Assembly (NCBI GenBank): GCA_016871315.1
Contig: VFZE01000007.1
Span: 1 to 64,000, forward strand
DNA length: 64,000 nt
From: Acidimicrobiia bacterium
GTDB lineage: Bacteria > Acidobacteriota > Terriglobia > Bryobacterales > Bryobacteraceae
Direction of reading: 5' to 3'
Positions within the stretch are counted from its first letter, which is position 1, and the number at the start of each line of letters is the position of its first letter. The position numbers and the translations under genes are program-made. A model generated the notes under the pieces. The model was not told where the DNA came from and did not search any database. It was given only the letters and a program-made list of their open reading frames with translations. This document shows positions 1 through 64,000 of the stretch, piece by piece.

Positions 1-336
1 ATCTTCTCCGATGCCCTGAAGTCGTATGAAGGGCTGGCGTCCGAGTACCAACATCAGGTGATTGACCACGCCGTTGAGTACGTTAACGGCAATGTCCACA
101 CCAACACGATGGAAAACTTCTGGTCGCTTCTGAAGCGTGGGCTTCATGGGACCTACATCAGCGTCGAGCCATTTCACCTGTTCCGCTACGTTGACGAACA
201 GGCGTTTCGGTACAACAACCGCCGAGAGATGGACGATGCGGACCGTTTCAGTCTCGCGGTTACTCAGATCGTCGGGAAGCGGCTGACTTGGAAAGAAGTC
301 ACCGGCAAGGTTGACAAAATACCGGAAGTCAACTAG
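1..336 (+). CDS. IS1595-family (ISXO2-like) transposase, C-terminal part
   Basis: The frame is open from the first base of the window, so the gene begins upstream; 111 residues are visible. The text HTNTMENFWSLLKRGLHGTY followed by RYVDEQAFRYNNR is typical of the C-terminal end of the DDE domain of IS1595/ISXO2 transposases, where the glutamate of the HTNT-E-FW motif is the last acidic catalytic residue. Such enzymes cut and paste their own element. The gene stops a few bases inside the stop of the next, oppositely oriented small ORF. Whether the element is complete cannot be judged because its left part is outside the window. Family assignment is confident; activity is unknown. Confidence 0.85.
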   Translation: MFSDALKSYEGLASEYQHQVIDHAVEYVNGNVHTNTMENFWSLLKRGLHGTYISVEPFHLFRYVDEQAFRYNNRREMDDADRFSLAVTQIVGKRLTWKEVTGKVDKIPEVN

Positions 337-524
337 CGGTCGCTTGCTCCGGGGTCCGAAGCGGAAGGCTTGACGTTTCGCTTCGGCTTCGGTCCTCGCC
401 TGTTCGGGTTCTTTGCTGCTTGCCTCCGATGCTCCTCTATGCGCTCTTTGATGACGCCGTGTGGAACGGCGAGCACATGATCCACAAGTGCCGTGAAGCG
501 CTCGTACTCGACCGAGTGTTTCAT
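333..524 (-). CDS. Small basic protein next to the IS1595 transposase
   Basis: A 63-residue protein beginning MKHSVEYERF and ending in a lysine/arginine-rich tail with RRGPKPKR. A GGAG motif sits six bases before the ATG, supporting real translation. It is convergent with the transposase and overlaps its stop by 4 bp. From memory, similar short proteins of this type are frequent beside ISXO2-like transposases, so it may be a passenger or accessory gene of the element. No catalytic or DNA-binding motif is recognised and no function is proposed. Confidence 0.5.
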   Translation of the reverse strand: MKHSVEYERFTALVDHVLAVPHGVIKERIEEHRRQAAKNPNRRGPKPKRNVKPSASDPGASDR

Positions 525-544
525 TTGTCTCCATCATACTGCAC

Positions 545-2278
545 CTAGGCCCGATTGGGGAATGAAGCCCTGACCTTTGCGGTGAACGGCTCCGCCCGGA
601 TGTTGTCCCGCTGGAAATCGTTCTCGGCAACAACAGTAACGATATTGGCCGCCTTTAGCAGCAATTCCTCACAGCGCGTACCATCCCAGAGATTCTTCAT
701 GATTCCATCGCAGTATCTCGACATCTCATTGGCGTGCATTGGTGGAACAGGCTCTCCGACCAGCAAGCGAAACGCCATAATGATGTGAAATCTTGCTGGC
801 TTTAGCCTGCTCTCCAACTTTCCCTTCTTGAAGAGCATCTCAAGTGCATAGAAGACATAGGAGGCTGCGTAGTATGGCTCCAGCCTGTGTCCTTTGGCAA
901 AGATCTCTTTGGTGACTTTGTCGCGGATGCTCTTATAGTTTCTGGTTGTTCTGTGTGCTTCATCAAGAAACATTGAGGCAAAGGATCTGATTACATTGGC
1001 TTCTGTAATTACTCTACCCTTGTCGATACCAAGCCGATCATACTGGCACGTTCTGCGCTCGTAGTAGAGACGTTTCGACTCTTCCGAGAAGGATTGAAAA
1101 AACTGCTCTAGCTGCCGGGGAAACTCTTGGAGCGCGAAGAACTGCTCTTCCTTCACTTCCGTCTGTCGGTTTGTGGCCCGGACAATGGATGCGATCACAC
1201 CTTCGTCATCAGTGCTGATGATTCGTACTGGGACCATGACACGATCTGTCAATAATGTCCGATTGTCGTGCAATACGTGGCTGGTCTGGCAACCGTTGAC
1301 AATCTGGAAATCAGTAATGCTCAGACGATTGCCAGAAGGAACTAATTTTCTGGCGATGAGCGTGATGCCGTTATTCATCAGGACGAACATATCGTTCGTT
1401 TCCGACTTCAATGTACTCTGGATCTCCTTGTTGACTTCGTTATACCCATACCAATCCCGGACATTGCTCTCGAAGAGGCCGGGAAGCATCTCGCCGGTCT
1501 CTCGACTGATTACTTTTACGAACTCGGTAGAGGGAAGAAACCCGATATAGGCGTCCTTAACCCCAGAAACATCTCCGACTGCGATCTTGTTTGGGAAGCT
1601 GAAGGTCTTGGTGACCGCATTCCGTGTTTGCCGGTAGAGCGCTTGGAGCCTAGCCGCATCCACAGGAGTTAACTCTACAGCAGAAAATATATCCGTATCC
1701 CTCAGGTCTTCGGTCAAGATGTTGATGCGTGCCTGAATGTTCGTATCATCCTGCCATTTCCCCGTCGTTACATAGTAGAGTTTGCAGGATGGAAGGCCGC
1801 GATCAAACTTGGTGCTCAGCTCGTAGATCTTTGTGGCGACTTCCGCCGCCGCTGCAACTCTTGCATTGCGATTCAATCGTGGATTCTCGCTGAAAAAGTC
1901 CGTGACTCCGCCTCCGAACGTGACCACCTTAGCGGCACTAAAGCTAGAACTCCTTTCTGCCTGAATGAAAATGAATTGAACATCCAGGCTTGAACTGTCG
2001 GACTCATACATCGCCAGACTCTCAACGTCTGTGATTAGCGTCCCGTTCACAATGATCGCTACGGCGTCAATACCTGTGTCCGTCCCGCCGCCATCATTCC
2101 CGTTCTGGTTGTGGCGTCCATCCCCGGTTACCACATCGTCGGTATCAAAATGGATGTTGTGATGCTGCTTGATAACACAGAATGCCGCAAAGTGCTCGAA
2201 GCGTTCGGATTCATCTAGGGACTCAATGTGATACTCCGTGGAGAACTCCGTGACGTAGCGTTCAGTAATGCGGTCCAT
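545..2278 (-). CDS. AIPR-family protein (abortive infection phage resistance)
   Basis: 577 residues from ATG 2278, preceded by a TGGAGG ribosome binding site and a TATACC -10-like hexamer; a longer in-frame start at 2362 would add 28 residues with no family support. The protein matches the AIPR family: an N-terminal nuclease-like segment (GTDTGIDAVAIIVNG, then FIFIQAERSSSF), a middle region with IVNGCQTSHVL and RATNRQTEVKEEQFFALQEF, and YYERRTCQYDR. AIPR proteins are associated with abortive infection against phage and often sit in mobile regions. In the QxK-type motif the lysine is replaced (QAE), which may matter for a PD-(D/E)xK-like active site. Base composition is visibly more AT-rich than the surrounding housekeeping genes, and it lies between a transposase and a broken DUF1080 gene, so horizontal acquisition is likely. 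Confidence 0.8.
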   Translation of the reverse strand: MDRITERYVTEFSTEYHIESLDESERFEHFAAFCVIKQHHNIHFDTDDVVTGDGRHNQNGNDGGGTDTGIDAVAIIVNGTLITDVESLAMYESDSSSLDVQFIFIQAERSSSFSAAKVVTFGGGVTDFFSENPRLNRNARVAAAAEVATKIYELSTKFDRGLPSCKLYYVTTGKWQDDTNIQARINILTEDLRDTDIFSAVELTPVDAARLQALYRQTRNAVTKTFSFPNKIAVGDVSGVKDAYIGFLPSTEFVKVISRETGEMLPGLFESNVRDWYGYNEVNKEIQSTLKSETNDMFVLMNNGITLIARKLVPSGNRLSITDFQIVNGCQTSHVLHDNRTLLTDRVMVPVRIISTDDEGVIASIVRATNRQTEVKEEQFFALQEFPRQLEQFFQSFSEESKRLYYERRTCQYDRLGIDKGRVITEANVIRSFASMFLDEAHRTTRNYKSIRDKVTKEIFAKGHRLEPYYAASYVFYALEMLFKKGKLESRLKPARFHIIMAFRLLVGEPVPPMHANEMSRYCDGIMKNLWDGTRCEELLLKAANIVTVVAENDFQRDNIRAEPFTAKVRASFPNRA

Positions 2279-2356
2279 TGTGGTTCTGCCTCCACTGAGG
2301 TATAGATGGGCGGCTACACGGCTTAACGCCACGGGGCCTCCCCCGATGGACCATGG

Positions 2357-2728
2357 TTGCACGTTGCGATTGATGAGTCAAGTAATTTATCGCTCTACGG
2401 AGAGGCGCTTGGCACCGGATGGCTCTCCTCACAGCAGATGATCGAGAACGGCCATACTCACTACCTGGCCGAAGGGTGGAACAAGCTGCGGATCGTCGCC
2501 CGGGGGCCTCGGATACAGACCGGGGTCAATGGCCACATGATCGAAGACCTGACCAACGAGGATGTGTACAAGACACACGCGAAGGGCTTCATCGGGCTGC
2601 AAGTACACGGCCTCGGCGACCGCGAACTCAAGGATCCTGCGCACGCGGGCCTGGGGATCACGAAAAGCCAGCCGCTGATCGTCAAGTGGCGCAACATCCG
2701 CATTCGGCCACTGGCCGCCGGCAACTGA
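2357..2728 (+). pseudogene. DUF1080 (3-keto-disaccharide hydrolase-like) gene, 5' end lost
   Basis: About 115 residues that read as the C-terminal end of a DUF1080 domain (GEALGTGWLSSQQMIENG, EGWNKLRIVARGP, NGHMIEDLTNEDVYKTHAKG, FIGLQVHG). Intact family members carry a signal peptide and a longer beta-sandwich before this point. Upstream of about 2390 the frame enters the AIPR promoter region with no DUF1080 similarity, so the gene was cut by the event that brought in the AIPR/IS1595 block. The only available start is a TTG with no ribosome binding site. DUF1080 proteins are secreted glycoside-active proteins, and pairing with a following sugar transporter is common in Acidobacteria and Planctomycetes. 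Confidence 0.8.
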
Positions 2729-2813
2729 TAGACTATCGGCTCATGGCCGGATGAAGTCGTTTTCGCCGGTGAGGCGCAGCCTCCTTCGACATTTCCAAAG
2801 GCTCAACTAACCG

Positions 2814-4502
2814 ATGAACATCAAACAGGACGCAATCTCTTCCAACGCCGGGCGGCTGCTGTGGGCCGGTTTTACGGCGATCCTGGCCGCGGGCGTGGGG
2901 TTCGGCGTGCGCGGCGGCATCCTGGCGAACTGGGGCGCCGAGTTCGGCTTCACCAGCGCCGAGCTGGGCGCCATCACCGGCGCGGGACTGACGGGATTCT
3001 GCTTCGGCATCATCACCGGCGGCGTGGTGGTGGACAAGCTTGGGTACGGGAAGCTGGTGATCGCCGCGTTTGTGTTCCACGCCCTGTCGGCGATCGTGAC
3101 CTTCGCGGCCATGCCGCAGCAGGCGAAGGGGACGGCCTACAACTTCCTTTATTGGGGCACTTTTATCTTCGCCATCGCGAACGGAACGCTCGAGGCGGTT
3201 GCCAACCCGCTGGTGGCCACGCTGTTTCCGAACAAGCGCACGCACTACCTCAACATCCTGCATGCAAGCTGGCCGGCCGGCCTGGTGCTGGGCGGCGCCA
3301 TCGGGTGGTTGCTGGGCGATCATTACGGCTGGCACTGGAAGTGGCAGCTCGGCCTGTTCCTGATCCCGACGATGGTTTACGGGGCGATGTTCTTCGGGCA
3401 GCATATGCCGCAGTCGGAAGCGTCGCAGAAGGGCCTGACGCTGGGAGGCATGTTCAAGGATGTCGGGCTCCTGGGCGGGCTGGTGATCTGTTTTCTTCTT
3501 TCGCTCTTCTTCCACGGCGCGCTCGGGATTCCGCAAACAGGGGCGTATGTTCTGGCAGGCGCGCTGCTGCTCGGCGTGGGCGTTCTGACGCGCTTCTCGA
3601 TGGGCAGCTTTTTGCTGTTCGTCCTGTTCGTCGCGCACGCGATGGTGGGCGCGGTGGAGCTTGGCACCGACGGGTGGATTCAGAACATCACGGGCAACAT
3701 CCTGACGCCGGCCGAGGGCAAGATCCTGTTCGTGTTCACGTCGATGATCATGTTCGGGCTGCGTTTCGCGGCGGAGTTTATCGAGCAGCGGATCGGCCTT
3801 TCCCCGGTCGGGATTCTGACGTCCTGCTCGATGCTCGCCGTCGCCGGGTTGCTCGCCACCTGCCGCATCCAGACATTTCAAGGCGCGATGCTGGCGCTGT
3901 TGATCTATGCCGTGGGCAAAACCTTCTTCTGGCCGACGATGCTGGCGGTGGCCAGCGACCGGTTCCCTCGCACCGGAGCGATCGCCATCAGCATTATGGG
4001 CGGCATCGGGATGATGTCGGGTGGCATGATCGGCGGACCGGGCCTCGGCTATGCCAAGGACCGCTTCACCAGCGCCCACCTGGAAAGCACGCGTCCGGAA
4101 GTCTATGCGAAGTACAAAGTGGCTGAACCGGCCGGCTGGCTGTTTTTCCGGGAAGTGGCCGCCTTGGACGGGCGGAAACAGGGAGATGTGCAGGCGAAGC
4201 TGGCGCAGGCGCGGCAAGAGCTGGCCGACGAGGGGATCAAGGATCCTCAGGTCGCCATCGAGCGGTTGCCGGAAGAGGAGCGGCTTGTACACCAGGCCGG
4301 AATCCAAGGTGACCGCCAGACGCTGGTCGCCGATGCGGCGATTCCGGCGATGATGGCATTCATCTATCTCGGCCTCCTACTCTACTTCCGGTCGATCGGC
4401 GGTTATCGGGCGGTGCACCTGGCAGGCACCGATGCCGCCTCTCTCCCAAATTCGGATAGTATCGCGCCCAACATGGGTATGGGAAACCAGAAGGACCACT
4501 AA
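2814..4502 (+). CDS. MFS transporter (sugar-type)
   Basis: 562 residues with repeated hydrophobic helices throughout, a first half starting near [20 protein letters not shown] and a G-rich helix-loop motif of the major facilitator superfamily ([13 protein letters not shown], loop 2-3). A hydrophilic insertion of roughly 120 residues near the C-terminus (around residues 420-540, rich in K, E and Q) precedes the last membrane helix; this is longer than usual for the family. It lies 85 bp downstream of the broken DUF1080 gene, with which it probably formed a transcription unit, so a sugar or sugar-derivative substrate is plausible. The exact substrate cannot be read from the sequence. Confidence 0.8.
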
Positions 4503-4529
4503 GCAGGAACACGTCGAACACGTACCCGG

Positions 4530-5612
4530 TCACAGCAGATCGCCCCGCCCGGCCTTTTCGAGCAGCTTCACCACATCCCCCACACGCTGCGCCTGCTCCC
4601 GCCGCACAATGAGCAGCGCGTCCGGCGTATCCACCACGATCAGATCCTCCACGCCCGCCAGCGCCACCAACTTCCCCTGAGACTCCACGTAGCAGCGGTG
4701 GGAATCCAGCGCCACAATCTCGCCTCTGCCGGAATTGCCGTCCGGATCCTTCGGCAGCAGCTCATAAACGGCGTTCCAGCTGCCTAGGTCGCTCCAGCCG
4801 ATGTTGCCGGCGGGAACGCCCCAAACCTTGCCTGCCTGCGCGGCCTTCTCCATCACTGCGTAATCGACCGAGATGTTCTCGCACCGTGGATAGGTGTCGC
4901 GCAGCCGCGCGGTGAATCGCCGGTTCTTCAGCGGAGGAAGGGAAGCCAGCAGCGAAGCAGTGCGTGGCAGATAATTGCGCAGCGCCTCCTGAAACACCGC
5001 CGCGCGCCAGAAGAATATCCCCGCGTTCCAATAGAAGCGCCCCGCGGCCAGGAATCGTTTGGCCGTCTTCAGGTCCGGCTTCTCATGGAAGCGGCGCAAC
5101 GGCACGGCTTTACCGGCGCCGGCGCGCGCCGGAAACTCCAGGTAGCCGAAGCCCGTTTCCGGATGCCGCGCCTCGATGCCGATCGTGGCCAGATATCCTC
5201 TCTCGGCCGCCGCGAAAGCGGGTTTCAGCAGTTTGCGGAACTCAGCCGCGTCATCAATCTGATGATCGGCCGGAAAGACGCCGAGCACCGCGTCAGGATC
5301 CCCCATCGAGATCAGTTGTGAGGCCAGGCCAAGGCACGGCGCTGTGTTGCGCTGCGCGGGTTCGGCCAGGATCTGCCGCGGTGGCACCTCGGGTAGCAGC
5401 TTGGCGATCGGCTTGCGCAACTGTTCCGTCGTGAGGATCCAGATGCGTTCCGGGGGAATCTCCGGCCGCAGCCTTTCCACCGTATGCTCCAGCAGGGTGC
5501 CCTCATCGAGAAACCGCAGCAGTTGCTTGGGCGTCAGCGTCCGGCTGCGCGGCCAGAACCGCGTTCCGCGGCCCCCGGCCAGGATCAGGCCATAGCGATT
5601 CGATTTCGGCAT
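4530..5612 (-). CDS. manC: Mannose-1-phosphate guanylyltransferase
   Basis: 360 residues. Makes GDP-mannose from mannose-1-phosphate and GTP for glycan synthesis, in the cytoplasm. The nucleotidyltransferase signature LILAGGRGTRFWPRSR is at residues 9-24, with the conserved lysine in LTPKQLL just after; EPAQRNTAPC, VFPADHQI and GFGYLEF are further family motifs, and FYWNAGIFFW and DYAVMEK follow. It has only the guanylyltransferase domain and lacks the phosphomannose isomerase half of bifunctional enzymes. It is the last gene of the ffh-to-manC minus-strand run, 16 bp after lepB. Confidence 0.92.
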   Translation of the reverse strand: MPKSNRYGLILAGGRGTRFWPRSRTLTPKQLLRFLDEGTLLEHTVERLRPEIPPERIWILTTEQLRKPIAKLLPEVPPRQILAEPAQRNTAPCLGLASQLISMGDPDAVLGVFPADHQIDDAAEFRKLLKPAFAAAERGYLATIGIEARHPETGFGYLEFPARAGAGKAVPLRRFHEKPDLKTAKRFLAAGRFYWNAGIFFWRAAVFQEALRNYLPRTASLLASLPPLKNRRFTARLRDTYPRCENISVDYAVMEKAAQAGKVWGVPAGNIGWSDLGSWNAVYELLPKDPDGNSGRGEIVALDSHRCYVESQGKLVALAGVEDLIVVDTPDALLIVRREQAQRVGDVVKLLEKAGRGDLL

Positions 5613-5628
5613 GAAAGAAGGCGAAGGC

Positions 5629-6417
5629 TTACTCGGCCGTGTGGCCGCGGATCAGCTGGAACGTGCGCACCCACCGCGTCTTGGAAAAGAAGTTGAGCGC
5701 GAGATCCTTCATATGATCCATGCCAATGTCGGGGCTCGCCAGCCGGTCCGTCGGCGCGTCGTAGCTCCAGTAAATGATCAGCGGCTTGCCGATAATGTTC
5801 CCCCGCGGCACAAAGCCCCAGTAGCGGCTGTCGAGCGAAGAGTCCCGGTTATCCCCCATCGCGAAGTAGTGGCCCGGCGGAACCACCACTTCCCCGTTCA
5901 GGACATGCTTTTCCAGCATCTCCTGCGCCGGTTCATAGACGCGCACGTTGGGATCCGATGGAAAATTGTCGCGGTAGGAGTCGTAGTATTCCGTCTTGTG
6001 GTACTTGTATGGCTCCGCCGAAGCCGTCCCGTTCAGGATCACCTGCTTGCGCTCGATCCGCATGCGGTCGCCGGGAACCGCGATCACGCGCTTCACGAAA
6101 GTCTGCCGGATATCCACCGGATACCGGAACACGATGATGTCCCCGCGCTTCACTTCGCTATAGGGCAGCAAGTGCTTGCTCAGCGCGCCGGGAGGCGAAT
6201 AGGTCAGCTTATCCACCAGCAGGTGGTCGCCGATCAGCAGCGTGTCTTCCATCGAGCCGGTGGGAATGACAAAAGCCTGCACCAGCGTCGTCGTTCCGAA
6301 CAGCAGCAGCAGGATCGTTACGGTCCATTCCGCGATCGTCCCGCGCGGTGGATCGGCCGTCGCCGCCGCTTCATGCGGAGCGGTTTCAACGCCGGCCGTT
6401 TCGGTGGGCTGTTTCAT
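5629..6417 (-). CDS. lepB: Signal peptidase I
   Basis: 262 residues. Cleaves signal peptides from exported proteins at the outer face of the inner membrane. A short cytoplasmic N-terminus is followed by one membrane helix (about residues 29-50), then the catalytic serine in IPTGSMEDTL (Ser55) and the catalytic lysine in TFVKRVIAVPGD (Lys109). The GDNRDSSLDSRYWG box is also intact. Lies in the ribosome/SRP cluster between the small membrane protein gene and manC. A complete, apparently functional family S26 enzyme. Confidence 0.95.
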   Translation of the reverse strand: MKQPTETAGVETAPHEAAATADPPRGTIAEWTVTILLLLFGTTTLVQAFVIPTGSMEDTLLIGDHLLVDKLTYSPPGALSKHLLPYSEVKRGDIIVFRYPVDIRQTFVKRVIAVPGDRMRIERKQVILNGTASAEPYKYHKTEYYDSYRDNFPSDPNVRVYEPAQEMLEKHVLNGEVVVPPGHYFAMGDNRDSSLDSRYWGFVPRGNIIGKPLIIYWSYDAPTDRLASPDIGMDHMKDLALNFFSKTRWVRTFQLIRGHTAE

Positions 6418-6456
6418 GAGAATTCCTTCGGTGTGTCCATTTCCTATTGTAGTGCC

Positions 6457-6771
6457 TCAGCCGGAATCGGGCGAGTAGCGCCGCAGCCGGTACACCTCGA
6501 GGATCGAGAAGTAGATGTTCACGAAACCCAGCCCGCTTACCGCACCGCGGAAGTGCGGGCTCCTCCACACGCTTCGCCACGTCTCGGCGATCCACGCCTG
6601 ATCGGCCGTGCTCGCTTCGATCCAGGCGAAATAGTTCGTGTTCCAGGAATCCAGCCACGGAAACACAACCAGAAACACACCCATTTCAAAACAGAAAATC
6701 GCAAACAGCAGGCCGGTCAGCTTGTGGTACCACCGGTAGACCCGGCTTGGGGCGGCGGTTTCTACTTCCAT
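6457..6771 (-). CDS. Small membrane protein of unknown function
   Basis: 104 residues from ATG 6771; an upstream in-frame extension to 6948 lies inside rnhB and is probably not used. The start overlaps the end of rnhB by 10 bp, suggesting translational coupling. Two hydrophobic stretches are visible (around LTGLLFAIFCFEMGVFLVVF and AVSGLGFVNIYFSILEVYRL) separated by a hydrophilic, tryptophan-rich loop. I do not recognise a named domain. Position between rnhB and lepB, on the same strand, suggests co-transcription with the housekeeping cluster. Confidence 0.7.
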   Translation of the reverse strand: MEVETAAPSRVYRWYHKLTGLLFAIFCFEMGVFLVVFPWLDSWNTNYFAWIEASTADQAWIAETWRSVWRSPHFRGAVSGLGFVNIYFSILEVYRLRRYSPDSG

Positions 6772-7448
6772 GCCGCTCCTGCTTCGGTGAACAGGGACAG
6801 TTGCGGGTCGCCTCCGGCCAGCCGCACCGGCTCGTAAGAAAAGCGGTGGTGCGCCGTGGGGCCATGTTCGGCAAGAGCCTTCAGATGTTGCGGCGTCGAG
6901 TAGCCTTTGTGCGCCAGAAAACCGTACTCCGGATACAGGTGGTCCCATTCCGCCATCGACGAATCACGGTCCACCTTGGCCAGGATCGAGGCCGCCGCGA
7001 TCGACCGGCACAGCGCATCGCCATCTATCAGGCCGCGCTGCGGGATCGCTGTGTCCAGCCTCAGCGCGTCCACCAGCAGATAGTCAGGCTCCACCGGCAG
7101 CGCCTCCAGCGCCCGTCTCATCGCCAGCCGGGATGCCTGATAGATGTTCAAGCGGTCAATCTCACGATTATCGGCCCAAGCCACCGCCCAGCCGATGGCG
7201 CGCTCCCGAATCACTCCGGCAAGCTCTTGCCTTACCTCAGGCTCCAACTGCTTGCTGTCGCGCAACCCGCGGATCGGCCGCGCCGGATCCAGAATCACCG
7301 CGGCGGCATAGACCGGCCCGAACAGGCAGCCACGCCCCGCTTCGTCCAGCCCCGCCACCCGCGCATAGCCCCGCGCATGGGCCGCCCGTTCCAGGCGGCT
7401 GCTACACCGCCGCGTGTTTGCAGCTGGCTTGCTCGACCGGGTAGGCAA
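6762..7448 (-). CDS. rnhB: Ribonuclease HII
   Basis: 228 residues. Removes RNA, including single misincorporated ribonucleotides, from RNA-DNA hybrids. The GLDEAGRG motif with the paired acidic metal ligands is at residues 34-40 (Asp35, Glu36), another catalytic aspartate is in YLLVDALRL, and AASILAKVDRD is the conserved C-terminal family box. Placed right after rplS, 14 bp apart, as in many bacteria. A complete enzyme by length and motifs. Confidence 0.95.
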   Translation of the reverse strand: MPTRSSKPAANTRRCSSRLERAAHARGYARVAGLDEAGRGCLFGPVYAAAVILDPARPIRGLRDSKQLEPEVRQELAGVIRERAIGWAVAWADNREIDRLNIYQASRLAMRRALEALPVEPDYLLVDALRLDTAIPQRGLIDGDALCRSIAAASILAKVDRDSSMAEWDHLYPEYGFLAHKGYSTPQHLKALAEHGPTAHHRFSYEPVRLAGGDPQLSLFTEAGAAWK

Positions 7449-7462
7449 CGCCGCAACCCGGT

Positions 7463-7810
7463 TTACTGGCGCTCTTTCAGGCGGGCCGCTTTGCCGCGCA
7501 GGTTGCGCAGGTAGTACAGCTTGGCGCGCCGCACCTTGCCCGTTCGCACGATCTCGATCTTGTCCACCACCGGCGCGTGCACAGGAAAGATCCTCTCCAC
7601 GCCGTGGCCGAAGCTGATCTTCCGTACGGTGATCGTCCGCCCGACGCCGCTGTTGTTGTCGGCGATGATCGTTCCTTCAAACGCCTGCAGCCGCTCCTTG
7701 TCGCCTTCGCGGATCTTCACCTGTACCCGCACCGTGTCGCCCGGCTGTATCGGGGGAACCTCGGCGCGCTTGAATTTGTTGGCTACCTTCGCTAGCAGTG
7801 CATTGCTCAT
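7463..7810 (-). CDS. rplS: 50S ribosomal protein L19
   Basis: 115 residues from ATG 7810; the frame extends upstream to 7927 but the family starts at this ATG. L19 sits at the interface of the two ribosomal subunits. Signatures: [35 protein letters not shown] and the RRAKLYYLR box near the C-terminus. Follows trmD at 40 bp, the classical rpsP-rimM-trmD-rplS order. Confidence 0.96.
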
Positions 7811-7850
7811 GGGGATACTCTCTTTTGAAATCCTGTTGGGGGGTAAACTT

Positions 7851-8546
7851 CTATTTAACCAAATCCGGACGGTTCCTTGCTGTCTTCTCTCTGGCCGCCT
7901 CCAGCCGCCACCGCCGGATCTGCTCATGGTTGCCTGTCAGCAGCACCTCCGGGACCTTCCAGCCCCGGTATTCCGCCGGCCTCGTGAACTGCGGGCAATC
8001 CAGCAGCAGCCGGCCCGTTTCCTCATCGCGGCGGAACGATTCCCATACCGTCGAATCGGCGTTTCCCACAACTCCCGGCACCAGCCGTCCCACCGCATCC
8101 ATCACCAGCGCCGCCGCCAGCTCTCCGCCGCTTAATACATAATCGCCGACCGAGATCTCCTCATCGGCCAGATGCTCGGCCACTCGTTCATCCACGCCTT
8201 CGTAGCGTCCGCAGATTAGCAGCACCTCCTCACATTCCGACAGCCGCCTCGCCGCCGCCTGGTCAAACAGCTTCCCCTGCGCCGACATCAACACCACACG
8301 CGCCGCCGCGCGCCGCTCCCCCAAAACCGCCGCTACCGCCTCAAAAACCGGCTCCGGCTTCATCAGCATTCCCTCGCCTCCGCCGAACGGGCGGTCGTCC
8401 ACCGTCTTGTGCCGGTCCTGTGTCCAATCGCGCAAATTATGTATCCGCACCTGAATCGCGCCCGACTTGATCGCCCGTCCTACCACCCCGTGCTCGAGTA
8501 TGCTCGAGAAAAACTCCGGAAAAATCGTCACCAGGTGGAACGTCAT
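7851..8546 (-). CDS. trmD: tRNA (guanine37-N1)-methyltransferase
   Basis: 231 residues from ATG 8546. Transfers methyl from S-adenosylmethionine to G37 of tRNAs, preventing +1 frameshifting. The trefoil-knot binding motifs are present: [13 protein letters not shown], then [17 protein letters not shown]. The start ATG overlaps the rimM stop (4-bp ATGA type overlap at 8543-8546), so translation is likely coupled. An upstream in-frame start at 8621 would lie inside rimM and has no family support. Confidence 0.96.
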
Positions 8547-9085
8547 TTGCGGTTCAGCTCCCTCAATCCTTCCGGCAGCCGCACCTGAATCAGCCCGGCC
8601 TTTGGATCGATCTCCACGCATATCGCCTTCGCGAACGGAACTAGGATTTCCTCGCCGGCGGCGCTCACCACCTTCAATAAGGTCGCCGCGCCGCCTTGCA
8701 TCCAGTCCTCCACTTTGCCGATCTCCTCACCCGTCTCCACATCTTCCACCCGGCACCCAACCAGATCGGCAAGATAAAACTCTCCCTCTTCCGGAGGCGC
8801 CATCGTCTCGCGCCGCTGGCGAATCTCGGCGCCGCGCAGCGCTTCCGCATCGGAGATGCTATCGATGCCTGCCAACTTCAACACGGTTTTTCCCTGATGC
8901 AGCCAGGCGTTCTCAATACGGAATACGGCTCCTTCTGCAGGCAGCCCGCGTCCGAAAAGAGAAACCTCCCCGGCGCTTTCGAAAGTCTCCAGGGAATCGG
9001 CGTAGGAAACCACCACCACTTCGCCTGCCCGGCCGCGCGCACGGCTGACGCGCGCCAAGGTCAGCCATGGGCCCCCTTGGCTCAT
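8543..9085 (-). CDS. rimM: Ribosome maturation factor RimM
   Basis: 180 residues. Helps assemble the head of the 30S subunit and binds S19. The N-terminal RimM domain (LARVSRARGRAGEVVVV) is followed by a C-terminal PRC-barrel (EFYLADLVGCRVEDVETGEEIG, IRVLVPF-like strand ending IEIDPKAGLIQV-like). Overlaps trmD by 4 bp. Slightly divergent at the usual GRIxxxHGxxG start motif (here ARVSRARGRAG), but gene order makes the assignment safe. Confidence 0.93.
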   Translation of the reverse strand: MSQGGPWLTLARVSRARGRAGEVVVVSYADSLETFESAGEVSLFGRGLPAEGAVFRIENAWLHQGKTVLKLAGIDSISDAEALRGAEIRQRRETMAPPEEGEFYLADLVGCRVEDVETGEEIGKVEDWMQGGAATLLKVVSAAGEEILVPFAKAICVEIDPKAGLIQVRLPEGLRELNRK

Positions 9086-9118
9086 TGTCTCGGCTTCCTT
9101 GCTACTTCCTAATCTGGT

Positions 9119-9364
9119 CTACTCGAGAATCTCGAGTGTGAACCGCCGGTTTAGCTTCATTCCGGCGGCGCCTAGCAGCGTCCGGATCGAGCGGGCCGTG
9201 CGCCCCTGTTTGCCGATCACCTTGCCCAAATCACTGGGCGCGACGCGCAACTCGAGAACGGTGACCTGCTCTCCCTGCACCTCGCGCACGCTGACTTCTT
9301 CGGGGATGTCGACTAGAGCCTTCGCTATCTCTTCGACCAGATCCTTGATACTCATCCCTGCCAT
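9119..9364 (-). CDS. khpA: KH-domain RNA-binding protein (KhpA/YlqC type)
   Basis: 81 residues. A single KH domain with the GxxG loop as GKQG in [20 protein letters not shown] near the middle to C-terminus. Family members bind RNA, form complexes with KhpB/Jag and affect cell division and envelope growth in Gram-positive bacteria; the role in Acidobacteria is not established. Sits between rpsP and rimM, its usual place. Confidence 0.92.
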
Positions 9365-9452
9365 GGCAGCGTCTCCTGATTCAGAATCTACCTCAACTAT
9401 AACACCCGGAACGATCTAGCTCCCCGGGGAGACAGCTGTCGGCAAACAACTT

Positions 9453-9698
9453 TCAAGCCGCCGGGGCAGGATTCGCCTTCAGCAGGCGGGCCACCGTGTC
9501 AGATGGCTGCGCCCCCACCGACATCCAGTGCTGGATCCGGTCATGCTTCAGGTTCACCTGCGCCGGCGTCGCCACCGGATTGTATTGGCCAACCACTTCC
9601 ACGCAGCGGCTGTTGCGCGCGCGCCAGTCCTGAATCACCACCACACGGTAGCTCGGCTTTTTCTTGCCCCCAAATCGGGCCAAACGAATCTTCAACAT
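9453..9698 (-). CDS. rpsP: 30S ribosomal protein S16
   Basis: 81 residues beginning MLKIRLARFGGKKKPSYRVV, which is diagnostic of S16, and including VGQYNPV. Part of the 30S body. The gene follows ffh at 41 bp and heads the rpsP-khpA-rimM-trmD-rplS block. Confidence 0.97.
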   Translation of the reverse strand: MLKIRLARFGGKKKPSYRVVVIQDWRARNSRCVEVVGQYNPVATPAQVNLKHDRIQHWMSVGAQPSDTVARLLKANPAPAA

Positions 9699-9739
9699 CG
9701 AAACGAACTCCTATCTCTCCTAAATTATCCTTTACAAAC

Positions 9740-11119
9740 TCAGTTCCAGGGCATCCCGGGCATCCCGCCCAGCTTCATCTTGGCCAGCTTCCTGCCCAAC
9801 GCCCCGCCCATCTTGCCTCCCGAGAGGCCGCCGGTAAGACTCTTCATCATTTTCCGCGCCTGTGCATACTGCTTCAGCAGGCTGTTCACTTCCTGCACCG
9901 TCGTCCCGCTCCCCTTGGCGATTCGCCGCCGCCGGCTCCCGTTGATGATCATGTGATTGGCGCGCTCGCGCTCGGTCATCGAATCGATGATCGCCACCAC
10001 CCGCGTCATCTCCTTCTCATCCACCTTGGCGTTCTTCATCTCCTTGAACGGCCCCACCTGCGGCATCATCCCGAGCAGCGATTCCAATGACCCCAGCTTC
10101 GACAGCTGCTTCATCTGATCGCGGAAATCGGCCAGCGTGAACTCATCCTCCAGCAGCTTCCGCTGCATCTCCTCGGCCTTCTTCTGATCGATATTCTGCT
10201 CGACCTTCTCGATCAGGCTCAGCACGTCCCCCATGCCCAGGATGCGCGATGCCACTCTCTCCGGATGAAACGCCTCCAACCCGTCGAACTTCTCCCCCAC
10301 GCCCACGAACTTCAACGGCTGTGAGGTCACCTCCCGGATCGACAGCGCCGCGCCCCCGCGCGCATCGCCGTCCATCTTCGTCAGAATCACGCCGGTGATC
10401 CCCAGCCGCTTGTGAAATTCATCGGCCGACTTCACCGCGTCCTGCCCCGTCATCGCATCGGCCACAAACAGAATCTCGGTCGGGTTCAGCGACTCTTTTA
10501 GTTGAGACAGCTCCGTCATCAACTCATCGTCGATGTGCAAGCGCCCGGCCGTGTCCACCAGGATCAAATCGCGTCCGGTCTGCATCGCCTCGCGCCGCGC
10601 CCCTCGCGCCAGCTCCAGCGGCTTCTCCGCCTCGCCCCCCTGATAAACCGGCAGCTTCAAATCACGCGCAATCACCGCCAGCTGGTGCCGCGCCGCCGGA
10701 CGGTACACGTCCACGCTCACCATGATCGGCGAATGCCCGTTCTTTGAGCACCACCGCGCCAGCTTCCCCGTCGATGTCGTTTTTCCCGAACCCTGCAACC
10801 CGACGATCATCACCACCGTCGGCGGCTCATTCGCCGTCCGCAGCCTTGAAGGATGCGTGCCCAGCACCTTCACCAGCTCATCGCGGACGATCTTGGTCAC
10901 CTGCTGGCCCGGCGTCAACGCGCTGAGCACTTCCTCCCCCATCGCCTTCTGCTTGATGTTCTCCATCAGCGTCTTGACCACGCGGAAATGCACGTCGGCC
11001 TCCAGCAACGCGACGCGGATCTCCCGCAGCGCCGCTTCCATATTCTCGGCCGTCAGCTTCCCTTCGCCGCGCAGGTTCTTAAACACCCGCTGCAGCTTAT
11101 CGGAGAGATTTTCAAACAT
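9740..11119 (-). CDS. ffh: Signal recognition particle protein Ffh
   Basis: 459 residues. GTPase of the signal recognition particle; with 4.5S RNA it delivers nascent membrane proteins to FtsY. N-domain, then GTP-binding G1 motif GLQGSGKTTSTGKLA from residue 107, the DTAGRLHID and TKMDGDARGG motifs, and a methionine-rich M domain (MKQLSKLGSLESLLGMMPQ, RRRRIAKGSG, RKMMKSL) ending in GMPGMPWN. First gene of the minus-strand cluster; a TATAAT hexamer at 11189-11184 lies upstream. Confidence 0.97.
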   Translation of the reverse strand: MFENLSDKLQRVFKNLRGEGKLTAENMEAALREIRVALLEADVHFRVVKTLMENIKQKAMGEEVLSALTPGQQVTKIVRDELVKVLGTHPSRLRTANEPPTVVMIVGLQGSGKTTSTGKLARWCSKNGHSPIMVSVDVYRPAARHQLAVIARDLKLPVYQGGEAEKPLELARGARREAMQTGRDLILVDTAGRLHIDDELMTELSQLKESLNPTEILFVADAMTGQDAVKSADEFHKRLGITGVILTKMDGDARGGAALSIREVTSQPLKFVGVGEKFDGLEAFHPERVASRILGMGDVLSLIEKVEQNIDQKKAEEMQRKLLEDEFTLADFRDQMKQLSKLGSLESLLGMMPQVGPFKEMKNAKVDEKEMTRVVAIIDSMTERERANHMIINGSRRRRIAKGSGTTVQEVNSLLKQYAQARKMMKSLTGGLSGGKMGGALGRKLAKMKLGGMPGMPWN

Positions 11120-11146
11120 AGTTTGCGGTCCGGACGCACAACCTCA

Positions 11147-11196
11147 CGCGTCCGCGCACACGAATACCGTGGGCAGTCTCTTCATTATAAAGGATC
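11147..11196. repeat. 50-bp direct repeat, left copy
   Basis: Begins CGCGTCCGCGCACACG and ends AAGGATC. A second copy with the same orientation is at 12598-12647. The first 16 bases and the CCGTGGGC core are identical and about 40 of 50 positions agree after one small gap on each side. The two copies flank the toxin-antitoxin pair and the small ORF. Confidence 0.75.
11184..11189 (-). promoter_or_regulatory. Predicted -10 box for the ffh cluster
   Basis: On the minus strand the hexamer TATAAT lies about 65 bases before the ffh ATG. No good -35 is seen 16-18 bases further upstream (best is GTGCAG). The box lies inside the left copy of the 50-bp repeat, so the repeat may be part of a promoter region. 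Confidence 0.45.
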
Positions 11197-11281
11197 GGCC
11201 CCAGCCCTGCACCATCTGACCGAGCCGCGCCCAAAGGAAGCGGTCCGGCCTCACCGCTGACTTGCACACCCTCACCCAACA

Positions 11282-11308
11282 TGTGTATCCTACCGATGAG
11301 GCTACACA
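11282..11308 (+). promoter_or_regulatory. Inverted repeat before vapB (possible operator)
   Basis: TGTGTA at 11282-11287 and TACACA at 11303-11308 form a perfect 6-bp inverted repeat with a 15-bp spacer ending directly before the vapB ATG. Antitoxins of this class commonly repress their own operon by binding such palindromes. The GAGG ribosome binding site lies inside the spacer, so binding or RNA pairing could also block translation. Confidence 0.4.
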
Positions 11309-11560
11309 ATGATGACGCGCGTGCAAATTCTGCTGACGGAGGAGCAGGACCGCCGTCTCGAGGCCCTGGCGGCTAAGCGGCGCGAGTCCAAGGGGAAGCT
11401 GATTCGGCGCGCGCTTGATCTGCTGCTCCGGACTGAGCCGGCGGAGGAGGAGCCCCTGCTCAATCTCATCGGTCAGGCTGGTCGGGGAGGCCAGTCGGAC
11501 GCCTCCGGCCGCCACGATCACATCCTGGCCGGTTATGAACGTGCGCGGAACCGCCGATGA
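11309..11560 (+). CDS. Ribbon-helix-helix antitoxin
   Basis: 83 residues. The N-terminal TRVQILLTEEQDRRLEALAA followed by SKGKLIRRALDLLL is a ribbon-helix-helix DNA-binding fold of the CopG/VapB kind; the C-terminal half (ASGRHDHILAGYERARNRR) would bind the toxin. Overlaps the downstream PIN-domain gene by 4 bp, the usual coupled layout. A GAGG site is eight bases before ATG 11309; a second ATG follows directly. Expected to neutralise the toxin and repress its own promoter. Confidence 0.85.
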   Translation: MMTRVQILLTEEQDRRLEALAAKRRESKGKLIRRALDLLLRTEPAEEEPLLNLIGQAGRGGQSDASGRHDHILAGYERARNRR

Positions 11561-12006
11561 CGCCTCGGCGAATCTTCGTCGACACCGGCGCGTGGTTCGC
11601 GGCGCAGGTCGTCGACGATGCACACCACCAGGAAGCAGCCAGTTCCCTAAGAGGTCTGATCGCGCGGCCGATTGTGCTGGTCACGACGAACCACGTCGTG
11701 GGTGAGACCTACACGCTGCTGCGTGTGACTCGTGGGTACGATGCAGGCAGAAAATTCCTCGATTCGCTCGAGCAAACAAAGCGCCTTGAGCGTGTCTTCA
11801 TCAATCAAGACCTGGAGCGGCGCGCCTTCGCCATCCTCGACAAATACCGCGATCATGACTTCAGCTTTGTGGACGCCACCAGCTTTGCGTACATGCGAGC
11901 CGAGCGCATCCGCCACGCTTTTGCATTCGACTCGCACTTTGCCGTTTGCGGATTCGTGCGCGTCCCCGCGGACGCCGGTATGGGACAACTCGGCGGCTTA
12001 GTGTAG
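11557..12006 (+). CDS. PIN-domain toxin (VapC-like)
   Basis: 149 residues. PIN-domain ribonuclease with all four acidic positions: Asp9 in IFVDTGAW, Glu50 in VVGETYTLL, Asp106 in FVDATSFAYM and Asp125 in AFDSHFAV. VapC toxins typically cut tRNA or rRNA when the antitoxin is degraded. Starts within the antitoxin stop (11557-11560). Length and residues suggest an active toxin. The pair lies between two 50-bp repeats. Confidence 0.88.
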   Translation: MTPRRIFVDTGAWFAAQVVDDAHHQEAASSLRGLIARPIVLVTTNHVVGETYTLLRVTRGYDAGRKFLDSLEQTKRLERVFINQDLERRAFAILDKYRDHDFSFVDATSFAYMRAERIRHAFAFDSHFAVCGFVRVPADAGMGQLGGLV

Positions 12007-12384
12007 GGGCGGGTCTTGAGACAGCCCGACGCTTTCTCCAGCCGGGTAGAGGAAGCTGTCGCTTGCGTGGAAGATGTGCCGGCTGCCGGCGTCCAAACTG
12101 TGATCAACGAAACCGTGGTCAATTCCCGGCGAACTGTGGAAGGTACTCATATCTAACACCGCCCGGCCTGAAACGTACGGCGAAATACATACTCCGGACG
12201 TTTTCATCCGCCGCTCTTGTTTCAAACCTTGGATGGGTCACGGCCTCCTCAAAAAAATCATCTCCCCTGCTTTCATCACCTTCGCCCTACCATTCCGTAC
12301 CGCTCCGCCCGCATCCATGCCACCGTGGAGGGACAGGCGCAGTCCATTTGCGCCAATCTTGCCAAACAAAGGAGGAATCACTAC
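12007..12384. other. Gap without a convincing gene
   Basis: No family-like reading frame is seen on either strand. A minus-strand ORF from ATG 12150 to 11998 would give 50 residues (MSTFHSSPGIDHGFVDHSLD and onward) with fairly protein-like composition, possibly the end of a lost gene, but I cannot name it. The C-rich plus strand resembles the ffh cluster rather than the region to the right. Confidence 0.4.
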
Positions 12385-12642
12385 ATGGCCCACCATGTCT
12401 CCACGAAAAACGTTACAAGCGAAGCTCGCCTGTTTACACATGTCAGACATTCGTCACGCGCTGCCTCGAAGCCCACCGATCAAAAAACGACGAAACGAAC
12501 CCAAGCTCCGCCTAACCACAAGAAAATCAAGAAGCTACCTCACCTGTCCAACCCGGGCGAGCCTCCCCTTCATCTCCACGACCCTCGCCGAACCACTCGC
12601 GTCCGCGCACACGCATGCCGTGGGCGTCACTACATGATGTAA
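12385..12642 (+). CDS. Small basic ORF with consensus ribosome binding site
   Basis: 85 residues from ATG 12385, with AAAGGAGG ending about nine bases upstream, the strongest ribosome binding site in the neighbourhood. The product (MAHHVSTKNVTSEARLF and onward) is rich in K, R, H, T and P, without membrane segments or a recognised motif, and its last codons fall in the right copy of the 50-bp repeat. It could be a genuine small basic protein or a chance ORF; the ribosome binding site is the only positive evidence. Confidence 0.35.
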   Translation: MAHHVSTKNVTSEARLFTHVRHSSRAASKPTDQKTTKRTQAPPNHKKIKKLPHLSNPGEPPLHLHDPRRTTRVRAHACRGRHYMM

Positions 12643-12647
12643 GGATC
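12598..12647. repeat. 50-bp direct repeat, right copy
   Basis: Same orientation as the copy at 11147-11196 and about 1.45 kb from it. Begins CGCGTCCGCGCACACG, core CCGTGGGC, ends AAGGATC. Lies just downstream of the stop codon of the minus-strand PCYCGC gene. Confidence 0.75.
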
Positions 12648-12655
12648 AGCTTGCG

Positions 12656-13072
12656 CTACTTTAGTTCGATGTCTTCCCAGTCGCCGCGGATGATGGCTTT
12701 GCGGATGTCGACGGCGGACTTCTTCAGCTTGTGCATCTTATCGGCAAGGAGGACCTCCTTGAGGCAGATCATTCAACCGGCGGAGTGGTCGTCGATGTGG
12801 CAGTGGAGAAGACTGCCGTGTCCGAAGCGCTCACAGTTGCAGTAGCAAGGCTGCTGGATGAGGACGCCGGGGATCTGCTGGGCGATGCGGTAGACCTTCT
12901 GAAGAACGGGGTGCGCGAAGCGGTCCGGGGGAAGGGTCTTGGGGTAGGGCTTGCCGGCTTCGGCGGACTTGGCATAAGGCGGGACCTTTTCGGGTTTGAA
13001 CTTGGGGCCCTGAAAAGCGAGCAGTCCTACAACAAGCCACGCGAAGGCGATGAACACGCGCATCAATACCAT
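12656..13072 (-). CDS. PCYCGC-family protein with in-frame UGA (predicted selenoprotein)
   Basis: Reading from ATG 13072, the frame gives an N-terminal signal sequence or membrane anchor (VFIAFAWLVVGLLAF), then PCYCNC (residues 75-80), GHGSLLHC, HIDDHSAG and a UGA at 12775-12773, then without frame change MICLKEVLLADKMHKLKK and IRKAIIRGDWEDIELK to a TAG at 12656. The part after the UGA matches the family as well as the part before it. In PCYCGC-motif proteins the UGA position is normally the first cysteine of CxxCL, so the read-through product has a U-x-x-C redox motif (Sec100, Cys103). A SECIS-like hairpin follows. The full product is 138 residues; termination at UGA would remove the conserved C-terminal third. 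ATG 13063 is an alternative start. Function of the family is unknown; a redox or metal role outside the cytoplasm is inference. Confidence 0.82.
12745..12761 (-). promoter_or_regulatory. Bacterial SECIS element (predicted)
   Basis: On the mRNA the 17-nt segment CAAGGAGGUCCUCCUUG forms a perfect stem (at least 6 bp, up to 7-8) with a GGUC-containing loop. It starts exactly 11 nt after the UGA at 12775-12773, and its loop lies about 20 nt after it. The minimal Escherichia coli fdhF element, as I recall it, is a 17-nt upper stem-loop 11 nt from the UGA with a GGUC loop bound by SelB. The match in spacing, size and loop is close. Confidence 0.82.
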
Positions 13073-13080
13073 CTTAAGAT
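13051..13080 (+). promoter_or_regulatory. Possible promoter for a leaderless ribBA transcript
   Basis: TGAACA (13051-13056) and TAAGAT (13075-13080) are 18 bases apart and the -10-like box ends six bases before the ribBA ATG, so transcription would begin at about the start codon. There is no ribosome binding site before the ATG. The whole candidate lies inside the 5' end of the divergent selenoprotein gene. Confidence 0.3.
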
Positions 13081-13086
13081 ACAAGT

Positions 13087-14202
13087 ATGGCGTTTGCCAC
13101 CATTCGAGAAGCGGTGGAAGAGTTTCGTGCGGGAAAAATGATCGTCGTGGTGGACGATGAGGACCGCGAAAATGAAGGAGATTTGACGGTGGCGGCAGAG
13201 AAGGTGACGCCGGAAATCATCAATTTCATGGCGACGCATGCGCGGGGGCTGATCTGCCTGGCCTTGGATGCCGAGCGGTGCGAGCGGCTGCAACTGCCGC
13301 TGATGTCGGCGTCGAACACGTCGCGGTTCGGAACGGCCTTTTGCGAGGCGATCGACGCAAGGAACGGAGTGACGACGGGGATTTCGGCATCGGACCGGGC
13401 GCATACGATCCGCGTGGCGATTGCGCCGGAGACGCGGCCGCAGGACCTGGCGCGGCCGGGGCACGTTTTTCCGTTAAAGGCCCGGGAAGGGGGCGTGCTG
13501 GTCCGGGCGGGGCAAACGGAGGCGGCCGTGGATCTGGCGCGGATGGCGGGGCTGGAGCCGGGCGGCGTGATCTGCGAGATCATGAACGACGATGGCACGA
13601 TGAGCCGGGCGGCGGATCTGGAGAAGTTTTGCGGCCGGCACGGGATCAAGATGATTTCGGTGGCGGAGCTGATCCGGCACCGGATGCGGACGGAGCGGAT
13701 CGTGAAGCGGCTGGGGGAAGGGTGTTTGAAGACGCCGCATGGGGAGTTCCGGACGATTGCGTACGGGTCGTCGGTGGATGAGGAGAGTCACCTGGCGTTG
13801 GTTCGCGGAAAGGTCGACGGGGCCGAGGATGTGCTGGTTCGGATGCACTCGCATTGCGGCTACGGCGATGTGTTCGGGTCGACGGAGTGCGAGTGCGGGG
13901 AGGTGGTGAGGAGGTCGCTGGAGCGGATCGCGGAGGCGGGGCGAGGGGTGCTGGTGTATCTGCACCAGACGGGGATGGGGCTGCGGCTGCGGGAGGGGCG
14001 GCTTGTGCCGCATGGGCGGGAGTTCATGCATTACGCGACGGAGGAGGGGCAGAAGCAGCTGCAGCACGAGGTGGGGATCGGGGCGCAGATATTGGCGGAC
14101 TTGGGGTTGCACAGGATTCGGCTTCTGACGAATCATCCGCGGAAGATCGTGGCATTGGAGGGGTTCGGGATCGAGATTGTGGATCAGGTGCCGGTACGGT
14201 GA
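13087..14202 (+). CDS. ribBA: 3,4-dihydroxy-2-butanone 4-phosphate synthase / GTP cyclohydrolase II-like
   Basis: 371 residues, riboflavin pathway. The N-terminal half is an intact RibB domain: VVVDDEDRENEGDL (residues 20-33), GLICLAL, RPGHVFPL, EAAVDLARMAGL and CEIMNDDGTMSR. The C-terminal half (from about 205) has the GTP cyclohydrolase II fold, with zinc cysteines at 257, 268 and 270 (SHC, ECEC) and LLTNHPRKI, but the QEGRGIGL motif reads HQTGMGLRL (293-301) and the catalytic Asp and Arg before YGIGAQIL are missing (QLQHEVGIGAQIL). The second activity is therefore probably lost and the protein may supply only the butanone phosphate. The start matches the family although no ribosome binding site precedes it. 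Confidence 0.9.
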   Translation: MAFATIREAVEEFRAGKMIVVVDDEDRENEGDLTVAAEKVTPEIINFMATHARGLICLALDAERCERLQLPLMSASNTSRFGTAFCEAIDARNGVTTGISASDRAHTIRVAIAPETRPQDLARPGHVFPLKAREGGVLVRAGQTEAAVDLARMAGLEPGGVICEIMNDDGTMSRAADLEKFCGRHGIKMISVAELIRHRMRTERIVKRLGEGCLKTPHGEFRTIAYGSSVDEESHLALVRGKVDGAEDVLVRMHSHCGYGDVFGSTECECGEVVRRSLERIAEAGRGVLVYLHQTGMGLRLREGRLVPHGREFMHYATEEGQKQLQHEVGIGAQILADLGLHRIRLLTNHPRKIVALEGFGIEIVDQVPVR

Positions 14203-14259
14203 GAATATTGGGAAGAAGTGGCGGGGGCGGGACGTCTGAGTCATCGAAGGGAGACTTGC

Positions 14260-15183
14260 ATGAAAATGATGATGGCGGGAGTGGTTGGGCTGGTGCTTTC
14301 GCTGCCGGTTTGGGCGGTGGATGCGAGTATCTTGAACCTGGTCATGAATGACGCCAAGGTGGTGATTGGGCTGAACATGGACCGGGTGACGGCTTCCGGC
14401 ATCGGGAAGAGTCTCATGGAGAAGGCGGATTTGGACAAAGGGGAGTTCGGGAAGTTCATTGAGGCGACGGGGTTTGATCCGCGGCGGGATCTGCGGGAGG
14501 CGCTGGTGGCCTCGAAGGGAGAGCATGAGAAGCAGGGGTCGCTGGTGATCGGGCGGGGAAGATTCGAAAGCGGGAGGATTGCGGCGCTGGCCGGGGTCCA
14601 TGGCGGGTCGTCGCAGACGTATAAAGGCGTGACGATTTTGGGGAAGGATGGAGGAGGCGCGGCGTTTTTGGGGACGACGATTGTGGTGGCGGGATCGGTG
14701 GAGGATGTGAAGGCGGCGATCGACCGGCTGCAGGCGGGGGCGAAGCTGGCGCCGGCGCTGGCGGCGAAGATACAGTCGGCGTCGGGGAGCTACGATGCGT
14801 GGATGTTTTCCCTGACGCCTCCAACGATGTTGGGCGGAGGAAGCAAAGGCGGAGCGGCCGGACAGGCGGAGCTTTTGCAGGCGATTGAATCGTTCAGCGG
14901 CGGGATTCGTGTGGCGGGAGAGAATGTGGAGCTGCTCGCGGAAGCGAATGCGCGGTCGGAGAAGGACGCTGGGGCGCTGGTGGATGTGTTCCGGTTCCTG
15001 GTGCAGATGATGGCGGGCAATCAGCCGCCGGATTCGCCGCTCGCGAAGATGCTGGATTCGATGCGCACGAGCGTCGACGGCAAGACCGCGCGGTTCCAGT
15101 TCACCGCTCCGGGAGCGGAGATTCTGAAGCTGATGGACCTGCCGAAGAAGGCGGGCGTGCGTCCGGTGACGGCGGCCCGCTAA
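14260..15183 (+). CDS. Secreted hypothetical protein
   Basis: 307 residues from ATG 14260, with GAAGGGAG just upstream; an earlier in-frame ATG at 14218 adds 14 residues before the signal peptide. A clear signal peptide (MKMMMAGVVGLVLSLPVWA) is followed by a soluble region with no motif I can name; features include alternating hydrophobic segments such as AKVVIGLNMDRVTASGIGKSL and FLGTTIVVAGSVEDVKAAID. The composition recalls proteins that measure or sequester something in the periplasm, but no function is claimed. Lies between ribBA and an aldo/keto reductase on the same strand. Confidence 0.75.
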   Translation: MKMMMAGVVGLVLSLPVWAVDASILNLVMNDAKVVIGLNMDRVTASGIGKSLMEKADLDKGEFGKFIEATGFDPRRDLREALVASKGEHEKQGSLVIGRGRFESGRIAALAGVHGGSSQTYKGVTILGKDGGGAAFLGTTIVVAGSVEDVKAAIDRLQAGAKLAPALAAKIQSASGSYDAWMFSLTPPTMLGGGSKGGAAGQAELLQAIESFSGGIRVAGENVELLAEANARSEKDAGALVDVFRFLVQMMAGNQPPDSPLAKMLDSMRTSVDGKTARFQFTAPGAEILKLMDLPKKAGVRPVTAAR

Positions 15184-15192
15184 GCTGGAGGG

Positions 15193-16152
15193 ATGCAAAT
15201 TGTCCGGCTGACTGGCACCGATCTTGACGTTTCGCGGCTCTGCTTCGGGGTGATGACGTTCGGGGGGCAGACAGGCGGGGAAGAAGCGGGGAAGATTCTA
15301 GGGAAGTGCCTGGATGCGGGCATCAATTTCCTGGACACGGCGAACAACTACAATGCGGGCGCCAGCGAGGAAATGCTGGCGCGGTTGATCGAAGGCAAGC
15401 GGCAGGGGCTTGTGGTGGCGAGCAAGGTTCGCAACCAGATGGAAGGGTATGGCGGGCTGTCGCGCGCGGCGATTTTCCGGGCGGTGGAGGAGAGCCTGCG
15501 GCGGCTCAAGACGGACTACCTGGACCTTTACTATCTGCACCAGCCGGATTACGAGGTTCCCATTGAGGAGACGCTGGCGGCGATGGAGGAGCTGGTGCGG
15601 CAGGGGAAGGTTCGGTATCCGGCGACGTCGAATTATGCGTCGTGGCAGGTGACCGAGATGCGGTGGCTGGCGGAGAAGAACGGGTGGAAGCCGGTAACGG
15701 CGGCGCAGATGATGTACAACCTGACGGCTCGCGGGATTGAGCAGGAGTTTCTGCCGATGGCGAAGCAGTTGGGGGTTCCGGTGGTGGTGTACAATCCGCT
15801 GGCGGGTGGACTGCTGACGGGCAAGCAGAAGCGGGAGGCGCCGATTGCCGGGACGCGATTCGATGGGAACCAGATGTATCTGAACCGGTACTGGCACGAT
15901 GCGTACTTTGATGCGGTGGAGGCTCTGGAGGCGGCGGCAATGGAGGCGCGACGGTCAATGGTGAGCCTCTCACTCAGCTGGCTGCTGCATCACACGGCTG
16001 CGGACGTGGTGATTCTGGGGGCGAGCAAGCTGGCGCATCTGGAGGAGAATTTGCGGGCGGCGGGCGAGGGGCCGCTGGGCGAGGCGACGCTTCAGCGTTG
16101 CGAGGAAGTATGGGGGCAGCTGCGCGGGGTGGCGCCGAAGTATAACCGGTAG
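15193..16152 (+). CDS. Aldo/keto reductase
   Basis: 319 residues. NADPH-dependent oxidoreductase of the YajO/YeaE-like group. The TIM-barrel catalytic tetrad can be traced: Asp and Tyr in FLDTANNYNAGASE, Lys in VVASKVRNQ, and His in YYLHQPDYEVP. The cofactor motif near the C-terminus appears as ILGASKLAHLEENL. Begins nine bases after the upstream gene's stop, so probably co-transcribed. Substrate not predictable. Confidence 0.93.
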   Translation: MQIVRLTGTDLDVSRLCFGVMTFGGQTGGEEAGKILGKCLDAGINFLDTANNYNAGASEEMLARLIEGKRQGLVVASKVRNQMEGYGGLSRAAIFRAVEESLRRLKTDYLDLYYLHQPDYEVPIEETLAAMEELVRQGKVRYPATSNYASWQVTEMRWLAEKNGWKPVTAAQMMYNLTARGIEQEFLPMAKQLGVPVVVYNPLAGGLLTGKQKREAPIAGTRFDGNQMYLNRYWHDAYFDAVEALEAAAMEARRSMVSLSLSWLLHHTAADVVILGASKLAHLEENLRAAGEGPLGEATLQRCEEVWGQLRGVAPKYNR

Positions 16153-16155
16153 CGC

Positions 16156-16515
16156 TCAGATCCGTTCGCAGTTGTGGATGGTGAGGGGAGTTTCCGTGCC
16201 GCCGGTGTGGTGGATGGCGGCGGGTTCAAACAGCAGGATTGCAGCCTCGTGCTCGGCGGCGGGGCGGTGTTCGACGCCTTTGGGGACAATGAGGAACTCG
16301 CCTTCTCGGAGATCGACGATGCGGTCCCGGAAGTGCATCCGGAAGCTCCCGTCGAGGACGAGGAAGAGCTCGTCTTCGTGCTCATGGGCGTGCCAGACGA
16401 ATTCGCCTTTGATCTTGACAAGCTTGACGTGCTGCCCGTTGAGTTCGCCGACGATACGGGGGTTCCAGTGATCGGCGAAGAGGCGGAGCTTCTCGCGGAG
16501 GTTGACGGGGGTCAT
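16156..16515 (-). CDS. Cupin-domain protein
   Basis: 119 residues. A single small beta-barrel with the two cupin motifs: HAHEHEDELFLVLDGSFRMHF (metal ligands His, His, Glu) and EGEFLIVPKGVEHRP (His). Such proteins bind a divalent metal and may be isomerases, dioxygenases or sensors. Convergent with the aldo/keto reductase, three bases between stops. Specific activity unknown. Confidence 0.88.
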   Translation of the reverse strand: MTPVNLREKLRLFADHWNPRIVGELNGQHVKLVKIKGEFVWHAHEHEDELFLVLDGSFRMHFRDRIVDLREGEFLIVPKGVEHRPAAEHEAAILLFEPAAIHHTGGTETPLTIHNCERI

Positions 16516-16555
16516 GCCTCCATGATCGAGCTGGATGGAAGAAGGTTCGCTTTGA

Positions 16556-16717
16556 CGAACCGGGCCGCGGATTTACCTGGCCTGCCACACGCAGCATCAG
16601 AATCAGCGGACAACCGGGGAGCGGCTCTCGCCGCGCGATGAGTCGATTCTGGCTCATCTGAGCGCGGAGACCGGAACACGGCAGGCGGATCTTGCGAGGC
16701 ATCTGGTTTCCGCATGA
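16556..16717 (+). pseudogene. MarR-type regulator remnant
   Basis: A 53-codon open stretch after a TGA reads RIYLACHTQHQNQRTTGERLSP and then DESILAHLSAETGTRQADLARHL before a stop. The pattern IY-ACH followed by an LS-x-x-x-SIL-HL helix and an LA-HL recognition helix is like the first half of a winged-helix MarR regulator. Both the start and the second half are missing. Located in the 268-bp space between the cupin gene and pntB. Assignment rests on pattern recognition only. Confidence 0.45.
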
Positions 16718-16783
16718 TCAGACGTGGTGGGAGTATTCGCGAAGTCTGCAGCGGTCCTTCGAGTGATACTGGCGAGGCAGGTG

Positions 16784-18174
<1,391 letters not shown>

Positions 18175-18175
<1 letters not shown>

Positions 18176-18468
18176 CAGGATTTCGGCTTGTGCGAGGATT
18201 TGAACATCCTGAGCATGCGTTCGGTGATGAGAAAACCGCCGACGATGTTGGAGGTGGCGGCGACCACTGCGATGGTTCCGAGCACGGTGGAGAGGGTGGA
18301 CTTACCTTCCCCGGCGAGGAGGATGGCTCCGACGACGGCGATGGCGGCGAGCGCGTTGGTGAGGGACATGAGCGGGGTGTGAAGGAGAGGCGAGACGCGG
18401 CGGATGACTTCAAAGCCGACAAAGCCGGCAAGGACGAAGATATAGATGTTTGCGATGGGATCGGTCAT
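18175..18468 (-). CDS. pntAB: NAD(P) transhydrogenase subunit alpha, membrane part
   Basis: 97 residues with about three membrane helices (IYIFVLAGFVGFEVIRR, LMSLTNALAAIAVVGAILLA, LGTIAVVAATSNIVGGFLIT). This is the membrane domain that is fused to the alpha subunit in Escherichia coli but is a separate gene here, as in Rhodospirillum and many other bacteria. Overlaps pntAA by 4 bp. Confidence 0.93.
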
Positions 18469-19625
18469 GATTGCTGCTCCTGAAAGAATTTTTTCACTCG
18501 CTCATTGACGAGTTGCCCGCCTGTGGTGAGCAGAGTGTCGCGCAGGATTTCATCGTCACCGTCAAGGCGGACCTGGCCATCCTTAACGATGTGTTGCAGG
18601 AAGGAAGTGATATTGCGGGCGAACATGTGGGAGGCGTGATAGGGGACGGAGGAGGCGAGGTTGATGGTGCCGATGATGGTGACGCCTTCCTGAACGGTCT
18701 GTTTGCCGGGTACGGTGAGCTCGCAATTGCCGCCGCGCTCGCCGGCTAGATCGACGATGACGGAGCCCGGGGCCATACCTTGAACCATTTCGCGGGTGAC
18801 GAGCAGGGGCGGGTTCTTGCCGGGGATGACGGCGGCGGTGATGACGACGTCGTGCTCAGCCATGACGCGGCCGAGGAGTTCGCGCTGGCGGCGGTAGAAG
18901 TCTTCGCCCTGGGCAGTGGCGTAGCCGCGGGCATCTTCAGCGTCCTTGGCCTCGAGCGGCAGTTCGACGAAGCGGCCACCGAGGCTTTCGACTTGTTCCT
19001 TGACGGCGGGACGAACGTCGTAGGCGGAGGCGACTGCGCCGAGACGGCGTGCGGTGGCGATGGCTTGCAGCCCAGCGACACCAACGCCGATGACGAGCAC
19101 GCGAGCCGGGGTGATGGTTCCGGCGGCGGTGGTCATCATGGGGAAAAGGCGCGGAAGCTGATCGGCGGCGAGCACGACGGCCTTATAGCCGCAGATGGTG
19201 CCCATGGAAGAGAGCACGTCCATGCTTTGCGCGCGTGTGATGCGCGGCATGAGCTCGACGGCGAAGGAGGTGACGCCGGCGGAGGCGATCTCGTTGAGGA
19301 TGCCGAGGGAACCGAGAGGGCGGAGGAAGCCGATCAGGACCTGTCCGCTGCGCATGAGGGGAAGGTCGGCGCGGCCGGTGACGTCGTTGGAGCCGTAGCA
19401 GAGGACTTGTGTGATGATGTTGGCCTCGGCAATGACGGTTTCGCGGGCGCGTACGACGCGCGCGCCTTTCTCTTCGTAGGATTTGTCGAGGTAGCCGGCG
19501 GCGGCGCCTGCGCCGGCTTCGACGATAACCTGCATGCCGGCCTTCGCCAGCGCGGGGACGACGGCGGGTACGAGCGCGACGCGGCGCTCTTCGGGGAAGG
19601 TCTCTTTGGGTACGCCAACGATCAT
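18465..19625 (-). CDS. pntAA: NAD(P) transhydrogenase subunit alpha, NAD-binding part
   Basis: 386 residues. Domain I of transhydrogenase, related to alanine dehydrogenase: starts MIVGVPKETFPEERRVALVP, includes RAQSMDVLSSM, and has the Rossmann motif VLVIGVGVAGLQAIATARRLGA and the conserved loop VITAAVIPGKNPPLLV. Binds NAD(H) on the cytoplasmic side. First gene of the pntAA-pntAB-pntB run and 21 bp after acnA, so it may be read from the acnA promoter. Confidence 0.95.
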   Translation of the reverse strand: MIVGVPKETFPEERRVALVPAVVPALAKAGMQVIVEAGAGAAAGYLDKSYEEKGARVVRARETVIAEANIITQVLCYGSNDVTGRADLPLMRSGQVLIGFLRPLGSLGILNEIASAGVTSFAVELMPRITRAQSMDVLSSMGTICGYKAVVLAADQLPRLFPMMTTAAGTITPARVLVIGVGVAGLQAIATARRLGAVASAYDVRPAVKEQVESLGGRFVELPLEAKDAEDARGYATAQGEDFYRRQRELLGRVMAEHDVVITAAVIPGKNPPLLVTREMVQGMAPGSVIVDLAGERGGNCELTVPGKQTVQEGVTIIGTINLASSVPYHASHMFARNITSFLQHIVKDGQVRLDGDDEILRDTLLTTGGQLVNERVKKFFQEQQS

Positions 19626-19646
19626 GATCTTCTCCTTGGGGAGCGG

Positions 19647-22319
<2,673 letters not shown>

Positions 22320-22481
22320 TAGGGGCTCTTTTCGATTTTAGCGCAGCGACTGGACTTAAGCGGCGCCAGATGAGCCGAGGACGGGGCGCATTGGGTGGGC
22401 CGTCTTCGTTGCCCCGAGCGGATTGTAGCATGGGGAAAAAAGCGGCGAGGGCGAAAATAAGGCGGAGGGGTGAGCAAATCT

Positions 22482-22522
22482 CCGCGAAACCAGATATATA
22501 CTGGATAGCAAATTTTTCGCGG
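22482..22522. promoter_or_regulatory. Nested inverted repeat in the acnA-iclR divergent region
   Basis: Outer arms CCGCGAAA (22482-22489) and TTTCGCGG (22515-22522) are perfectly complementary and enclose an inner CCAG/CTGG palindrome (22490-22504) around ATATATA. It ends 11 bases before the iclR GTG. IclR-family regulators usually bind such palindromes and control both themselves and neighbours, so this is a candidate operator. Confidence 0.5.
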
Positions 22523-22533
22523 CAGGGTGAATC

Positions 22534-23358
22534 GTGGCAAGCATTCAAACGCAGAAGAAAGCGTCCACGGGGACGGGGAAATACATGGTGCCGGTGGTGC
22601 GGAGCACGTTCCGGATCCTGGCGGAGCTTGGTCAGGCGGGATCGATGAGCCTGAACGAGGTGACGCTGCGGACGGGGATCGCAAAATCGACGGTGTTCCG
22701 GATTTTGACGACGCTGACGGACCTGGGATACGTGATCCGGGACGCGGGGCGGCATTATTATGTGAGCGGGGCGTTGTCGGAGTTGGTGAATGAGCGTGCG
22801 GGCTCGGAGCTGCTGCGTCGGACAAGCCTGTCGTGGATGCTGCGGCTGCGCGATGCTCACGGGGAGACCGTGAACCTGGGGCAGCTGCAGGTGGACCGGA
22901 TACGGTATGTGGAGGTGGTGCCGAGCGAGTTCGCGCTGCGGCTGCACGAGCGGCCGGGAGCGATTGTGCCGGTGCATGCGACGGCGCTGGGGAAGGCGAT
23001 TCTGGCGTTTCTGCCGCCGGAGACGGCGGAGGGGCTGCTGGAAGGGATGCCGATGCCGGCGCTCGCGGCGAATACGATCACGACGGTGGCGGGAATGATG
23101 GCGGAGCTCGAGGCGGTGAGAAGGCGGGGATACGCGTTTGACCGCGGGGAGACGTCTACGCTGGCGACCTGCGTGGCGGCTCCGATTCTGGATGCGCGGG
23201 GAGAGGCGGTAGCGGCGCTGAGCATTTCGGGACCGTCATCCAGGTTTTCGCCGCACGAGGGATCCGATGTGGTCGAGGATTTGCGGGAGGCGGCGCGCGA
23301 GATCGGGCGAAGCATCCGGCATTCGGCTCCGTTGGGAAACGGGAAGAGGCGTGACTAG
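22534..23358 (+). CDS. IclR-family transcriptional regulator
   Basis: 274 residues from GTG 22534, with AGGGTGA upstream. N-terminal winged helix-turn-helix (VRSTFRILAELGQAG, LNEVTLRTGIAKSTVFRILTTL) and a C-terminal effector-binding domain with VPVHATALGKAILAFL and DRGETSTLATCVAAPILDARG. Typical of regulators of aromatic or small-acid catabolism. Its stop overlaps the start of the RraA-like gene, which is the likely target. Effector unknown. Confidence 0.93.
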   Translation: MASIQTQKKASTGTGKYMVPVVRSTFRILAELGQAGSMSLNEVTLRTGIAKSTVFRILTTLTDLGYVIRDAGRHYYVSGALSELVNERAGSELLRRTSLSWMLRLRDAHGETVNLGQLQVDRIRYVEVVPSEFALRLHERPGAIVPVHATALGKAILAFLPPETAEGLLEGMPMPALAANTITTVAGMMAELEAVRRRGYAFDRGETSTLATCVAAPILDARGEAVAALSISGPSSRFSPHEGSDVVEDLREAAREIGRSIRHSAPLGNGKRRD

Positions 23359-24085
23359 AGGGATCGCTGTCCTGTGTGCGCTGATGCTGGGCTCGGCGCA
23401 GGCGCAGATGTTCGAGCTGAGCCGGGAGCGGATGCTGGCTTATACACCGGAGAATCCGTACCCGAGGTTTGCCGACGGGCGGCCGAAGGTCCCCGATGAA
23501 ATTTTGAAGGCGGTGGAGAAGCTGGCGGTAGACCGTGTGGTGGATGTGCTGCGGGAAGCCGGTTATCCGCACCAGTTCGCGGGCGGGTTCCGTGTGCTGC
23601 ATCCTGGTCAGAAGCTGGTGGGACGGGCATTCACGGCGCAGTACCTGCCGCTGCGTCCGGACGTGGAGAAGATCTTAGTGGAAGAGTCGGAGCGGCGGGG
23701 AGAGAATCCGCGAACGAACAACAAGGTGATCGACCGTTTGGACCGGGGCGACGTGGCGGTGATCGACCTGATGAGCCCGATCCCGGGGAACAATTTCGGC
23801 GGGGATAATTTGCACGCGGCGCTCTATGGAGCGACGGGAACGGGGGCCGTGGTGGAAGGAACGATCCGGGACCTGGAAGGGATTTACGAGCTGCCTTCGC
23901 AGGTGTACTTCCGGGACGCGCATCCGGCGGCGGTAGGCGGGGTAAGCGTGATCGGGATTAACGTGCCGGTGCGGATCGGGCCGGCGATGGTGATGCCCGG
24001 GGACGTGGTGCTGGGAGACCGGACAGGGGTTGTGTTTATCCCGCCGCAGATGGTGCGGAAGGTCCTGGAAGCTTCACGGCCGTGA
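23351..24085 (+). CDS. Exported RraA-family protein
   Basis: 244 residues from GTG 23351, inside the end of iclR (the frames overlap by 8 bp). An N-terminal signal peptide (TRGIAVLCALMLGSAQA) precedes an RraA / HMG-CHA aldolase-like domain: GRAFTAQYLP, DRGDVAVIDLM, GGDNLHAALYGATGTGAVVEG, TIRDLEGI, ending GDVVLGDRTGVVFIPP. Known members are cytoplasmic (RNase E inhibitor or class II pyruvate aldolase), so export is unusual. The GGD and RD catalytic residues look intact, which favours an enzyme. Convergent with recN, overlapping its stop by 12 bp. Confidence 0.85.
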   Translation: MTRGIAVLCALMLGSAQAQMFELSRERMLAYTPENPYPRFADGRPKVPDEILKAVEKLAVDRVVDVLREAGYPHQFAGGFRVLHPGQKLVGRAFTAQYLPLRPDVEKILVEESERRGENPRTNNKVIDRLDRGDVAVIDLMSPIPGNNFGGDNLHAALYGATGTGAVVEGTIRDLEGIYELPSQVYFRDAHPAAVGGVSVIGINVPVRIGPAMVMPGDVVLGDRTGVVFIPPQMVRKVLEASRP

Positions 24086-25756
24086 GGCCATCTTGATGAG
24101 CTGCTCGGCCTGCTTGAGGGCTTCGGTGGTGGTTTTCTGTCCGGAGAGCATGCGGCCGATTTCGCGGGTGCGTTCGGCGGCGTCAAGTTCCCTGACGGTG
24201 GCGTGAGTGCGGCTGTTGACTTCGGCTTTTTCGACCAAGTAGTGGTGATCGGCGAAGCCCGCGACTTGCGGAAGGTGTGTGACGCAGAGAAGCTGGTGGG
24301 ATGCGGCGAGCTTCTTGAGGCGGCGGCCGACGGTTTCCGCGGTGGCTCCGCCGATGCCGGTGTCGACTTCATCGAAGACAAGGGTGCGCAGGGTTTGCGC
24401 GCGGCGCGATTCCGAGGAAGCCGACATGACGCAGGTTTTGAGAGCGAGGGCGAGGCGGGAGAGTTCGCCGCCGCTGGCGATTTTGTCGAGCGGACGGAGT
24501 TCCTCGCCGCGGTTGGGGGAGATGAGGAACTGGATGCGATCCATGCCGCGGGGGCCCCATTCGGCGGAGGAGAAATCAATGCGGAAATCGGTGCCTTCCA
24601 TGGCGAGGGAGGCGAGTTCCTTGCGGACCGATTTTTCCAGTGTCTGCGCGGCGTCTCGGCGCTTGCGGGAGAGGCGCGTGGCGGCCTTTTCGTAAGAGGC
24701 GGCGAGATCGTCGAGCTGCTTCTGGAGTTGGGCGCGGCGTTCGGCGGTGGACTGGAAGGCTTCGAGTTTCGCGGCGACGTCGCTGCCGAAGGCGATGATC
24801 TCATCGAGCGAGGAGCCATACTTGCGTTTGAGCTTGTCGAATTCGGCGAGGCGCGCTTCGACGTGATCGAGACGGCGCGGATCGGCTTCGAGCGTGCCGA
24901 GGTAATGGCGGAGGGAGTGGGAGGCTTCCTCGACGGCGATTTCGGCGGGGCGCAGCGCTTCAAGTGTTTCCGAGAGAGAGGAGTCGATGCGGAGGAGCTC
25001 CTCGATGCGTTTGCGGGCCTGGGAGATCTGGGCGAGCGCGGCGGCGGGGGCGTCGTAGAGCAGCTCGATGGCGGCGGAGGAGTTTTCCTGGAGGCGCGTG
25101 ACGTTGGCCAGTACGCGGCGCTCGGATTCGAGCTCGGCGTCCTCGCCGGGCTTGATGCCTGCCTGCTGGATTTCGGTTTTCTGGAAGCGCCAGAGGTCGG
25201 CGAGGCGGAGGTTCTCCTGTTCGCCGCGGTCGAGTTCGGCGAGTTCGAGGCCGCATTGACGCCATTGAGAGTAGAGGGAAGCGACCTCATCGAGGGGCGG
25301 TGAGCAGAAAGCATCGAGCATGTCGAGCTGGGAGTCGGCGTGGAAGAGTTCCTGCTGATCGTGCTGGCCGTGGATGTCGCCGAGGTGCGGTGCGAGCTGC
25401 CTGAGAAGCGCGGCGGTGACGGGGCGGCTGCCGAGAAAGGCGCGGGACTTGCCGGAGGACTGGACTTCGCGTTCCAGCAGCAGCTCGCCGTCTTCGACTT
25501 CGATGCCGTTGGTTTCCATGAGATCGAGGAAGGCGGGGGTTTGGGGGGCTTCAAAGATGCCTGCGATGCGGGCCTTTTCGGCTCCGGTGCGGACCATGTC
25601 GGCCGAAGCGCGGCCACCGTAGAGGAGACTGAGGGCGTCCACAAGGATGGACTTGCCGCTGCCGGTTTCGCCGGTGAGCAGGTGGAGACCTTTATGGAAG
25701 CCAATGCGGAGCCGCTCGACGACGGCGTAGTTTTCGACGACGAGCTCCAGGAGCAT
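24074..25756 (-). CDS. recN: DNA repair protein RecN
   Basis: 560 residues. SMC-like ATPase acting in double-strand break repair. Starts MLLELVVENYAVVERL; Walker A GETGSGKSIL is near residue 30, a long central coiled coil follows, then the signature SGGELSRLALALK and Walker B LVFDEVDTGIGG near the C-terminus, with THLPQVA after it. Full family length. Confidence 0.96.
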   Translation of the reverse strand: MLLELVVENYAVVERLRIGFHKGLHLLTGETGSGKSILVDALSLLYGGRASADMVRTGAEKARIAGIFEAPQTPAFLDLMETNGIEVEDGELLLEREVQSSGKSRAFLGSRPVTAALLRQLAPHLGDIHGQHDQQELFHADSQLDMLDAFCSPPLDEVASLYSQWRQCGLELAELDRGEQENLRLADLWRFQKTEIQQAGIKPGEDAELESERRVLANVTRLQENSSAAIELLYDAPAAALAQISQARKRIEELLRIDSSLSETLEALRPAEIAVEEASHSLRHYLGTLEADPRRLDHVEARLAEFDKLKRKYGSSLDEIIAFGSDVAAKLEAFQSTAERRAQLQKQLDDLAASYEKAATRLSRKRRDAAQTLEKSVRKELASLAMEGTDFRIDFSSAEWGPRGMDRIQFLISPNRGEELRPLDKIASGGELSRLALALKTCVMSASSESRRAQTLRTLVFDEVDTGIGGATAETVGRRLKKLAASHQLLCVTHLPQVAGFADHHYLVEKAEVNSRTHATVRELDAAERTREIGRMLSGQKTTTEALKQAEQLIKMASRP

Positions 25757-25872
25757 TCGTCCTGATTATACGAGGGGGCGGTGACCCAAACAAATCAGCA
25801 ATTTTATGTTTTGGATCGAAAAACGAGGCAGGTGGCGTATGATGGATGCTTGGCGGCAGGAAAGGAGAACGA

Positions 25873-26541
25873 TTGGTAGCACTGGCGCAACTCAGTTATT
25901 GGGACCTGGTAATGCAGGCCGAACCTGTACCGATGGCGGTCATGGCGCTGCTGGTGGTGATCTCGATACTCTCATGGACCATCATTTTCGCGAAGTGGAA
26001 CACGTTCCGGCGGGCGCGGATGCACAATCACCGTTTTCTGCGCGCGTTCCGCAAGGCGGAGGGATTGCAGGCGGTGGCGCTGGCGGTGGAGCAGTTTCCC
26101 CTGGCTCCGCTGGTGTCGGTGTTTGAGTTTGGGTATGAGGAAGTGGACCGGCAGGTGAAGAGGCGGGGAACGCTGGTGAGCAAGCTTCCGATCGAACGGG
26201 CGCTGCAGCTGGGGATCAGCGAGGAGCTGACGAAGCTGGAGCGGAACATGAACTGGCTGGCGACGGTGGCCGCGGTATCGCCGTTTATCGGGCTATTCGG
26301 AACGGTTCTGGGGATTATCGACGCGTTCACGGCACTGGGGGCGGCGGGGAGCGCGAGCCTGCGGGCGGTGGCTCCGGGAATTTCGGAAGCGCTGATCGCC
26401 ACCGCGCTAGGACTGGCGGCGGCGATTCCGGCGGCGGTTTTCTACAATCACTTTTCGCACACGATCCGGGAGATTGCGGCGCGGATGGATGATTTTTCGC
26501 TGGAGTTCCTGAACGTGGCGGAACGAAGCGTGGAAGACTGA
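25873..26541 (+). CDS. tolQ: TolQ/ExbB-type proton channel protein
   Basis: 222 residues from TTG 25873, preceded at five bases by AAAGGAG; an in-frame ATG at 25846 lies before that site. Three membrane helices: VMALLVVISILSWTIIF, LATVAAVSPFIGLFGTVLGI and ALIATALGLAAAIPAAVFYNH, with a large cytoplasmic loop in between. With TolR it forms the proton-driven stator that energises TolA and keeps the outer membrane tied to the constricting septum. First gene of the Tol-Pal cluster. Confidence 0.93.
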   Translation: MVALAQLSYWDLVMQAEPVPMAVMALLVVISILSWTIIFAKWNTFRRARMHNHRFLRAFRKAEGLQAVALAVEQFPLAPLVSVFEFGYEEVDRQVKRRGTLVSKLPIERALQLGISEELTKLERNMNWLATVAAVSPFIGLFGTVLGIIDAFTALGAAGSASLRAVAPGISEALIATALGLAAAIPAAVFYNHFSHTIREIAARMDDFSLEFLNVAERSVED

Positions 26542-26556
26542 ACCTGGACGGCGGTT

Positions 26557-28629
26557 GTGACGATTCCAGCCTTCGACGTCGCGAAACTGCTGGCGGTTTA
26601 CCTGCTGCTGACGTGGGCGATCGTGCGGATTGGATTGGGCGCGCAGAGGGTGTTGAGGCTGGGCGGCGTGGAGATGGCGAGGGGAGAGCGTTGGGCTGTG
26701 GGGTGGGTGCTTGGCGCGGCGGTCTTCAGCCACTTGATGTTCGCGATTGCGGCGATGGGGCTGCTGGACACGTGGCCGTTTGTTGTGGTGGCGGGGGCGT
26801 TGCTGATTCCGGCCGGCAGGGGTTCGAGAAGGGAGGCGGCGCCGTGGGGAGTGGGGGGCGTGATAGGGGCGGTGTTCCTGGCGGTGATCTTGGTGGCGGC
26901 GATGGCGCCGAGTGACGATTCCGACGGGTACCGGTATCACCTGGGGCTGCCGCATCTTTACTTGAACGCGGGGCGGATGTTTCCCATGCCGGAGGATTTC
27001 TATTCCGCGTTTCCGCAGGGCATGGAAATGCTTTATCTGGCTGGGTTGAAGTTGGAAGGGTTCGCGGCGGCGAATCTGATGCACTGGAATTTTCTGGCGG
27101 CGCTGACGCTGATGATGCGGGCGACAGCGGGGCGGGAAGGGATGATCGGCGCGGCGGCGGTCTGCGCGGCATCGGTGGTGGCGACGACGACGGCGAGCGC
27201 AAGTGTGGAACTGGGGCTGGCGGCGGCGCTGTGGCTGGTGTTTCATGCGTGTCAGAGGTGGAGGGAGGAAGGTGCGGCAGGATGGCTAGTGGCGGCGGCG
27301 GTGGCGGCGGGGTTTGCCTGCTCGGTGAAGTACACAGGGGTCATCGCGGTTGTGCTGCTTGTGGTGATGGTAGGGAGGTGGAAACCGGCGGCGATAGCGG
27401 CGGCGGTGGCGGGTTTGTGGGCAGCGCCATGGCTGGTGCGGAACTGGATGTGGTTTTCCAATCCCGTGTATCCATTTTTGAACGCTTGGTTCGAGAATCC
27501 GCACCTGCTGCCGTCGTCGGAGGTGGCCTGGATCGCGAACATCCGGAATTACGGGGGTGCGAAGTTCGACTGGAGTTATCCGTGGGAGGCGACGATTCGG
27601 GGCGTGAAGACGATGGGGTTCGCGGGCCCGTTTTTTTTGCTGTCGCCGCTGGCGCTGGCGGCAAGGAACCGGATGTTGGTTGCGGCCGGAATTGTGGCGT
27701 TGCCGTGGATTCTTGGCGTGCCGATTTTGAGGTTCGGGATTCCGATGATGCCGTTTCTGGCGGTGGCGGTTGCGGCGGGGATTTCGCGGCTGCTATCGGG
27801 CCGCGCGGCCGGATATGCGCTGGCGGTGGCGGTTATCGTGCAAGGGGTGATGTGTTTTCCGCCGGTGATTGAGAAATGGAACAAGCAGTGGGTGATCGCA
27901 TTGAAGGAGATTCCTTGGCGGGGAGCGCTGCGGCTTGAGAGTCCGGAGGGCTACTGGAAGCGGAAGATACGGACATATGAGGCGCTGCGGTGGGCGGAGG
28001 CGAAAGTGAGTAAGGAGGCTCGGATCCTGGCGCTGGATGAGCAGTACCAGTTCTTCACGACGCGGCGGATGGCGGCGCCGTACACGTCTGAATATGGACT
28101 GGAGGCGCGAGAGGCGCTGCTGAGAGCGGCTGATCCCGGGTTGTGGCCTACGGTGCGGTGCCAGGCGGTGTTCGGGGAGAGAACGGTGAGAAAGGCCGGG
28201 CTCAGGCAAAAAATAAGCAACCAGAACCGGCGGTGGACCGTTTATGAAGTCACGGCTTCGACCACAAAGGTGACGGAGTGGAGCAGCCGGGAGCCGATGC
28301 AAGCCGGGATGAGCATCGAGATGGAAATGCCACCGGGAACGAAGCTGGACCGCATGGAATGGCTGACGAGCGTGTATGAAGGAGGAGAGATTGAGGTGGA
28401 ACTGGACGGTGATCCGGTGGAGGCCGCGGTGACTTGCCGGGGAGAAGAGGCGTTGGATTTCCGCCTTCGCACGACGCGGATGCTGAGGAGGCGCGGCTGG
28501 ACGCATATCCTGGCGGCGGAGCGCCATGAGTGGCTGGAGGAGGCGATGAAGGAGGCGGAGAAATGGGGGCTGCGGACAGTGTATGAGAAGAACGGGGTGA
28601 GGCTGATCGAGGTTGGTGCTGGAACATAA
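26557..28629 (+). CDS. Polytopic membrane protein, GT-C glycosyltransferase-like
   Basis: 690 residues from GTG 26557, 15 bp after tolQ. The first ~440 residues are many hydrophobic helices; an early acidic motif between the first helices (MAPSDDSDGYRYHLGLPHLY) is reminiscent of the lumenal aspartates of lipid-linked-sugar GT-C enzymes (PMT/ArnT type). ASVELGLAAALWLVF and APWLVRNWMWFSNPVYPF are also like that group. The C-terminal ~230 residues are soluble. It interrupts tolQ and tolR, where no such gene is normal. Acceptor and sugar unknown; GT-C assignment is by pattern only. Confidence 0.65.
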   Translation: MTIPAFDVAKLLAVYLLLTWAIVRIGLGAQRVLRLGGVEMARGERWAVGWVLGAAVFSHLMFAIAAMGLLDTWPFVVVAGALLIPAGRGSRREAAPWGVGGVIGAVFLAVILVAAMAPSDDSDGYRYHLGLPHLYLNAGRMFPMPEDFYSAFPQGMEMLYLAGLKLEGFAAANLMHWNFLAALTLMMRATAGREGMIGAAAVCAASVVATTTASASVELGLAAALWLVFHACQRWREEGAAGWLVAAAVAAGFACSVKYTGVIAVVLLVVMVGRWKPAAIAAAVAGLWAAPWLVRNWMWFSNPVYPFLNAWFENPHLLPSSEVAWIANIRNYGGAKFDWSYPWEATIRGVKTMGFAGPFFLLSPLALAARNRMLVAAGIVALPWILGVPILRFGIPMMPFLAVAVAAGISRLLSGRAAGYALAVAVIVQGVMCFPPVIEKWNKQWVIALKEIPWRGALRLESPEGYWKRKIRTYEALRWAEAKVSKEARILALDEQYQFFTTRRMAAPYTSEYGLEAREALLRAADPGLWPTVRCQAVFGERTVRKAGLRQKISNQNRRWTVYEVTASTTKVTEWSSREPMQAGMSIEMEMPPGTKLDRMEWLTSVYEGGEIEVELDGDPVEAAVTCRGEEALDFRLRTTRMLRRRGWTHILAAERHEWLEEAMKEAEKWGLRTVYEKNGVRLIEVGAGT

Positions 28630-28676
28630 ACATCTAGAAGTGTTTTAAAGAATGTAACGTATGATAGAGGAGAGAG

Positions 28677-29110
<434 letters not shown>

Positions 29111-29114
<4 letters not shown>

Positions 29115-29896
29115 CGTCGCATCACGACACGCTGGACGAACGGGAACCGCTGCGGGGATCGCTGCTGGGTTCGGTGGGGCTGCATGCGGCCTTTGCGGGG
29201 GTGGTGGCGCTGTACGGGTGGCAGCAGGGCGGGGAGAGAGTCCGGTGGGGCAGTCCGAACGCGATGGGGGGAGGCACGGTGGCGATCTCGCCGGTGAGCC
29301 AGATTCCGCTGCCGAATCGGGGAGGCACGAGGAATCCGGTGGCCAACGACACCGAGTCGCGTGCGCCGCAGGCGCCGAAGCCGGAGCGCAAGAGCGCCCG
29401 GGAAGATGATCCAAGCGCGATCGCGCTGAAGGGGCGGGAAAAGAAAGCGGCGCCGAAAGCGCGTCCGGCGGCGGCGCAGAAGTACCGCGCGCCGGGGATG
29501 GACCGTCCGAACCAGGTGTACTCAACGAGCGGGGCGGCGGCGAGCACGCAGATGTTCGGGGTGCGGGGAAGCGGCGGAGTGGGGACGGGATCGGGGAGCC
29601 CGTTCGGCAACCGGTTCGGATACTACGAGCAGTTGCTACGGGAAAAGGTGGCGCGGAGCTGGCGAACCAGCGATGTCGATCCGCGTCTGCAGACGGCGCC
29701 GCCGGTGATTGTGACGTTTGAGATTTTGCGCAACGGTACCATCCGGGAGGTGACGGTTTTGCAGCGTAGCGGGAACCTGGCGCTGGATTATTCCTGCCAG
29801 CGCGCGATACTGGATGCGGCGCCGTTTCAGCCGCTGCCGGCGGGATTTGAGCACAACACGGCCTTGATTGAGTTCCATTTTCAATTGCAACGATGA
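29111..29896 (+). CDS. TonB/TolA-like energy transducer
   Basis: 261 residues. One N-terminal membrane helix (SLLGSVGLHAAFAGVVALYG), a long low-complexity periplasmic spacer rich in P, K, A and G, and a C-terminal TonB-type domain (YYEQLLREKVARSWR, TFEILRNGTIREVTVLQRSG, AILDAAPFQPLP). By position it is the TolA-equivalent that TolQR drives to reach Pal and TolB; by domain it is TonB-like. Overlaps both neighbours by 4 bp, so the four genes are tightly coupled. Confidence 0.88.
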
Positions 29897-31269
29897 CAAC
29901 ACGAATCTTACTGATGGCGATAATCGCGGTGGCGACGCTGACCGCGCAGCAGGCCGATGTGGTGATCAAGATCGTCGGCGAGGGAGACACGGTGATCGCG
30001 GTGCCCGATTTGCGGGGAGCGGGAGAGGCGCAGCGGCACATGGCGGTGTTCAACCGCACGCTGTTCTCCGGCTTGCAGGATTCCGGGTATTTCAAGATGG
30101 CGCCGAAGAGCATGTATCCGCTGCAAGTGCCGCAACAGCCGCAGGACTTCAAGCCGCCACTTGCGCCCGCAACGCCTCCCCGGCGGGGAGAGCCGCCGAA
30201 ACCAGTGAGCCAGGGACCGTGGCTGACCGACTGGTCATCGCCACCGGTGAACGCCGATTATCTGGCGATGGGTTACACGGCGGTGCAGAACGACCGGATT
30301 GTACTGTTCGGGTGGCTTTACAACGTGAAGCTGGCCGATCTGGCGAATGCGCAAGTGTTCGGCAAACTGTACTTCGGGACGGTGGATGAGGCGGGAGCAC
30401 GGAAGATCGCGCAGGAGTTCGCCGCCGACATTCTGGAGAAGTTCGGGGCGAAACCGCTGTCCGGAACAAAGATCTACTTCACCTCGGAGCGGACGGGGAA
30501 TAAGGAGATCTGGGTGATGGATCACGACGGTAGCAACCAGAAGCAACTGACGAGTCTGCGGAGCATCTCGACGTTTCCGGCAGTGTCGCCGGACGGGACG
30601 CGGCTGGCGTTCAGCACGTGGGCGAAGGGGAATCCGTCGATCATGCTGATGTCGCTGGAATCGGGGAGGTTTCTGTCGTTCTATAACCAGCGTGCGTCGG
30701 TAAACGGTACGCCGTCGTTCACACCGGACGGGCAGAGCGTGGTTTTCTCCTCGACGGCCGCCGGAGGCGGAGCGCAACTGTACCTGTGCAACCTGGATGG
30801 CTCCGGCTTGAGGCGGCTATCGTCGTCCTCCTCGATTGACATGGAAGGGAAGGTGAACCCGAAGACGGGTTCTGAAATAATCTTCACCTCGGGTCGCTCT
30901 GGACCGCCGCAAGTATATAAAATGAATATGGATGGAGCAAACGCCGTCCGGCTGTCCGCCGGGGAAGGAGATGCCGTGAATCCGTCGTGGCATCCGGATG
31001 GCCAGCACATTGCATTTAGCTGGACGAAAGGATATGATCCCGGTAATTACAACATCTTCATCATGGATGTCGCAACGCGGAAGTATACACAGCTTACGCA
31101 CGGCTCCGGCCGCAACGAGAACCCGACCTGGGCTCCGGACGGCCGGCATTTGGTATTTTCGTCAAACCGTAGCGGGTCGAACCAGATCTGGACGATGCTG
31201 GCGAACGGGACACAGCTTCGGCAGTTAACAACCCAGGGCCGTAACGGAACCCCTGTATGGAGCAAATGA
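29893..31269 (+). CDS. tolB: Tol-Pal system protein TolB
   Basis: 458 residues. Signal peptide, an N-terminal D1 domain, and a six-bladed beta-propeller made of WD-like repeats: KIYFTSERTGNKEIWVMDHDG, FPAVSPDGTRLAFST, PSFTPDGQSVVFSST, PSWHPDGQHIAFSW and PTWAPDGRHLVFSSNRSG. Periplasmic; switches between Pal and TolA. A proline-rich insertion (around residues 82-105) lies in the N-terminal domain. Overlaps the previous gene by 4 bp. Confidence 0.94.
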   Translation: MTTRILLMAIIAVATLTAQQADVVIKIVGEGDTVIAVPDLRGAGEAQRHMAVFNRTLFSGLQDSGYFKMAPKSMYPLQVPQQPQDFKPPLAPATPPRRGEPPKPVSQGPWLTDWSSPPVNADYLAMGYTAVQNDRIVLFGWLYNVKLADLANAQVFGKLYFGTVDEAGARKIAQEFAADILEKFGAKPLSGTKIYFTSERTGNKEIWVMDHDGSNQKQLTSLRSISTFPAVSPDGTRLAFSTWAKGNPSIMLMSLESGRFLSFYNQRASVNGTPSFTPDGQSVVFSSTAAGGGAQLYLCNLDGSGLRRLSSSSSIDMEGKVNPKTGSEIIFTSGRSGPPQVYKMNMDGANAVRLSAGEGDAVNPSWHPDGQHIAFSWTKGYDPGNYNIFIMDVATRKYTQLTHGSGRNENPTWAPDGRHLVFSSNRSGSNQIWTMLANGTQLRQLTTQGRNGTPVWSK

Positions 31270-31302
31270 GACACGATCAAGAAGGAAAGAGGGAAGTTCA
31301 GG

Positions 31303-32079
31303 ATGAATAAACGAAACATCAGCCTTTCACTGTTGGCATTCTCGCTACTACTGTTTGCGGCAGGGTGCAAAAAGAAGGCGCCACCGCCGCCACCGCCGCC
31401 GCCGCCGCCGCCGAAGGCAGAGCCGGCTCCGCCGCCTCCCGCCCCGCGGATTACATTCACGGCGGAGCCTTCGTCGATTCAGAGGGGACAATCGGCGACG
31501 CTGCGCTGGTCAGTGCAAAACGCAACCGAAGTATCGATCGATCAGGGAGTCGGAACGGTACAGGCCAGTGGCAATCGGCAGGTGTTCCCAAGCAATTCGA
31601 CGACGTACCGGTTGACCGCCAAGGGCGCGGGAGGAAGCGGCTCTGCAACGGCGAGCGTGAACGTCACGGCGCCGCCTGCACCGCCACCACCGCCGGCGCC
31701 GGCGCCGAAGCGCAGTTTGAGCGAACGGCTGGCGTCGGATGTGCAGGATGCGTACTTCGACTACGACAAGTACGACATCCGCGAGGATGCGCGGTCGACG
31801 CTGTCGCGGAACTCGGATGCGCTGAAGGCGATCCTGCGCGATTTCCCGAGCGCGGTGATCACGATGGAAGGTCACTGTGACGAGCGCGGCTCCGCCGAGT
31901 ACAACCTCGGGCTGGGAGACCGCCGCGCCACCTCGGCGCGGGACTTCCTGGTGCAACTCGGCGTTCCCGCCGACCGTTTGAAGACGGTCAGTTACGGCAA
32001 GGAGCGGCCGCAGTGCACTGACAGCGACGAGAGTTGCTGGCAGAAGAACCGCCGGGCGCATTTCTCGGCAGGGCAGTAA
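31303..32079 (+). CDS. pal: Peptidoglycan-associated lipoprotein with Ig-like insert
   Basis: 258 residues. Signal peptide with lipobox LFAAGC (Cys22), a run of 11 prolines and further proline-rich text, then an Ig-like domain (ITFTAEPSSIQRGQSATLRW, TTYRLTAKGAGGSGSATASV), a second proline-rich linker, and an OmpA/Pal domain at the C-terminus (AYFDYDKYDIREDARSTL, ITMEGHCDERGSAEYNLGLG, RRATSARDFLVQLGV). Pal usually lacks the Ig-like insert and is about 170 residues. Anchors the outer membrane to peptidoglycan. Confidence 0.93.
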   Translation: MNKRNISLSLLAFSLLLFAAGCKKKAPPPPPPPPPPPKAEPAPPPPAPRITFTAEPSSIQRGQSATLRWSVQNATEVSIDQGVGTVQASGNRQVFPSNSTTYRLTAKGAGGSGSATASVNVTAPPAPPPPPAPAPKRSLSERLASDVQDAYFDYDKYDIREDARSTLSRNSDALKAILRDFPSAVITMEGHCDERGSAEYNLGLGDRRATSARDFLVQLGVPADRLKTVSYGKERPQCTDSDESCWQKNRRAHFSAGQ

Positions 32080-32113
32080 TTGTCTGAAGTTGTAAGGAAG
32101 AACGGGCCGGGAG

Positions 32114-32135
32114 GGCCGCCTTCAGCAAGGCGGCC
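32114..32135 (+). terminator. Hairpin between pal and cpoB
   Basis: GGCCGCCTT and AAGGCGGCC form a perfect 9-bp stem with a CAGC loop, 34 bases after the pal stop. No good U-run follows, so it is more likely an mRNA stabiliser or partial attenuator than a full terminator. Confidence 0.45.
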
Positions 32136-32163
32136 GCTCTCGGCTTTGTGTTAGGGGGTACGG

Positions 32164-33060
32164 ATGAAACGATTGCGGATGGCGAGTCTGATCGCCTTGA
32201 TGATCCCGGCGGCGATGCTGGGACAGAAGAAGGAGATTCAGGATCTGCAACGCGATTTCGGGCTGCTGCAGATGGACGTGCGGACGCTGCAACGGTCATT
32301 CGATGAGAAGATCGCGGCGCTGACCGTGCTTTTGCAGCAGACGCTGGACAGCTCGAACAAGGCCAACACGGCTCTGGCGCTGCTGGAGCGGGAAGTGCGG
32401 GAGCGGTTGCGGGAGCAGGAAAAGACGGTGGTGGCGCCGGTTGCGGGCTTGGGATCGAAAGTGGACGCAATGGCCGATGAGTTCCGGTTCGTGAAGGAAT
32501 CGGTGACGGAGATGAACGCGCGGCTGAACCGGCTCCAGACACAAATGACGGAGCTGGACACGGCGATCAAGACGATCAACGCGCCGCTGCCTCCGCCACC
32601 GGGTTCGGGTCAGGCGGCGAATCCCGGGGGAGCGCCGGCAGGAATCAGTCCGCTGGCGCTGTTTGACAACGCGGTGCGGGACAAGATGGCGGGGAAATCG
32701 GATCTGGCGCTGCAGCAGTTCAATGATTACATCAAGTGGTTTGGGGCGACGGAGCAGGCATGCGAGGCGCAGTATTTCGCCGGAGAGATTTATGCGGCGC
32801 GGAGCGAACTGGAGGCGGCGATTCAGGCCTTTGACGCGGTGCTGGAGAAGTATCCATCGACCTGCGTGAAGAAGGCGGATGCGCAATACATGAAGGCAAA
32901 GACGCTGGCCAAGGCGGGGCAGCGGACGGCGGCGGTAACCGAGCTGCGGGAGATGTTGAAGAGGTACCCGACCGGGGAGTGGGCGTCGAAAGCGAACACG
33001 GAACTAAAGTTGCTGGGGTTCCGGACGACGCCTGAGACTCCGGCGAGACGGCGCAAATGA
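32164..33060 (+). CDS. cpoB: Cell-division coordinator CpoB (YbgF)-like protein
   Basis: 298 residues. Signal peptide (LIALMIPAAMLG), a coiled-coil region (about residues 20-140), a proline/glycine linker, then TPR repeats (ALFDNAVRDKMAGKSDLALQ, AQYFAGEIYAARSELEAAIQ, AQYMKAKTLAKAGQRTAAVT). In Escherichia coli CpoB links Tol-Pal to PBP1B during division. The usual last gene of the tol-pal cluster; overlaps the next gene by 4 bp. Confidence 0.9.
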   Translation: MKRLRMASLIALMIPAAMLGQKKEIQDLQRDFGLLQMDVRTLQRSFDEKIAALTVLLQQTLDSSNKANTALALLEREVRERLREQEKTVVAPVAGLGSKVDAMADEFRFVKESVTEMNARLNRLQTQMTELDTAIKTINAPLPPPPGSGQAANPGGAPAGISPLALFDNAVRDKMAGKSDLALQQFNDYIKWFGATEQACEAQYFAGEIYAARSELEAAIQAFDAVLEKYPSTCVKKADAQYMKAKTLAKAGQRTAAVTELREMLKRYPTGEWASKANTELKLLGFRTTPETPARRRK

Positions 33061-33953
33061 GCGTACGCGCCGGCTTGGCGCTGTGCCTGGTTTGGCTGGC
33101 GGCGGATGCGGGGGAGTTTCCGCGGACACTGCATGCGTTCCCCGGGAAAAGTCCGAAGATCGATGGCGTGCTGTCGGCGGGCGAATGGGGAGACGCGACG
33201 CAGTTCTACGGGGTGGAGGATTGGATTGCGCAGTTCACTCCGACCACGGATGCGCGGGACCTGTCACTGCACGGCTTCGTCAAACATGACGGAAAGAAGC
33301 TGTACTTTGCCTTCGAGGTGACCGACGACGTGCTGTACGGGATCGATACGGAGAGGTGGCTGCCGGACAACAATCCGAAGGCGCATGATCTGACGCCGGA
33401 GGGGTTCCCCTGGTTCGGCGATGAGATGGAACTGCTGATCAACGCCAGCAACCAATGGAAGGGCAATGAGACGGCGGCGGGCAACGGGAAGAGCTGGCAG
33501 ATGGTGTGCAACCTGACGAAATCGCGTAAAGGGGGAGTGGGCAAGGGCGGATTGCTGGAAGGAGAGCCGCGCAAAGATGTGAAGGCGTGGGCGACTTACC
33601 GGCGCTGGATCGAGACGGGAGCGCAGAAGGCGGCGGTGCGTGTGAAGCCTGGCGGGAAAGGATACGTGATTGAGTGGGAGGTGAGTTTCGACCCATGCCT
33701 TGAGGTGGAGCCGGGACGTTACTATACGACGAAAATGGGGAGCCGGGCGATGGGGCTGAATATCGCGCTAGGGGATCTGGACGAGAAGGAAAAAGGGGCA
33801 GGGAACTTCGGGAACTTCCACCACGAGGATTGGTGGGCGGGAGCAAAGAACGTGCGCACGCAGCTGCGCCATTGGGGAACCTTATGGATCATGTCGGAGA
33901 GCAAATCGGAACCCGCGAGCCGCTGGAAAGCTACGAAGCGCTCGCGAAAATGA
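33057..33953 (+). CDS. Secreted CBM9-like carbohydrate-binding protein
   Basis: 298 residues. A signal peptide (VRAGLALCLVWLAADAG) is followed by a family-9-like sugar-binding domain: PKIDGVLSAGEWGDATQF, KLYFAFEVTDDVLYG, PWFGDEMELLINAS and GYVIEWEVSFDP, with GHH-like and W-rich surface segments. Such domains stand alone or attached to sugar-active enzymes. It starts within cpoB's stop codon and its end overlaps deoC by 70 bp. Ligand unknown. Confidence 0.8.
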   Translation: MSVRAGLALCLVWLAADAGEFPRTLHAFPGKSPKIDGVLSAGEWGDATQFYGVEDWIAQFTPTTDARDLSLHGFVKHDGKKLYFAFEVTDDVLYGIDTERWLPDNNPKAHDLTPEGFPWFGDEMELLINASNQWKGNETAAGNGKSWQMVCNLTKSRKGGVGKGGLLEGEPRKDVKAWATYRRWIETGAQKAAVRVKPGGKGYVIEWEVSFDPCLEVEPGRYYTTKMGSRAMGLNIALGDLDEKEKGAGNFGNFHHEDWWAGAKNVRTQLRHWGTLWIMSESKSEPASRWKATKRSRK

Positions 33954-34651
33954 TCGATCATTCACTGGTCAGGCCGGAGCTGAGCGATGACGATGTGCGG
34001 CAGGGCTGCCTGCTGGCGGCTGAATACGGCGTGGCCAGCGTAAGCGTGCGGCCGAGCGATGTGGATCTGGCGGTTCGGCATTTGCGTAGCTCGGAGGTAA
34101 GGGTGGGCAGCGTGACGGGCTTCCCTCATGGCAGCTCGACGACGCCGGCGAAGCTGTACGAGGCGCGGGATCTGATCCGGCGCGGCGCGAAAGAGATCGA
34201 CATGGTGATCAACATCGGCAAGCTGCGCAGCCGGCAGTTTCCCTACGTGGAGACGGAGCTGGTGCAGATGGCGGGGGCGTGCCGGAGCGAGGGTGCGATT
34301 CTGAAGGTGATCCTGGAGAATGCGTATCTGAGCGAGGACCTGAAGATCATCGCGTGCAAGATCGCCAAGCGGGCGGAAGTGGATTTCGTGAAAACGTCGA
34401 CGGGGTTTGCGCCCGGCGGGTCAACCATGGCGGATCTGCGGCTGATGGCGGCGAAGTGTCATCCGCGGGTAAAGGTGAAGGCGGCCGGAGGATTGCGGAC
34501 GCTGGATCTGATGCTCGAGGCATATCAGAACGGGGCGGACCGGTTCGGGGCGACGGCGACCGCGTACATTTTGGATGAGTGGAAGGCCCGGTTGGCGCAG
34601 GCGGCCAAAGCCAAGGAAAAAACGGCCCCACCGGCTGGACCCTCCTCGTGA
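33884..34651 (+). CDS. deoC: Deoxyribose-phosphate aldolase
   Basis: 255 residues from ATG 33884, chosen because the preceding YEALAK residues fit the family; ATG 33950, which overlaps the upstream stop, would lose them. Class I aldolase splitting deoxyribose-5-phosphate to glyceraldehyde-3-phosphate and acetaldehyde. Motifs: MIDHSLVRPELS, GSVTGFPHGS, EIDMVINIGKLRS, VDFVKTSTGFAPGGST with the Schiff-base lysine, and VKAAGGLRT with the second lysine. Confidence 0.93.
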   Translation: MDHVGEQIGTREPLESYEALAKMIDHSLVRPELSDDDVRQGCLLAAEYGVASVSVRPSDVDLAVRHLRSSEVRVGSVTGFPHGSSTTPAKLYEARDLIRRGAKEIDMVINIGKLRSRQFPYVETELVQMAGACRSEGAILKVILENAYLSEDLKIIACKIAKRAEVDFVKTSTGFAPGGSTMADLRLMAAKCHPRVKVKAAGGLRTLDLMLEAYQNGADRFGATATAYILDEWKARLAQAAKAKEKTAPPAGPSS

Positions 34652-34673
34652 TATCCTGATTCGACGCTAACGC

Positions 34674-36206
34674 ATGGCTCGGAGCACTCCCCTGCCCAAA
34701 ATCTGCATTGCGCTCGGATTTACCGAGTTGCCTGCGCTACTGGCTCATGCGACGCAGGAAGTGGAATCGGGGGAGACGTTCCTGGAGTTCCGGCTCGACT
34801 ATTTGAAACAACCGGCGGACGGCGTAAAGGCGATCCGGAAGTTCCTGGACAAACATCCGGAGGTGAGCCTGTTGGCAACCTGCCGGCGGCATCAGAATCA
34901 GGGACGTTTTAATGGAAGCATCGAGGAGCAGCTGCGGATTCTGGAGGCGGCGGTGGATGCCGGCGCGCGCGCGGTGGATGTGGAGATTGAGAGCGCGGAG
35001 AATGCGCGCGGAGGGCTGGATACACTGCGCACAAAGTCCGCGCTGATCATTTCCTTTCACAATTTCAGCGGGACTCCGGCGCTGGATCTCGTGTTGCGGC
35101 GGATGATGAAGATCGCGGCGGCGGGCTACAAAGTGGTAACGACGGCGCGGAAGCCGTCGGACAACCTGCGCGTACTCTCACTGGCGAAGACCTACGGACG
35201 CACGCCGCTGGTGCTGCTGGCGATGGGGGAGATGGGATTGCCGACGCGCATCCTATCGACCTGCCATGGAGGGATGTACACCTATGCGGCTCCGAACGCG
35301 GCGGAGGCAACGGCATCGGGGCAAATCAGCGCGCGGCTGCTGCGGAATCTGTACCGGGTGGAAAAACTCTCGAAATCGGCGAAAGTGTACGGTGTGATCG
35401 CCGATCCGGTGCGGCATTCGATCTCGCCGGCTGTGCATAATCGCGCGTTTCAGAGCCGGCGGCAGGATGCCGTGTATCTGCCGTTTCTGGTGCATCCGCC
35501 GCAGCTGAAGGATTTCTTCACGATGGCGGAGAAGCTGCCGCTGGCGGGGTTCAGCGTAACGATACCGCATAAGCAGCGTGTGATCCGGTATCTGGACGTG
35601 GTGGATCCGCTGGCGCGGCGGATTGGCGCGGTGAACACGGTATGGCGCAAGGCAGGCAAGTGGCGCGGATCAAACACGGACGTGGAGGGCGTGCTTGTGC
35701 CGCTGAAGAAGCGGCTGAAGCTGGCGAAAAGTTCGATTCTTGTGGTGGGTAACGGGGGAGCGGCAAGGGGCGCGGCGTTCGCACTGGGAGACGCGGGGGC
35801 GCAGGTGTCGCTGGTGGGGCGGAATCCGGACCGCGTGCGCGCGCTGGCCAAGGCGTGCGGGGCGCAGGCCGTCATGCGGGAACAGCTGGCGGCGCAGCAC
35901 TACGATGCGCTGGTGCATTGCACGCCGCTGGGGATGTATCCGCACATGTCGGAATGCTTCTTTGACGGCAAGATTCCAGCGGAGATCGTCTTTGACATGG
36001 TGTACAACCCGATGGAAACCGTGCTGGCGCGGCGCGCGTCTGAGCAAGGCAGGGAAGTGGTGCCCGGTTTGCAGATGTTTCTGGAGCAGGCCGCGCATCA
36101 GTTTGAGACATGGACGGGAGAATCGGCGCCGCGGGCGGTGATGGAGAAAGCGGCTCTTGAAGCGCTATTGCAGCGTGAAACGGCCAACGGGGCCTATAAT
36201 AAGTAG
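34674..36206 (+). CDS. aroDE: Bifunctional 3-dehydroquinate dehydratase / shikimate dehydrogenase
   Basis: 510 residues; two steps of the shikimate pathway in one chain, as in plants, chlamydiae and some Acidobacteria. The N-terminal half is type I dehydratase: EFRLDYLK, His in IISFHNFSGTP and the Schiff-base lysine in AAAGYKVVTTARK. The C-terminal half (from about 235) is AroE: YGVIADPVRHSISPAVHN, catalytic lysine in VTIPHKQRVI, NTDVEG, GNGGAARGAAFAL, and GLQMFLEQAAHQFETW. Both active sites look intact. Confidence 0.95.
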   Translation: MARSTPLPKICIALGFTELPALLAHATQEVESGETFLEFRLDYLKQPADGVKAIRKFLDKHPEVSLLATCRRHQNQGRFNGSIEEQLRILEAAVDAGARAVDVEIESAENARGGLDTLRTKSALIISFHNFSGTPALDLVLRRMMKIAAAGYKVVTTARKPSDNLRVLSLAKTYGRTPLVLLAMGEMGLPTRILSTCHGGMYTYAAPNAAEATASGQISARLLRNLYRVEKLSKSAKVYGVIADPVRHSISPAVHNRAFQSRRQDAVYLPFLVHPPQLKDFFTMAEKLPLAGFSVTIPHKQRVIRYLDVVDPLARRIGAVNTVWRKAGKWRGSNTDVEGVLVPLKKRLKLAKSSILVVGNGGAARGAAFALGDAGAQVSLVGRNPDRVRALAKACGAQAVMREQLAAQHYDALVHCTPLGMYPHMSECFFDGKIPAEIVFDMVYNPMETVLARRASEQGREVVPGLQMFLEQAAHQFETWTGESAPRAVMEKAALEALLQRETANGAYNK

Positions 36207-36209
36207 CAC

Positions 36210-36413
36210 ATGGGCAATCCGCTGACTCGGAGAGGCTGGGCGCAGACAGCGATGGCCGGATCGCTGGCGGCCGCGCAAACCGTGAAGCCGGAAGCGGATG
36301 CAGCGGAGCAATTGCTGGAAGCGGCCCGCAAACAAGTGGCAAGGAATCACGAAACGCTCGACAAGTTTCCGCTGAAGATGGCTGTTGAGCCATCGTTCCA
36401 GTTCAAGGCGTAG
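36210..36413 (+). CDS. Small protein upstream of amidase
   Basis: 67 residues, starting three bases after the aroDE stop. The N-terminus (LTRRGWAQTAMAGSLAAAQ) resembles a twin-arginine signal, and the C-terminus reads ARNHETLDKFPLKMAVEPSFQFK, which looks protein-like. It is followed 14 bp later by an amidase. Possibly a small partner or a fragment of an exported protein whose rest is the downstream gene. No function is known. Confidence 0.6.
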   Translation: MGNPLTRRGWAQTAMAGSLAAAQTVKPEADAAEQLLEAARKQVARNHETLDKFPLKMAVEPSFQFKA

Positions 36414-36427
36414 GCTGGGGGTCTGGA

Positions 36428-37855
36428 GTGGACGAGAGCATCTTCTTCGCAACGATCACGGAGTTGAACGGTAAGCTTCGCGCCAAGGAGTTCTCCGCCG
36501 AGGAGTTGACGCGTGGCTTCTGTGACAGGCTGGAGAAGCTGGGGCCGCGCTATAACGCGCTGGCGCTGGGGTTGCGGGAACAGGCGATCCGCGAGGCCAA
36601 GGACGTGGACGATGAGCTTAAGCGGGGACGGTTCCGCGGACCGCTGCAAGGGATTCCTTACGGCGCCAAGGATTTGCTGGCGGCGAAGGGCGGGCCGACG
36701 ACGTGGGGCGCCAAGCCGTATGCCGGACAGGTTTTTGAAGACGAAGCGATGGTCATCAAGAAGCTGTCCAAAGCAAAAGCGGTGCTATGCGGGAAGCTGG
36801 CGATGGTGGAGCTGGCCGGCGGAGGCGGCTACCGGTATGCGGCGGCCTCCCTGCAAGGGCCGGGACTGAATCCGTGGGACCGTTCGAGGTGGTCGGGCGG
36901 GAGCTCAAGCGGATCGGGTTCGGCGGTGGCGGCGGGGCTGGTTCCGTTCGCGCTGGGCTCGGAGACGTCAGGGTCGATCTTGACGCCGAGCGCCTTTTGC
37001 GGGGTGACGGGGCTAAGGCCGACCTACGGGCTGGTGAGCCGGAACGGAGCGATGGCGCTGAGTTGGACGATGGACAAGATCGGGCCGATGTGCCGGTCGG
37101 CGGAAGATTGCGGCCAGGTCTTGCAGGTAATCTCGGGCAAGGACAATGACGACCCGGGTTCGGCGGGCAAGAGCTTTTACTACGCGCCGCAGTTTGCGCG
37201 GGAGTTTAAAGACCTGACCATCGGTTACGCTGCGGTGGATTTCGCCGAGTGGGCGGCGGCGGAAGCGCGGCCGGCATTGCAGCAAGCGCTGGAGGTGTTC
37301 AAGAGGTTTGGCTCGAAGATCGTGGAAGTAAAGCTGGAAGAGTTTCCCTACGGGCCGATGACGAACACGATCATCACGGCGGAGGGTTCGGCGATATTCG
37401 AGGATTTGATCCGTTCCGGCAAGGTGGATCAGCTTGCCGACGAGAAGCAGATCGCGGGGTTGAAGGCGGGGCTGGATATCACGGCGGCCGATTATTTGAA
37501 GGCGATGCGCATCCGGAGCCTGGTGCAGCAGGAATTCCGGAAGCTGTTTGTGGATGTGGACGTATTATTGACACCCGCGCGTTTGGGTCCGGCATCGAAG
37601 GTGTCGGATCCCTTGGACGGGGGTGGGGCACTCTCCTCCGGCCCCACCCCGCCCTCGCGAGGATTGCGGGATCTGATTCCGGCGGGGAACTTGGCTGGGC
37701 TGCCGGCGCTGTCACTGCCGTGTGGTTTCGCGGGTCAGCTGCCGGTGGCGGTGAGCCTGGTGAGCCGGCCGTTCAATGAGAATACGCTGCTGGCGTATGG
37801 GGTGCGGTATCAGAGCGAGACGGACTGGCACCGGCGGCGTCCGCCGACGGCGTGA
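36428..37855 (+). CDS. Amidase signature family hydrolase
   Basis: 475 residues from GTG 36428. Ser-Ser-Lys amidase: Lys in GIPYGAKDLLAAKGG, the glycine/serine-rich stretch GGSSSGSGSAVAAGL with the middle serine, and the nucleophile in SETSGSILTPS. Could be GatA-like or a general amidase; the neighbouring genes do not include gatB or gatC, so a catabolic or amide-hydrolysing role is more likely. Substrate unknown. Confidence 0.9.
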   Translation: MDESIFFATITELNGKLRAKEFSAEELTRGFCDRLEKLGPRYNALALGLREQAIREAKDVDDELKRGRFRGPLQGIPYGAKDLLAAKGGPTTWGAKPYAGQVFEDEAMVIKKLSKAKAVLCGKLAMVELAGGGGYRYAAASLQGPGLNPWDRSRWSGGSSSGSGSAVAAGLVPFALGSETSGSILTPSAFCGVTGLRPTYGLVSRNGAMALSWTMDKIGPMCRSAEDCGQVLQVISGKDNDDPGSAGKSFYYAPQFAREFKDLTIGYAAVDFAEWAAAEARPALQQALEVFKRFGSKIVEVKLEEFPYGPMTNTIITAEGSAIFEDLIRSGKVDQLADEKQIAGLKAGLDITAADYLKAMRIRSLVQQEFRKLFVDVDVLLTPARLGPASKVSDPLDGGGALSSGPTPPSRGLRDLIPAGNLAGLPALSLPCGFAGQLPVAVSLVSRPFNENTLLAYGVRYQSETDWHRRRPPTA

Positions 37856-37967
37856 AGCGGTCATTCGTATTTCTCTCCTCCTTGGTGGCTAGTTTTCAGC
37901 TCCATTGTCGCGAATGATAGTGAGCCGGCAAACCGGCTGAAAAAGCAGGGAACGAGGAGAACAAGAA

Positions 37968-38387
37968 ATGAAATCGGGAATAGGGAAACGTGTGTTTTTC
38001 AGCGTGGCCGCGGCGTTGTTGCTGGCTGGACCGTTGACGGAGAAGGCCATCTCGCAAAGCGATGTGCCGACTGCCCTGGAGGCCTTGAAGGCAGGCGGAA
38101 AAACCATCGCCGGTCCGGGCGTCTTTGGCCGAATACCAAACATTCAAGAGATTGCGGTGCAGCTGACCACTCCCACCAACGTGTGCGCCACGGCGGTGTT
38201 GGTTTCAGGCGAAGGGATGGAATTGAATCTGCTGAACGCAGCACAGGGACTCATTCAAGGAGCAACCACCAACCCTACGAGCGGCAACCGTACGATCTCG
38301 GTCTGTCATGATCAGGCAGTGAACGTGGCGGTGAAGTGCACGGGCGCCACCGCGTGCCGGATCGTGTGGCGCGTGGACGCGCGATAG
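37968..38387 (+). CDS. Secreted hypothetical protein
   Basis: 139 residues with an N-terminal signal peptide (RVFFSVAAALLLAGPLTEKA) and a small domain with four cysteines (NVCATAVLVSG, SVCHDQAVNV, VKCTGATACRIVW). The spacing suggests two disulfides in a compact beta fold. An AACGAGGAG site lies before the ATG. Not recognised; no function assigned. Confidence 0.65.
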   Translation: MKSGIGKRVFFSVAAALLLAGPLTEKAISQSDVPTALEALKAGGKTIAGPGVFGRIPNIQEIAVQLTTPTNVCATAVLVSGEGMELNLLNAAQGLIQGATTNPTSGNRTISVCHDQAVNVAVKCTGATACRIVWRVDAR

Positions 38388-38421
38388 CGGAGCTATCCCG
38401 GAGGAGGACAGAAACGCCCGC

Positions 38422-40482
38422 CTATTGGAGGTAGCGGTTCAGCCAGCTGAACAGCTCCTCGAAGAAGTAGCGGGCGTTTTCGCCATTCAGGATCCAGTGG
38501 TTCTCCTGCGGGAAGATCACCAGGCGTGAGGGGACGCGCCGGCGCTGGAGCAGCTTGTAGATTTCCAGGCCCTGGCTGACGGGGACACGGTAGTCGAGTT
38601 CGCCGTGCGTGACCAGCATCGGGGTCTTGAAATTGGCGGCGTAGCGGAGGGGGTTCTGTTTCTGCCACTGGCCCTTGGCTTCCCAGACAGGGCCGCCGTA
38701 GCGCAGCTCCCAGAAAAAGCCTCCGTCGGTTGTGCCCCACATCGATTCATTGTTGGTGAGGCCGGCGTGGTTGAACAGCGTGCGGTAGCGCGTTGTGGTG
38801 GCCTGCATCCAATTGGAAAGGTAGCCGCCATAGCTGGCGCCGCCGGCAGCCTGGCGCGTGGCGTCGATGAAGGGGAACTGACGGATGGCCTCATCGGCGG
38901 CTTCGTTGATCTCCTTGGCGGGTCCGTCGAGCACGTCGTCGTTGATAGCGGCGGCGAACTTTTCGCCGTAACCGGGCGAGCCGGTGTAGTTGGTCATGAG
39001 CACGACGTAGCCGGGCGAGGCGAGCAGATGGTAATTCCAGCGGACGAAGAACTGATCCTTCCAGGCCTGGTGCGGGCCGCCGTGCATGAAGACGAGCAGC
39101 GGATATTTCTTGTTTGAGTCGAAGGCGGGCGGCAGAACCAGCCAGCTGTGAATGCGCGCGCCGGTCTTGGAGGTGAACCAGAATTGGCGGGGCGGCGCCC
39201 AATCGATGTTTTCGATTTGCGGGCGGGTGAAGTGGGAGAGCACACGGTGGGAGCCTGAGGGTTCGATGCGTACGACTTCGGCGGGCTGAACCATGGCCTG
39301 CCAGTTGGCGACGATGGAGTCACCGGCGGCGGCGAGGCCGGAATAGACGCCGGCCTCAAGCGTGGTGAGCAGGATGGGGTCGCCGCCGTCGGCGGGCATG
39401 CGGTAGATGCGATCGATACCGTGGCGCTCGCTGGTGAGGTAAAGAGTGCGGCTGTCGGAGGAAAGGCGGATGGAGGAAATGGGCTGATCGAAGGCAGGGG
39501 CAAGCAGGCGCGGGGCGGCCGTGGAGGGCCAATCGAGTCTGGCGATGCGGGCGTGAGAGAAGAGGTGCTTGTTATCGTCACGGGAGTGAAGGGCATAGAG
39601 GGCCTTGCCGTCGGGGCGGAATTGGGCGTTGGAAAAGCTGTCGGGGCCGGAGGTGACGGCATGCGGCTCCCCTCCGGCGGCGGGGATGCGGTAGAGATGG
39701 GACTGCGGCTGGTAGTAGGCAAGTTTGTCGCGTTCGATGAGTGCCGTGAAGACGATGAACTGGCCATCGGGGGACCAAGCGGGTTCCAGGTCCTCGCCAC
39801 CATCGCCGGTGCCGGCGCCGGCGAAACCGCTTGACTGAATGAGGCGGGTTCCGGCAAGCAGGTCGCGGGCGGCGGAATCGGGATCGAGGGACTGAACGAA
39901 GAGGTGCGGGTGGGTATCGGGGACCCATTTGTCCCAGCGGCGGATGGGGTACTCTTCAAAGGCGAGAGCATTGTATTTGCGCGCCTTGCGCTCGGCGGCG
40001 ATCTTCTGGTTGGCGGCTTCGTCGGCGGCGCCGGGATATACTTCGCTCTGAAACAGGATGGCCTTGCCGTCGGGACGCCAGAGCGGGCCGGAGGCGCCCA
40101 TGGTGAGGCTGGTAAGACGCCAGGCTTCCCCTCCCTGAAGCGACAGGACGTAGATCTGTGGCGCTTCGTCGCCTTCGCGTTTGGCGGAGAAGGCGATGCG
40201 CGTGGAATCCGGGGACCAGGCAACGCCGGACTCCCCGCCCTTTGTGAAGGTGAGGCGGCGGGGCGCGTGGCTGCCGGCGGCGGGAATGATCCAGAGGTCG
40301 GAAACCTGCTTAGCTGAGTCGTAGGAAGGCTCGGTGACGGGGACGACGACCCACTTGCCGTCGGGGCTGAGGGCGGGCGCGCCCACGCGGTTGACTTCCC
40401 AGACGTGGCGGTGAGTGATGGGGGTTTTGTCCTGGGCCAGAAGGCAGAGGGCGGAGAGGAAAAGGCAGAGGGAGCGGACCAT
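38422..40482 (-). CDS. S9-family prolyl oligopeptidase-like peptidase
   Basis: 686 residues. Signal peptide (LCLFLSALCLLA), an N-terminal beta-propeller with TolB-like blades (WSPDSTRIAFSAKREGD, PAWSPDGQFIVFTA) and a C-terminal alpha/beta hydrolase. Nucleophile serine in GGASYGGYLSNW, aspartate in THGELDYRVP, histidine in FPQENHWI. Resembles acylaminoacyl or dipeptidyl peptidases that trim short peptides in the periplasm. Convergent with the small secreted gene at 37968. Confidence 0.93.
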   Translation of the reverse strand: MVRSLCLFLSALCLLAQDKTPITHRHVWEVNRVGAPALSPDGKWVVVPVTEPSYDSAKQVSDLWIIPAAGSHAPRRLTFTKGGESGVAWSPDSTRIAFSAKREGDEAPQIYVLSLQGGEAWRLTSLTMGASGPLWRPDGKAILFQSEVYPGAADEAANQKIAAERKARKYNALAFEEYPIRRWDKWVPDTHPHLFVQSLDPDSAARDLLAGTRLIQSSGFAGAGTGDGGEDLEPAWSPDGQFIVFTALIERDKLAYYQPQSHLYRIPAAGGEPHAVTSGPDSFSNAQFRPDGKALYALHSRDDNKHLFSHARIARLDWPSTAAPRLLAPAFDQPISSIRLSSDSRTLYLTSERHGIDRIYRMPADGGDPILLTTLEAGVYSGLAAAGDSIVANWQAMVQPAEVVRIEPSGSHRVLSHFTRPQIENIDWAPPRQFWFTSKTGARIHSWLVLPPAFDSNKKYPLLVFMHGGPHQAWKDQFFVRWNYHLLASPGYVVLMTNYTGSPGYGEKFAAAINDDVLDGPAKEINEAADEAIRQFPFIDATRQAAGGASYGGYLSNWMQATTTRYRTLFNHAGLTNNESMWGTTDGGFFWELRYGGPVWEAKGQWQKQNPLRYAANFKTPMLVTHGELDYRVPVSQGLEIYKLLQRRRVPSRLVIFPQENHWILNGENARYFFEELFSWLNRYLQ

Positions 40483-40510
40483 GAAGAAGAGTCTAGCATC
40501 GGAGAAATGT

Positions 40511-40516
40511 TCTATA
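40511..40516 (+). promoter_or_regulatory. Predicted -10 box for the DUF1549/DUF1501 pair
   Basis: TATAAT at 40511-40516, 58 bases before ATG 40574, in the divergent space with the S9 peptidase. No clear -35 is seen. Confidence 0.35.
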
Positions 40517-40573
40517 ATTACAGCCAGAAAAGGGGCTGGCCTTAACGGTTAGCCGCGCGGAGAGGTGTGCACC

Positions 40574-43162
40574 ATGAAGATCTGCGTTGTGGGATTAGCC
40601 ACACTGTTTGCGCTTCCGGCCACGGCGCAGAGTACCGTTTCCTTTTCCAACCAGGTGCAGCCGATTCTCGAGGCGCGCTGCATCAAGTGCCACGGCGAGA
40701 AGATGCAGATGGCCAAGCTCGATCTGCGCACGCGCGAAGCGGCGCTGCGGGGCGGAGAGAAGGGGCCGTCGATCATACCGCACAAGCCGGAGATCAGCTC
40801 GCTGTACCGGAAAGTGGCGGGACTCGAAAAGCCGCTGATGCCGATGGACGGCAAGCTGAGCGACGCCGAGATCGGGATTCTCAAGGATTGGATCGCGCAG
40901 GGCGCGCCGTGGGGTGGAGAAATCGGCGCGGGCGCTCCCCAAGAGGATCTCGCCGCAACCGAGGAGATGAAGCTGCCGGCCGGCGCACGGGAGTTCTGGT
41001 CATTCAAGAAACCGGTGAAGGCGGCCGTGCCGAAGAACGGCGAGCCGGAATGGGATGCGCATCCTGTGGATGCTTTCCTGCGGAAGACAATGCGGGATCG
41101 TGGGCTGGTTGCGGCTCTGCCGGTGGACAAGAGGACGCTGCTGCGGCGTGCGTACCTGGACCTGATCGGGCTGCCGCCGACGCCGGAGCAGGCGCGGGAG
41201 TTTCTGGAAGATGATTCGCCGGACGCGTGGGGGAAGTTGATCGAGCGGCTGCTGGCATCGCCGCATTACGGAGAGCGATGGGGGCGTCACTGGATGGATG
41301 TGGCGCGGTATGCCGATTCCAATGGATACGAGCACGACTTTGACCGTCCGAACGCCTGGCGCTACCGCGACTACGTGATCCGCGCCTTCAACAAGGACAC
41401 GCCATACAACCTGTTCCTGGAGGAGCAGATCGCCGGCGATGAGATGGAAGAGGTGACGCACGACCGTCTGATCGCGACAGGGTTCCTGCGGTCGTACGCG
41501 AAGGTAGGGTTCCGCGAGAAGGACAACCCGCAGTTCCGCTACGACTATCTGGACGACATGATCGCGACGCTGGGGCGCGGTGTGCTGGGGCTGACGGTGC
41601 AGTGCGCACGGTGCCACAACCATAAGTTCGATCCGATCGCGCAGAAGGATTATTACAGGATGCAGGCGTCGCTTTACGGCTACGTGGAGGTGGATCATCC
41701 GCTGACGCCGAAGGAAGAGGCTGAAGCCTACGCGGCGAAGGTGAAGGAGATCGAAGAGCAGGTCAAGCCGCTGCGCGCGCAGATGAAGTCGCTGGAAGAG
41801 CCCTACCGGGAGCAGATTCTGGTGGAGAAGTACAAAAAGTGGCCGGCGAACATCCAGAAGGCGGTCTTCACGCCGGAGGCCGAACGCACGCCGGGCCAGG
41901 TTCTGCTGGCCAATCAGATCATCCGGACGACCAATGTTTCTCCCGCTGAACTCGAGCGAGTGATGCCGGAGGAAAAGCGCACCGAGCGCAGGGCGCTGGA
42001 GACGCTGATCAAGAAGATCGAGTCGGAGAAACCGAAAGCGATTCCGGTGGCGATGGGGATCACCGACGGCGACTACCGGTTCACGCCGGACGGACCTGGA
42101 GATGAGCCAGCGCCAGGGAAAGGCGTGAAGCAGGAGGTGACCGAGGGGAGTTATCTGCCGGATGGCACGACTCCGTACAAGGTGCCGCCGTCGTATTTCC
42201 TGCACCACGGCGATGTTCATTCGCGCGGTTCGCAGATGCAGCCGGGGTTTGTGATGGTGGTTGACGACGGCACGATGCCCACGGCCGCGCCCCCGGCCCA
42301 TGGACGCAGTTCCGGGCGCAGGCTGGCGCTGGCGCGGTGGCTGGGATCGAAAGCGAATCCATTGAGCGCGCGGGTGATGGTGAACCGCATCTGGCATCAC
42401 CACTTCGGGCGCGGGATCGTGACAACGCTGGACAATTTCGGCAAGACGGGCGAGCCGCCGACACATCCGGAACTTCTGGACTGGCTGGCGGTGGAGTTCA
42501 TGGAGCGCGGCTGGTCGATCAAGCAGATGCACCGGCTGCTGATGAGCTCGCGCGCCTACCGGTTGTCGGGCAGCTTTGACCATGCGGGCAACCGGAAGAC
42601 GGATGCGGAGAACCTGTACTGGTGGAGATTCCGGCCGCAGCGGCTGGAGGCGGAAGTGGTGCGGGATTCGATTCTGTTCGCTTCCGGTTCGCTGAATCTG
42701 AAATCATTCGGGCCGCCGGTGTTTCCTCAGCTGCCCGAAGAGGTGCTGGCGTCGATGGACAAGGGCATCTGGCGGAAACAGCCGGACGGGCCGGATGTCT
42801 GGCGGCGCAGCGTTTACGTATACCGCAAGCGCGGGCTGCCGCTGCCGTTCTTTGAGGTGTTCGATCTGCCGGATCAGAACATCACCTGTGCATGGCGGAA
42901 TGTGTCTACCGTGCCGACGCAGGCGCTGACGCTGCTGCATAACGAATGGGTGCTGAACCAGTCGCGGCTGTTCGCGGACCGGATTGCGACCATGGCGCCG
43001 GCGGGCGCGGAGGCGCAACTGGAGGCGGCCTATCAGGTGGCGCTGTCACGGCCGCCGAGCGATGAGGAGCGGCGGATCGGGATCGAGTTCCTGCAAAAGC
43101 GAACTCTGGCCGACCTGGCGCACGTGCTGGTGAACCTGAACGAGTTCATTTATCTGAGGTGA
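40574..43162 (+). CDS. DUF1549/DUF1553 protein with N-terminal cytochrome domain
   Basis: 862 residues from ATG 40574 (a GTG three codons earlier is less likely). Signal peptide (ICVVGLATLFALPATAQ), a planctomycete-type cytochrome C domain with heme site CIKCH (Cys36, Cys39, His40), a DUF1549 domain (RRAYLDLIGLPPTPEQA, HYGERWGRHWMDVARYADS), a second CxxCH (CARCHNHKFDP), and DUF1553 near the C-terminus (ARVMVNRIWHHHFGRGIV, FEVFDLPDQNITCAWRN). Common in Acidobacteria and Planctomycetes and usually paired with DUF1501, as here. Thought to act in periplasmic redox or polysaccharide use; exact role unproven. Confidence 0.93.
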   Translation: MKICVVGLATLFALPATAQSTVSFSNQVQPILEARCIKCHGEKMQMAKLDLRTREAALRGGEKGPSIIPHKPEISSLYRKVAGLEKPLMPMDGKLSDAEIGILKDWIAQGAPWGGEIGAGAPQEDLAATEEMKLPAGAREFWSFKKPVKAAVPKNGEPEWDAHPVDAFLRKTMRDRGLVAALPVDKRTLLRRAYLDLIGLPPTPEQAREFLEDDSPDAWGKLIERLLASPHYGERWGRHWMDVARYADSNGYEHDFDRPNAWRYRDYVIRAFNKDTPYNLFLEEQIAGDEMEEVTHDRLIATGFLRSYAKVGFREKDNPQFRYDYLDDMIATLGRGVLGLTVQCARCHNHKFDPIAQKDYYRMQASLYGYVEVDHPLTPKEEAEAYAAKVKEIEEQVKPLRAQMKSLEEPYREQILVEKYKKWPANIQKAVFTPEAERTPGQVLLANQIIRTTNVSPAELERVMPEEKRTERRALETLIKKIESEKPKAIPVAMGITDGDYRFTPDGPGDEPAPGKGVKQEVTEGSYLPDGTTPYKVPPSYFLHHGDVHSRGSQMQPGFVMVVDDGTMPTAAPPAHGRSSGRRLALARWLGSKANPLSARVMVNRIWHHHFGRGIVTTLDNFGKTGEPPTHPELLDWLAVEFMERGWSIKQMHRLLMSSRAYRLSGSFDHAGNRKTDAENLYWWRFRPQRLEAEVVRDSILFASGSLNLKSFGPPVFPQLPEEVLASMDKGIWRKQPDGPDVWRRSVYVYRKRGLPLPFFEVFDLPDQNITCAWRNVSTVPTQALTLLHNEWVLNQSRLFADRIATMAPAGAEAQLEAAYQVALSRPPSDEERRIGIEFLQKRTLADLAHVLVNLNEFIYLR

Positions 43163-43165
43163 GCG

Positions 43166-44608
43166 ATGCCGAAATTCACTTCGCGGCGCGATTTTTTGTT
43201 TGAGGCGGGCGGAGGCTTGAGCGGGCTGGCTCTGGCTCACCTGCTGGGGCAGGACAAGATGCTTGCGGCCGACGGCTGCGCCTCGGCCAACGTCACCAAT
43301 TCTCCGTTTCTGCCGAAAGCTCCGCATTTCGCGCCGCGCGCCAAGCGGGTGATCTCGCTGTTCATGAGTGGCGGCGTGAGCCACATGGACACCTTTGACC
43401 CGAAGCCGGCGCTGGCCAAGTATGCCGGACAGCCTTTGACGGGCAAAGGCGATATCGTGGTGCGGCAGGGCCATCCGGGTCCGCTGATGCCGACGCCTTT
43501 TCAGTTCAGCCGGCATGGGGAATCGGGACTGGAGATCTCCGAGATTTTCCCGCATGTGGCCAAGCATGCCGATTCGCTCGCCGTGGTGCGGTCGGTGATG
43601 GGACGTTCGAACGATCACGTGATGGCTCATTATGAGCTGGCTTCGGGCACGGTGCGGATGGGCGCGCCGTCCGTGGGCAGCTGGGTCACCTACGGGCTGG
43701 GCTCGGAGAACCAGAACCTGCCGGCCTTCGTGGTGATATACGATGCGCGGGGCGGGCCGTTCGGCGGGCCGGCCAACTGGAGCGCGGGCTACATGCCGGC
43801 GGCATACCAGGGTACGATCTTCCGCTCCAAAGGCGATCCGATCTTCGACCTGACGCCGCCCGACGGGCTGGCGCCGGAGCAGATTCGCGCGCGGCTGGAC
43901 TTGCTGGAGAAGCTGAACCGGATGGATCAGCAAAAGAACCCCGGCAACACGGAGTTGACGGCGCGGATCAGCGCCTATGAGCTGGCCTACCGTATGCAGG
44001 CTTGCGCGCCGGAGGCTGTAGAACTGGATTCGGAATCGGAAGCGACGAAGAAGCTGTACGGGTTGGACAACCCGATCACGGAGCCGTTCGGGCGGCAATG
44101 CCTAATCGCGCGGCGGCTGGCCGAGCGCGGCGTGCGCTTCATCCAGCTTTATCACGGCGGGTTGGGCAACCAGAACACCGATACCTGGGATGCGCACGGC
44201 GATGTGAAGTCGAACCACACGCAACATGCGGCCGAGGTGGATTATCCGATGGCGGGGCTGCTGACGGATCTGCGCGCGCGGGGCTTGCTGGATGACACGC
44301 TGGTGATCTGGCAGAGCGAATTCGGAAGGATGCCGATTTCGCAGCGCGGGCTGGGGCGCGATCATAATCCCGGCGCGATGTCGATCTGGGTGGCGGGTGC
44401 GAAGATCAAGGGTGGGCAGGCGATCGGGGCCACCGATGAGTTCGGCTACAAGGCCGAGCAGCAGGTGGTGAGCGTGCACGACCTGCACGCGACCATTCTG
44501 CACATGGTTGGAATGGACCATACGAAACTGACGTTCGCCTATCAGGGGCGGCGGATGCGGCTGACGGACGTGTATGGCGAGGTGATTCCGCAGATCGCGG
44601 CGGTGTAG
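43166..44608 (+). CDS. DUF1501 protein
   Basis: 480 residues, four bases after the DUF1549 gene. The N-terminus (TSRRDFLFEAGGGLSGLALA) is a Tat-type signal. DUF1501 proteins are distant alkaline-phosphatase-fold (sulfatase-like) enzymes; motifs include LFMSGGVSHMDTFDPKP, SNDHVMAHYEL, YDARGGPFGG, TDTWDAHGDVKSNH and FGRMPISQRGLGRDHNPGA with probable metal ligands. The pair with DUF1549/DUF1553 is the usual context. Substrate unknown. Confidence 0.93.
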   Translation: MPKFTSRRDFLFEAGGGLSGLALAHLLGQDKMLAADGCASANVTNSPFLPKAPHFAPRAKRVISLFMSGGVSHMDTFDPKPALAKYAGQPLTGKGDIVVRQGHPGPLMPTPFQFSRHGESGLEISEIFPHVAKHADSLAVVRSVMGRSNDHVMAHYELASGTVRMGAPSVGSWVTYGLGSENQNLPAFVVIYDARGGPFGGPANWSAGYMPAAYQGTIFRSKGDPIFDLTPPDGLAPEQIRARLDLLEKLNRMDQQKNPGNTELTARISAYELAYRMQACAPEAVELDSESEATKKLYGLDNPITEPFGRQCLIARRLAERGVRFIQLYHGGLGNQNTDTWDAHGDVKSNHTQHAAEVDYPMAGLLTDLRARGLLDDTLVIWQSEFGRMPISQRGLGRDHNPGAMSIWVAGAKIKGGQAIGATDEFGYKAEQQVVSVHDLHATILHMVGMDHTKLTFAYQGRRMRLTDVYGEVIPQIAAV

Positions 44609-45631
44609 TCAGCGCTCGGCCGGCAGATACTTCTTGGCGATCATCGCGGTGACGGTTCCGAAGTATGTGGCGATTTTGTGCTCGACCACCGTGCCCATCA
44701 GCAGGTGGGCTTCCGGAGCGGTGAGCTTGTAGTCCGTAGTCAGCCACTGGATCATGTCTGAGTTCGCGGAGCGGACGGCCATGTCCATGCTGGAGTTGAA
44801 CTCGGGTTGGCTGGCGATGGAGACGATGTAACGGTCGTTCTCCAGCCGCGGGATCGAAATGCGCCTGCCTTTGCGGACTTTCACGGTGAACTGCACGTCG
44901 AGTGAGGTTTCCACGCCATTGCCTAGACCTTCGCCGTCGCCTTGCACAGCGTGGCCGTCACCGATGTAGAAGTAGGCGCCCTTGTGGTAGACGGGAAAGT
45001 AGAGGGTGGCGCCTTCGACCACGTCGTTGTAATCCATGTTGCCGCCGTGGCTGGCCGAGGGGCCGGAGGTTTCCACACGCTCACCGGGCGGGGCGACGCC
45101 AATGCAACCGAGCATGGGGCGGACGGGGATTTCAAAGTTGTAGCCGCTTTTTTGAAGCAGGCGGGGCCGGGCGACGCCGCGCTCGATGTCGAGGTCCCAC
45201 GGGATGAGCGAGGCGCTGCCTTTGCGAACGGCGTCCTGGCCGTAAAAGTTGCGGTAGAGTCCTTCGATGGAGTTGGGGTGCAGCACGGCAGGACTGAGAC
45301 GGTAAGAGGAATAGCCATAGTTGCGATTCAGCCTGACCTTGTCGAGATGGACTTCGAGTGAGTCTCCGTATTCGGCCTCTTCCATGTAGAAAGGTCCCAT
45401 GAGCGGATTGCCGCTTTCCGGATAGACGTAAGGGTGCGGGATGTGCCAGACGCCTTGATGGTCTGTACCGCCGGAGTCCCACGTACGGGTGATGACGGTG
45501 TCGCCGGACTTGATGCGGGCGACGGGTTCCTTATAGGCGGAAAAGACGCGGGAATGGTGCTGGGGAAAGACGCGGTGAGTTTCGGCGGCAACAGCGGAGT
45601 AGAGCAGCGCGGCCAGGAGGCAGTGTTTCAT
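44609..45631 (-). CDS. Acetamidase/formamidase family protein
   Basis: 340 residues from ATG 45631 with an N-terminal signal peptide (CLLAALLYSAVAAE); a longer frame to 45685 exists but precedes it. FmdA/AmdA-family motifs: TRTWDSGGTDHQGVW, NPLMGPFYMEEAEYGD, GCIGVAPPGE, GGNMDYNDVVEGATLYFPVY and YIGDGHAVQGDGEG. Typical family enzymes are cytoplasmic zinc-dependent amidases; here the protein is predicted to be exported. Convergent with DUF1501, with stops touching at 44608/44609. Confidence 0.88.
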   Translation of the reverse strand: MKHCLLAALLYSAVAAETHRVFPQHHSRVFSAYKEPVARIKSGDTVITRTWDSGGTDHQGVWHIPHPYVYPESGNPLMGPFYMEEAEYGDSLEVHLDKVRLNRNYGYSSYRLSPAVLHPNSIEGLYRNFYGQDAVRKGSASLIPWDLDIERGVARPRLLQKSGYNFEIPVRPMLGCIGVAPPGERVETSGPSASHGGNMDYNDVVEGATLYFPVYHKGAYFYIGDGHAVQGDGEGLGNGVETSLDVQFTVKVRKGRRISIPRLENDRYIVSIASQPEFNSSMDMAVRSANSDMIQWLTTDYKLTAPEAHLLMGTVVEHKIATYFGTVTAMIAKKYLPAER

Positions 45632-45674
45632 GGCGCATACGATATCACGGCCTGAAGCGGCATAATAGATGTGC

Positions 45675-47048
45675 ATGGCCACCACCGCGTCCTACGTAGA
45701 CTCCAACCGCGACAAGTTTCTCGCGGAGCTGTTCGACCTGCTGCGTATCCCGTCGATTTCGACGTCGCCCGATCACCGCGGCGACGTCGCGCGGGCGGCG
45801 AAGTTTGTCGCCGACAGTCTCTCGGCGGCGGGCTTGGAGAACGTGGAGATTATCCCCACCGATGGCCATCCGTTGATCTACGCCGACTGGCTGCACGCGC
45901 CCGGCAAGCCGGCGGTACTCTGCTACGGCCACTACGACGTGCAGCCGCCGGACCCGCTGGAGGAGTGGGTATCGCCGCCCTTTGAGCCGGCCGTGCGCAA
46001 CGGAAACATCTACGCGCGCGGAGCGGTGGATGACAAAGGGCAGATGCTGATGCATGTGAAGGCGGTGGAGACGCTGCGCGCCATCTACGGCAAACTGCCG
46101 GTGAACCTGAAGTTTCTGATTGAAGGCGAGGAGGAGGTGGGCGGCGCCTCGATCGCGAAGTTTGTTCCCAACAACAAGGAGAAGCTGAAGGCGGATGTGG
46201 CGCTGGTGTCGGATACGGCGCTGTACGCGGAAGGGATTCCGACCTTGTGCATCGGGCTGCGGGGGTTGGTCTATACGGAGGTGGAGGCGAAAGGTCCGGC
46301 CAAGGATCTGCATTCGGGCTTGTATGGCGGCGCGGCGCCGAACGCGGTGTTCGGGTTGGTGGAACTGCTGTCGAAGGCGAAGGACAGCAACGGGCGGATT
46401 CAGATCCCGGGTATCTACGACGATGTCGCGGAGCCCGCGGCGGAGGAGTTGGCAAGCTGGAAGAGCCTGCCGTTCAGCGAACGCCAGTTTCTGGAGCACG
46501 AAGTGGGGGCGAAGGAATTGACCGGCGAGCCGGACCGGAGCGTGCTGGAGCGCGTCTGGTCGCGGCCGACGCTGGAGGTGCATGGCATCGCGGGAGGCTT
46601 CACGGGCGCAGGTGCGAAGACAGTGATACCGGCGCGGGCAACGGCGAAAGTGTCGATGCGGCTGGTGCCGCGGCAGAATCCGGAGAAGGCGATCGCCGCG
46701 TTGCGGGACTGGATCGCGGCCAATGCCCCGGCGGGGATCGAAGCGAGCCTGAAGGTGCTGTCGGCGGGGCCGGCGACGATGGTGGATCCCTCGCATGCGG
46801 CGATCCAGGTAGCGGCGCGGGCATTCGCGGCGGAACTGGGGCGGGAGACGGTGTTCATCCGCTCCGGCGGCTCGATTCCCATCGTCGGTGAGTTTGCTCA
46901 TCATCTGGGGATCCCGACGATCCTGATGGGATTCGGATTGCCGGATGACGGGTTGCATTCGCCGAATGAAAAGTTCAAGCTGGAAAACTACTACACTGGC
47001 ATAAAGACCATCGCCCGGTTTCTGGAGCAATACGGCGCGACGGCATGA
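45675..47048 (+). CDS. M20-family dipeptidase
   Basis: 457 residues from ATG 45675 (another ATG lies two codons upstream). Zinc dipeptidase of the M20/CNDP-like group, cytoplasmic by lack of signal. Metal ligands and general base: His and Asp in CYGHYDVQPPDP, Asp in GAVDDKGQ, Glu-Glu in IEGEEEVGG, Asp in LVSDTALY; dimerisation-domain motif DLHSGLYGGAAPNA. C-terminal FIRSGGSIPIVGEF matches. Likely trims di- and tripeptides, in line with the nearby S9 peptidase. Confidence 0.94.
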   Translation: MATTASYVDSNRDKFLAELFDLLRIPSISTSPDHRGDVARAAKFVADSLSAAGLENVEIIPTDGHPLIYADWLHAPGKPAVLCYGHYDVQPPDPLEEWVSPPFEPAVRNGNIYARGAVDDKGQMLMHVKAVETLRAIYGKLPVNLKFLIEGEEEVGGASIAKFVPNNKEKLKADVALVSDTALYAEGIPTLCIGLRGLVYTEVEAKGPAKDLHSGLYGGAAPNAVFGLVELLSKAKDSNGRIQIPGIYDDVAEPAAEELASWKSLPFSERQFLEHEVGAKELTGEPDRSVLERVWSRPTLEVHGIAGGFTGAGAKTVIPARATAKVSMRLVPRQNPEKAIAALRDWIAANAPAGIEASLKVLSAGPATMVDPSHAAIQVAARAFAAELGRETVFIRSGGSIPIVGEFAHHLGIPTILMGFGLPDDGLHSPNEKFKLENYYTGIKTIARFLEQYGATA

Positions 47049-47076
47049 GCCACAACAGGCCGCGCGCCTGCCAACC

Positions 47077-48711
47077 ATGAGCACTATGGCCAAGGATGTA
47101 TCGCCCGCCGAAGGAGTGGTGCGTTCGGCGGGAGTGATGTCCGCGGCGGTGCTGCTGAGCCGGATCACGGGTCTGGTTCGCGAGATCGTGATGGCGCGGC
47201 TGTTCGGCGCGAGCCAGCTTTACGACGCGTTCCTGCTGGGTTTCCGGCTGCCTAACTTGACGCGCGATCTGTTTGCGGAAGGGGCGCTGAGTTCGGCCTT
47301 TGTGCCGACCTTCACCGAGTACCTGGCAACGAAGGGGCGCAAAGAGGCGGCGCACCTGGCGAACCTGGTTTCCGCCGCGATCATCCTTGTTGTCGGGGTG
47401 ATGTGCGTGTTGGGCATGGTGTTCGCGCCCCAGTTGGTGTATCTGTTCGCGCCAGGATTCGATCAGGTGCCGGGAAAGGTGGAACTGTCCGTGCAAATGA
47501 CGCGGATCATGTTCCCGTTCCTGCTACTGGTGGCCCTGGCGGCGCAAGCGATGGGGATTCTGAACGCGTGTAACCAGTTCGGCGTGCCGGCGCTGTCCTC
47601 GACAATGTTCAACATCGGCTCGGTGGTGTTCGGGATCGCGTTAGGGTTCTGGGCGGGGCCGGTGGTCGGACTTTCCCCCATCGAAGGAATGGCATGGGGG
47701 GTGGTGTTAGGCGGAGCGCTGCAACTGATCTGGCAGATGCCGAGCCTGGTGAAGCAGGGGTTTCCGCTCGGGCTGGCGGTTGACTGGAATCATCCCGGAC
47801 TGCGGCACATCCTGCGCCTGATGGGCCCGGCCGTCCTGGGAGGGGCTGCTGTTCAGGTGAATGTGTTGGTGAACACGAACTTCGCGTCGTTCATCGAGGA
47901 TCCGATCCGCGGTCCGAACGGGCCGGTATCGTGGCTGGCCTGGTCGTTCCGGTTCATGCAGCTTCCGCTGGGGCTGTTCGGCGTGGCAATGGCGGCGGCT
48001 ACGCTGCCATCGATATCGAGGTCGTTGGCTTCCGACAATCATGACGAGTTCCGGCGCACGCTGTCGCGTTCGCTAGGGGTTGTGTTTCTGCTGTGCGTGC
48101 CAAGCTCGATCGGGCTGGTCGTGCTTGGGCGTGAGATGATCACGGCGATTTACGAGGGCGGAAAGTTTGATCGCTACGATTCACAACAGACGGCGATGGC
48201 GCTGAGCTTTTACGCGATTGGTTTGGCGGGTTATGCGGGGACGAAGATTCTGAACCCGGCCTTCTACGCGTGGAAGGATTCGCTGACGCCGATGTGGGTG
48301 AGCCTGGTCTCGATCGTCGTGAATTATGCGGCGGCTTCCTACATGGTGACCCACACGCAACTGGGGCACGCCGGGCTCGCGCTGGCGACATCGGTGGTGG
48401 CGCTGGTGAGTTTTGTGACGCTGTTCGGGATTCTGCGGAACAAGATCGGGGGCATTTATGGGCGGGATTTGTTTGCGTCCTCCATGAAGATCGGCTTGGC
48501 GTCGCTGATGATGGGGGCGTTGGTGTCGATGCTGAACCTGGGCGTGGAGCGGTACCTGGGGGACGGGCGGCTGGCGTCAGGGTTGTCGCTGGCGATATGC
48601 ATTCCCACGGGGCTGATGATCTTCTACGGAACGTGCCGGATGCTGCAGGTGCCGGAGCTGGCGCTGGCAGCGAAGGCGTTCGCGGCTCCGTTGCGGCGGC
48701 TGGGGTTGTAG
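47077..48711 (+). CDS. murJ: Lipid II flippase MurJ
   Basis: 544 residues with about 14 membrane helices. MOP-superfamily exporter that flips lipid II for peptidoglycan synthesis. Motifs: SAAVLLSRITGLVREIVMA, GASQLYDAFLLGFRLPNL, RDLFAEGALSSAFVPTF and FASFIEDPIRGPNGPVSWLAW. The start MSTMAKD could also be at the second ATG (47086). The 3' end directly abuts the HigB remnant. Confidence 0.95.
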   Translation: MSTMAKDVSPAEGVVRSAGVMSAAVLLSRITGLVREIVMARLFGASQLYDAFLLGFRLPNLTRDLFAEGALSSAFVPTFTEYLATKGRKEAAHLANLVSAAIILVVGVMCVLGMVFAPQLVYLFAPGFDQVPGKVELSVQMTRIMFPFLLLVALAAQAMGILNACNQFGVPALSSTMFNIGSVVFGIALGFWAGPVVGLSPIEGMAWGVVLGGALQLIWQMPSLVKQGFPLGLAVDWNHPGLRHILRLMGPAVLGGAAVQVNVLVNTNFASFIEDPIRGPNGPVSWLAWSFRFMQLPLGLFGVAMAAATLPSISRSLASDNHDEFRRTLSRSLGVVFLLCVPSSIGLVVLGREMITAIYEGGKFDRYDSQQTAMALSFYAIGLAGYAGTKILNPAFYAWKDSLTPMWVSLVSIVVNYAAASYMVTHTQLGHAGLALATSVVALVSFVTLFGILRNKIGGIYGRDLFASSMKIGLASLMMGALVSMLNLGVERYLGDGRLASGLSLAICIPTGLMIFYGTCRMLQVPELALAAKAFAAPLRRLGL

Positions 48712-48890
48712 GGGGCGACTGCCTACGCGACGAAATCTACGAGCTTCGCGCAAGCTACCGGGGAGTGCATTACCGCATGCTCTACTTTTTTCATGGACGG
48801 AGAGCGGTTGTCGTTTCCCATGGAATCGTCAAGGAGAGAGCCGTTCCGTCAAGAGAGATGGATCTGGCAATCAGGCGGAAGTCCAACTAG
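48712..48890 (+). pseudogene. HigB/Gp49-like toxin, C-terminal remnant
   Basis: About 58 codons in a frame that begins inside murJ. They read CLRDEIYELRASYRGVHYRM, then LYFFHGRRAVVVSHGIVKER and EMDLAIRRKSN, closely like the second half of HigB/phage Gp49-type (RelE-fold) toxins, which normally have about 45-50 residues before the L-D-x-I-x-ELR motif. No start codon or ribosome binding site precedes it; the upstream half was replaced by the murJ 3' end. Presumably inactive. Confidence 0.75.
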
Positions 48891-48904
48891 GAGAGCCAGC
48901 CGGA

Positions 48905-48924
48905 GAGGCACGCTTTTGTGCCTC
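48905..48924 (+). repeat. Inverted repeat before the HigA gene
   Basis: GAGGCAC and GTGCCTC form a perfect 7-bp stem with a GCTTTT loop, 11 bases before the GTG of the antitoxin gene. May be a remnant operator or attenuator. Confidence 0.4.
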
Positions 48925-48935
48925 AGGTGTGAAGA

Positions 48936-49262
48936 GTGAAGAAGAAACGAAAACTGGGTTCCCCGGCCCTTCAACACAGCTATGACCGTTTTATCGGACG
49001 TGATCCTAAGTTAGCCGAGCAGTACGAAGAGGAGCTGCTGAACGCATACATCGCCAGAAAGATTCATGAGCTCAGGACAAAGGCCGGTCTGAGCCAGCGG
49101 GAGCTTGCTCGAAAGGTGGGCACCGCTGCGTCGGTGATTTGCCGGCTGGAGGATGCTGACTACGAAGGACATTCCTTAATGATGCTGAAGCGCATCGCCG
49201 AGGTATTGGGCAGGCGGGTAGAAATCAGGTTTGTGCCGGTGAAAGATTTGCGGACGGCGTGA
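48936..49262 (+). CDS. HigA-type XRE antitoxin
   Basis: 108 residues from GTG 48936. Helix-turn-helix in the C-terminal half: IARKIHELRTKAGLSQRELA, KVGTAASVICRLEDADYEGH, ending RRVEIRFVPVK. The longer N-terminus with LAEQYEEELLNAYIARKI is typical of antitoxins following HigB/Gp49-type toxins. Toxin-first order (HigB then HigA) fits, but the toxin is truncated, so this is an orphan antitoxin. Confidence 0.85.
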   Translation: MKKKRKLGSPALQHSYDRFIGRDPKLAEQYEEELLNAYIARKIHELRTKAGLSQRELARKVGTAASVICRLEDADYEGHSLMMLKRIAEVLGRRVEIRFVPVKDLRTA

Positions 49263-49373
49263 CTCTTCTACAACTTCTGCCGGATTCACAAGTCGCTGAG
49301 GATCACTCCGGCCATGGCCGCCGGGATCGCTGGTCACCAGTGGAGCGTGCGGGAACTGCTGGAAGCTGCGTAG
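49263..49373 (+). pseudogene. IS1-like transposase tail
   Basis: 36 codons: LFYNFCRIHKSLRITPAMAA then GIAGHQWSVRELLEAA and stop. The YNF-RIH-SLR-TPAM-AG pattern followed by W-S-x-x-E-L is common at the C-terminus of IS1-related transposases. Begins immediately after the antitoxin stop; nothing else of the transposase remains here. Evidence of past insertion activity at this locus. Confidence 0.7.
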
Positions 49374-49699
49374 AGACACCACGCCCCAGAATGGCGAAGA
49401 ATGAGGCGAAGCGGACAGGAAAGCTCCACTCGGCTACCAGGAAGGGCATTCTCCTCCGTCAGGCAGCGCAGTTCGGGAGGACCTCCGTGGAGGTGGCTTT
49501 GAGGGTAGATTCTTTCCCAATACCTTCCGTCAGACGGGTCGCGAAAGAGAGTGTCCCATCCACTGACATCGAAGCCCAGTTGAACAAGCCATGCGCCGAC
49601 CAAGTCATGGATTCGCTGACAGGTTTCATCACCAATAGCGGGGCCGTTTTGGACAAGCCACTTGCCCGTCAGAATTGTTTCAGGCGGTTTGATCTTCAG
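49334..49699 (-). pseudogene. Imm27-like immunity protein, altered at both ends
   Basis: Reading on the minus strand from CTG 49699: KIKPPETILTGKWLVQNGP, DETCQRIHDLVGAWLVQLGF, DSSGWD-like text (SGWDTLFRDPSDGRYWE), YPQSHLHGGPPELRCLTEEN. This closely resembles Imm27-type immunity proteins (ETILTGKW, GWD-L-RDP-DGRYWE, S-x-x-HGGGPP). No ATG, GTG or TTG begins the conserved part; CTG 49697-49699, nine bases after the stop of the DUF1501 gene and in the same frame, is the only fitting start. After TEEN the sequence diverges and runs into unrelated coding over the transposase tail, so the C-terminus is also lost. A partner toxin is not seen. Confidence 0.65.
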
Positions 49700-49708
49700 A
49701 GATGTTTG

Positions 49709-51109
49709 TCACGCCACGATCTGCGGAATCAGCTCTCCGTGAACGTCAGTGAGCCGGTAATGGCGGCCGTTGAAGAAGTAGGTGAGGCGTTTGTGGTCCA
49801 TGCCAAGCAAGTGAAGGATAGTGGCGTGGACGTCGTGGTAGAAGATGGGCTGCTCTGCGGCCTTGTAGCCGAATTCGTCGGTGGAGCCGATCACCTGGCC
49901 GCCGCGGATCTTCGCGCCGGCCATGAAGAAAGAGAGCGCGCCGGGGTTATGATCGCGGCCGAGACCCTTCTGTGAAATGGGCATGCGGCCAAACTCGGAG
50001 TGCCAGATCACGAGAGTATCGTCGAGCAGGCCGCGTTGTTTCAGATCCGTGATGAGTCCGGCTACCGGTTTGTCGATTTCGCGGGCGTGGGCGGAGTGGT
50101 TGTCGTGTAGGTTGGAGTGGGCGTCCCAGTCATCGACATCGGCGCGGGCCTTGGCGCCGTTGAACAGCTGCACGAAACGGACGCCGCGCTCCACCAGACG
50201 GCGTGCGAGCAGGCACTGGCGGCCGAACGGCTCGGTGACGGGATTGTCGAGGCCATAGAGGCGCGTGACGGATTCGGGCTCCTTGGAGATATCGACAGCC
50301 TCCGGCGCGGCGGTTTGCATGCGGTAGGCGAGTTCGTAGGAGGCAATGCGGGCGGCGAGTTCCGTGCTGCCGGGATGCTGCGCGGCGTGCTGTTCATTGA
50401 GAGCAGCCAGATGATCCAGGCGTGCCCGCTGGCGCTCCGGCGCAATGCCGGCGGGGGGATGGAGATCGAGGATCGGATCGCCCGTGGGCCGGAAGACGGT
50501 GCCTTGATAGGCGGCGGGAAGGAATCCGCTGTTCCAGTTCGAGATGCCGGCGTTGGGGCCGCCGCGCGGATCGTAGAGGACGACGTAGCCGGGCAGGTTC
50601 TGGTTCGCCGAACCGAGGCCGTAGGTGACCCAGGAGCCAACGCTCGGGAAGCCCATCAGCAGCGAGCCGGTGTTCCATTCATAGTGAGCCAGCACGTGAT
50701 CGTTCGAGATGCCGTGGCCGGAGCGTATGAGCGCGATGTCGTCGACGATGCCGCCGATGTTGGGGAAGAGCTCGGAAACTTCGATACCGGACTGGCCGTA
50801 CTTTTTGAACGAGTAGGGGCTGGCCATGATGGGGCCAGGATACCCTTGGCGGACGATGATTTCGCCGAAGCCGGTGAGTGGCTGACCGTGGTGCTTGCGA
50901 AGGGCGGGCTTGGGGTCGAAGGTGTCGATGTGGCTGACGCCGCCGGTCATGAAGAGAGAGATGACGGATTTGGCGCGGGGTTTGAAGTGCGGCTTGCTGG
51001 CGGATTGCGCGAGCAGGTTGTCGTTGCCCAGCAGCGAGGCGAGGGCGAGGCCGGAGATGCCACCACCGGCCTGGAAGAGCATGTCGCGGCGGGAGATGGT
51101 TTTCGGCAT
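49709..51109 (-). CDS. DUF1501 protein (second copy)
   Basis: 466 residues. Tat-type N-terminus (ISRRDMLFQAGGGISGLALA), LFMTGGVSHIDTFDPKPAL, SNDHVLAHYEWNTGS, YDPRGGPNAG, DDWDAHSNLHDNHSAHA and FGRMPISQKGLGRDHNPGAL. Strong overall similarity to the copy at 43166-44608. Lies one base after the DUF1549 gene on the same strand, so the two are coupled. Confidence 0.93.
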   Translation of the reverse strand: MPKTISRRDMLFQAGGGISGLALASLLGNDNLLAQSASKPHFKPRAKSVISLFMTGGVSHIDTFDPKPALRKHHGQPLTGFGEIIVRQGYPGPIMASPYSFKKYGQSGIEVSELFPNIGGIVDDIALIRSGHGISNDHVLAHYEWNTGSLLMGFPSVGSWVTYGLGSANQNLPGYVVLYDPRGGPNAGISNWNSGFLPAAYQGTVFRPTGDPILDLHPPAGIAPERQRARLDHLAALNEQHAAQHPGSTELAARIASYELAYRMQTAAPEAVDISKEPESVTRLYGLDNPVTEPFGRQCLLARRLVERGVRFVQLFNGAKARADVDDWDAHSNLHDNHSAHAREIDKPVAGLITDLKQRGLLDDTLVIWHSEFGRMPISQKGLGRDHNPGALSFFMAGAKIRGGQVIGSTDEFGYKAAEQPIFYHDVHATILHLLGMDHKRLTYFFNGRHYRLTDVHGELIPQIVA

Positions 51110-51110
51110 G

Positions 51111-53357
51111 TCAGTGGATGTAGAGAAACTCGTTGAGGTTTAGCATGACGTCGCAGAGATCGGTGAGGGCATCGAGCGCCGGCTGAGACGACATGCGGCG
51201 GTTGAGGAATTGGACGTTGGAGCTGAGTTCGGCCGCGGATGGGTCACGCGCGAGGGCGATGCGGTAGGCGGCGCGGACCTGGGCTGACTGCTCAGGGCCC
51301 GCGAGTTGGAGCACTCGATCGGCGAAGGCGCGGGCTTGGCGGAGGACGAATTCGTTGTTGAGGAGCGTCAGGGCCTGGGTGGGCACCGTGGAGGTGTCGC
51401 GCATTTCACATGTGACGTTGGGGTCGGGCTGATCGAAGACCTCGAACATGGGGTACTTCATGCCGCGCTTCGAGTAGGCATAAACGCCGCGGCGCCAGAC
51501 GGCGGGACCGTCTTCGGCGACGTTCCAGATGCCCTTGGAGACGGATTGAAGAACGCGATCGGCAACGACGGGGAAGTAGGCGGGGCCGCCGGCTTCCAGA
51601 TTGAGATTGCCGCTGACGGCGAGGATGGAATCGCGAATGGCTTCGGCTTCCAGGCGCCGGATGGGGAAGCGCCAGAGGTAGATGTTGTTGGGATCCTCGT
51701 CGAGAGCCTTCGCGGAGGGGAAGGCGGAGGCGGCGCGGTAGGTGGCCGAGTTCATGATCAGCCGGTGAATGTGCTTGACGCTCCAGCCGGACTTGATGAA
51801 CTCATCGGCCAGCCAGTCCAGCAGTTGCGGATGGGAGGGCGGACGGCCGAGGCGTCCGAAGTTGGAAGGAGTAGAAACGAGGCCGCGTCCGAAGTGGTGA
51901 TGCCAGATGCGGTTAACCATGACGCGAGCGGTGAGCGGATTCTCCGGCGAGGCGATCCATTCGGCAAGCGCGCGCCGGCGGCCCGTGGAAATGCGGCCGT
52001 CCGCCGGCGGGATGGCGTTGGGAATGCCGAGGTCAGAAAGCACCTCCAGAAAACCGGGACCGGTCTCTTCGGCGCGCGAGAGATAATCGCCACGCTCAAG
52101 GAAATAGGATTTCGGCGGGTTGTAGGGTTTCCCGGCAACCGGGACGTAGGTTTCGTTGAGATGTTCGTCCTCGTCCGATTTCACACCTTTGCCTGGGGCT
52201 TCATCATCGCCGGGGCCGAGCGGGGCCAGGCGATAGTCGCCGTCGCGGATGCCCATGGCCACGGGCAGCGGCTTGGGAAGCTGGTTTTGCAGCGCGCGTA
52301 TTTCCTTGGACAGGCTATCGGCGGCGGCGCGGTCGCCGGCGCTCATCAGGTTGCGGTAGGTAGCAGGCCGAATCGTAAGAACTTGCGTGGCGAGCAGCTT
52401 CTGGCCTTCCGTGCGTTGCTCGGGCGGCGTGCGGACGGCGACTTGAATGTCTTCGGGAAAGGTGTTCAGTTTTTGCTCGAATGCTCGCTTGCGGTAAGGC
52501 TCCTCAATGGCACGGAGCTTGTCTTGCAACGGCTGGATCTTGGATTGAACCTCAGCCTTGCGCGACTCGTAGGCGGCCACTTGATCGGGCGAGGCGAGCG
52601 GATGGTCGTAGCTGATGTAGGGGAAGAAGACGGCCATGAGGCGATAGTAGTCGCGCTGCGGGACAGGGTCGAACTTGTGATCGTGACAGCGGGCGCAGTT
52701 GACGGTCAGGCCGAGAAACACGCGCGAGGTTGTGCCGATCATGTCGTCGAGATAGGTGTAGCGGTACTGCGGATTGTCCTTCTCGCGGAAGCCGACGGTG
52801 GCTCCGACGCGATGGAACCCGGTGGCGATCAGCGCGTCGTAATCAGATCCGGGCAGCTCGTCGCCGGCAATCTGTTCGCGGATGAACCGGTCGTAGGGCT
52901 TGTCCTGATTGAAGGCGCGGATGACGTAGTCGCGGTAGCGCCAGGCGTTGGGGTAGGTGAAGTCCTGCTCGTAGCCGCCGCTGTCGGCGTAGCGCGCCGC
53001 ATCCAGCCAGTGGCGGCCCCAGCGCTCGCCGTAGTGCGGGGAGGCAAGCAGGCGCTCGATCAGTTTGGAGTAGGCTCCGGGCGAAGTGTCGCCGAGGAAG
53101 GCGTCGAGTTCCCGTGGAGAGGGCGGAAGACCGGTCAGGTCAAGATAGGCGCGGCGGGCGAGTGTGGACTTGTCGGCGGCGGGGGCTGGAGAAAGGCCTT
53201 TGGCGGCAAGTGTGGCCTGGATGAAAGTGTCGACAGAACCGTTTTCCGCGCGCGTCAGCTTGCGGAAGGACCACCAGTTGCGGTCGCGCTGCGTGATGGC
53301 GGACTGGGCAAACAACTGCGCGGCAACAAGCGCGCCACAAAGGACCCAGCGAGGCAT
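51111..53357 (-). CDS. DUF1549/DUF1553 protein without cytochrome domain
   Basis: 748 residues. Signal peptide (RWVLCGALVAAQLFAQ), then directly DUF1549 (RRAYLDLTGLPPSPRELDAF, HYGERWGRHWLDAARYADS), a CxxCH in CARCHDHKFDP, and DUF1553 (ARVMVNRIWHHHFGRGLV, FEVFDQPDPNVTCEMRD). Compared with the copy at 40574 it lacks the N-terminal cytochrome domain (about 115 residues). Followed by DUF1501 on the same strand. Both pairs probably serve different substrates. Confidence 0.93.
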   Translation of the reverse strand: MPRWVLCGALVAAQLFAQSAITQRDRNWWSFRKLTRAENGSVDTFIQATLAAKGLSPAPAADKSTLARRAYLDLTGLPPSPRELDAFLGDTSPGAYSKLIERLLASPHYGERWGRHWLDAARYADSGGYEQDFTYPNAWRYRDYVIRAFNQDKPYDRFIREQIAGDELPGSDYDALIATGFHRVGATVGFREKDNPQYRYTYLDDMIGTTSRVFLGLTVNCARCHDHKFDPVPQRDYYRLMAVFFPYISYDHPLASPDQVAAYESRKAEVQSKIQPLQDKLRAIEEPYRKRAFEQKLNTFPEDIQVAVRTPPEQRTEGQKLLATQVLTIRPATYRNLMSAGDRAAADSLSKEIRALQNQLPKPLPVAMGIRDGDYRLAPLGPGDDEAPGKGVKSDEDEHLNETYVPVAGKPYNPPKSYFLERGDYLSRAEETGPGFLEVLSDLGIPNAIPPADGRISTGRRRALAEWIASPENPLTARVMVNRIWHHHFGRGLVSTPSNFGRLGRPPSHPQLLDWLADEFIKSGWSVKHIHRLIMNSATYRAASAFPSAKALDEDPNNIYLWRFPIRRLEAEAIRDSILAVSGNLNLEAGGPAYFPVVADRVLQSVSKGIWNVAEDGPAVWRRGVYAYSKRGMKYPMFEVFDQPDPNVTCEMRDTSTVPTQALTLLNNEFVLRQARAFADRVLQLAGPEQSAQVRAAYRIALARDPSAAELSSNVQFLNRRMSSQPALDALTDLCDVMLNLNEFLYIH

Positions 53358-53375
53358 GTCGGTAATGAGTTTACA

Positions 53376-54965
53376 TCATTTAATGAAGCGGTTGGCTTGG
53401 ATATTCTCGAGCCTGCGAAGCTTACCATCGGGCGTGCGGATTTCGACGAGGCGGGCGGAAGTTTCCTTGCCTAGGCCAAAGTGAACGGTGAGTTCCGAGG
53501 AGGAGGCGTAGCCGGTGGAAGTGGTAGCGTGGTTGAACTGCTCGGAGGCGGTGACCAGGCGGACCTGCGAGCCGATGGGCGCCTCGATGCGGAGCCAGTT
53601 GCCGGGCAAGGCAGAGGTGTTCCGCAGGATCACGGGTGATTCACCAAGACGCGTGAGGACGATATCGAGCAGGCCGTCTCCGTCGAGGTCGGCGATGGCT
53701 GCGCCACGGTGCCAGGCGCGGTGGCGGAAGTAGTCACCGGCTGCGGAACTGACGTCTGCGAAGCTTTTGCCATCCACGTTGCGGAGCATAAGGCAGGACT
53801 GGCGGGAGAGGCGGCTCGAGAACTGCTCGGTATTGAAGTTGACATCGCCGTTGGCGGCGAACAGATCCTTGAAGCCGTCGTTGTCGAAGTCGGCGATGAT
53901 GTTGCCCCAGCCGCTAAAGGCCATCGTTGCTTTGCCGACGCCGGAGCGGTAGGTGAGGTCCTGGAAGAGGCCCTTGCCGAGATTGCGGAACAAAGGGAAA
54001 GTTTCATTGGCCAGCGCGGTGACAAATATGTCCGGGCGGCCGTCGTTGTCGTAATCGCGGAAGTCGACGCCCATGGAGGAGACGGCGCGGCCATCGTCGT
54101 TGAAGGCAACGCCTGCCTGGAGGGCCGATTCCTCAAAGCGGCCGTTGCCGAGGTTGCGGAAGAGGAAGTTCGGCTCCGTATCGTTGGCGACAAGGACGTC
54201 GAGCTGACCGTCTGAGTCGTAATCGGCAAAGGCGACACCCATGCCCTTCCCAATATGCCTGGCGATACCGGAGGCAACCGAGACGTCGGTGAAGGTACCG
54301 TCGCCGTTGTTGCGGTAGAGGAGGTTGGGCTCGCCGGTGTAGTGGCGTGGATGGCAGTAGGTTCGGTAAGCGCGATTAGGGTCGCCGCAGAAGGGCTCCT
54401 TCACCGGGTCCCAGACGACGTAGTTGACGATGAACAAATCCAGATCGCCGTCATTGTCGTAGTCGAACCACCCGGCCGCGATCGACCAGCGCTGGGAGGC
54501 GGCCAGGCCGGCCTTGGCGGTTGCGTCCTCGAAGGTGCCGTCGCCGCGGTTCCCATATAAGAGGTTGCCGCGTACGCCTGTGACCAGCAGATCAGGCCAA
54601 CCATCGGTGTCATAGTCGCCGGCGGCGGCCCCCATGCCGTATCCTGCGCCGGCGACTCCGGCCTTGGCGGTGACATCCTCGAAGCGCAAATTGCCTAGGT
54701 TGCGGAAAAGGCGGTTGGAGAAGGAGTTGTCCGGGCGGTGGAGGGTGGGGGAGTGAGCAGCGTTTACAAAGTAGAGGTCAAGGAGGCCGTCGCGGTCGTA
54801 GTCAATGACGGCAAGACCACCGGGCATTGTCTCAATTTGGTGGCGTTCGGGAGTGGAGGAATGGCGAAGAATGAACGTTTCTAAAGCCCTAGAGGGTTCC
54901 TGGGAGAAGCGGACCTGGGCATTTATTAAAGAAATGAAAACAAAGGGGATGAGCTTAGGGAACAT
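53376..54965 (-). CDS. CRTAC1-type FG-GAP repeat protein with ASPIC/UnbV domain
   Basis: 529 residues. Signal peptide (LIPFVFISLINAQ) and seven or so FG-GAP/VCBS repeats with calcium-binding loops: DYDRDGLLDLYFVN, DYDTDGWPDLLVTG, DYDNDGDLDLFIVN, DYDSDGQLDVLVAN, DYDNDGRPDIFVTA, DFDNDGFKDLFAAN and DLDGDGLLDIVLTR. An ASPIC/UnbV domain is at the C-terminus (GNWLRIEAPIGSQVRLV, STGYASSSELTVHFGLG). A secreted beta-propeller, common in Acidobacteria; ligand unknown. Confidence 0.93.
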   Translation of the reverse strand: MFPKLIPFVFISLINAQVRFSQEPSRALETFILRHSSTPERHQIETMPGGLAVIDYDRDGLLDLYFVNAAHSPTLHRPDNSFSNRLFRNLGNLRFEDVTAKAGVAGAGYGMGAAAGDYDTDGWPDLLVTGVRGNLLYGNRGDGTFEDATAKAGLAASQRWSIAAGWFDYDNDGDLDLFIVNYVVWDPVKEPFCGDPNRAYRTYCHPRHYTGEPNLLYRNNGDGTFTDVSVASGIARHIGKGMGVAFADYDSDGQLDVLVANDTEPNFLFRNLGNGRFEESALQAGVAFNDDGRAVSSMGVDFRDYDNDGRPDIFVTALANETFPLFRNLGKGLFQDLTYRSGVGKATMAFSGWGNIIADFDNDGFKDLFAANGDVNFNTEQFSSRLSRQSCLMLRNVDGKSFADVSSAAGDYFRHRAWHRGAAIADLDGDGLLDIVLTRLGESPVILRNTSALPGNWLRIEAPIGSQVRLVTASEQFNHATTSTGYASSSELTVHFGLGKETSARLVEIRTPDGKLRRLENIQANRFIK

Positions 54966-55004
54966 TAATTTGAAAGCGCTATCGCCTTACATGCGCACCT
55001 AACG

Positions 55005-55038
55005 TATACTACGCTAAACGACCTTCTTGGTCGGGGTC
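55005..55038 (+). promoter_or_regulatory. Promoter and leader hairpin of the first receptor gene
   Basis: TATACT (55005-55010), then ten bases later a small hairpin GACC-TTCTT-GGTC (55020-55032) followed by GGGGTC. The second receptor gene has the same order: TATACT, 10 bases, AACCC-ACA-GGGTT, GGGGTC. The stem-loop would be near the 5' end of the mRNA. Confidence 0.5.
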
Positions 55039-55069
55039 AATCTCAAAGTTCGAGGATAGAGGCGAACAC

Positions 55070-58000
55070 ATGACAAAAAAGCTGTTCCTGCTGTCGGTTC
55101 TGCTGTGCTCCACGATGGTGGCACAAGAGTTCAGGGCAACGATATCGGGCCGTGTGCTGGATTCCAGCGGCGGCGCCGTGGCGAACGCAAAGGTCCAGGC
55201 GGTCAATACCGCCAACAGTGAAACCTCCAACGCGAATACCGACACCTCCGGTGTCTATTCGATTCCGTTTCTGCGGCCGGGAAGCTTTAAGCTGTCGGTG
55301 ACGGCCCCTGGGTTCAAGCAGTTCAATCGGGAAAACATCACTCTCCAAGTGGGTCAGATCGCGGGTATCGACATCACACTGGAAGTGGGCGCGGTCACCG
55401 AGTCGATTAACGTAACGGCGGAGAGCGCGCTGCTGGAAACGCAGTCGGCCAGCCGAATCGGCGTAATTAACACCAAACAGGTCTCCGAGCTTCCGCTGAA
55501 CGCGCGAAATCCTTTCATGCTGGGCGCGATGATGTCGGGTGTCACGTTCCGTGGCGCGGCGATCTGGCAGCGGCCATTCGATAACGGCGCGATCGCGGAA
55601 TGGTCGGTGAACGGCGGCCGTCAGTCGAACAACGAGTTCCTCATGGACGGCGCACCGAACAACGCGCAGATGGGCAACAACAACATCGCCTATGTGCCGG
55701 TGGTGGACGCGGTGCAGGAGTTCAGCGTGCAGCAGAACTCCTATGATTCGCAGTACGGCAAGACCGGCGGCGGCGTGTTTAACGTGGTGCTGAAGAGCGG
55801 CACCAACGATCACCACGTCACGGGATGGGAGTTTCTGCGGCGTGTTTGGCTGGATGCGAACACGTTTCAGAACAACTCGGTTGGCGCGGCGCGGCCGGCG
55901 CACCGGCTGGATCAATACGGCTTCATGGTGGACGGTCCGTTGACGATACCGGGGCTGTTCAAGAAGGACGGCAAGGTCCGGGCATTCTATTTGGGCACGA
56001 TCGAGGACTACTACGAGTTGTGGCCGCAATTCCTGCGCAATTCCTACCCGACGACGGAAATGCGCGGCGGCGATTTCAGCCGGCTCACGGCCGCCAACGG
56101 ACAACCGGTGGCCATCTATGACCCCAATACGGCCAACTTCGCGGCCAACGGGGATCCGATCCGCGCTCCGTTCCCGGGCAATCGGATTCCGGAAAGCCGG
56201 ATTCACCCCGTTGCGCGGGCCGTCACTCAGTTCATGCCGGCCCCCAATGCGGTCACCCCGGGAGTGCGCCATGCGACGCAAAACCTGCTGAATCCCGAGT
56301 ATCCGGCGGTGGACAACTTCTACAATCTGATCCTGAAGTTCGATTTCAATCTGGGCGATAAGGACCGCGCCTTCTTCCGGCACGCCTCCAACGACCGCAC
56401 TGAAGACCGCTGCGTGAATGGAGTGTGCACGGGGCCGGGCACCGACGGTCAGCAGCCGTTCCAACGGATCAACGACGCCTACGTGTTGGACTGGGTGAGA
56501 ACGGTATCGCCGAATACCGTGCTGAACGTGCGCGCCTCCAACAACCGGTTCATCGAGAAAGGCTTCGGGCGTGCAAACGAAGGCTTCGACGTGACCAAGC
56601 TGGGCATTTCCTCGGCGCTGCTCGGCACCTTGCCGAGTCCCGTCTACTTTGGCCGTTGGAATATCAACGGCTACAGCTCCCTTGGCCGCGGTCAATCGAT
56701 CAACATCACCAACAGCTTCAATCTCGCCGGCAACGTCACCAAGATCCGGGGCGCGCATACGATCAAGTTTGGCGTGGATTTGCGGCGGACCCATTTCATT
56801 CAGCAGAACAGCGGCGACATTCTCTCCTTCACCGGGGAAACCCGCTGGACGCAGAGATTGTGGAACCAGGGCGAGCCGACTGCCGGGGACGGTTATGCGT
56901 CGTTCCTCATCGGCGGCGTCGGTGGTTCTTCCAACTTCCCGCTGTACCCATTCTTCCGTCAGTGGTATTTTTCACCCTATTTCCAGGACGACTGGAAAGT
57001 CTCCCGAAAGCTGACCCTGAACCTCGGCTTGCGGTGGGATTGGACGCCGTCGCCGGATGAAAAGTACAATCGCATCAACCGCGGATACAATGCCTCCGCG
57101 CCTACTCCGCTGGCGCAGCAAATCCCCGCGGCGATGCTGGCGCAGTATCCGAACCTGAGGAACCTGACCGGCGCGTTGCAGTTCGCCGGGGTTGATGGGA
57201 ACCCGACCGTGGTCGGAGACAATGACTGGAACAACTGGCAACCGCGCGTCGGCGTCGCCTACCAGTTGACCCAAAGCCTGGTCATGCGTGGCGGATACGG
57301 CCTCTACAATCTGAACCCGAACAACAACTTCCTGGAGACGATCGGCTTCTCCACAAGCACTCCGCTTGTCAACAGCCTGGATGACGGACGGACGCTGATC
57401 CCGAACCTGCTCGCCAATCCCTATCCGAGCGGGATCAACCAGCCGGTCGGATCCTCGCGCGGCGCGCTCACCTTCGTCGGCCAGAATTTCAACTGGTATA
57501 ACCCGACAATGAGAACGCCCTACGTGCACCAGTTCTCCTTCGGATTCCAGCGGCAGCTCAGCAACGGCAGCACGCTGGACATCTCCTATGTCGGCAGCCG
57601 CACGGTGGGCGCCAACACGGAGCGGGACTTCAACATCCCGTCGCTCGATTTCCGCAAAACCTGCAATCTGCTGGAAGGCGGCAACCCGAACTTCTGCAAT
57701 GCGCAGATGCCGAACCCCTTCCGTGGAATCGAAGCCTTCCGGGGCACGGCGCATTTCACCGCCGCCAACCTCTCGCGCTTCCAGCTCAACCGCCCCTTCT
57801 CCCAGTTCAACGGCAATCTGCAAGAGCGCGGCCGCGGCGAATCCAACATCTGGTACAACTCGCTCCAGATCAACTACAACGTGCGGATGGGCAAGAACCT
57901 CACGCTGCTGGCCAACTACACACTTTCGAAGATGGTCGAGCGCTGGGGCTACAACGATCCCTACGCCAATGTGATGCAGCAGGGGTTGTACTTTAACGAC

Positions 58001-58642
58001 CGCCCGCACTTCATCAAATTCTCCACCGTCTATGACCTGCCCATCGGGCGGGGGAAGGCGCTTGCCGGAAACGCCGGCGGTGTCCTGAACAAGTTCATCG
58101 GCGGATGGACTTTCTCCACCTACTCGCAGATCGCTTCCGGCGAGCCCACGAATCTTCCCGGCCTGATTCCGTTGAGGGATCCTCGTACGGTCGGCGGCGA
58201 TTGGACGGGCTCGATCGACTACAAGGCGCACCAGGTCCGCGCCTGGAATCCCTGCGTGCTGCGCCAGTTCAACGACGGCACCACCACCCCGCAGCAGTTC
58301 TCCATCAACCGCGGCTGCGGCACGGACCCGGCCAACTACGCATGGCTGCTCCCAGCGGACTACGCACCTCGCGTGACGCCCTCCCGCAGCGGCCAGATCC
58401 GCAAGCAGAGCCTGTTCAACATGGACATGGCGCTGTCGAAGACCACCCACATCACCGAGCGGATGCGCATCCAGTTCCGGCTGGAAGCCTTCAATGCGAC
58501 CAACTACTACTACTTCGGCCGCAACGAAAGCTACAACGGAAACGGAAACGATCCGAACTTCGGCACGCTGTTCCCGAACCAGGCCTCGACGCAAAATGGT
58601 TATCCGAGGCAGGTGCAAATCGGGATCAAGTTCCTCTACTAG
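55070..58642 (+). CDS. Oar-like TonB-dependent receptor, copy 1
   Basis: 1190 residues. Signal peptide (KLFLLSVLLCSTMVAQ), a carboxypeptidase-regulatory-like domain (FRATISGRVLDSSGGAVANA, GVYSIPFLRPGSFKLSV), a plug-like region (MDGAPNNAQMGNNNIAY, EFSVQQNSYDSQYGKTGGG) and a long beta-barrel ending in a tyrosine (QVQIGIKFLY). Outer-membrane transporter for polymers or large nutrients, energised by TonB, as in Solibacter relatives. The next gene encodes a closely similar paralogue. Substrate unknown. Confidence 0.93.
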   Translation: MTKKLFLLSVLLCSTMVAQEFRATISGRVLDSSGGAVANAKVQAVNTANSETSNANTDTSGVYSIPFLRPGSFKLSVTAPGFKQFNRENITLQVGQIAGIDITLEVGAVTESINVTAESALLETQSASRIGVINTKQVSELPLNARNPFMLGAMMSGVTFRGAAIWQRPFDNGAIAEWSVNGGRQSNNEFLMDGAPNNAQMGNNNIAYVPVVDAVQEFSVQQNSYDSQYGKTGGGVFNVVLKSGTNDHHVTGWEFLRRVWLDANTFQNNSVGAARPAHRLDQYGFMVDGPLTIPGLFKKDGKVRAFYLGTIEDYYELWPQFLRNSYPTTEMRGGDFSRLTAANGQPVAIYDPNTANFAANGDPIRAPFPGNRIPESRIHPVARAVTQFMPAPNAVTPGVRHATQNLLNPEYPAVDNFYNLILKFDFNLGDKDRAFFRHASNDRTEDRCVNGVCTGPGTDGQQPFQRINDAYVLDWVRTVSPNTVLNVRASNNRFIEKGFGRANEGFDVTKLGISSALLGTLPSPVYFGRWNINGYSSLGRGQSINITNSFNLAGNVTKIRGAHTIKFGVDLRRTHFIQQNSGDILSFTGETRWTQRLWNQGEPTAGDGYASFLIGGVGGSSNFPLYPFFRQWYFSPYFQDDWKVSRKLTLNLGLRWDWTPSPDEKYNRINRGYNASAPTPLAQQIPAAMLAQYPNLRNLTGALQFAGVDGNPTVVGDNDWNNWQPRVGVAYQLTQSLVMRGGYGLYNLNPNNNFLETIGFSTSTPLVNSLDDGRTLIPNLLANPYPSGINQPVGSSRGALTFVGQNFNWYNPTMRTPYVHQFSFGFQRQLSNGSTLDISYVGSRTVGANTERDFNIPSLDFRKTCNLLEGGNPNFCNAQMPNPFRGIEAFRGTAHFTAANLSRFQLNRPFSQFNGNLQERGRGESNIWYNSLQINYNVRMGKNLTLLANYTLSKMVERWGYNDPYANVMQQGLYFNDRPHFIKFSTVYDLPIGRGKALAGNAGGVLNKFIGGWTFSTYSQIASGEPTNLPGLIPLRDPRTVGGDWTGSIDYKAHQVRAWNPCVLRQFNDGTTTPQQFSINRGCGTDPANYAWLLPADYAPRVTPSRSGQIRKQSLFNMDMALSKTTHITERMRIQFRLEAFNATNYYYFGRNESYNGNGNDPNFGTLFPNQASTQNGYPRQVQIGIKFLY

Positions 58643-58657
58643 AAGCACGCAAGAACC

Positions 58658-58706
58658 GGAAACCGGGGTGGCCGGGCCGAAGGGCCCGCCGCCCCGGTTT
58701 CCTTTT
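58658..58706 (+). terminator. Rho-independent terminator after receptor copy 1
   Basis: GGAAACCGGGG (58658-58668) and CCCCGGTTTCC (58692-58702) are perfectly complementary over 11 bp and followed by TTTT. Confidence 0.85.
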
Positions 58707-58770
58707 GACGGGAGGCTCAAAGTTAACAAAGATTAATCTCAAAGTCCGCTCATCCGGCTCCTGTTGCGCA

Positions 58771-58805
58771 TATACTATTTTTAATCAACCCACAGGGTTG
58801 GGGTC
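58771..58805 (+). promoter_or_regulatory. Promoter and leader hairpin of the second receptor gene
   Basis: TATACT at 58771-58776, hairpin AACCC-ACA-GGGTT at 58787-58799 and GGGGTC following. Same layout as before copy 1 although the rest of the leader differs. Confidence 0.5.
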
Positions 58806-58834
58806 TAAACGTAACGAAGCGACAGGAGTCTTTC

Positions 58835-61800
58835 ATGACCAGAAAACTGTTTCTGCTTGCGGCAACGCTGTGCGCAACGATGATGGCGCAGGAGTTCCGG
58901 GCGACGATATCGGGGCGCGTGCTGGATTCCAGCGGCGGCGCGGTGGCGAACGCGAAGATCCAGGTTGTGAACGCCGCCAACAGTGAAACGTCGAACGCGG
59001 GCACGGACGCATCGGGCGTCTACTCGATTCCTTTTCTCCGGCCAGGCAGCTACAAGCTGTCGGTCACCGCGGCGGGGTTCAAGACGTTCAACCGCGAGAA
59101 CATCACGCTGCAGGTGGGCCAAATCGCCGGCATCGACGTGACGCTGGAAGTGGGCGCGGTGACCGAGTCGATCAACGTGACGGCCGAGGCGGCGCTGCTG
59201 CAGACGCAGACGGCGAGCCGCGTCGGCGTGGTGAACACGAAGCAGGTCTCAGAGATGCCGCTGAACGCGCGCAATCCGTTCATGCTCGGCGCCATGATGT
59301 CGGGCGTGACGTTCCGCGGAGCGGCGATCTGGCAGCGGCCGTTTGACAACGGGGCGATCGCGGAATGGTCGGTCAACGGCGGGCGGCAGTCCAACAACGA
59401 GTTCCTGATGGATGGCGCGCCGAACAACGCGCAGATGGGCAACAACAACATCGCCTATGTGCCCGTTGTGGACGCGGTGCAGGAGTTCAGCGTGCAGCAA
59501 AACTCCTATGACGCGCAATACGGCAAGACGGGCGGCGGCGTGTTCAACGTGGTGCTGAAGAGCGGCGGCAACGAGCATCACTTGACGGCATGGGAGTTCA
59601 TGAGGCGGAAGTTTCTGGACGCGAACACGTTCCAGAACAAATCGGTCGGCGCGGAACGGCCGGCACACCGGCTGGACCAGTACGGGTTCATGGTGGAAGG
59701 CCCGCTGACGATTCCCGGAATTTTCAAGAAGGATGGCAAGCTGCGAGCGTTCTACATGGGGACCTACGAAGGCTACTACGAGTTGTGGCCGCAGTTCCTG
59801 CGGAACTCCTTTCCGGCGACGGAAATGCGCGGCGGCGACTTCAGCCGGCTAACGGCCGCCAACGGGCAGCCGGTGACGATTTACGATCCCAGCACTACCA
59901 ACTTCGCGGCCAACGGAGATCCGATCCGCACGCCATTCCCCGGCAACCGCATTCCCACCAGCCGGATCGATCCTGTGGCGCGCGCGGTGACGCAGTTCAT
60001 GCCGACGCCGAACGCGACGACGGCAGGCCAGCGCTATTCGGTGCAGAACCTTTTGAATCCCGAGTATCCGGCGACCGACGACTTTTACAACCTGATTCTG
60101 AAGTTCGATTTCAACCTCGGCGACAGGAACCGGATGTTCTTCCGGCACGCATCCAACGACCGCACTGAAGACCGCTGCACCAACGGCGTCTGCGAAGGGC
60201 CGGCGATGAGCGGCCAGCAGCCGTTCCAGCGGATCAACGACGCCTACGTGCTGGACTGGGTAGGGACGATGTCGCCGACGATGGTGCTGAACGTGCGCGC
60301 TTCGAACAACCGGTTCATCGAGAAGGGCTTCGGGCGCGGGAACGAGAACTTCGATCTGACGAAGCTGGGTCTGCCGGCCTCGCTGCTGAGCACGCTGCCG
60401 AGCCCGGTCTATTTCGGCGCCTGGGCGTTCAACGGGTACAGCTCGCTGGGCCGTGGCCAATCGATCAACATCACCAACAGCTACAACCTGGCTGGCAACG
60501 TGACCAAGATCGCCGGTGCGCATACGATCAAGTTCGGCGTGGACTTGCGCCGCACGCACTATATCAACCAGAACAGCGGAAACATTCTGTCCTTCACGGG
60601 CGAGACGCGGTGGACGCAGCGGTTGTGGAATCAGGGAGAACCGATCTCGGGCGACGGCTATGCGTCGTTCCTGCTGGGCGGCGTCGGCGGAAGCTCGAAC
60701 TATCCCCTCTATCCTTTCTTCCGCCAGTGGTACATGTCTCCTTACTTCCAGGACGATTGGAAGGTGTCGAGGAAGCTGACGTTGAACATCGGCCTTCGCT
60801 GGGACTGGACCCCGGCGCCGAGTGAGAAGTACAACCGGATCAACCGCGGCTTCAACGCGTCGGCCGCGACTCCGATCGCGCAACAGATCCCGGCGGCGAT
60901 GCTGACCCACTATCCGGAACTGCGGAACCTGAAGGGCGGTTTGGAGTTTGCCGGGGTGGGCGGCAACCCGAGTGTTGTCGGCGACCATGATTTGAACAAC
61001 TGGCAGCCGCGCATCGGAGCGGCGTTCCAGCTGACCTCAAAGCTGGTGATGCGTGGAGGATACGGGTTGTACAACCTGAACCCGAATAACAACTTCCTGG
61101 AGACGATCGGTTTCTCCACCAACACGCCGCTCGTGAATACACTGGATGGTGGGCGCACGCTGCTGCCGAACCTGCTGACCAATCCCTATCCGGGCGGCAT
61201 CAACGTGCCGCGCGGCGCCGCTGGCGGCGCGCTGACGTTCGTGGGCCAGAACTACAACTGGTACAACCCGACGATGCGGACGCCCTATGTGCATCAGTTC
61301 TCCTTTGGCTATCAGTACCAGATGAGCAACTCCTCCACAATCGATGTTTCCTACGTGGGCAGCCGCACCGTTGGCGCCAACTCGGAGCGCGACTTCAACA
61401 TTCCGACGCTGGCATTCCGCAGGACGTGCAACCTCCTGGAAGGTGGCGATCCCATCTTCTGCAACCAGCAGATCCCGAATCCGTTCCAAGGGATTGAAGC
61501 ATTCCGGGGAACGACACACTTTACGGCGGCGAACCTGAGCCGATTCCAGCTCAACCGGCCGTTTCCCCAATTCAACGGCAACCTCCAGGAGCGCGGACGC
61601 GGAGAATCCAACATCTGGTACAACTCGCTCCAGATCAACTACAACGTCCGGATGGGGAATGACCTGACGCTGCTGACCAATTACACGCTGTCGAAGATGG
61701 TGGAACGGTGGGGCTACAACGACGCCGTCGCCAACGTGATGCAGCAAGGTCTGTACTTCAATGACCGGCCGCATTTCTTCAAGTTCTCGGCCGTTTATGA

Positions 61801-62410
61801 CCTGCCGATCGGCCGTGGCAAGGCGCTTGCCGGCAATTCCAGCGGCGCTCTGAACAAGCTGATCAGCGGGTGGCAGATCACCACCAACTCCCAGTTTGCC
61901 TCCGGCGAACCGACCAACCTGCCGAGCAACGGGATCCTGTTGAAGGACCCGCGCACAGTGGGCGGTGACTGGACCGGCACGATCAACTTCAACGCGCATC
62001 AGGTGAGGGCCTACAACCCTTGCGTGCTGCGCATGTTCGACAACGGCACGGTTTCTCCCCAGCCCTTCAGCATTACGCGAGGCTGCGGCACCGATCCGTC
62101 CAACTATGTTTGGCTGCAAACGACCACCTTCGCGCCTGGCGTGAACCCGTCACGCAGCGGCCAGATCCGCAAGCAAAGCCTGTTCAACATGGACATGGGC
62201 CTGTCGAAGATGACCCAGATCAGCGAGCGAGTCCGCTTCCAGTTCCGGCTGGAGGCTTTCAATGCGACCAACTACTTCTTCTTTGGACGCAACGAGAGCT
62301 TCATCACCAACCTGAACGATCCGAACTTTGGCTCTCTGTTCCCGAGCCAGGCATCTACGCAGAACGGGTATCCGCGGCAGGTGCAGCTTGGCTTTAAGGT
62401 GTTCTTCTAA
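58835..62410 (+). CDS. Oar-like TonB-dependent receptor, copy 2
   Basis: 1191 residues and closely similar to copy 1 along the whole length, including EFRATISGRVLDSSGGAVAN, the MDGAPNNAQMGNNNIAY plug segment, TLSKMVERWGYND and the C-terminal QVQLGFKVFF. Clusters of differences lie in barrel loops (for example around residues 470-500, 960 and 1070-1090), as expected for ligand-binding loops. Tandem duplication followed by divergence is the simplest origin. Confidence 0.93.
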   Translation: MTRKLFLLAATLCATMMAQEFRATISGRVLDSSGGAVANAKIQVVNAANSETSNAGTDASGVYSIPFLRPGSYKLSVTAAGFKTFNRENITLQVGQIAGIDVTLEVGAVTESINVTAEAALLQTQTASRVGVVNTKQVSEMPLNARNPFMLGAMMSGVTFRGAAIWQRPFDNGAIAEWSVNGGRQSNNEFLMDGAPNNAQMGNNNIAYVPVVDAVQEFSVQQNSYDAQYGKTGGGVFNVVLKSGGNEHHLTAWEFMRRKFLDANTFQNKSVGAERPAHRLDQYGFMVEGPLTIPGIFKKDGKLRAFYMGTYEGYYELWPQFLRNSFPATEMRGGDFSRLTAANGQPVTIYDPSTTNFAANGDPIRTPFPGNRIPTSRIDPVARAVTQFMPTPNATTAGQRYSVQNLLNPEYPATDDFYNLILKFDFNLGDRNRMFFRHASNDRTEDRCTNGVCEGPAMSGQQPFQRINDAYVLDWVGTMSPTMVLNVRASNNRFIEKGFGRGNENFDLTKLGLPASLLSTLPSPVYFGAWAFNGYSSLGRGQSINITNSYNLAGNVTKIAGAHTIKFGVDLRRTHYINQNSGNILSFTGETRWTQRLWNQGEPISGDGYASFLLGGVGGSSNYPLYPFFRQWYMSPYFQDDWKVSRKLTLNIGLRWDWTPAPSEKYNRINRGFNASAATPIAQQIPAAMLTHYPELRNLKGGLEFAGVGGNPSVVGDHDLNNWQPRIGAAFQLTSKLVMRGGYGLYNLNPNNNFLETIGFSTNTPLVNTLDGGRTLLPNLLTNPYPGGINVPRGAAGGALTFVGQNYNWYNPTMRTPYVHQFSFGYQYQMSNSSTIDVSYVGSRTVGANSERDFNIPTLAFRRTCNLLEGGDPIFCNQQIPNPFQGIEAFRGTTHFTAANLSRFQLNRPFPQFNGNLQERGRGESNIWYNSLQINYNVRMGNDLTLLTNYTLSKMVERWGYNDAVANVMQQGLYFNDRPHFFKFSAVYDLPIGRGKALAGNSSGALNKLISGWQITTNSQFASGEPTNLPSNGILLKDPRTVGGDWTGTINFNAHQVRAYNPCVLRMFDNGTVSPQPFSITRGCGTDPSNYVWLQTTTFAPGVNPSRSGQIRKQSLFNMDMGLSKMTQISERVRFQFRLEAFNATNYFFFGRNESFITNLNDPNFGSLFPSQASTQNGYPRQVQLGFKVFF

Positions 62411-62435
62411 AAGAAGTTAGCTGTTCCTAAGAAAC

Positions 62436-62472
62436 CGGGGTGGAGGCGATTGCCCGCCACCCCGATTTTTTT
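62436..62472 (+). terminator. Rho-independent terminator after receptor copy 2
   Basis: CGGGGTGG (62436-62443) pairs with CCACCCCG (62457-62464), followed by A and a run of seven T. Confidence 0.85.
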
Positions 62473-62517
62473 GCCCGCATGGAGATGAAGGCCCTTTCAT
62501 CCCGACGATGATTAACA

Positions 62518-62523
62518 TATACT
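62518..62523 (+). promoter_or_regulatory. -10 box kept before the receptor remnant
   Basis: TATACT in the same ATATACTA context as in the two intact copies, about 20 bases before the point where receptor similarity begins. The leader hairpin is missing. Confidence 0.4.
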
Positions 62524-62541
62524 AACCTTTAAGAATTTTAA

Positions 62542-63045
62542 GGCAGCTACCGCATCTCGGTGGTCGCATCCGGGTTCAAGCAGTTCCACCGCGAGAACAT
62601 CACGCTGCAAGTCGGCCACGCCGCCAATGGCGACCCGATCCGCGCCTACAATCCGTGCGTGTTGCGGCAGTTCAACGATGGCTCTGTGCGGCCTCAGGCG
62701 TTCCGTGTCTCGCGCGGGTGCGGGACAGACCCCTCCGCCTACGTCTGGCTAATGACCGCCGACTACGCGGCTCGCATGACCCCGTCCCGCAGCGGGCAGA
62801 TCCGCAAACAGGGGCTATTCCACATGGATATGGCACTGGCCAAGATGACGCAGATCACCGAGCGCGTGCGCGTGCAGTTCCGGTTGGAGGCTTTCAACGC
62901 CACCAACTACTTCTTCTTCGGGCGCAATGAAAGCTTCAACACCAACCCGAACGATCCGAATTTCGGCACGATGTTCCCGAGCCAGGCGTCCACGCAGAAC
63001 GGCTATCCGCGGCAGGTGCAGATCGGGATCAAGTTCTTCTATTAG
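62542..63045 (+). pseudogene. Third receptor copy collapsed by internal deletions
   Basis: An open frame of about 167 codons after a TAA at 62539-62541, built from three receptor pieces: GSYRISVVASGFKQFHREN and ITLQVG (from residues ~85-105 of the intact copies), AANGDPIRA (from about residue 360), and YNPCVLRQFNDG to the last residue (from about residue 1060). About 250 and 690 residues were removed, yet the frame stays open to the normal end IGIKFFY. Signal peptide, plug and most of the barrel are gone, so it cannot be a working receptor. Only GTG 62560 is available as a start. Confidence 0.88.
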
Positions 63046-64000
63046 CGCGGCGAAAGCTTCACAACACCTGCGCCGTTCTGATACTGGATTACGGTTTGGT
63101 AGGGCTCTGACAGCTTCGCCAATCTGCCGATGATCGATTGGGCTTGCGGTTCGGCCGCCGGACGGGGGCGGCCACGCTGCGTGCGTGAAGGGCCGGCGAG
63201 AGTGATGGGGAGCAGCGTCACGCCTTTCAACGTCCGGTCCCCGGCGAAGCTGACCTCCGCGATCACGCTTTCCCAGTTGAGAGGATCGGCGGGGAAGCCG
63301 CGAGTGTCGTTGCGGGAGCGCGCGTCGTAGAAGTCGGCGGGGAGCGCGTCGGGAGGCAGCTGGTATTGCTCGTAGTTCTCCGCCGGCTGATAGAGTACGG
63401 TCTCGTTCTCGAAGATGAAGTTCGCAAGGCTGTAGAAGATGGGCTTGCCTTTGTAGATTTCGACAGCGCGGAGCACGTGAGGGCCGTGGCCGACGAACAG
63501 GTCTGCCCCCGCATCGATGGAGGCTCGCGCGAACTCGATGAGGAAATCGGCGGGCTCTTCGCGGTTGCGCGGCGCGCCTTCGTGCGCGTGAATGGAAACC
63601 ACCACCCAATCGGCTTGGCGGCGGGCTTCCTTGATCGATGCAGTGATGGCGTTCAGGTCCGGCTGGTAGAGTTCGCGCCGTATGCCTGGCGTGTCGCCGG
63701 CGACGAACAGGAATCCGGGCATGCGTAGCCGGTCAGGGCCGTCGGCGGGCGATGCTGGAACAGCCTTGCGGAGAGACTCGAGCCCTGTCTTGTCTATAGT
63801 GATCGTGGTGCTGTAGCGGAGCGGGTTCAAGCCGGGACGGCCGATGAGATCGCGGCGCTGTTCGCCGGCGTTGGAGCCTGGCGGAAACGTGGAGGCGCAG
63901 GAAATCAGCGCCACGCGACCCTTGGCGGTTTCCAGGTAGGCAGGCGCGCGGGCAAGCGCCAGGTTGCGGCCGGCGCCCGCATGCACCAGGCCGGACTCCC
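63042..64000 (-). CDS. CapA-family protein, N-terminus off the edge
   Basis: At least 318 residues; the frame is open to the right edge, and text before the first in-frame GTG (ESGLVHAGAGRNL) is typical of the family, so the start lies beyond 64000. CapA/PgsA-type metallophosphatase-like proteins: VHAGAGRNLALARAPAYL, GRVALISCAS, ADWVVVSIHAHEG, DLFVGHGPHVLRAVEIYKGKP, IFYSLANFIF. Linked to poly-gamma-glutamate capsules in Bacillus but of unknown role in most bacteria. Convergent with the receptor remnant, overlapping its stop by 4 bp. Confidence 0.9.
   Translation of the reverse strand, partial: ESGLVHAGAGRNLALARAPAYLETAKGRVALISCASTFPPGSNAGEQRRDLIGRPGLNPLRYSTTITIDKTGLESLRKAVPASPADGPDRLRMPGFLFVAGDTPGIRRELYQPDLNAITASIKEARRQADWVVVSIHAHEGAPRNREEPADFLIEFARASIDAGADLFVGHGPHVLRAVEIYKGKPIFYSLANFIFENETVLYQPAENYEQYQLPPDALPADFYDARSRNDTRGFPADPLNWESVIAEVSFAGDRTLKGVTLLPITLAGPSRTQRGRPRPAAEPQAQSIIGRLAKLSEPYQTVIQYQNGAGVVKLSPR

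Follow-up and report, generated by a model that had tools for sequence, protein, structure and literature searches.

The CYCXC family, also named hypothetical protein OS_HP4, has been catalogued as a selenoprotein family since 2007. A 2026 review (PMC13188914) lists it as "CYCXC family protein (hypothetical protein OS_HP4)", with Pfam domain PF13798 and a UxxC motif, and credits its discovery to a study of the symbiotic deltaproteobacterium of a gutless worm (Zhang & Gladyshev 2007). OS_HP4 likewise appears with UxxC in a table of PMC9312934, and selenoproteins were previously known from Acidobacteria (PMC1794560). The same Pfam family includes the PCYCGC-motif lipoproteins of Bacillales (e.g. 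AOT13_14730, PMC13068155), which are proteins of the cell envelope with a conserved PCYCGC motif and further conserved cysteines; in the excerpt of that article the conserved residues are given as cysteines, and selenocysteine (Sec) is not mentioned there.

The window analysed here (64,000 nt, positions 1 to 64,000 of contig VFZE01000007.1) comes from a soil bacterium of the Bryobacteraceae and contains on its minus strand a frame, from 13072 to 12656, that translates as MVLMRVFIAFAW...QQPCYCNCERFGHGSLLHCHIDDHSAG-UGA-MICLKEVLLADKMHKLKKSAVDIRKAIIRGDWEDIELK-TAG. The in-frame UGA is at 12773–12775 and the real stop codon, TAG, at 12656–12658, which agrees with the original prediction of a PCYCNC-containing frame continuing in phase beyond a UGA. 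The ATG is at 13072, with an alternative in-frame ATG at 13063 (MRVFIAFAW...). With the UGA read through, the product is 138 residues long and carries Sec at position 100, and its elements follow in the order hydrophobic N-terminus, QQPCYCNC, GHGSLLHCH, U-MICLKEVLLADKM and TAG. As had been anticipated, an ordinary ORF caller ends the gene at the UGA, giving a product of 99 residues, and this cut removes the UxxC site of what is a real gene, with the same UGA in many acidobacterial genomes.

The PF13798 (PCYCGC) match spans the UGA (residues 54–127, E-value 1e-6, score 29.2 versus a cut-off of 25), and the protein scores 94.3 bits, versus a curated cut-off of 90, with NCBIfam model NF041379 (OS_HP4_CYCXC, "CYCXC family (seleno)protein"). 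Both family hallmarks are present, namely the CYCxC motif within PCYCNC (C76, C78 and C80; 12833–12847) followed by C/UxxC, here UMIC, and the single Sec in UxxC matches the published family tables. The original assignment to the PCYCGC family was thus sound. It had also been proposed that this family was undescribed as a selenoprotein family; however, given the name of NF041379 and the listing of OS_HP4 with UxxC in PMC9312934 and PMC13188914, this part of the proposal falls. A literature search under the name PCYCGC found no papers on a selenoprotein, because the family appears in the literature as OS_HP4 or CYCXC. The gene is a well-supported new member of the CYCXC/OS_HP4 family, in this case from an acidobacterium, in a family that had been discovered earlier.

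Occurrence of the UGA was examined in several samples of relatives. In a first sample of 60 relatives plus the own genome, a homologue was found in 11 genomes; G000, G001, G010, G024, G037 and G058 share the UGA at its column, and G005, G009, G059 and G060 have Cys there. The Cys homologues align so that the UGA replaces the first Cys of CxxC, as originally proposed, and the close homologues share the UGA, with no unrelated stops or frameshifts. A sample of 396 genomes of the phylum added further UGA members, including a distant clade. An alignment-based scan yielded 80 loci; a single-sequence scan of genome contigs retrieved nothing. Among the window and these 80 named acidobacterial loci, which overlap with the other genome samples, there are 24 UGA forms (the window and 23 named loci) versus 57 Cys forms, and the frame stays open past the UGA in all 23 named relatives. 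In the SelA scan, SelA was present in 15 of 15 genomes that carry the UGA in this column, whereas the six genomes lacking SelA all carry Cys forms (6/6). When the Sec/Cys label was placed on the tree, about six changes were needed, two of them forced by well-supported branches, and therefore Sec and Cys have probably been interchanged more than once in the family.

The distant clade mentioned above (L071–L075) belongs to the PCYCGC family but comes from other families of Acidobacteriota; its members carry the UGA at the corresponding position, but the hairpin predicted for them (GUCGCGCGUGACGC, not CAAGGAG...) is a different one. In another homologue, L025 (G032:C58:6833-7159), Cys occupies the usual Sec site and an in-frame UGA occurs at another, variable position (KANH-U-SLLDC), which may reflect an error, gene breakage or a second site of Sec insertion.

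The genome of the window (6.25 Mb, 98 % complete) was searched for the machinery of Sec incorporation, and selA, selB, selC and selD, whose presence had been suggested as a check, were all found. SelA was identified with an E-value of 9e-120, selB scored over its cut-off and the tRNA-Sec has the anticodon TCA (UCA). Gene selD (G000:C12:114032-114955) is itself a selenoprotein gene, with an in-frame UGA in AAG-U-ASKLSPKLL, the Cys/Sec site of SelD. This gene resembles the CYCXC gene in having a UGA with a predicted hairpin downstream, but differs in protein family and in hairpin sequence. Given selA, selB, tRNA-Sec and selD, together with the UGA within selD, UGA is very probably translated as Sec in this genome.

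The UGA is followed by 11 nt (12772–12762) and then by a 17-nt hairpin (12761–12745, minus strand; CAAGGAG-GUC-CUCCUUG) that can fold with seven base pairs and a GUC loop or with six base pairs and a GGUCC loop. Taken alone, the hairpin of the window was not significant in comparison with shuffled sequences (z about −0.6), so the argument for a SECIS element is a comparative one. All seven pairs are kept in 20 of the 23 named UGA loci, and the mean number of stem pairs is 6.8 of 7 in UGA forms versus 3.8 in Cys forms, which are generally devoid of the hairpin. Across about 40 conserved degenerate codon columns from nine UGA homologues, synonymous variation was absent only in the UGA and in AAG GAG and CTC CTT, the codons of the stem, and the loop codon GTN varied. 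This pattern held in 24 sequences, counting the members with the residue in question: AAG in 23/23, GAG in 23/23, CTC in 21/21 and CTT in 23/24. Additionally, homologue L098 shows two-sided changes at the base of the stem (C-G to U-A and A-U to C-G); two changed pairs, as in L098, were reached in 1 of 500 shuffles, with the covariation coming from this one sequence. The stem conservation, the invariant codons and the double changes strongly support both selection on the hairpin at the RNA level and the original prediction of a bacterial SECIS exactly 11 nt after the UGA, even though an Rfam scan returned no SECIS match. The element appears to resemble the minimal SECIS of Escherichia coli fdhF in being a short hairpin, about 11 nt after the UGA and G-rich in its apical part, and differs from it in stem sequence and protein family. 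SelB, carrying the Sec-tRNA(UCA), would recognise this hairpin, so that the ribosome would insert Sec at the UGA and continue for 38 more residues to the TAG.

A Cys (TGC) homologue, L121 (5166-5207), carries a complete 17-nt SECIS-like hairpin (CAAGGAGGTCCTCCTTG) in a genome that keeps SelA, and is most simply seen as a recent change from Sec to Cys with a relic SECIS. Pairs of Sec and Cys members, including this one, are good material for examining the contribution of Sec.

These comparisons bear on the ways in which the UGA could be read. The ending of the gene at the UGA by a standard caller, together with the retention of the CYCxC motif in the resulting 99-residue product, would fit a true stop that yields a truncated CYCXC protein, with the downstream frame as a decaying remnant. 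Nevertheless, the 23 named relatives with the same UGA have the frame open beyond it, codons +10 to +35 after the UGA vary most in their third letters, and dN/dS was below 1 in every case that allowed dS to be calculated. By these measures, the stretch downstream of the UGA is under selection at the protein level, which, together with the constraint on the SECIS codons and the presence of the machinery, makes a true stop highly improbable. Still less probable is a TGC or TGT misread as TGA: the assemblies are drafts and the relatives are mostly metagenome bins, but some two dozen separate genomes would have to share the same erroneous codon with a hairpin exactly 11 nt downstream.

UGA read-through occurs in some bacteria, and the codon might thus specify another amino acid, by general reassignment or by near-cognate read-through. 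UGA still terminates some homologous genes, however, and the alignment of the column with Cys, the SECIS, the complete set of selABCD and the UGA at the Cys/Sec site of selD itself all favour Sec, leaving this explanation with very little probability. True stop, sequencing error and other decoding were all rejected on recurrence, coding selection, SECIS and machinery. We consider that the UGA of this gene is read as Sec with a probability of about 0.97, judging from genomic comparisons. The complete account, in which a CYCXC/OS_HP4 (PF13798) selenoprotein has its UGA decoded via a hairpin SECIS and a redox or soft-metal role in the envelope is deduced for it, appears very likely.

The first 63 nt of the gene (13010–13072) encode a hydrophobic segment, with a predicted helix at residues 2–18, that is a probable signal peptide or membrane anchor. 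Several relatives have lipobox-like or anchor-like N-termini, and the product is probably exported or anchored to the membrane. Eight residues are invariant in 53 aligned homologues (C76, C78, C80, H85, C91, H96, C/U100 and C103). The structure, predicted with confidence (pLDDT 93.6), is small and helical, without strands, which does not correspond to a thioredoxin fold, and sequence and fold searches of the PDB found no solved relative at E ≤ 0.001. The U-x-x-C motif, together with CYCxC and the Cys and His residues, might form a thiol/selenol redox site or a site for soft metals (Cu/Ag/Hg type) in the cell envelope, and we tentatively propose this broad functional class for the protein.

Upstream of the CYCXC gene and in the same orientation, eight loci (L093, L094, L097, L099, L102, L106, L126 and L127; six of them checked with NCBIfam) have a gene for a CusA/CzcA-type heavy-metal efflux transporter, and in L093 and L097 it is accompanied by a cytochrome c gene. 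These neighbours suggest a task in redox chemistry or soft-metal handling at the cell envelope, although the linkage concerns a minority of loci and is absent near the gene of the window, and the analysis of conserved neighbours identified no family-wide partner, with CusA/CzcA in a subset only. An equally tentative proposal is that the protein, anchored in the membrane, serves as a thiol-disulfide reductant by means of U-x-x-C and plays no part in metal handling. UxxC is a usual redox motif of Sec, and Sec and Cys are interchanged within the family; on the other hand, UxxC shares its invariance with CYCxC, a Cys and two His, and eight loci have efflux-pump neighbours. Returning to the redox or soft-metal class, a narrower version of it that we think unlikely would have the acidobacterial Sec branch handle soft metals (Cu/Ag/Hg) in the envelope for CusA/CzcA-type efflux, via a selenol-containing Cys/His/Sec site; its SECIS would be nearly frozen across distant Acidobacteriota, constraining the residues KEVLL, and some lineages would have moved from Sec to Cys leaving a relic hairpin, as in L121.

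The genes flanking the selenoprotein gene (ribBA, an aldo/keto reductase gene, a PIN-domain gene and SRP54) give no hint of its function. Gene ribBA is divergent, and only 14 bp separate its start from the ATG at 13072 (13072–13087), leaving little room for promoters between both starts. An ORF stretch of 307 residues at 14260–15183 (plus strand) had no Pfam match. The PIN-domain gene (11557–12006, plus strand) is preceded by an ORF of 83 aa (11309–11557) that had no NCBIfam match but is ribbon-helix-helix-like, and the pair (11309–12006) is a possible toxin-antitoxin system.
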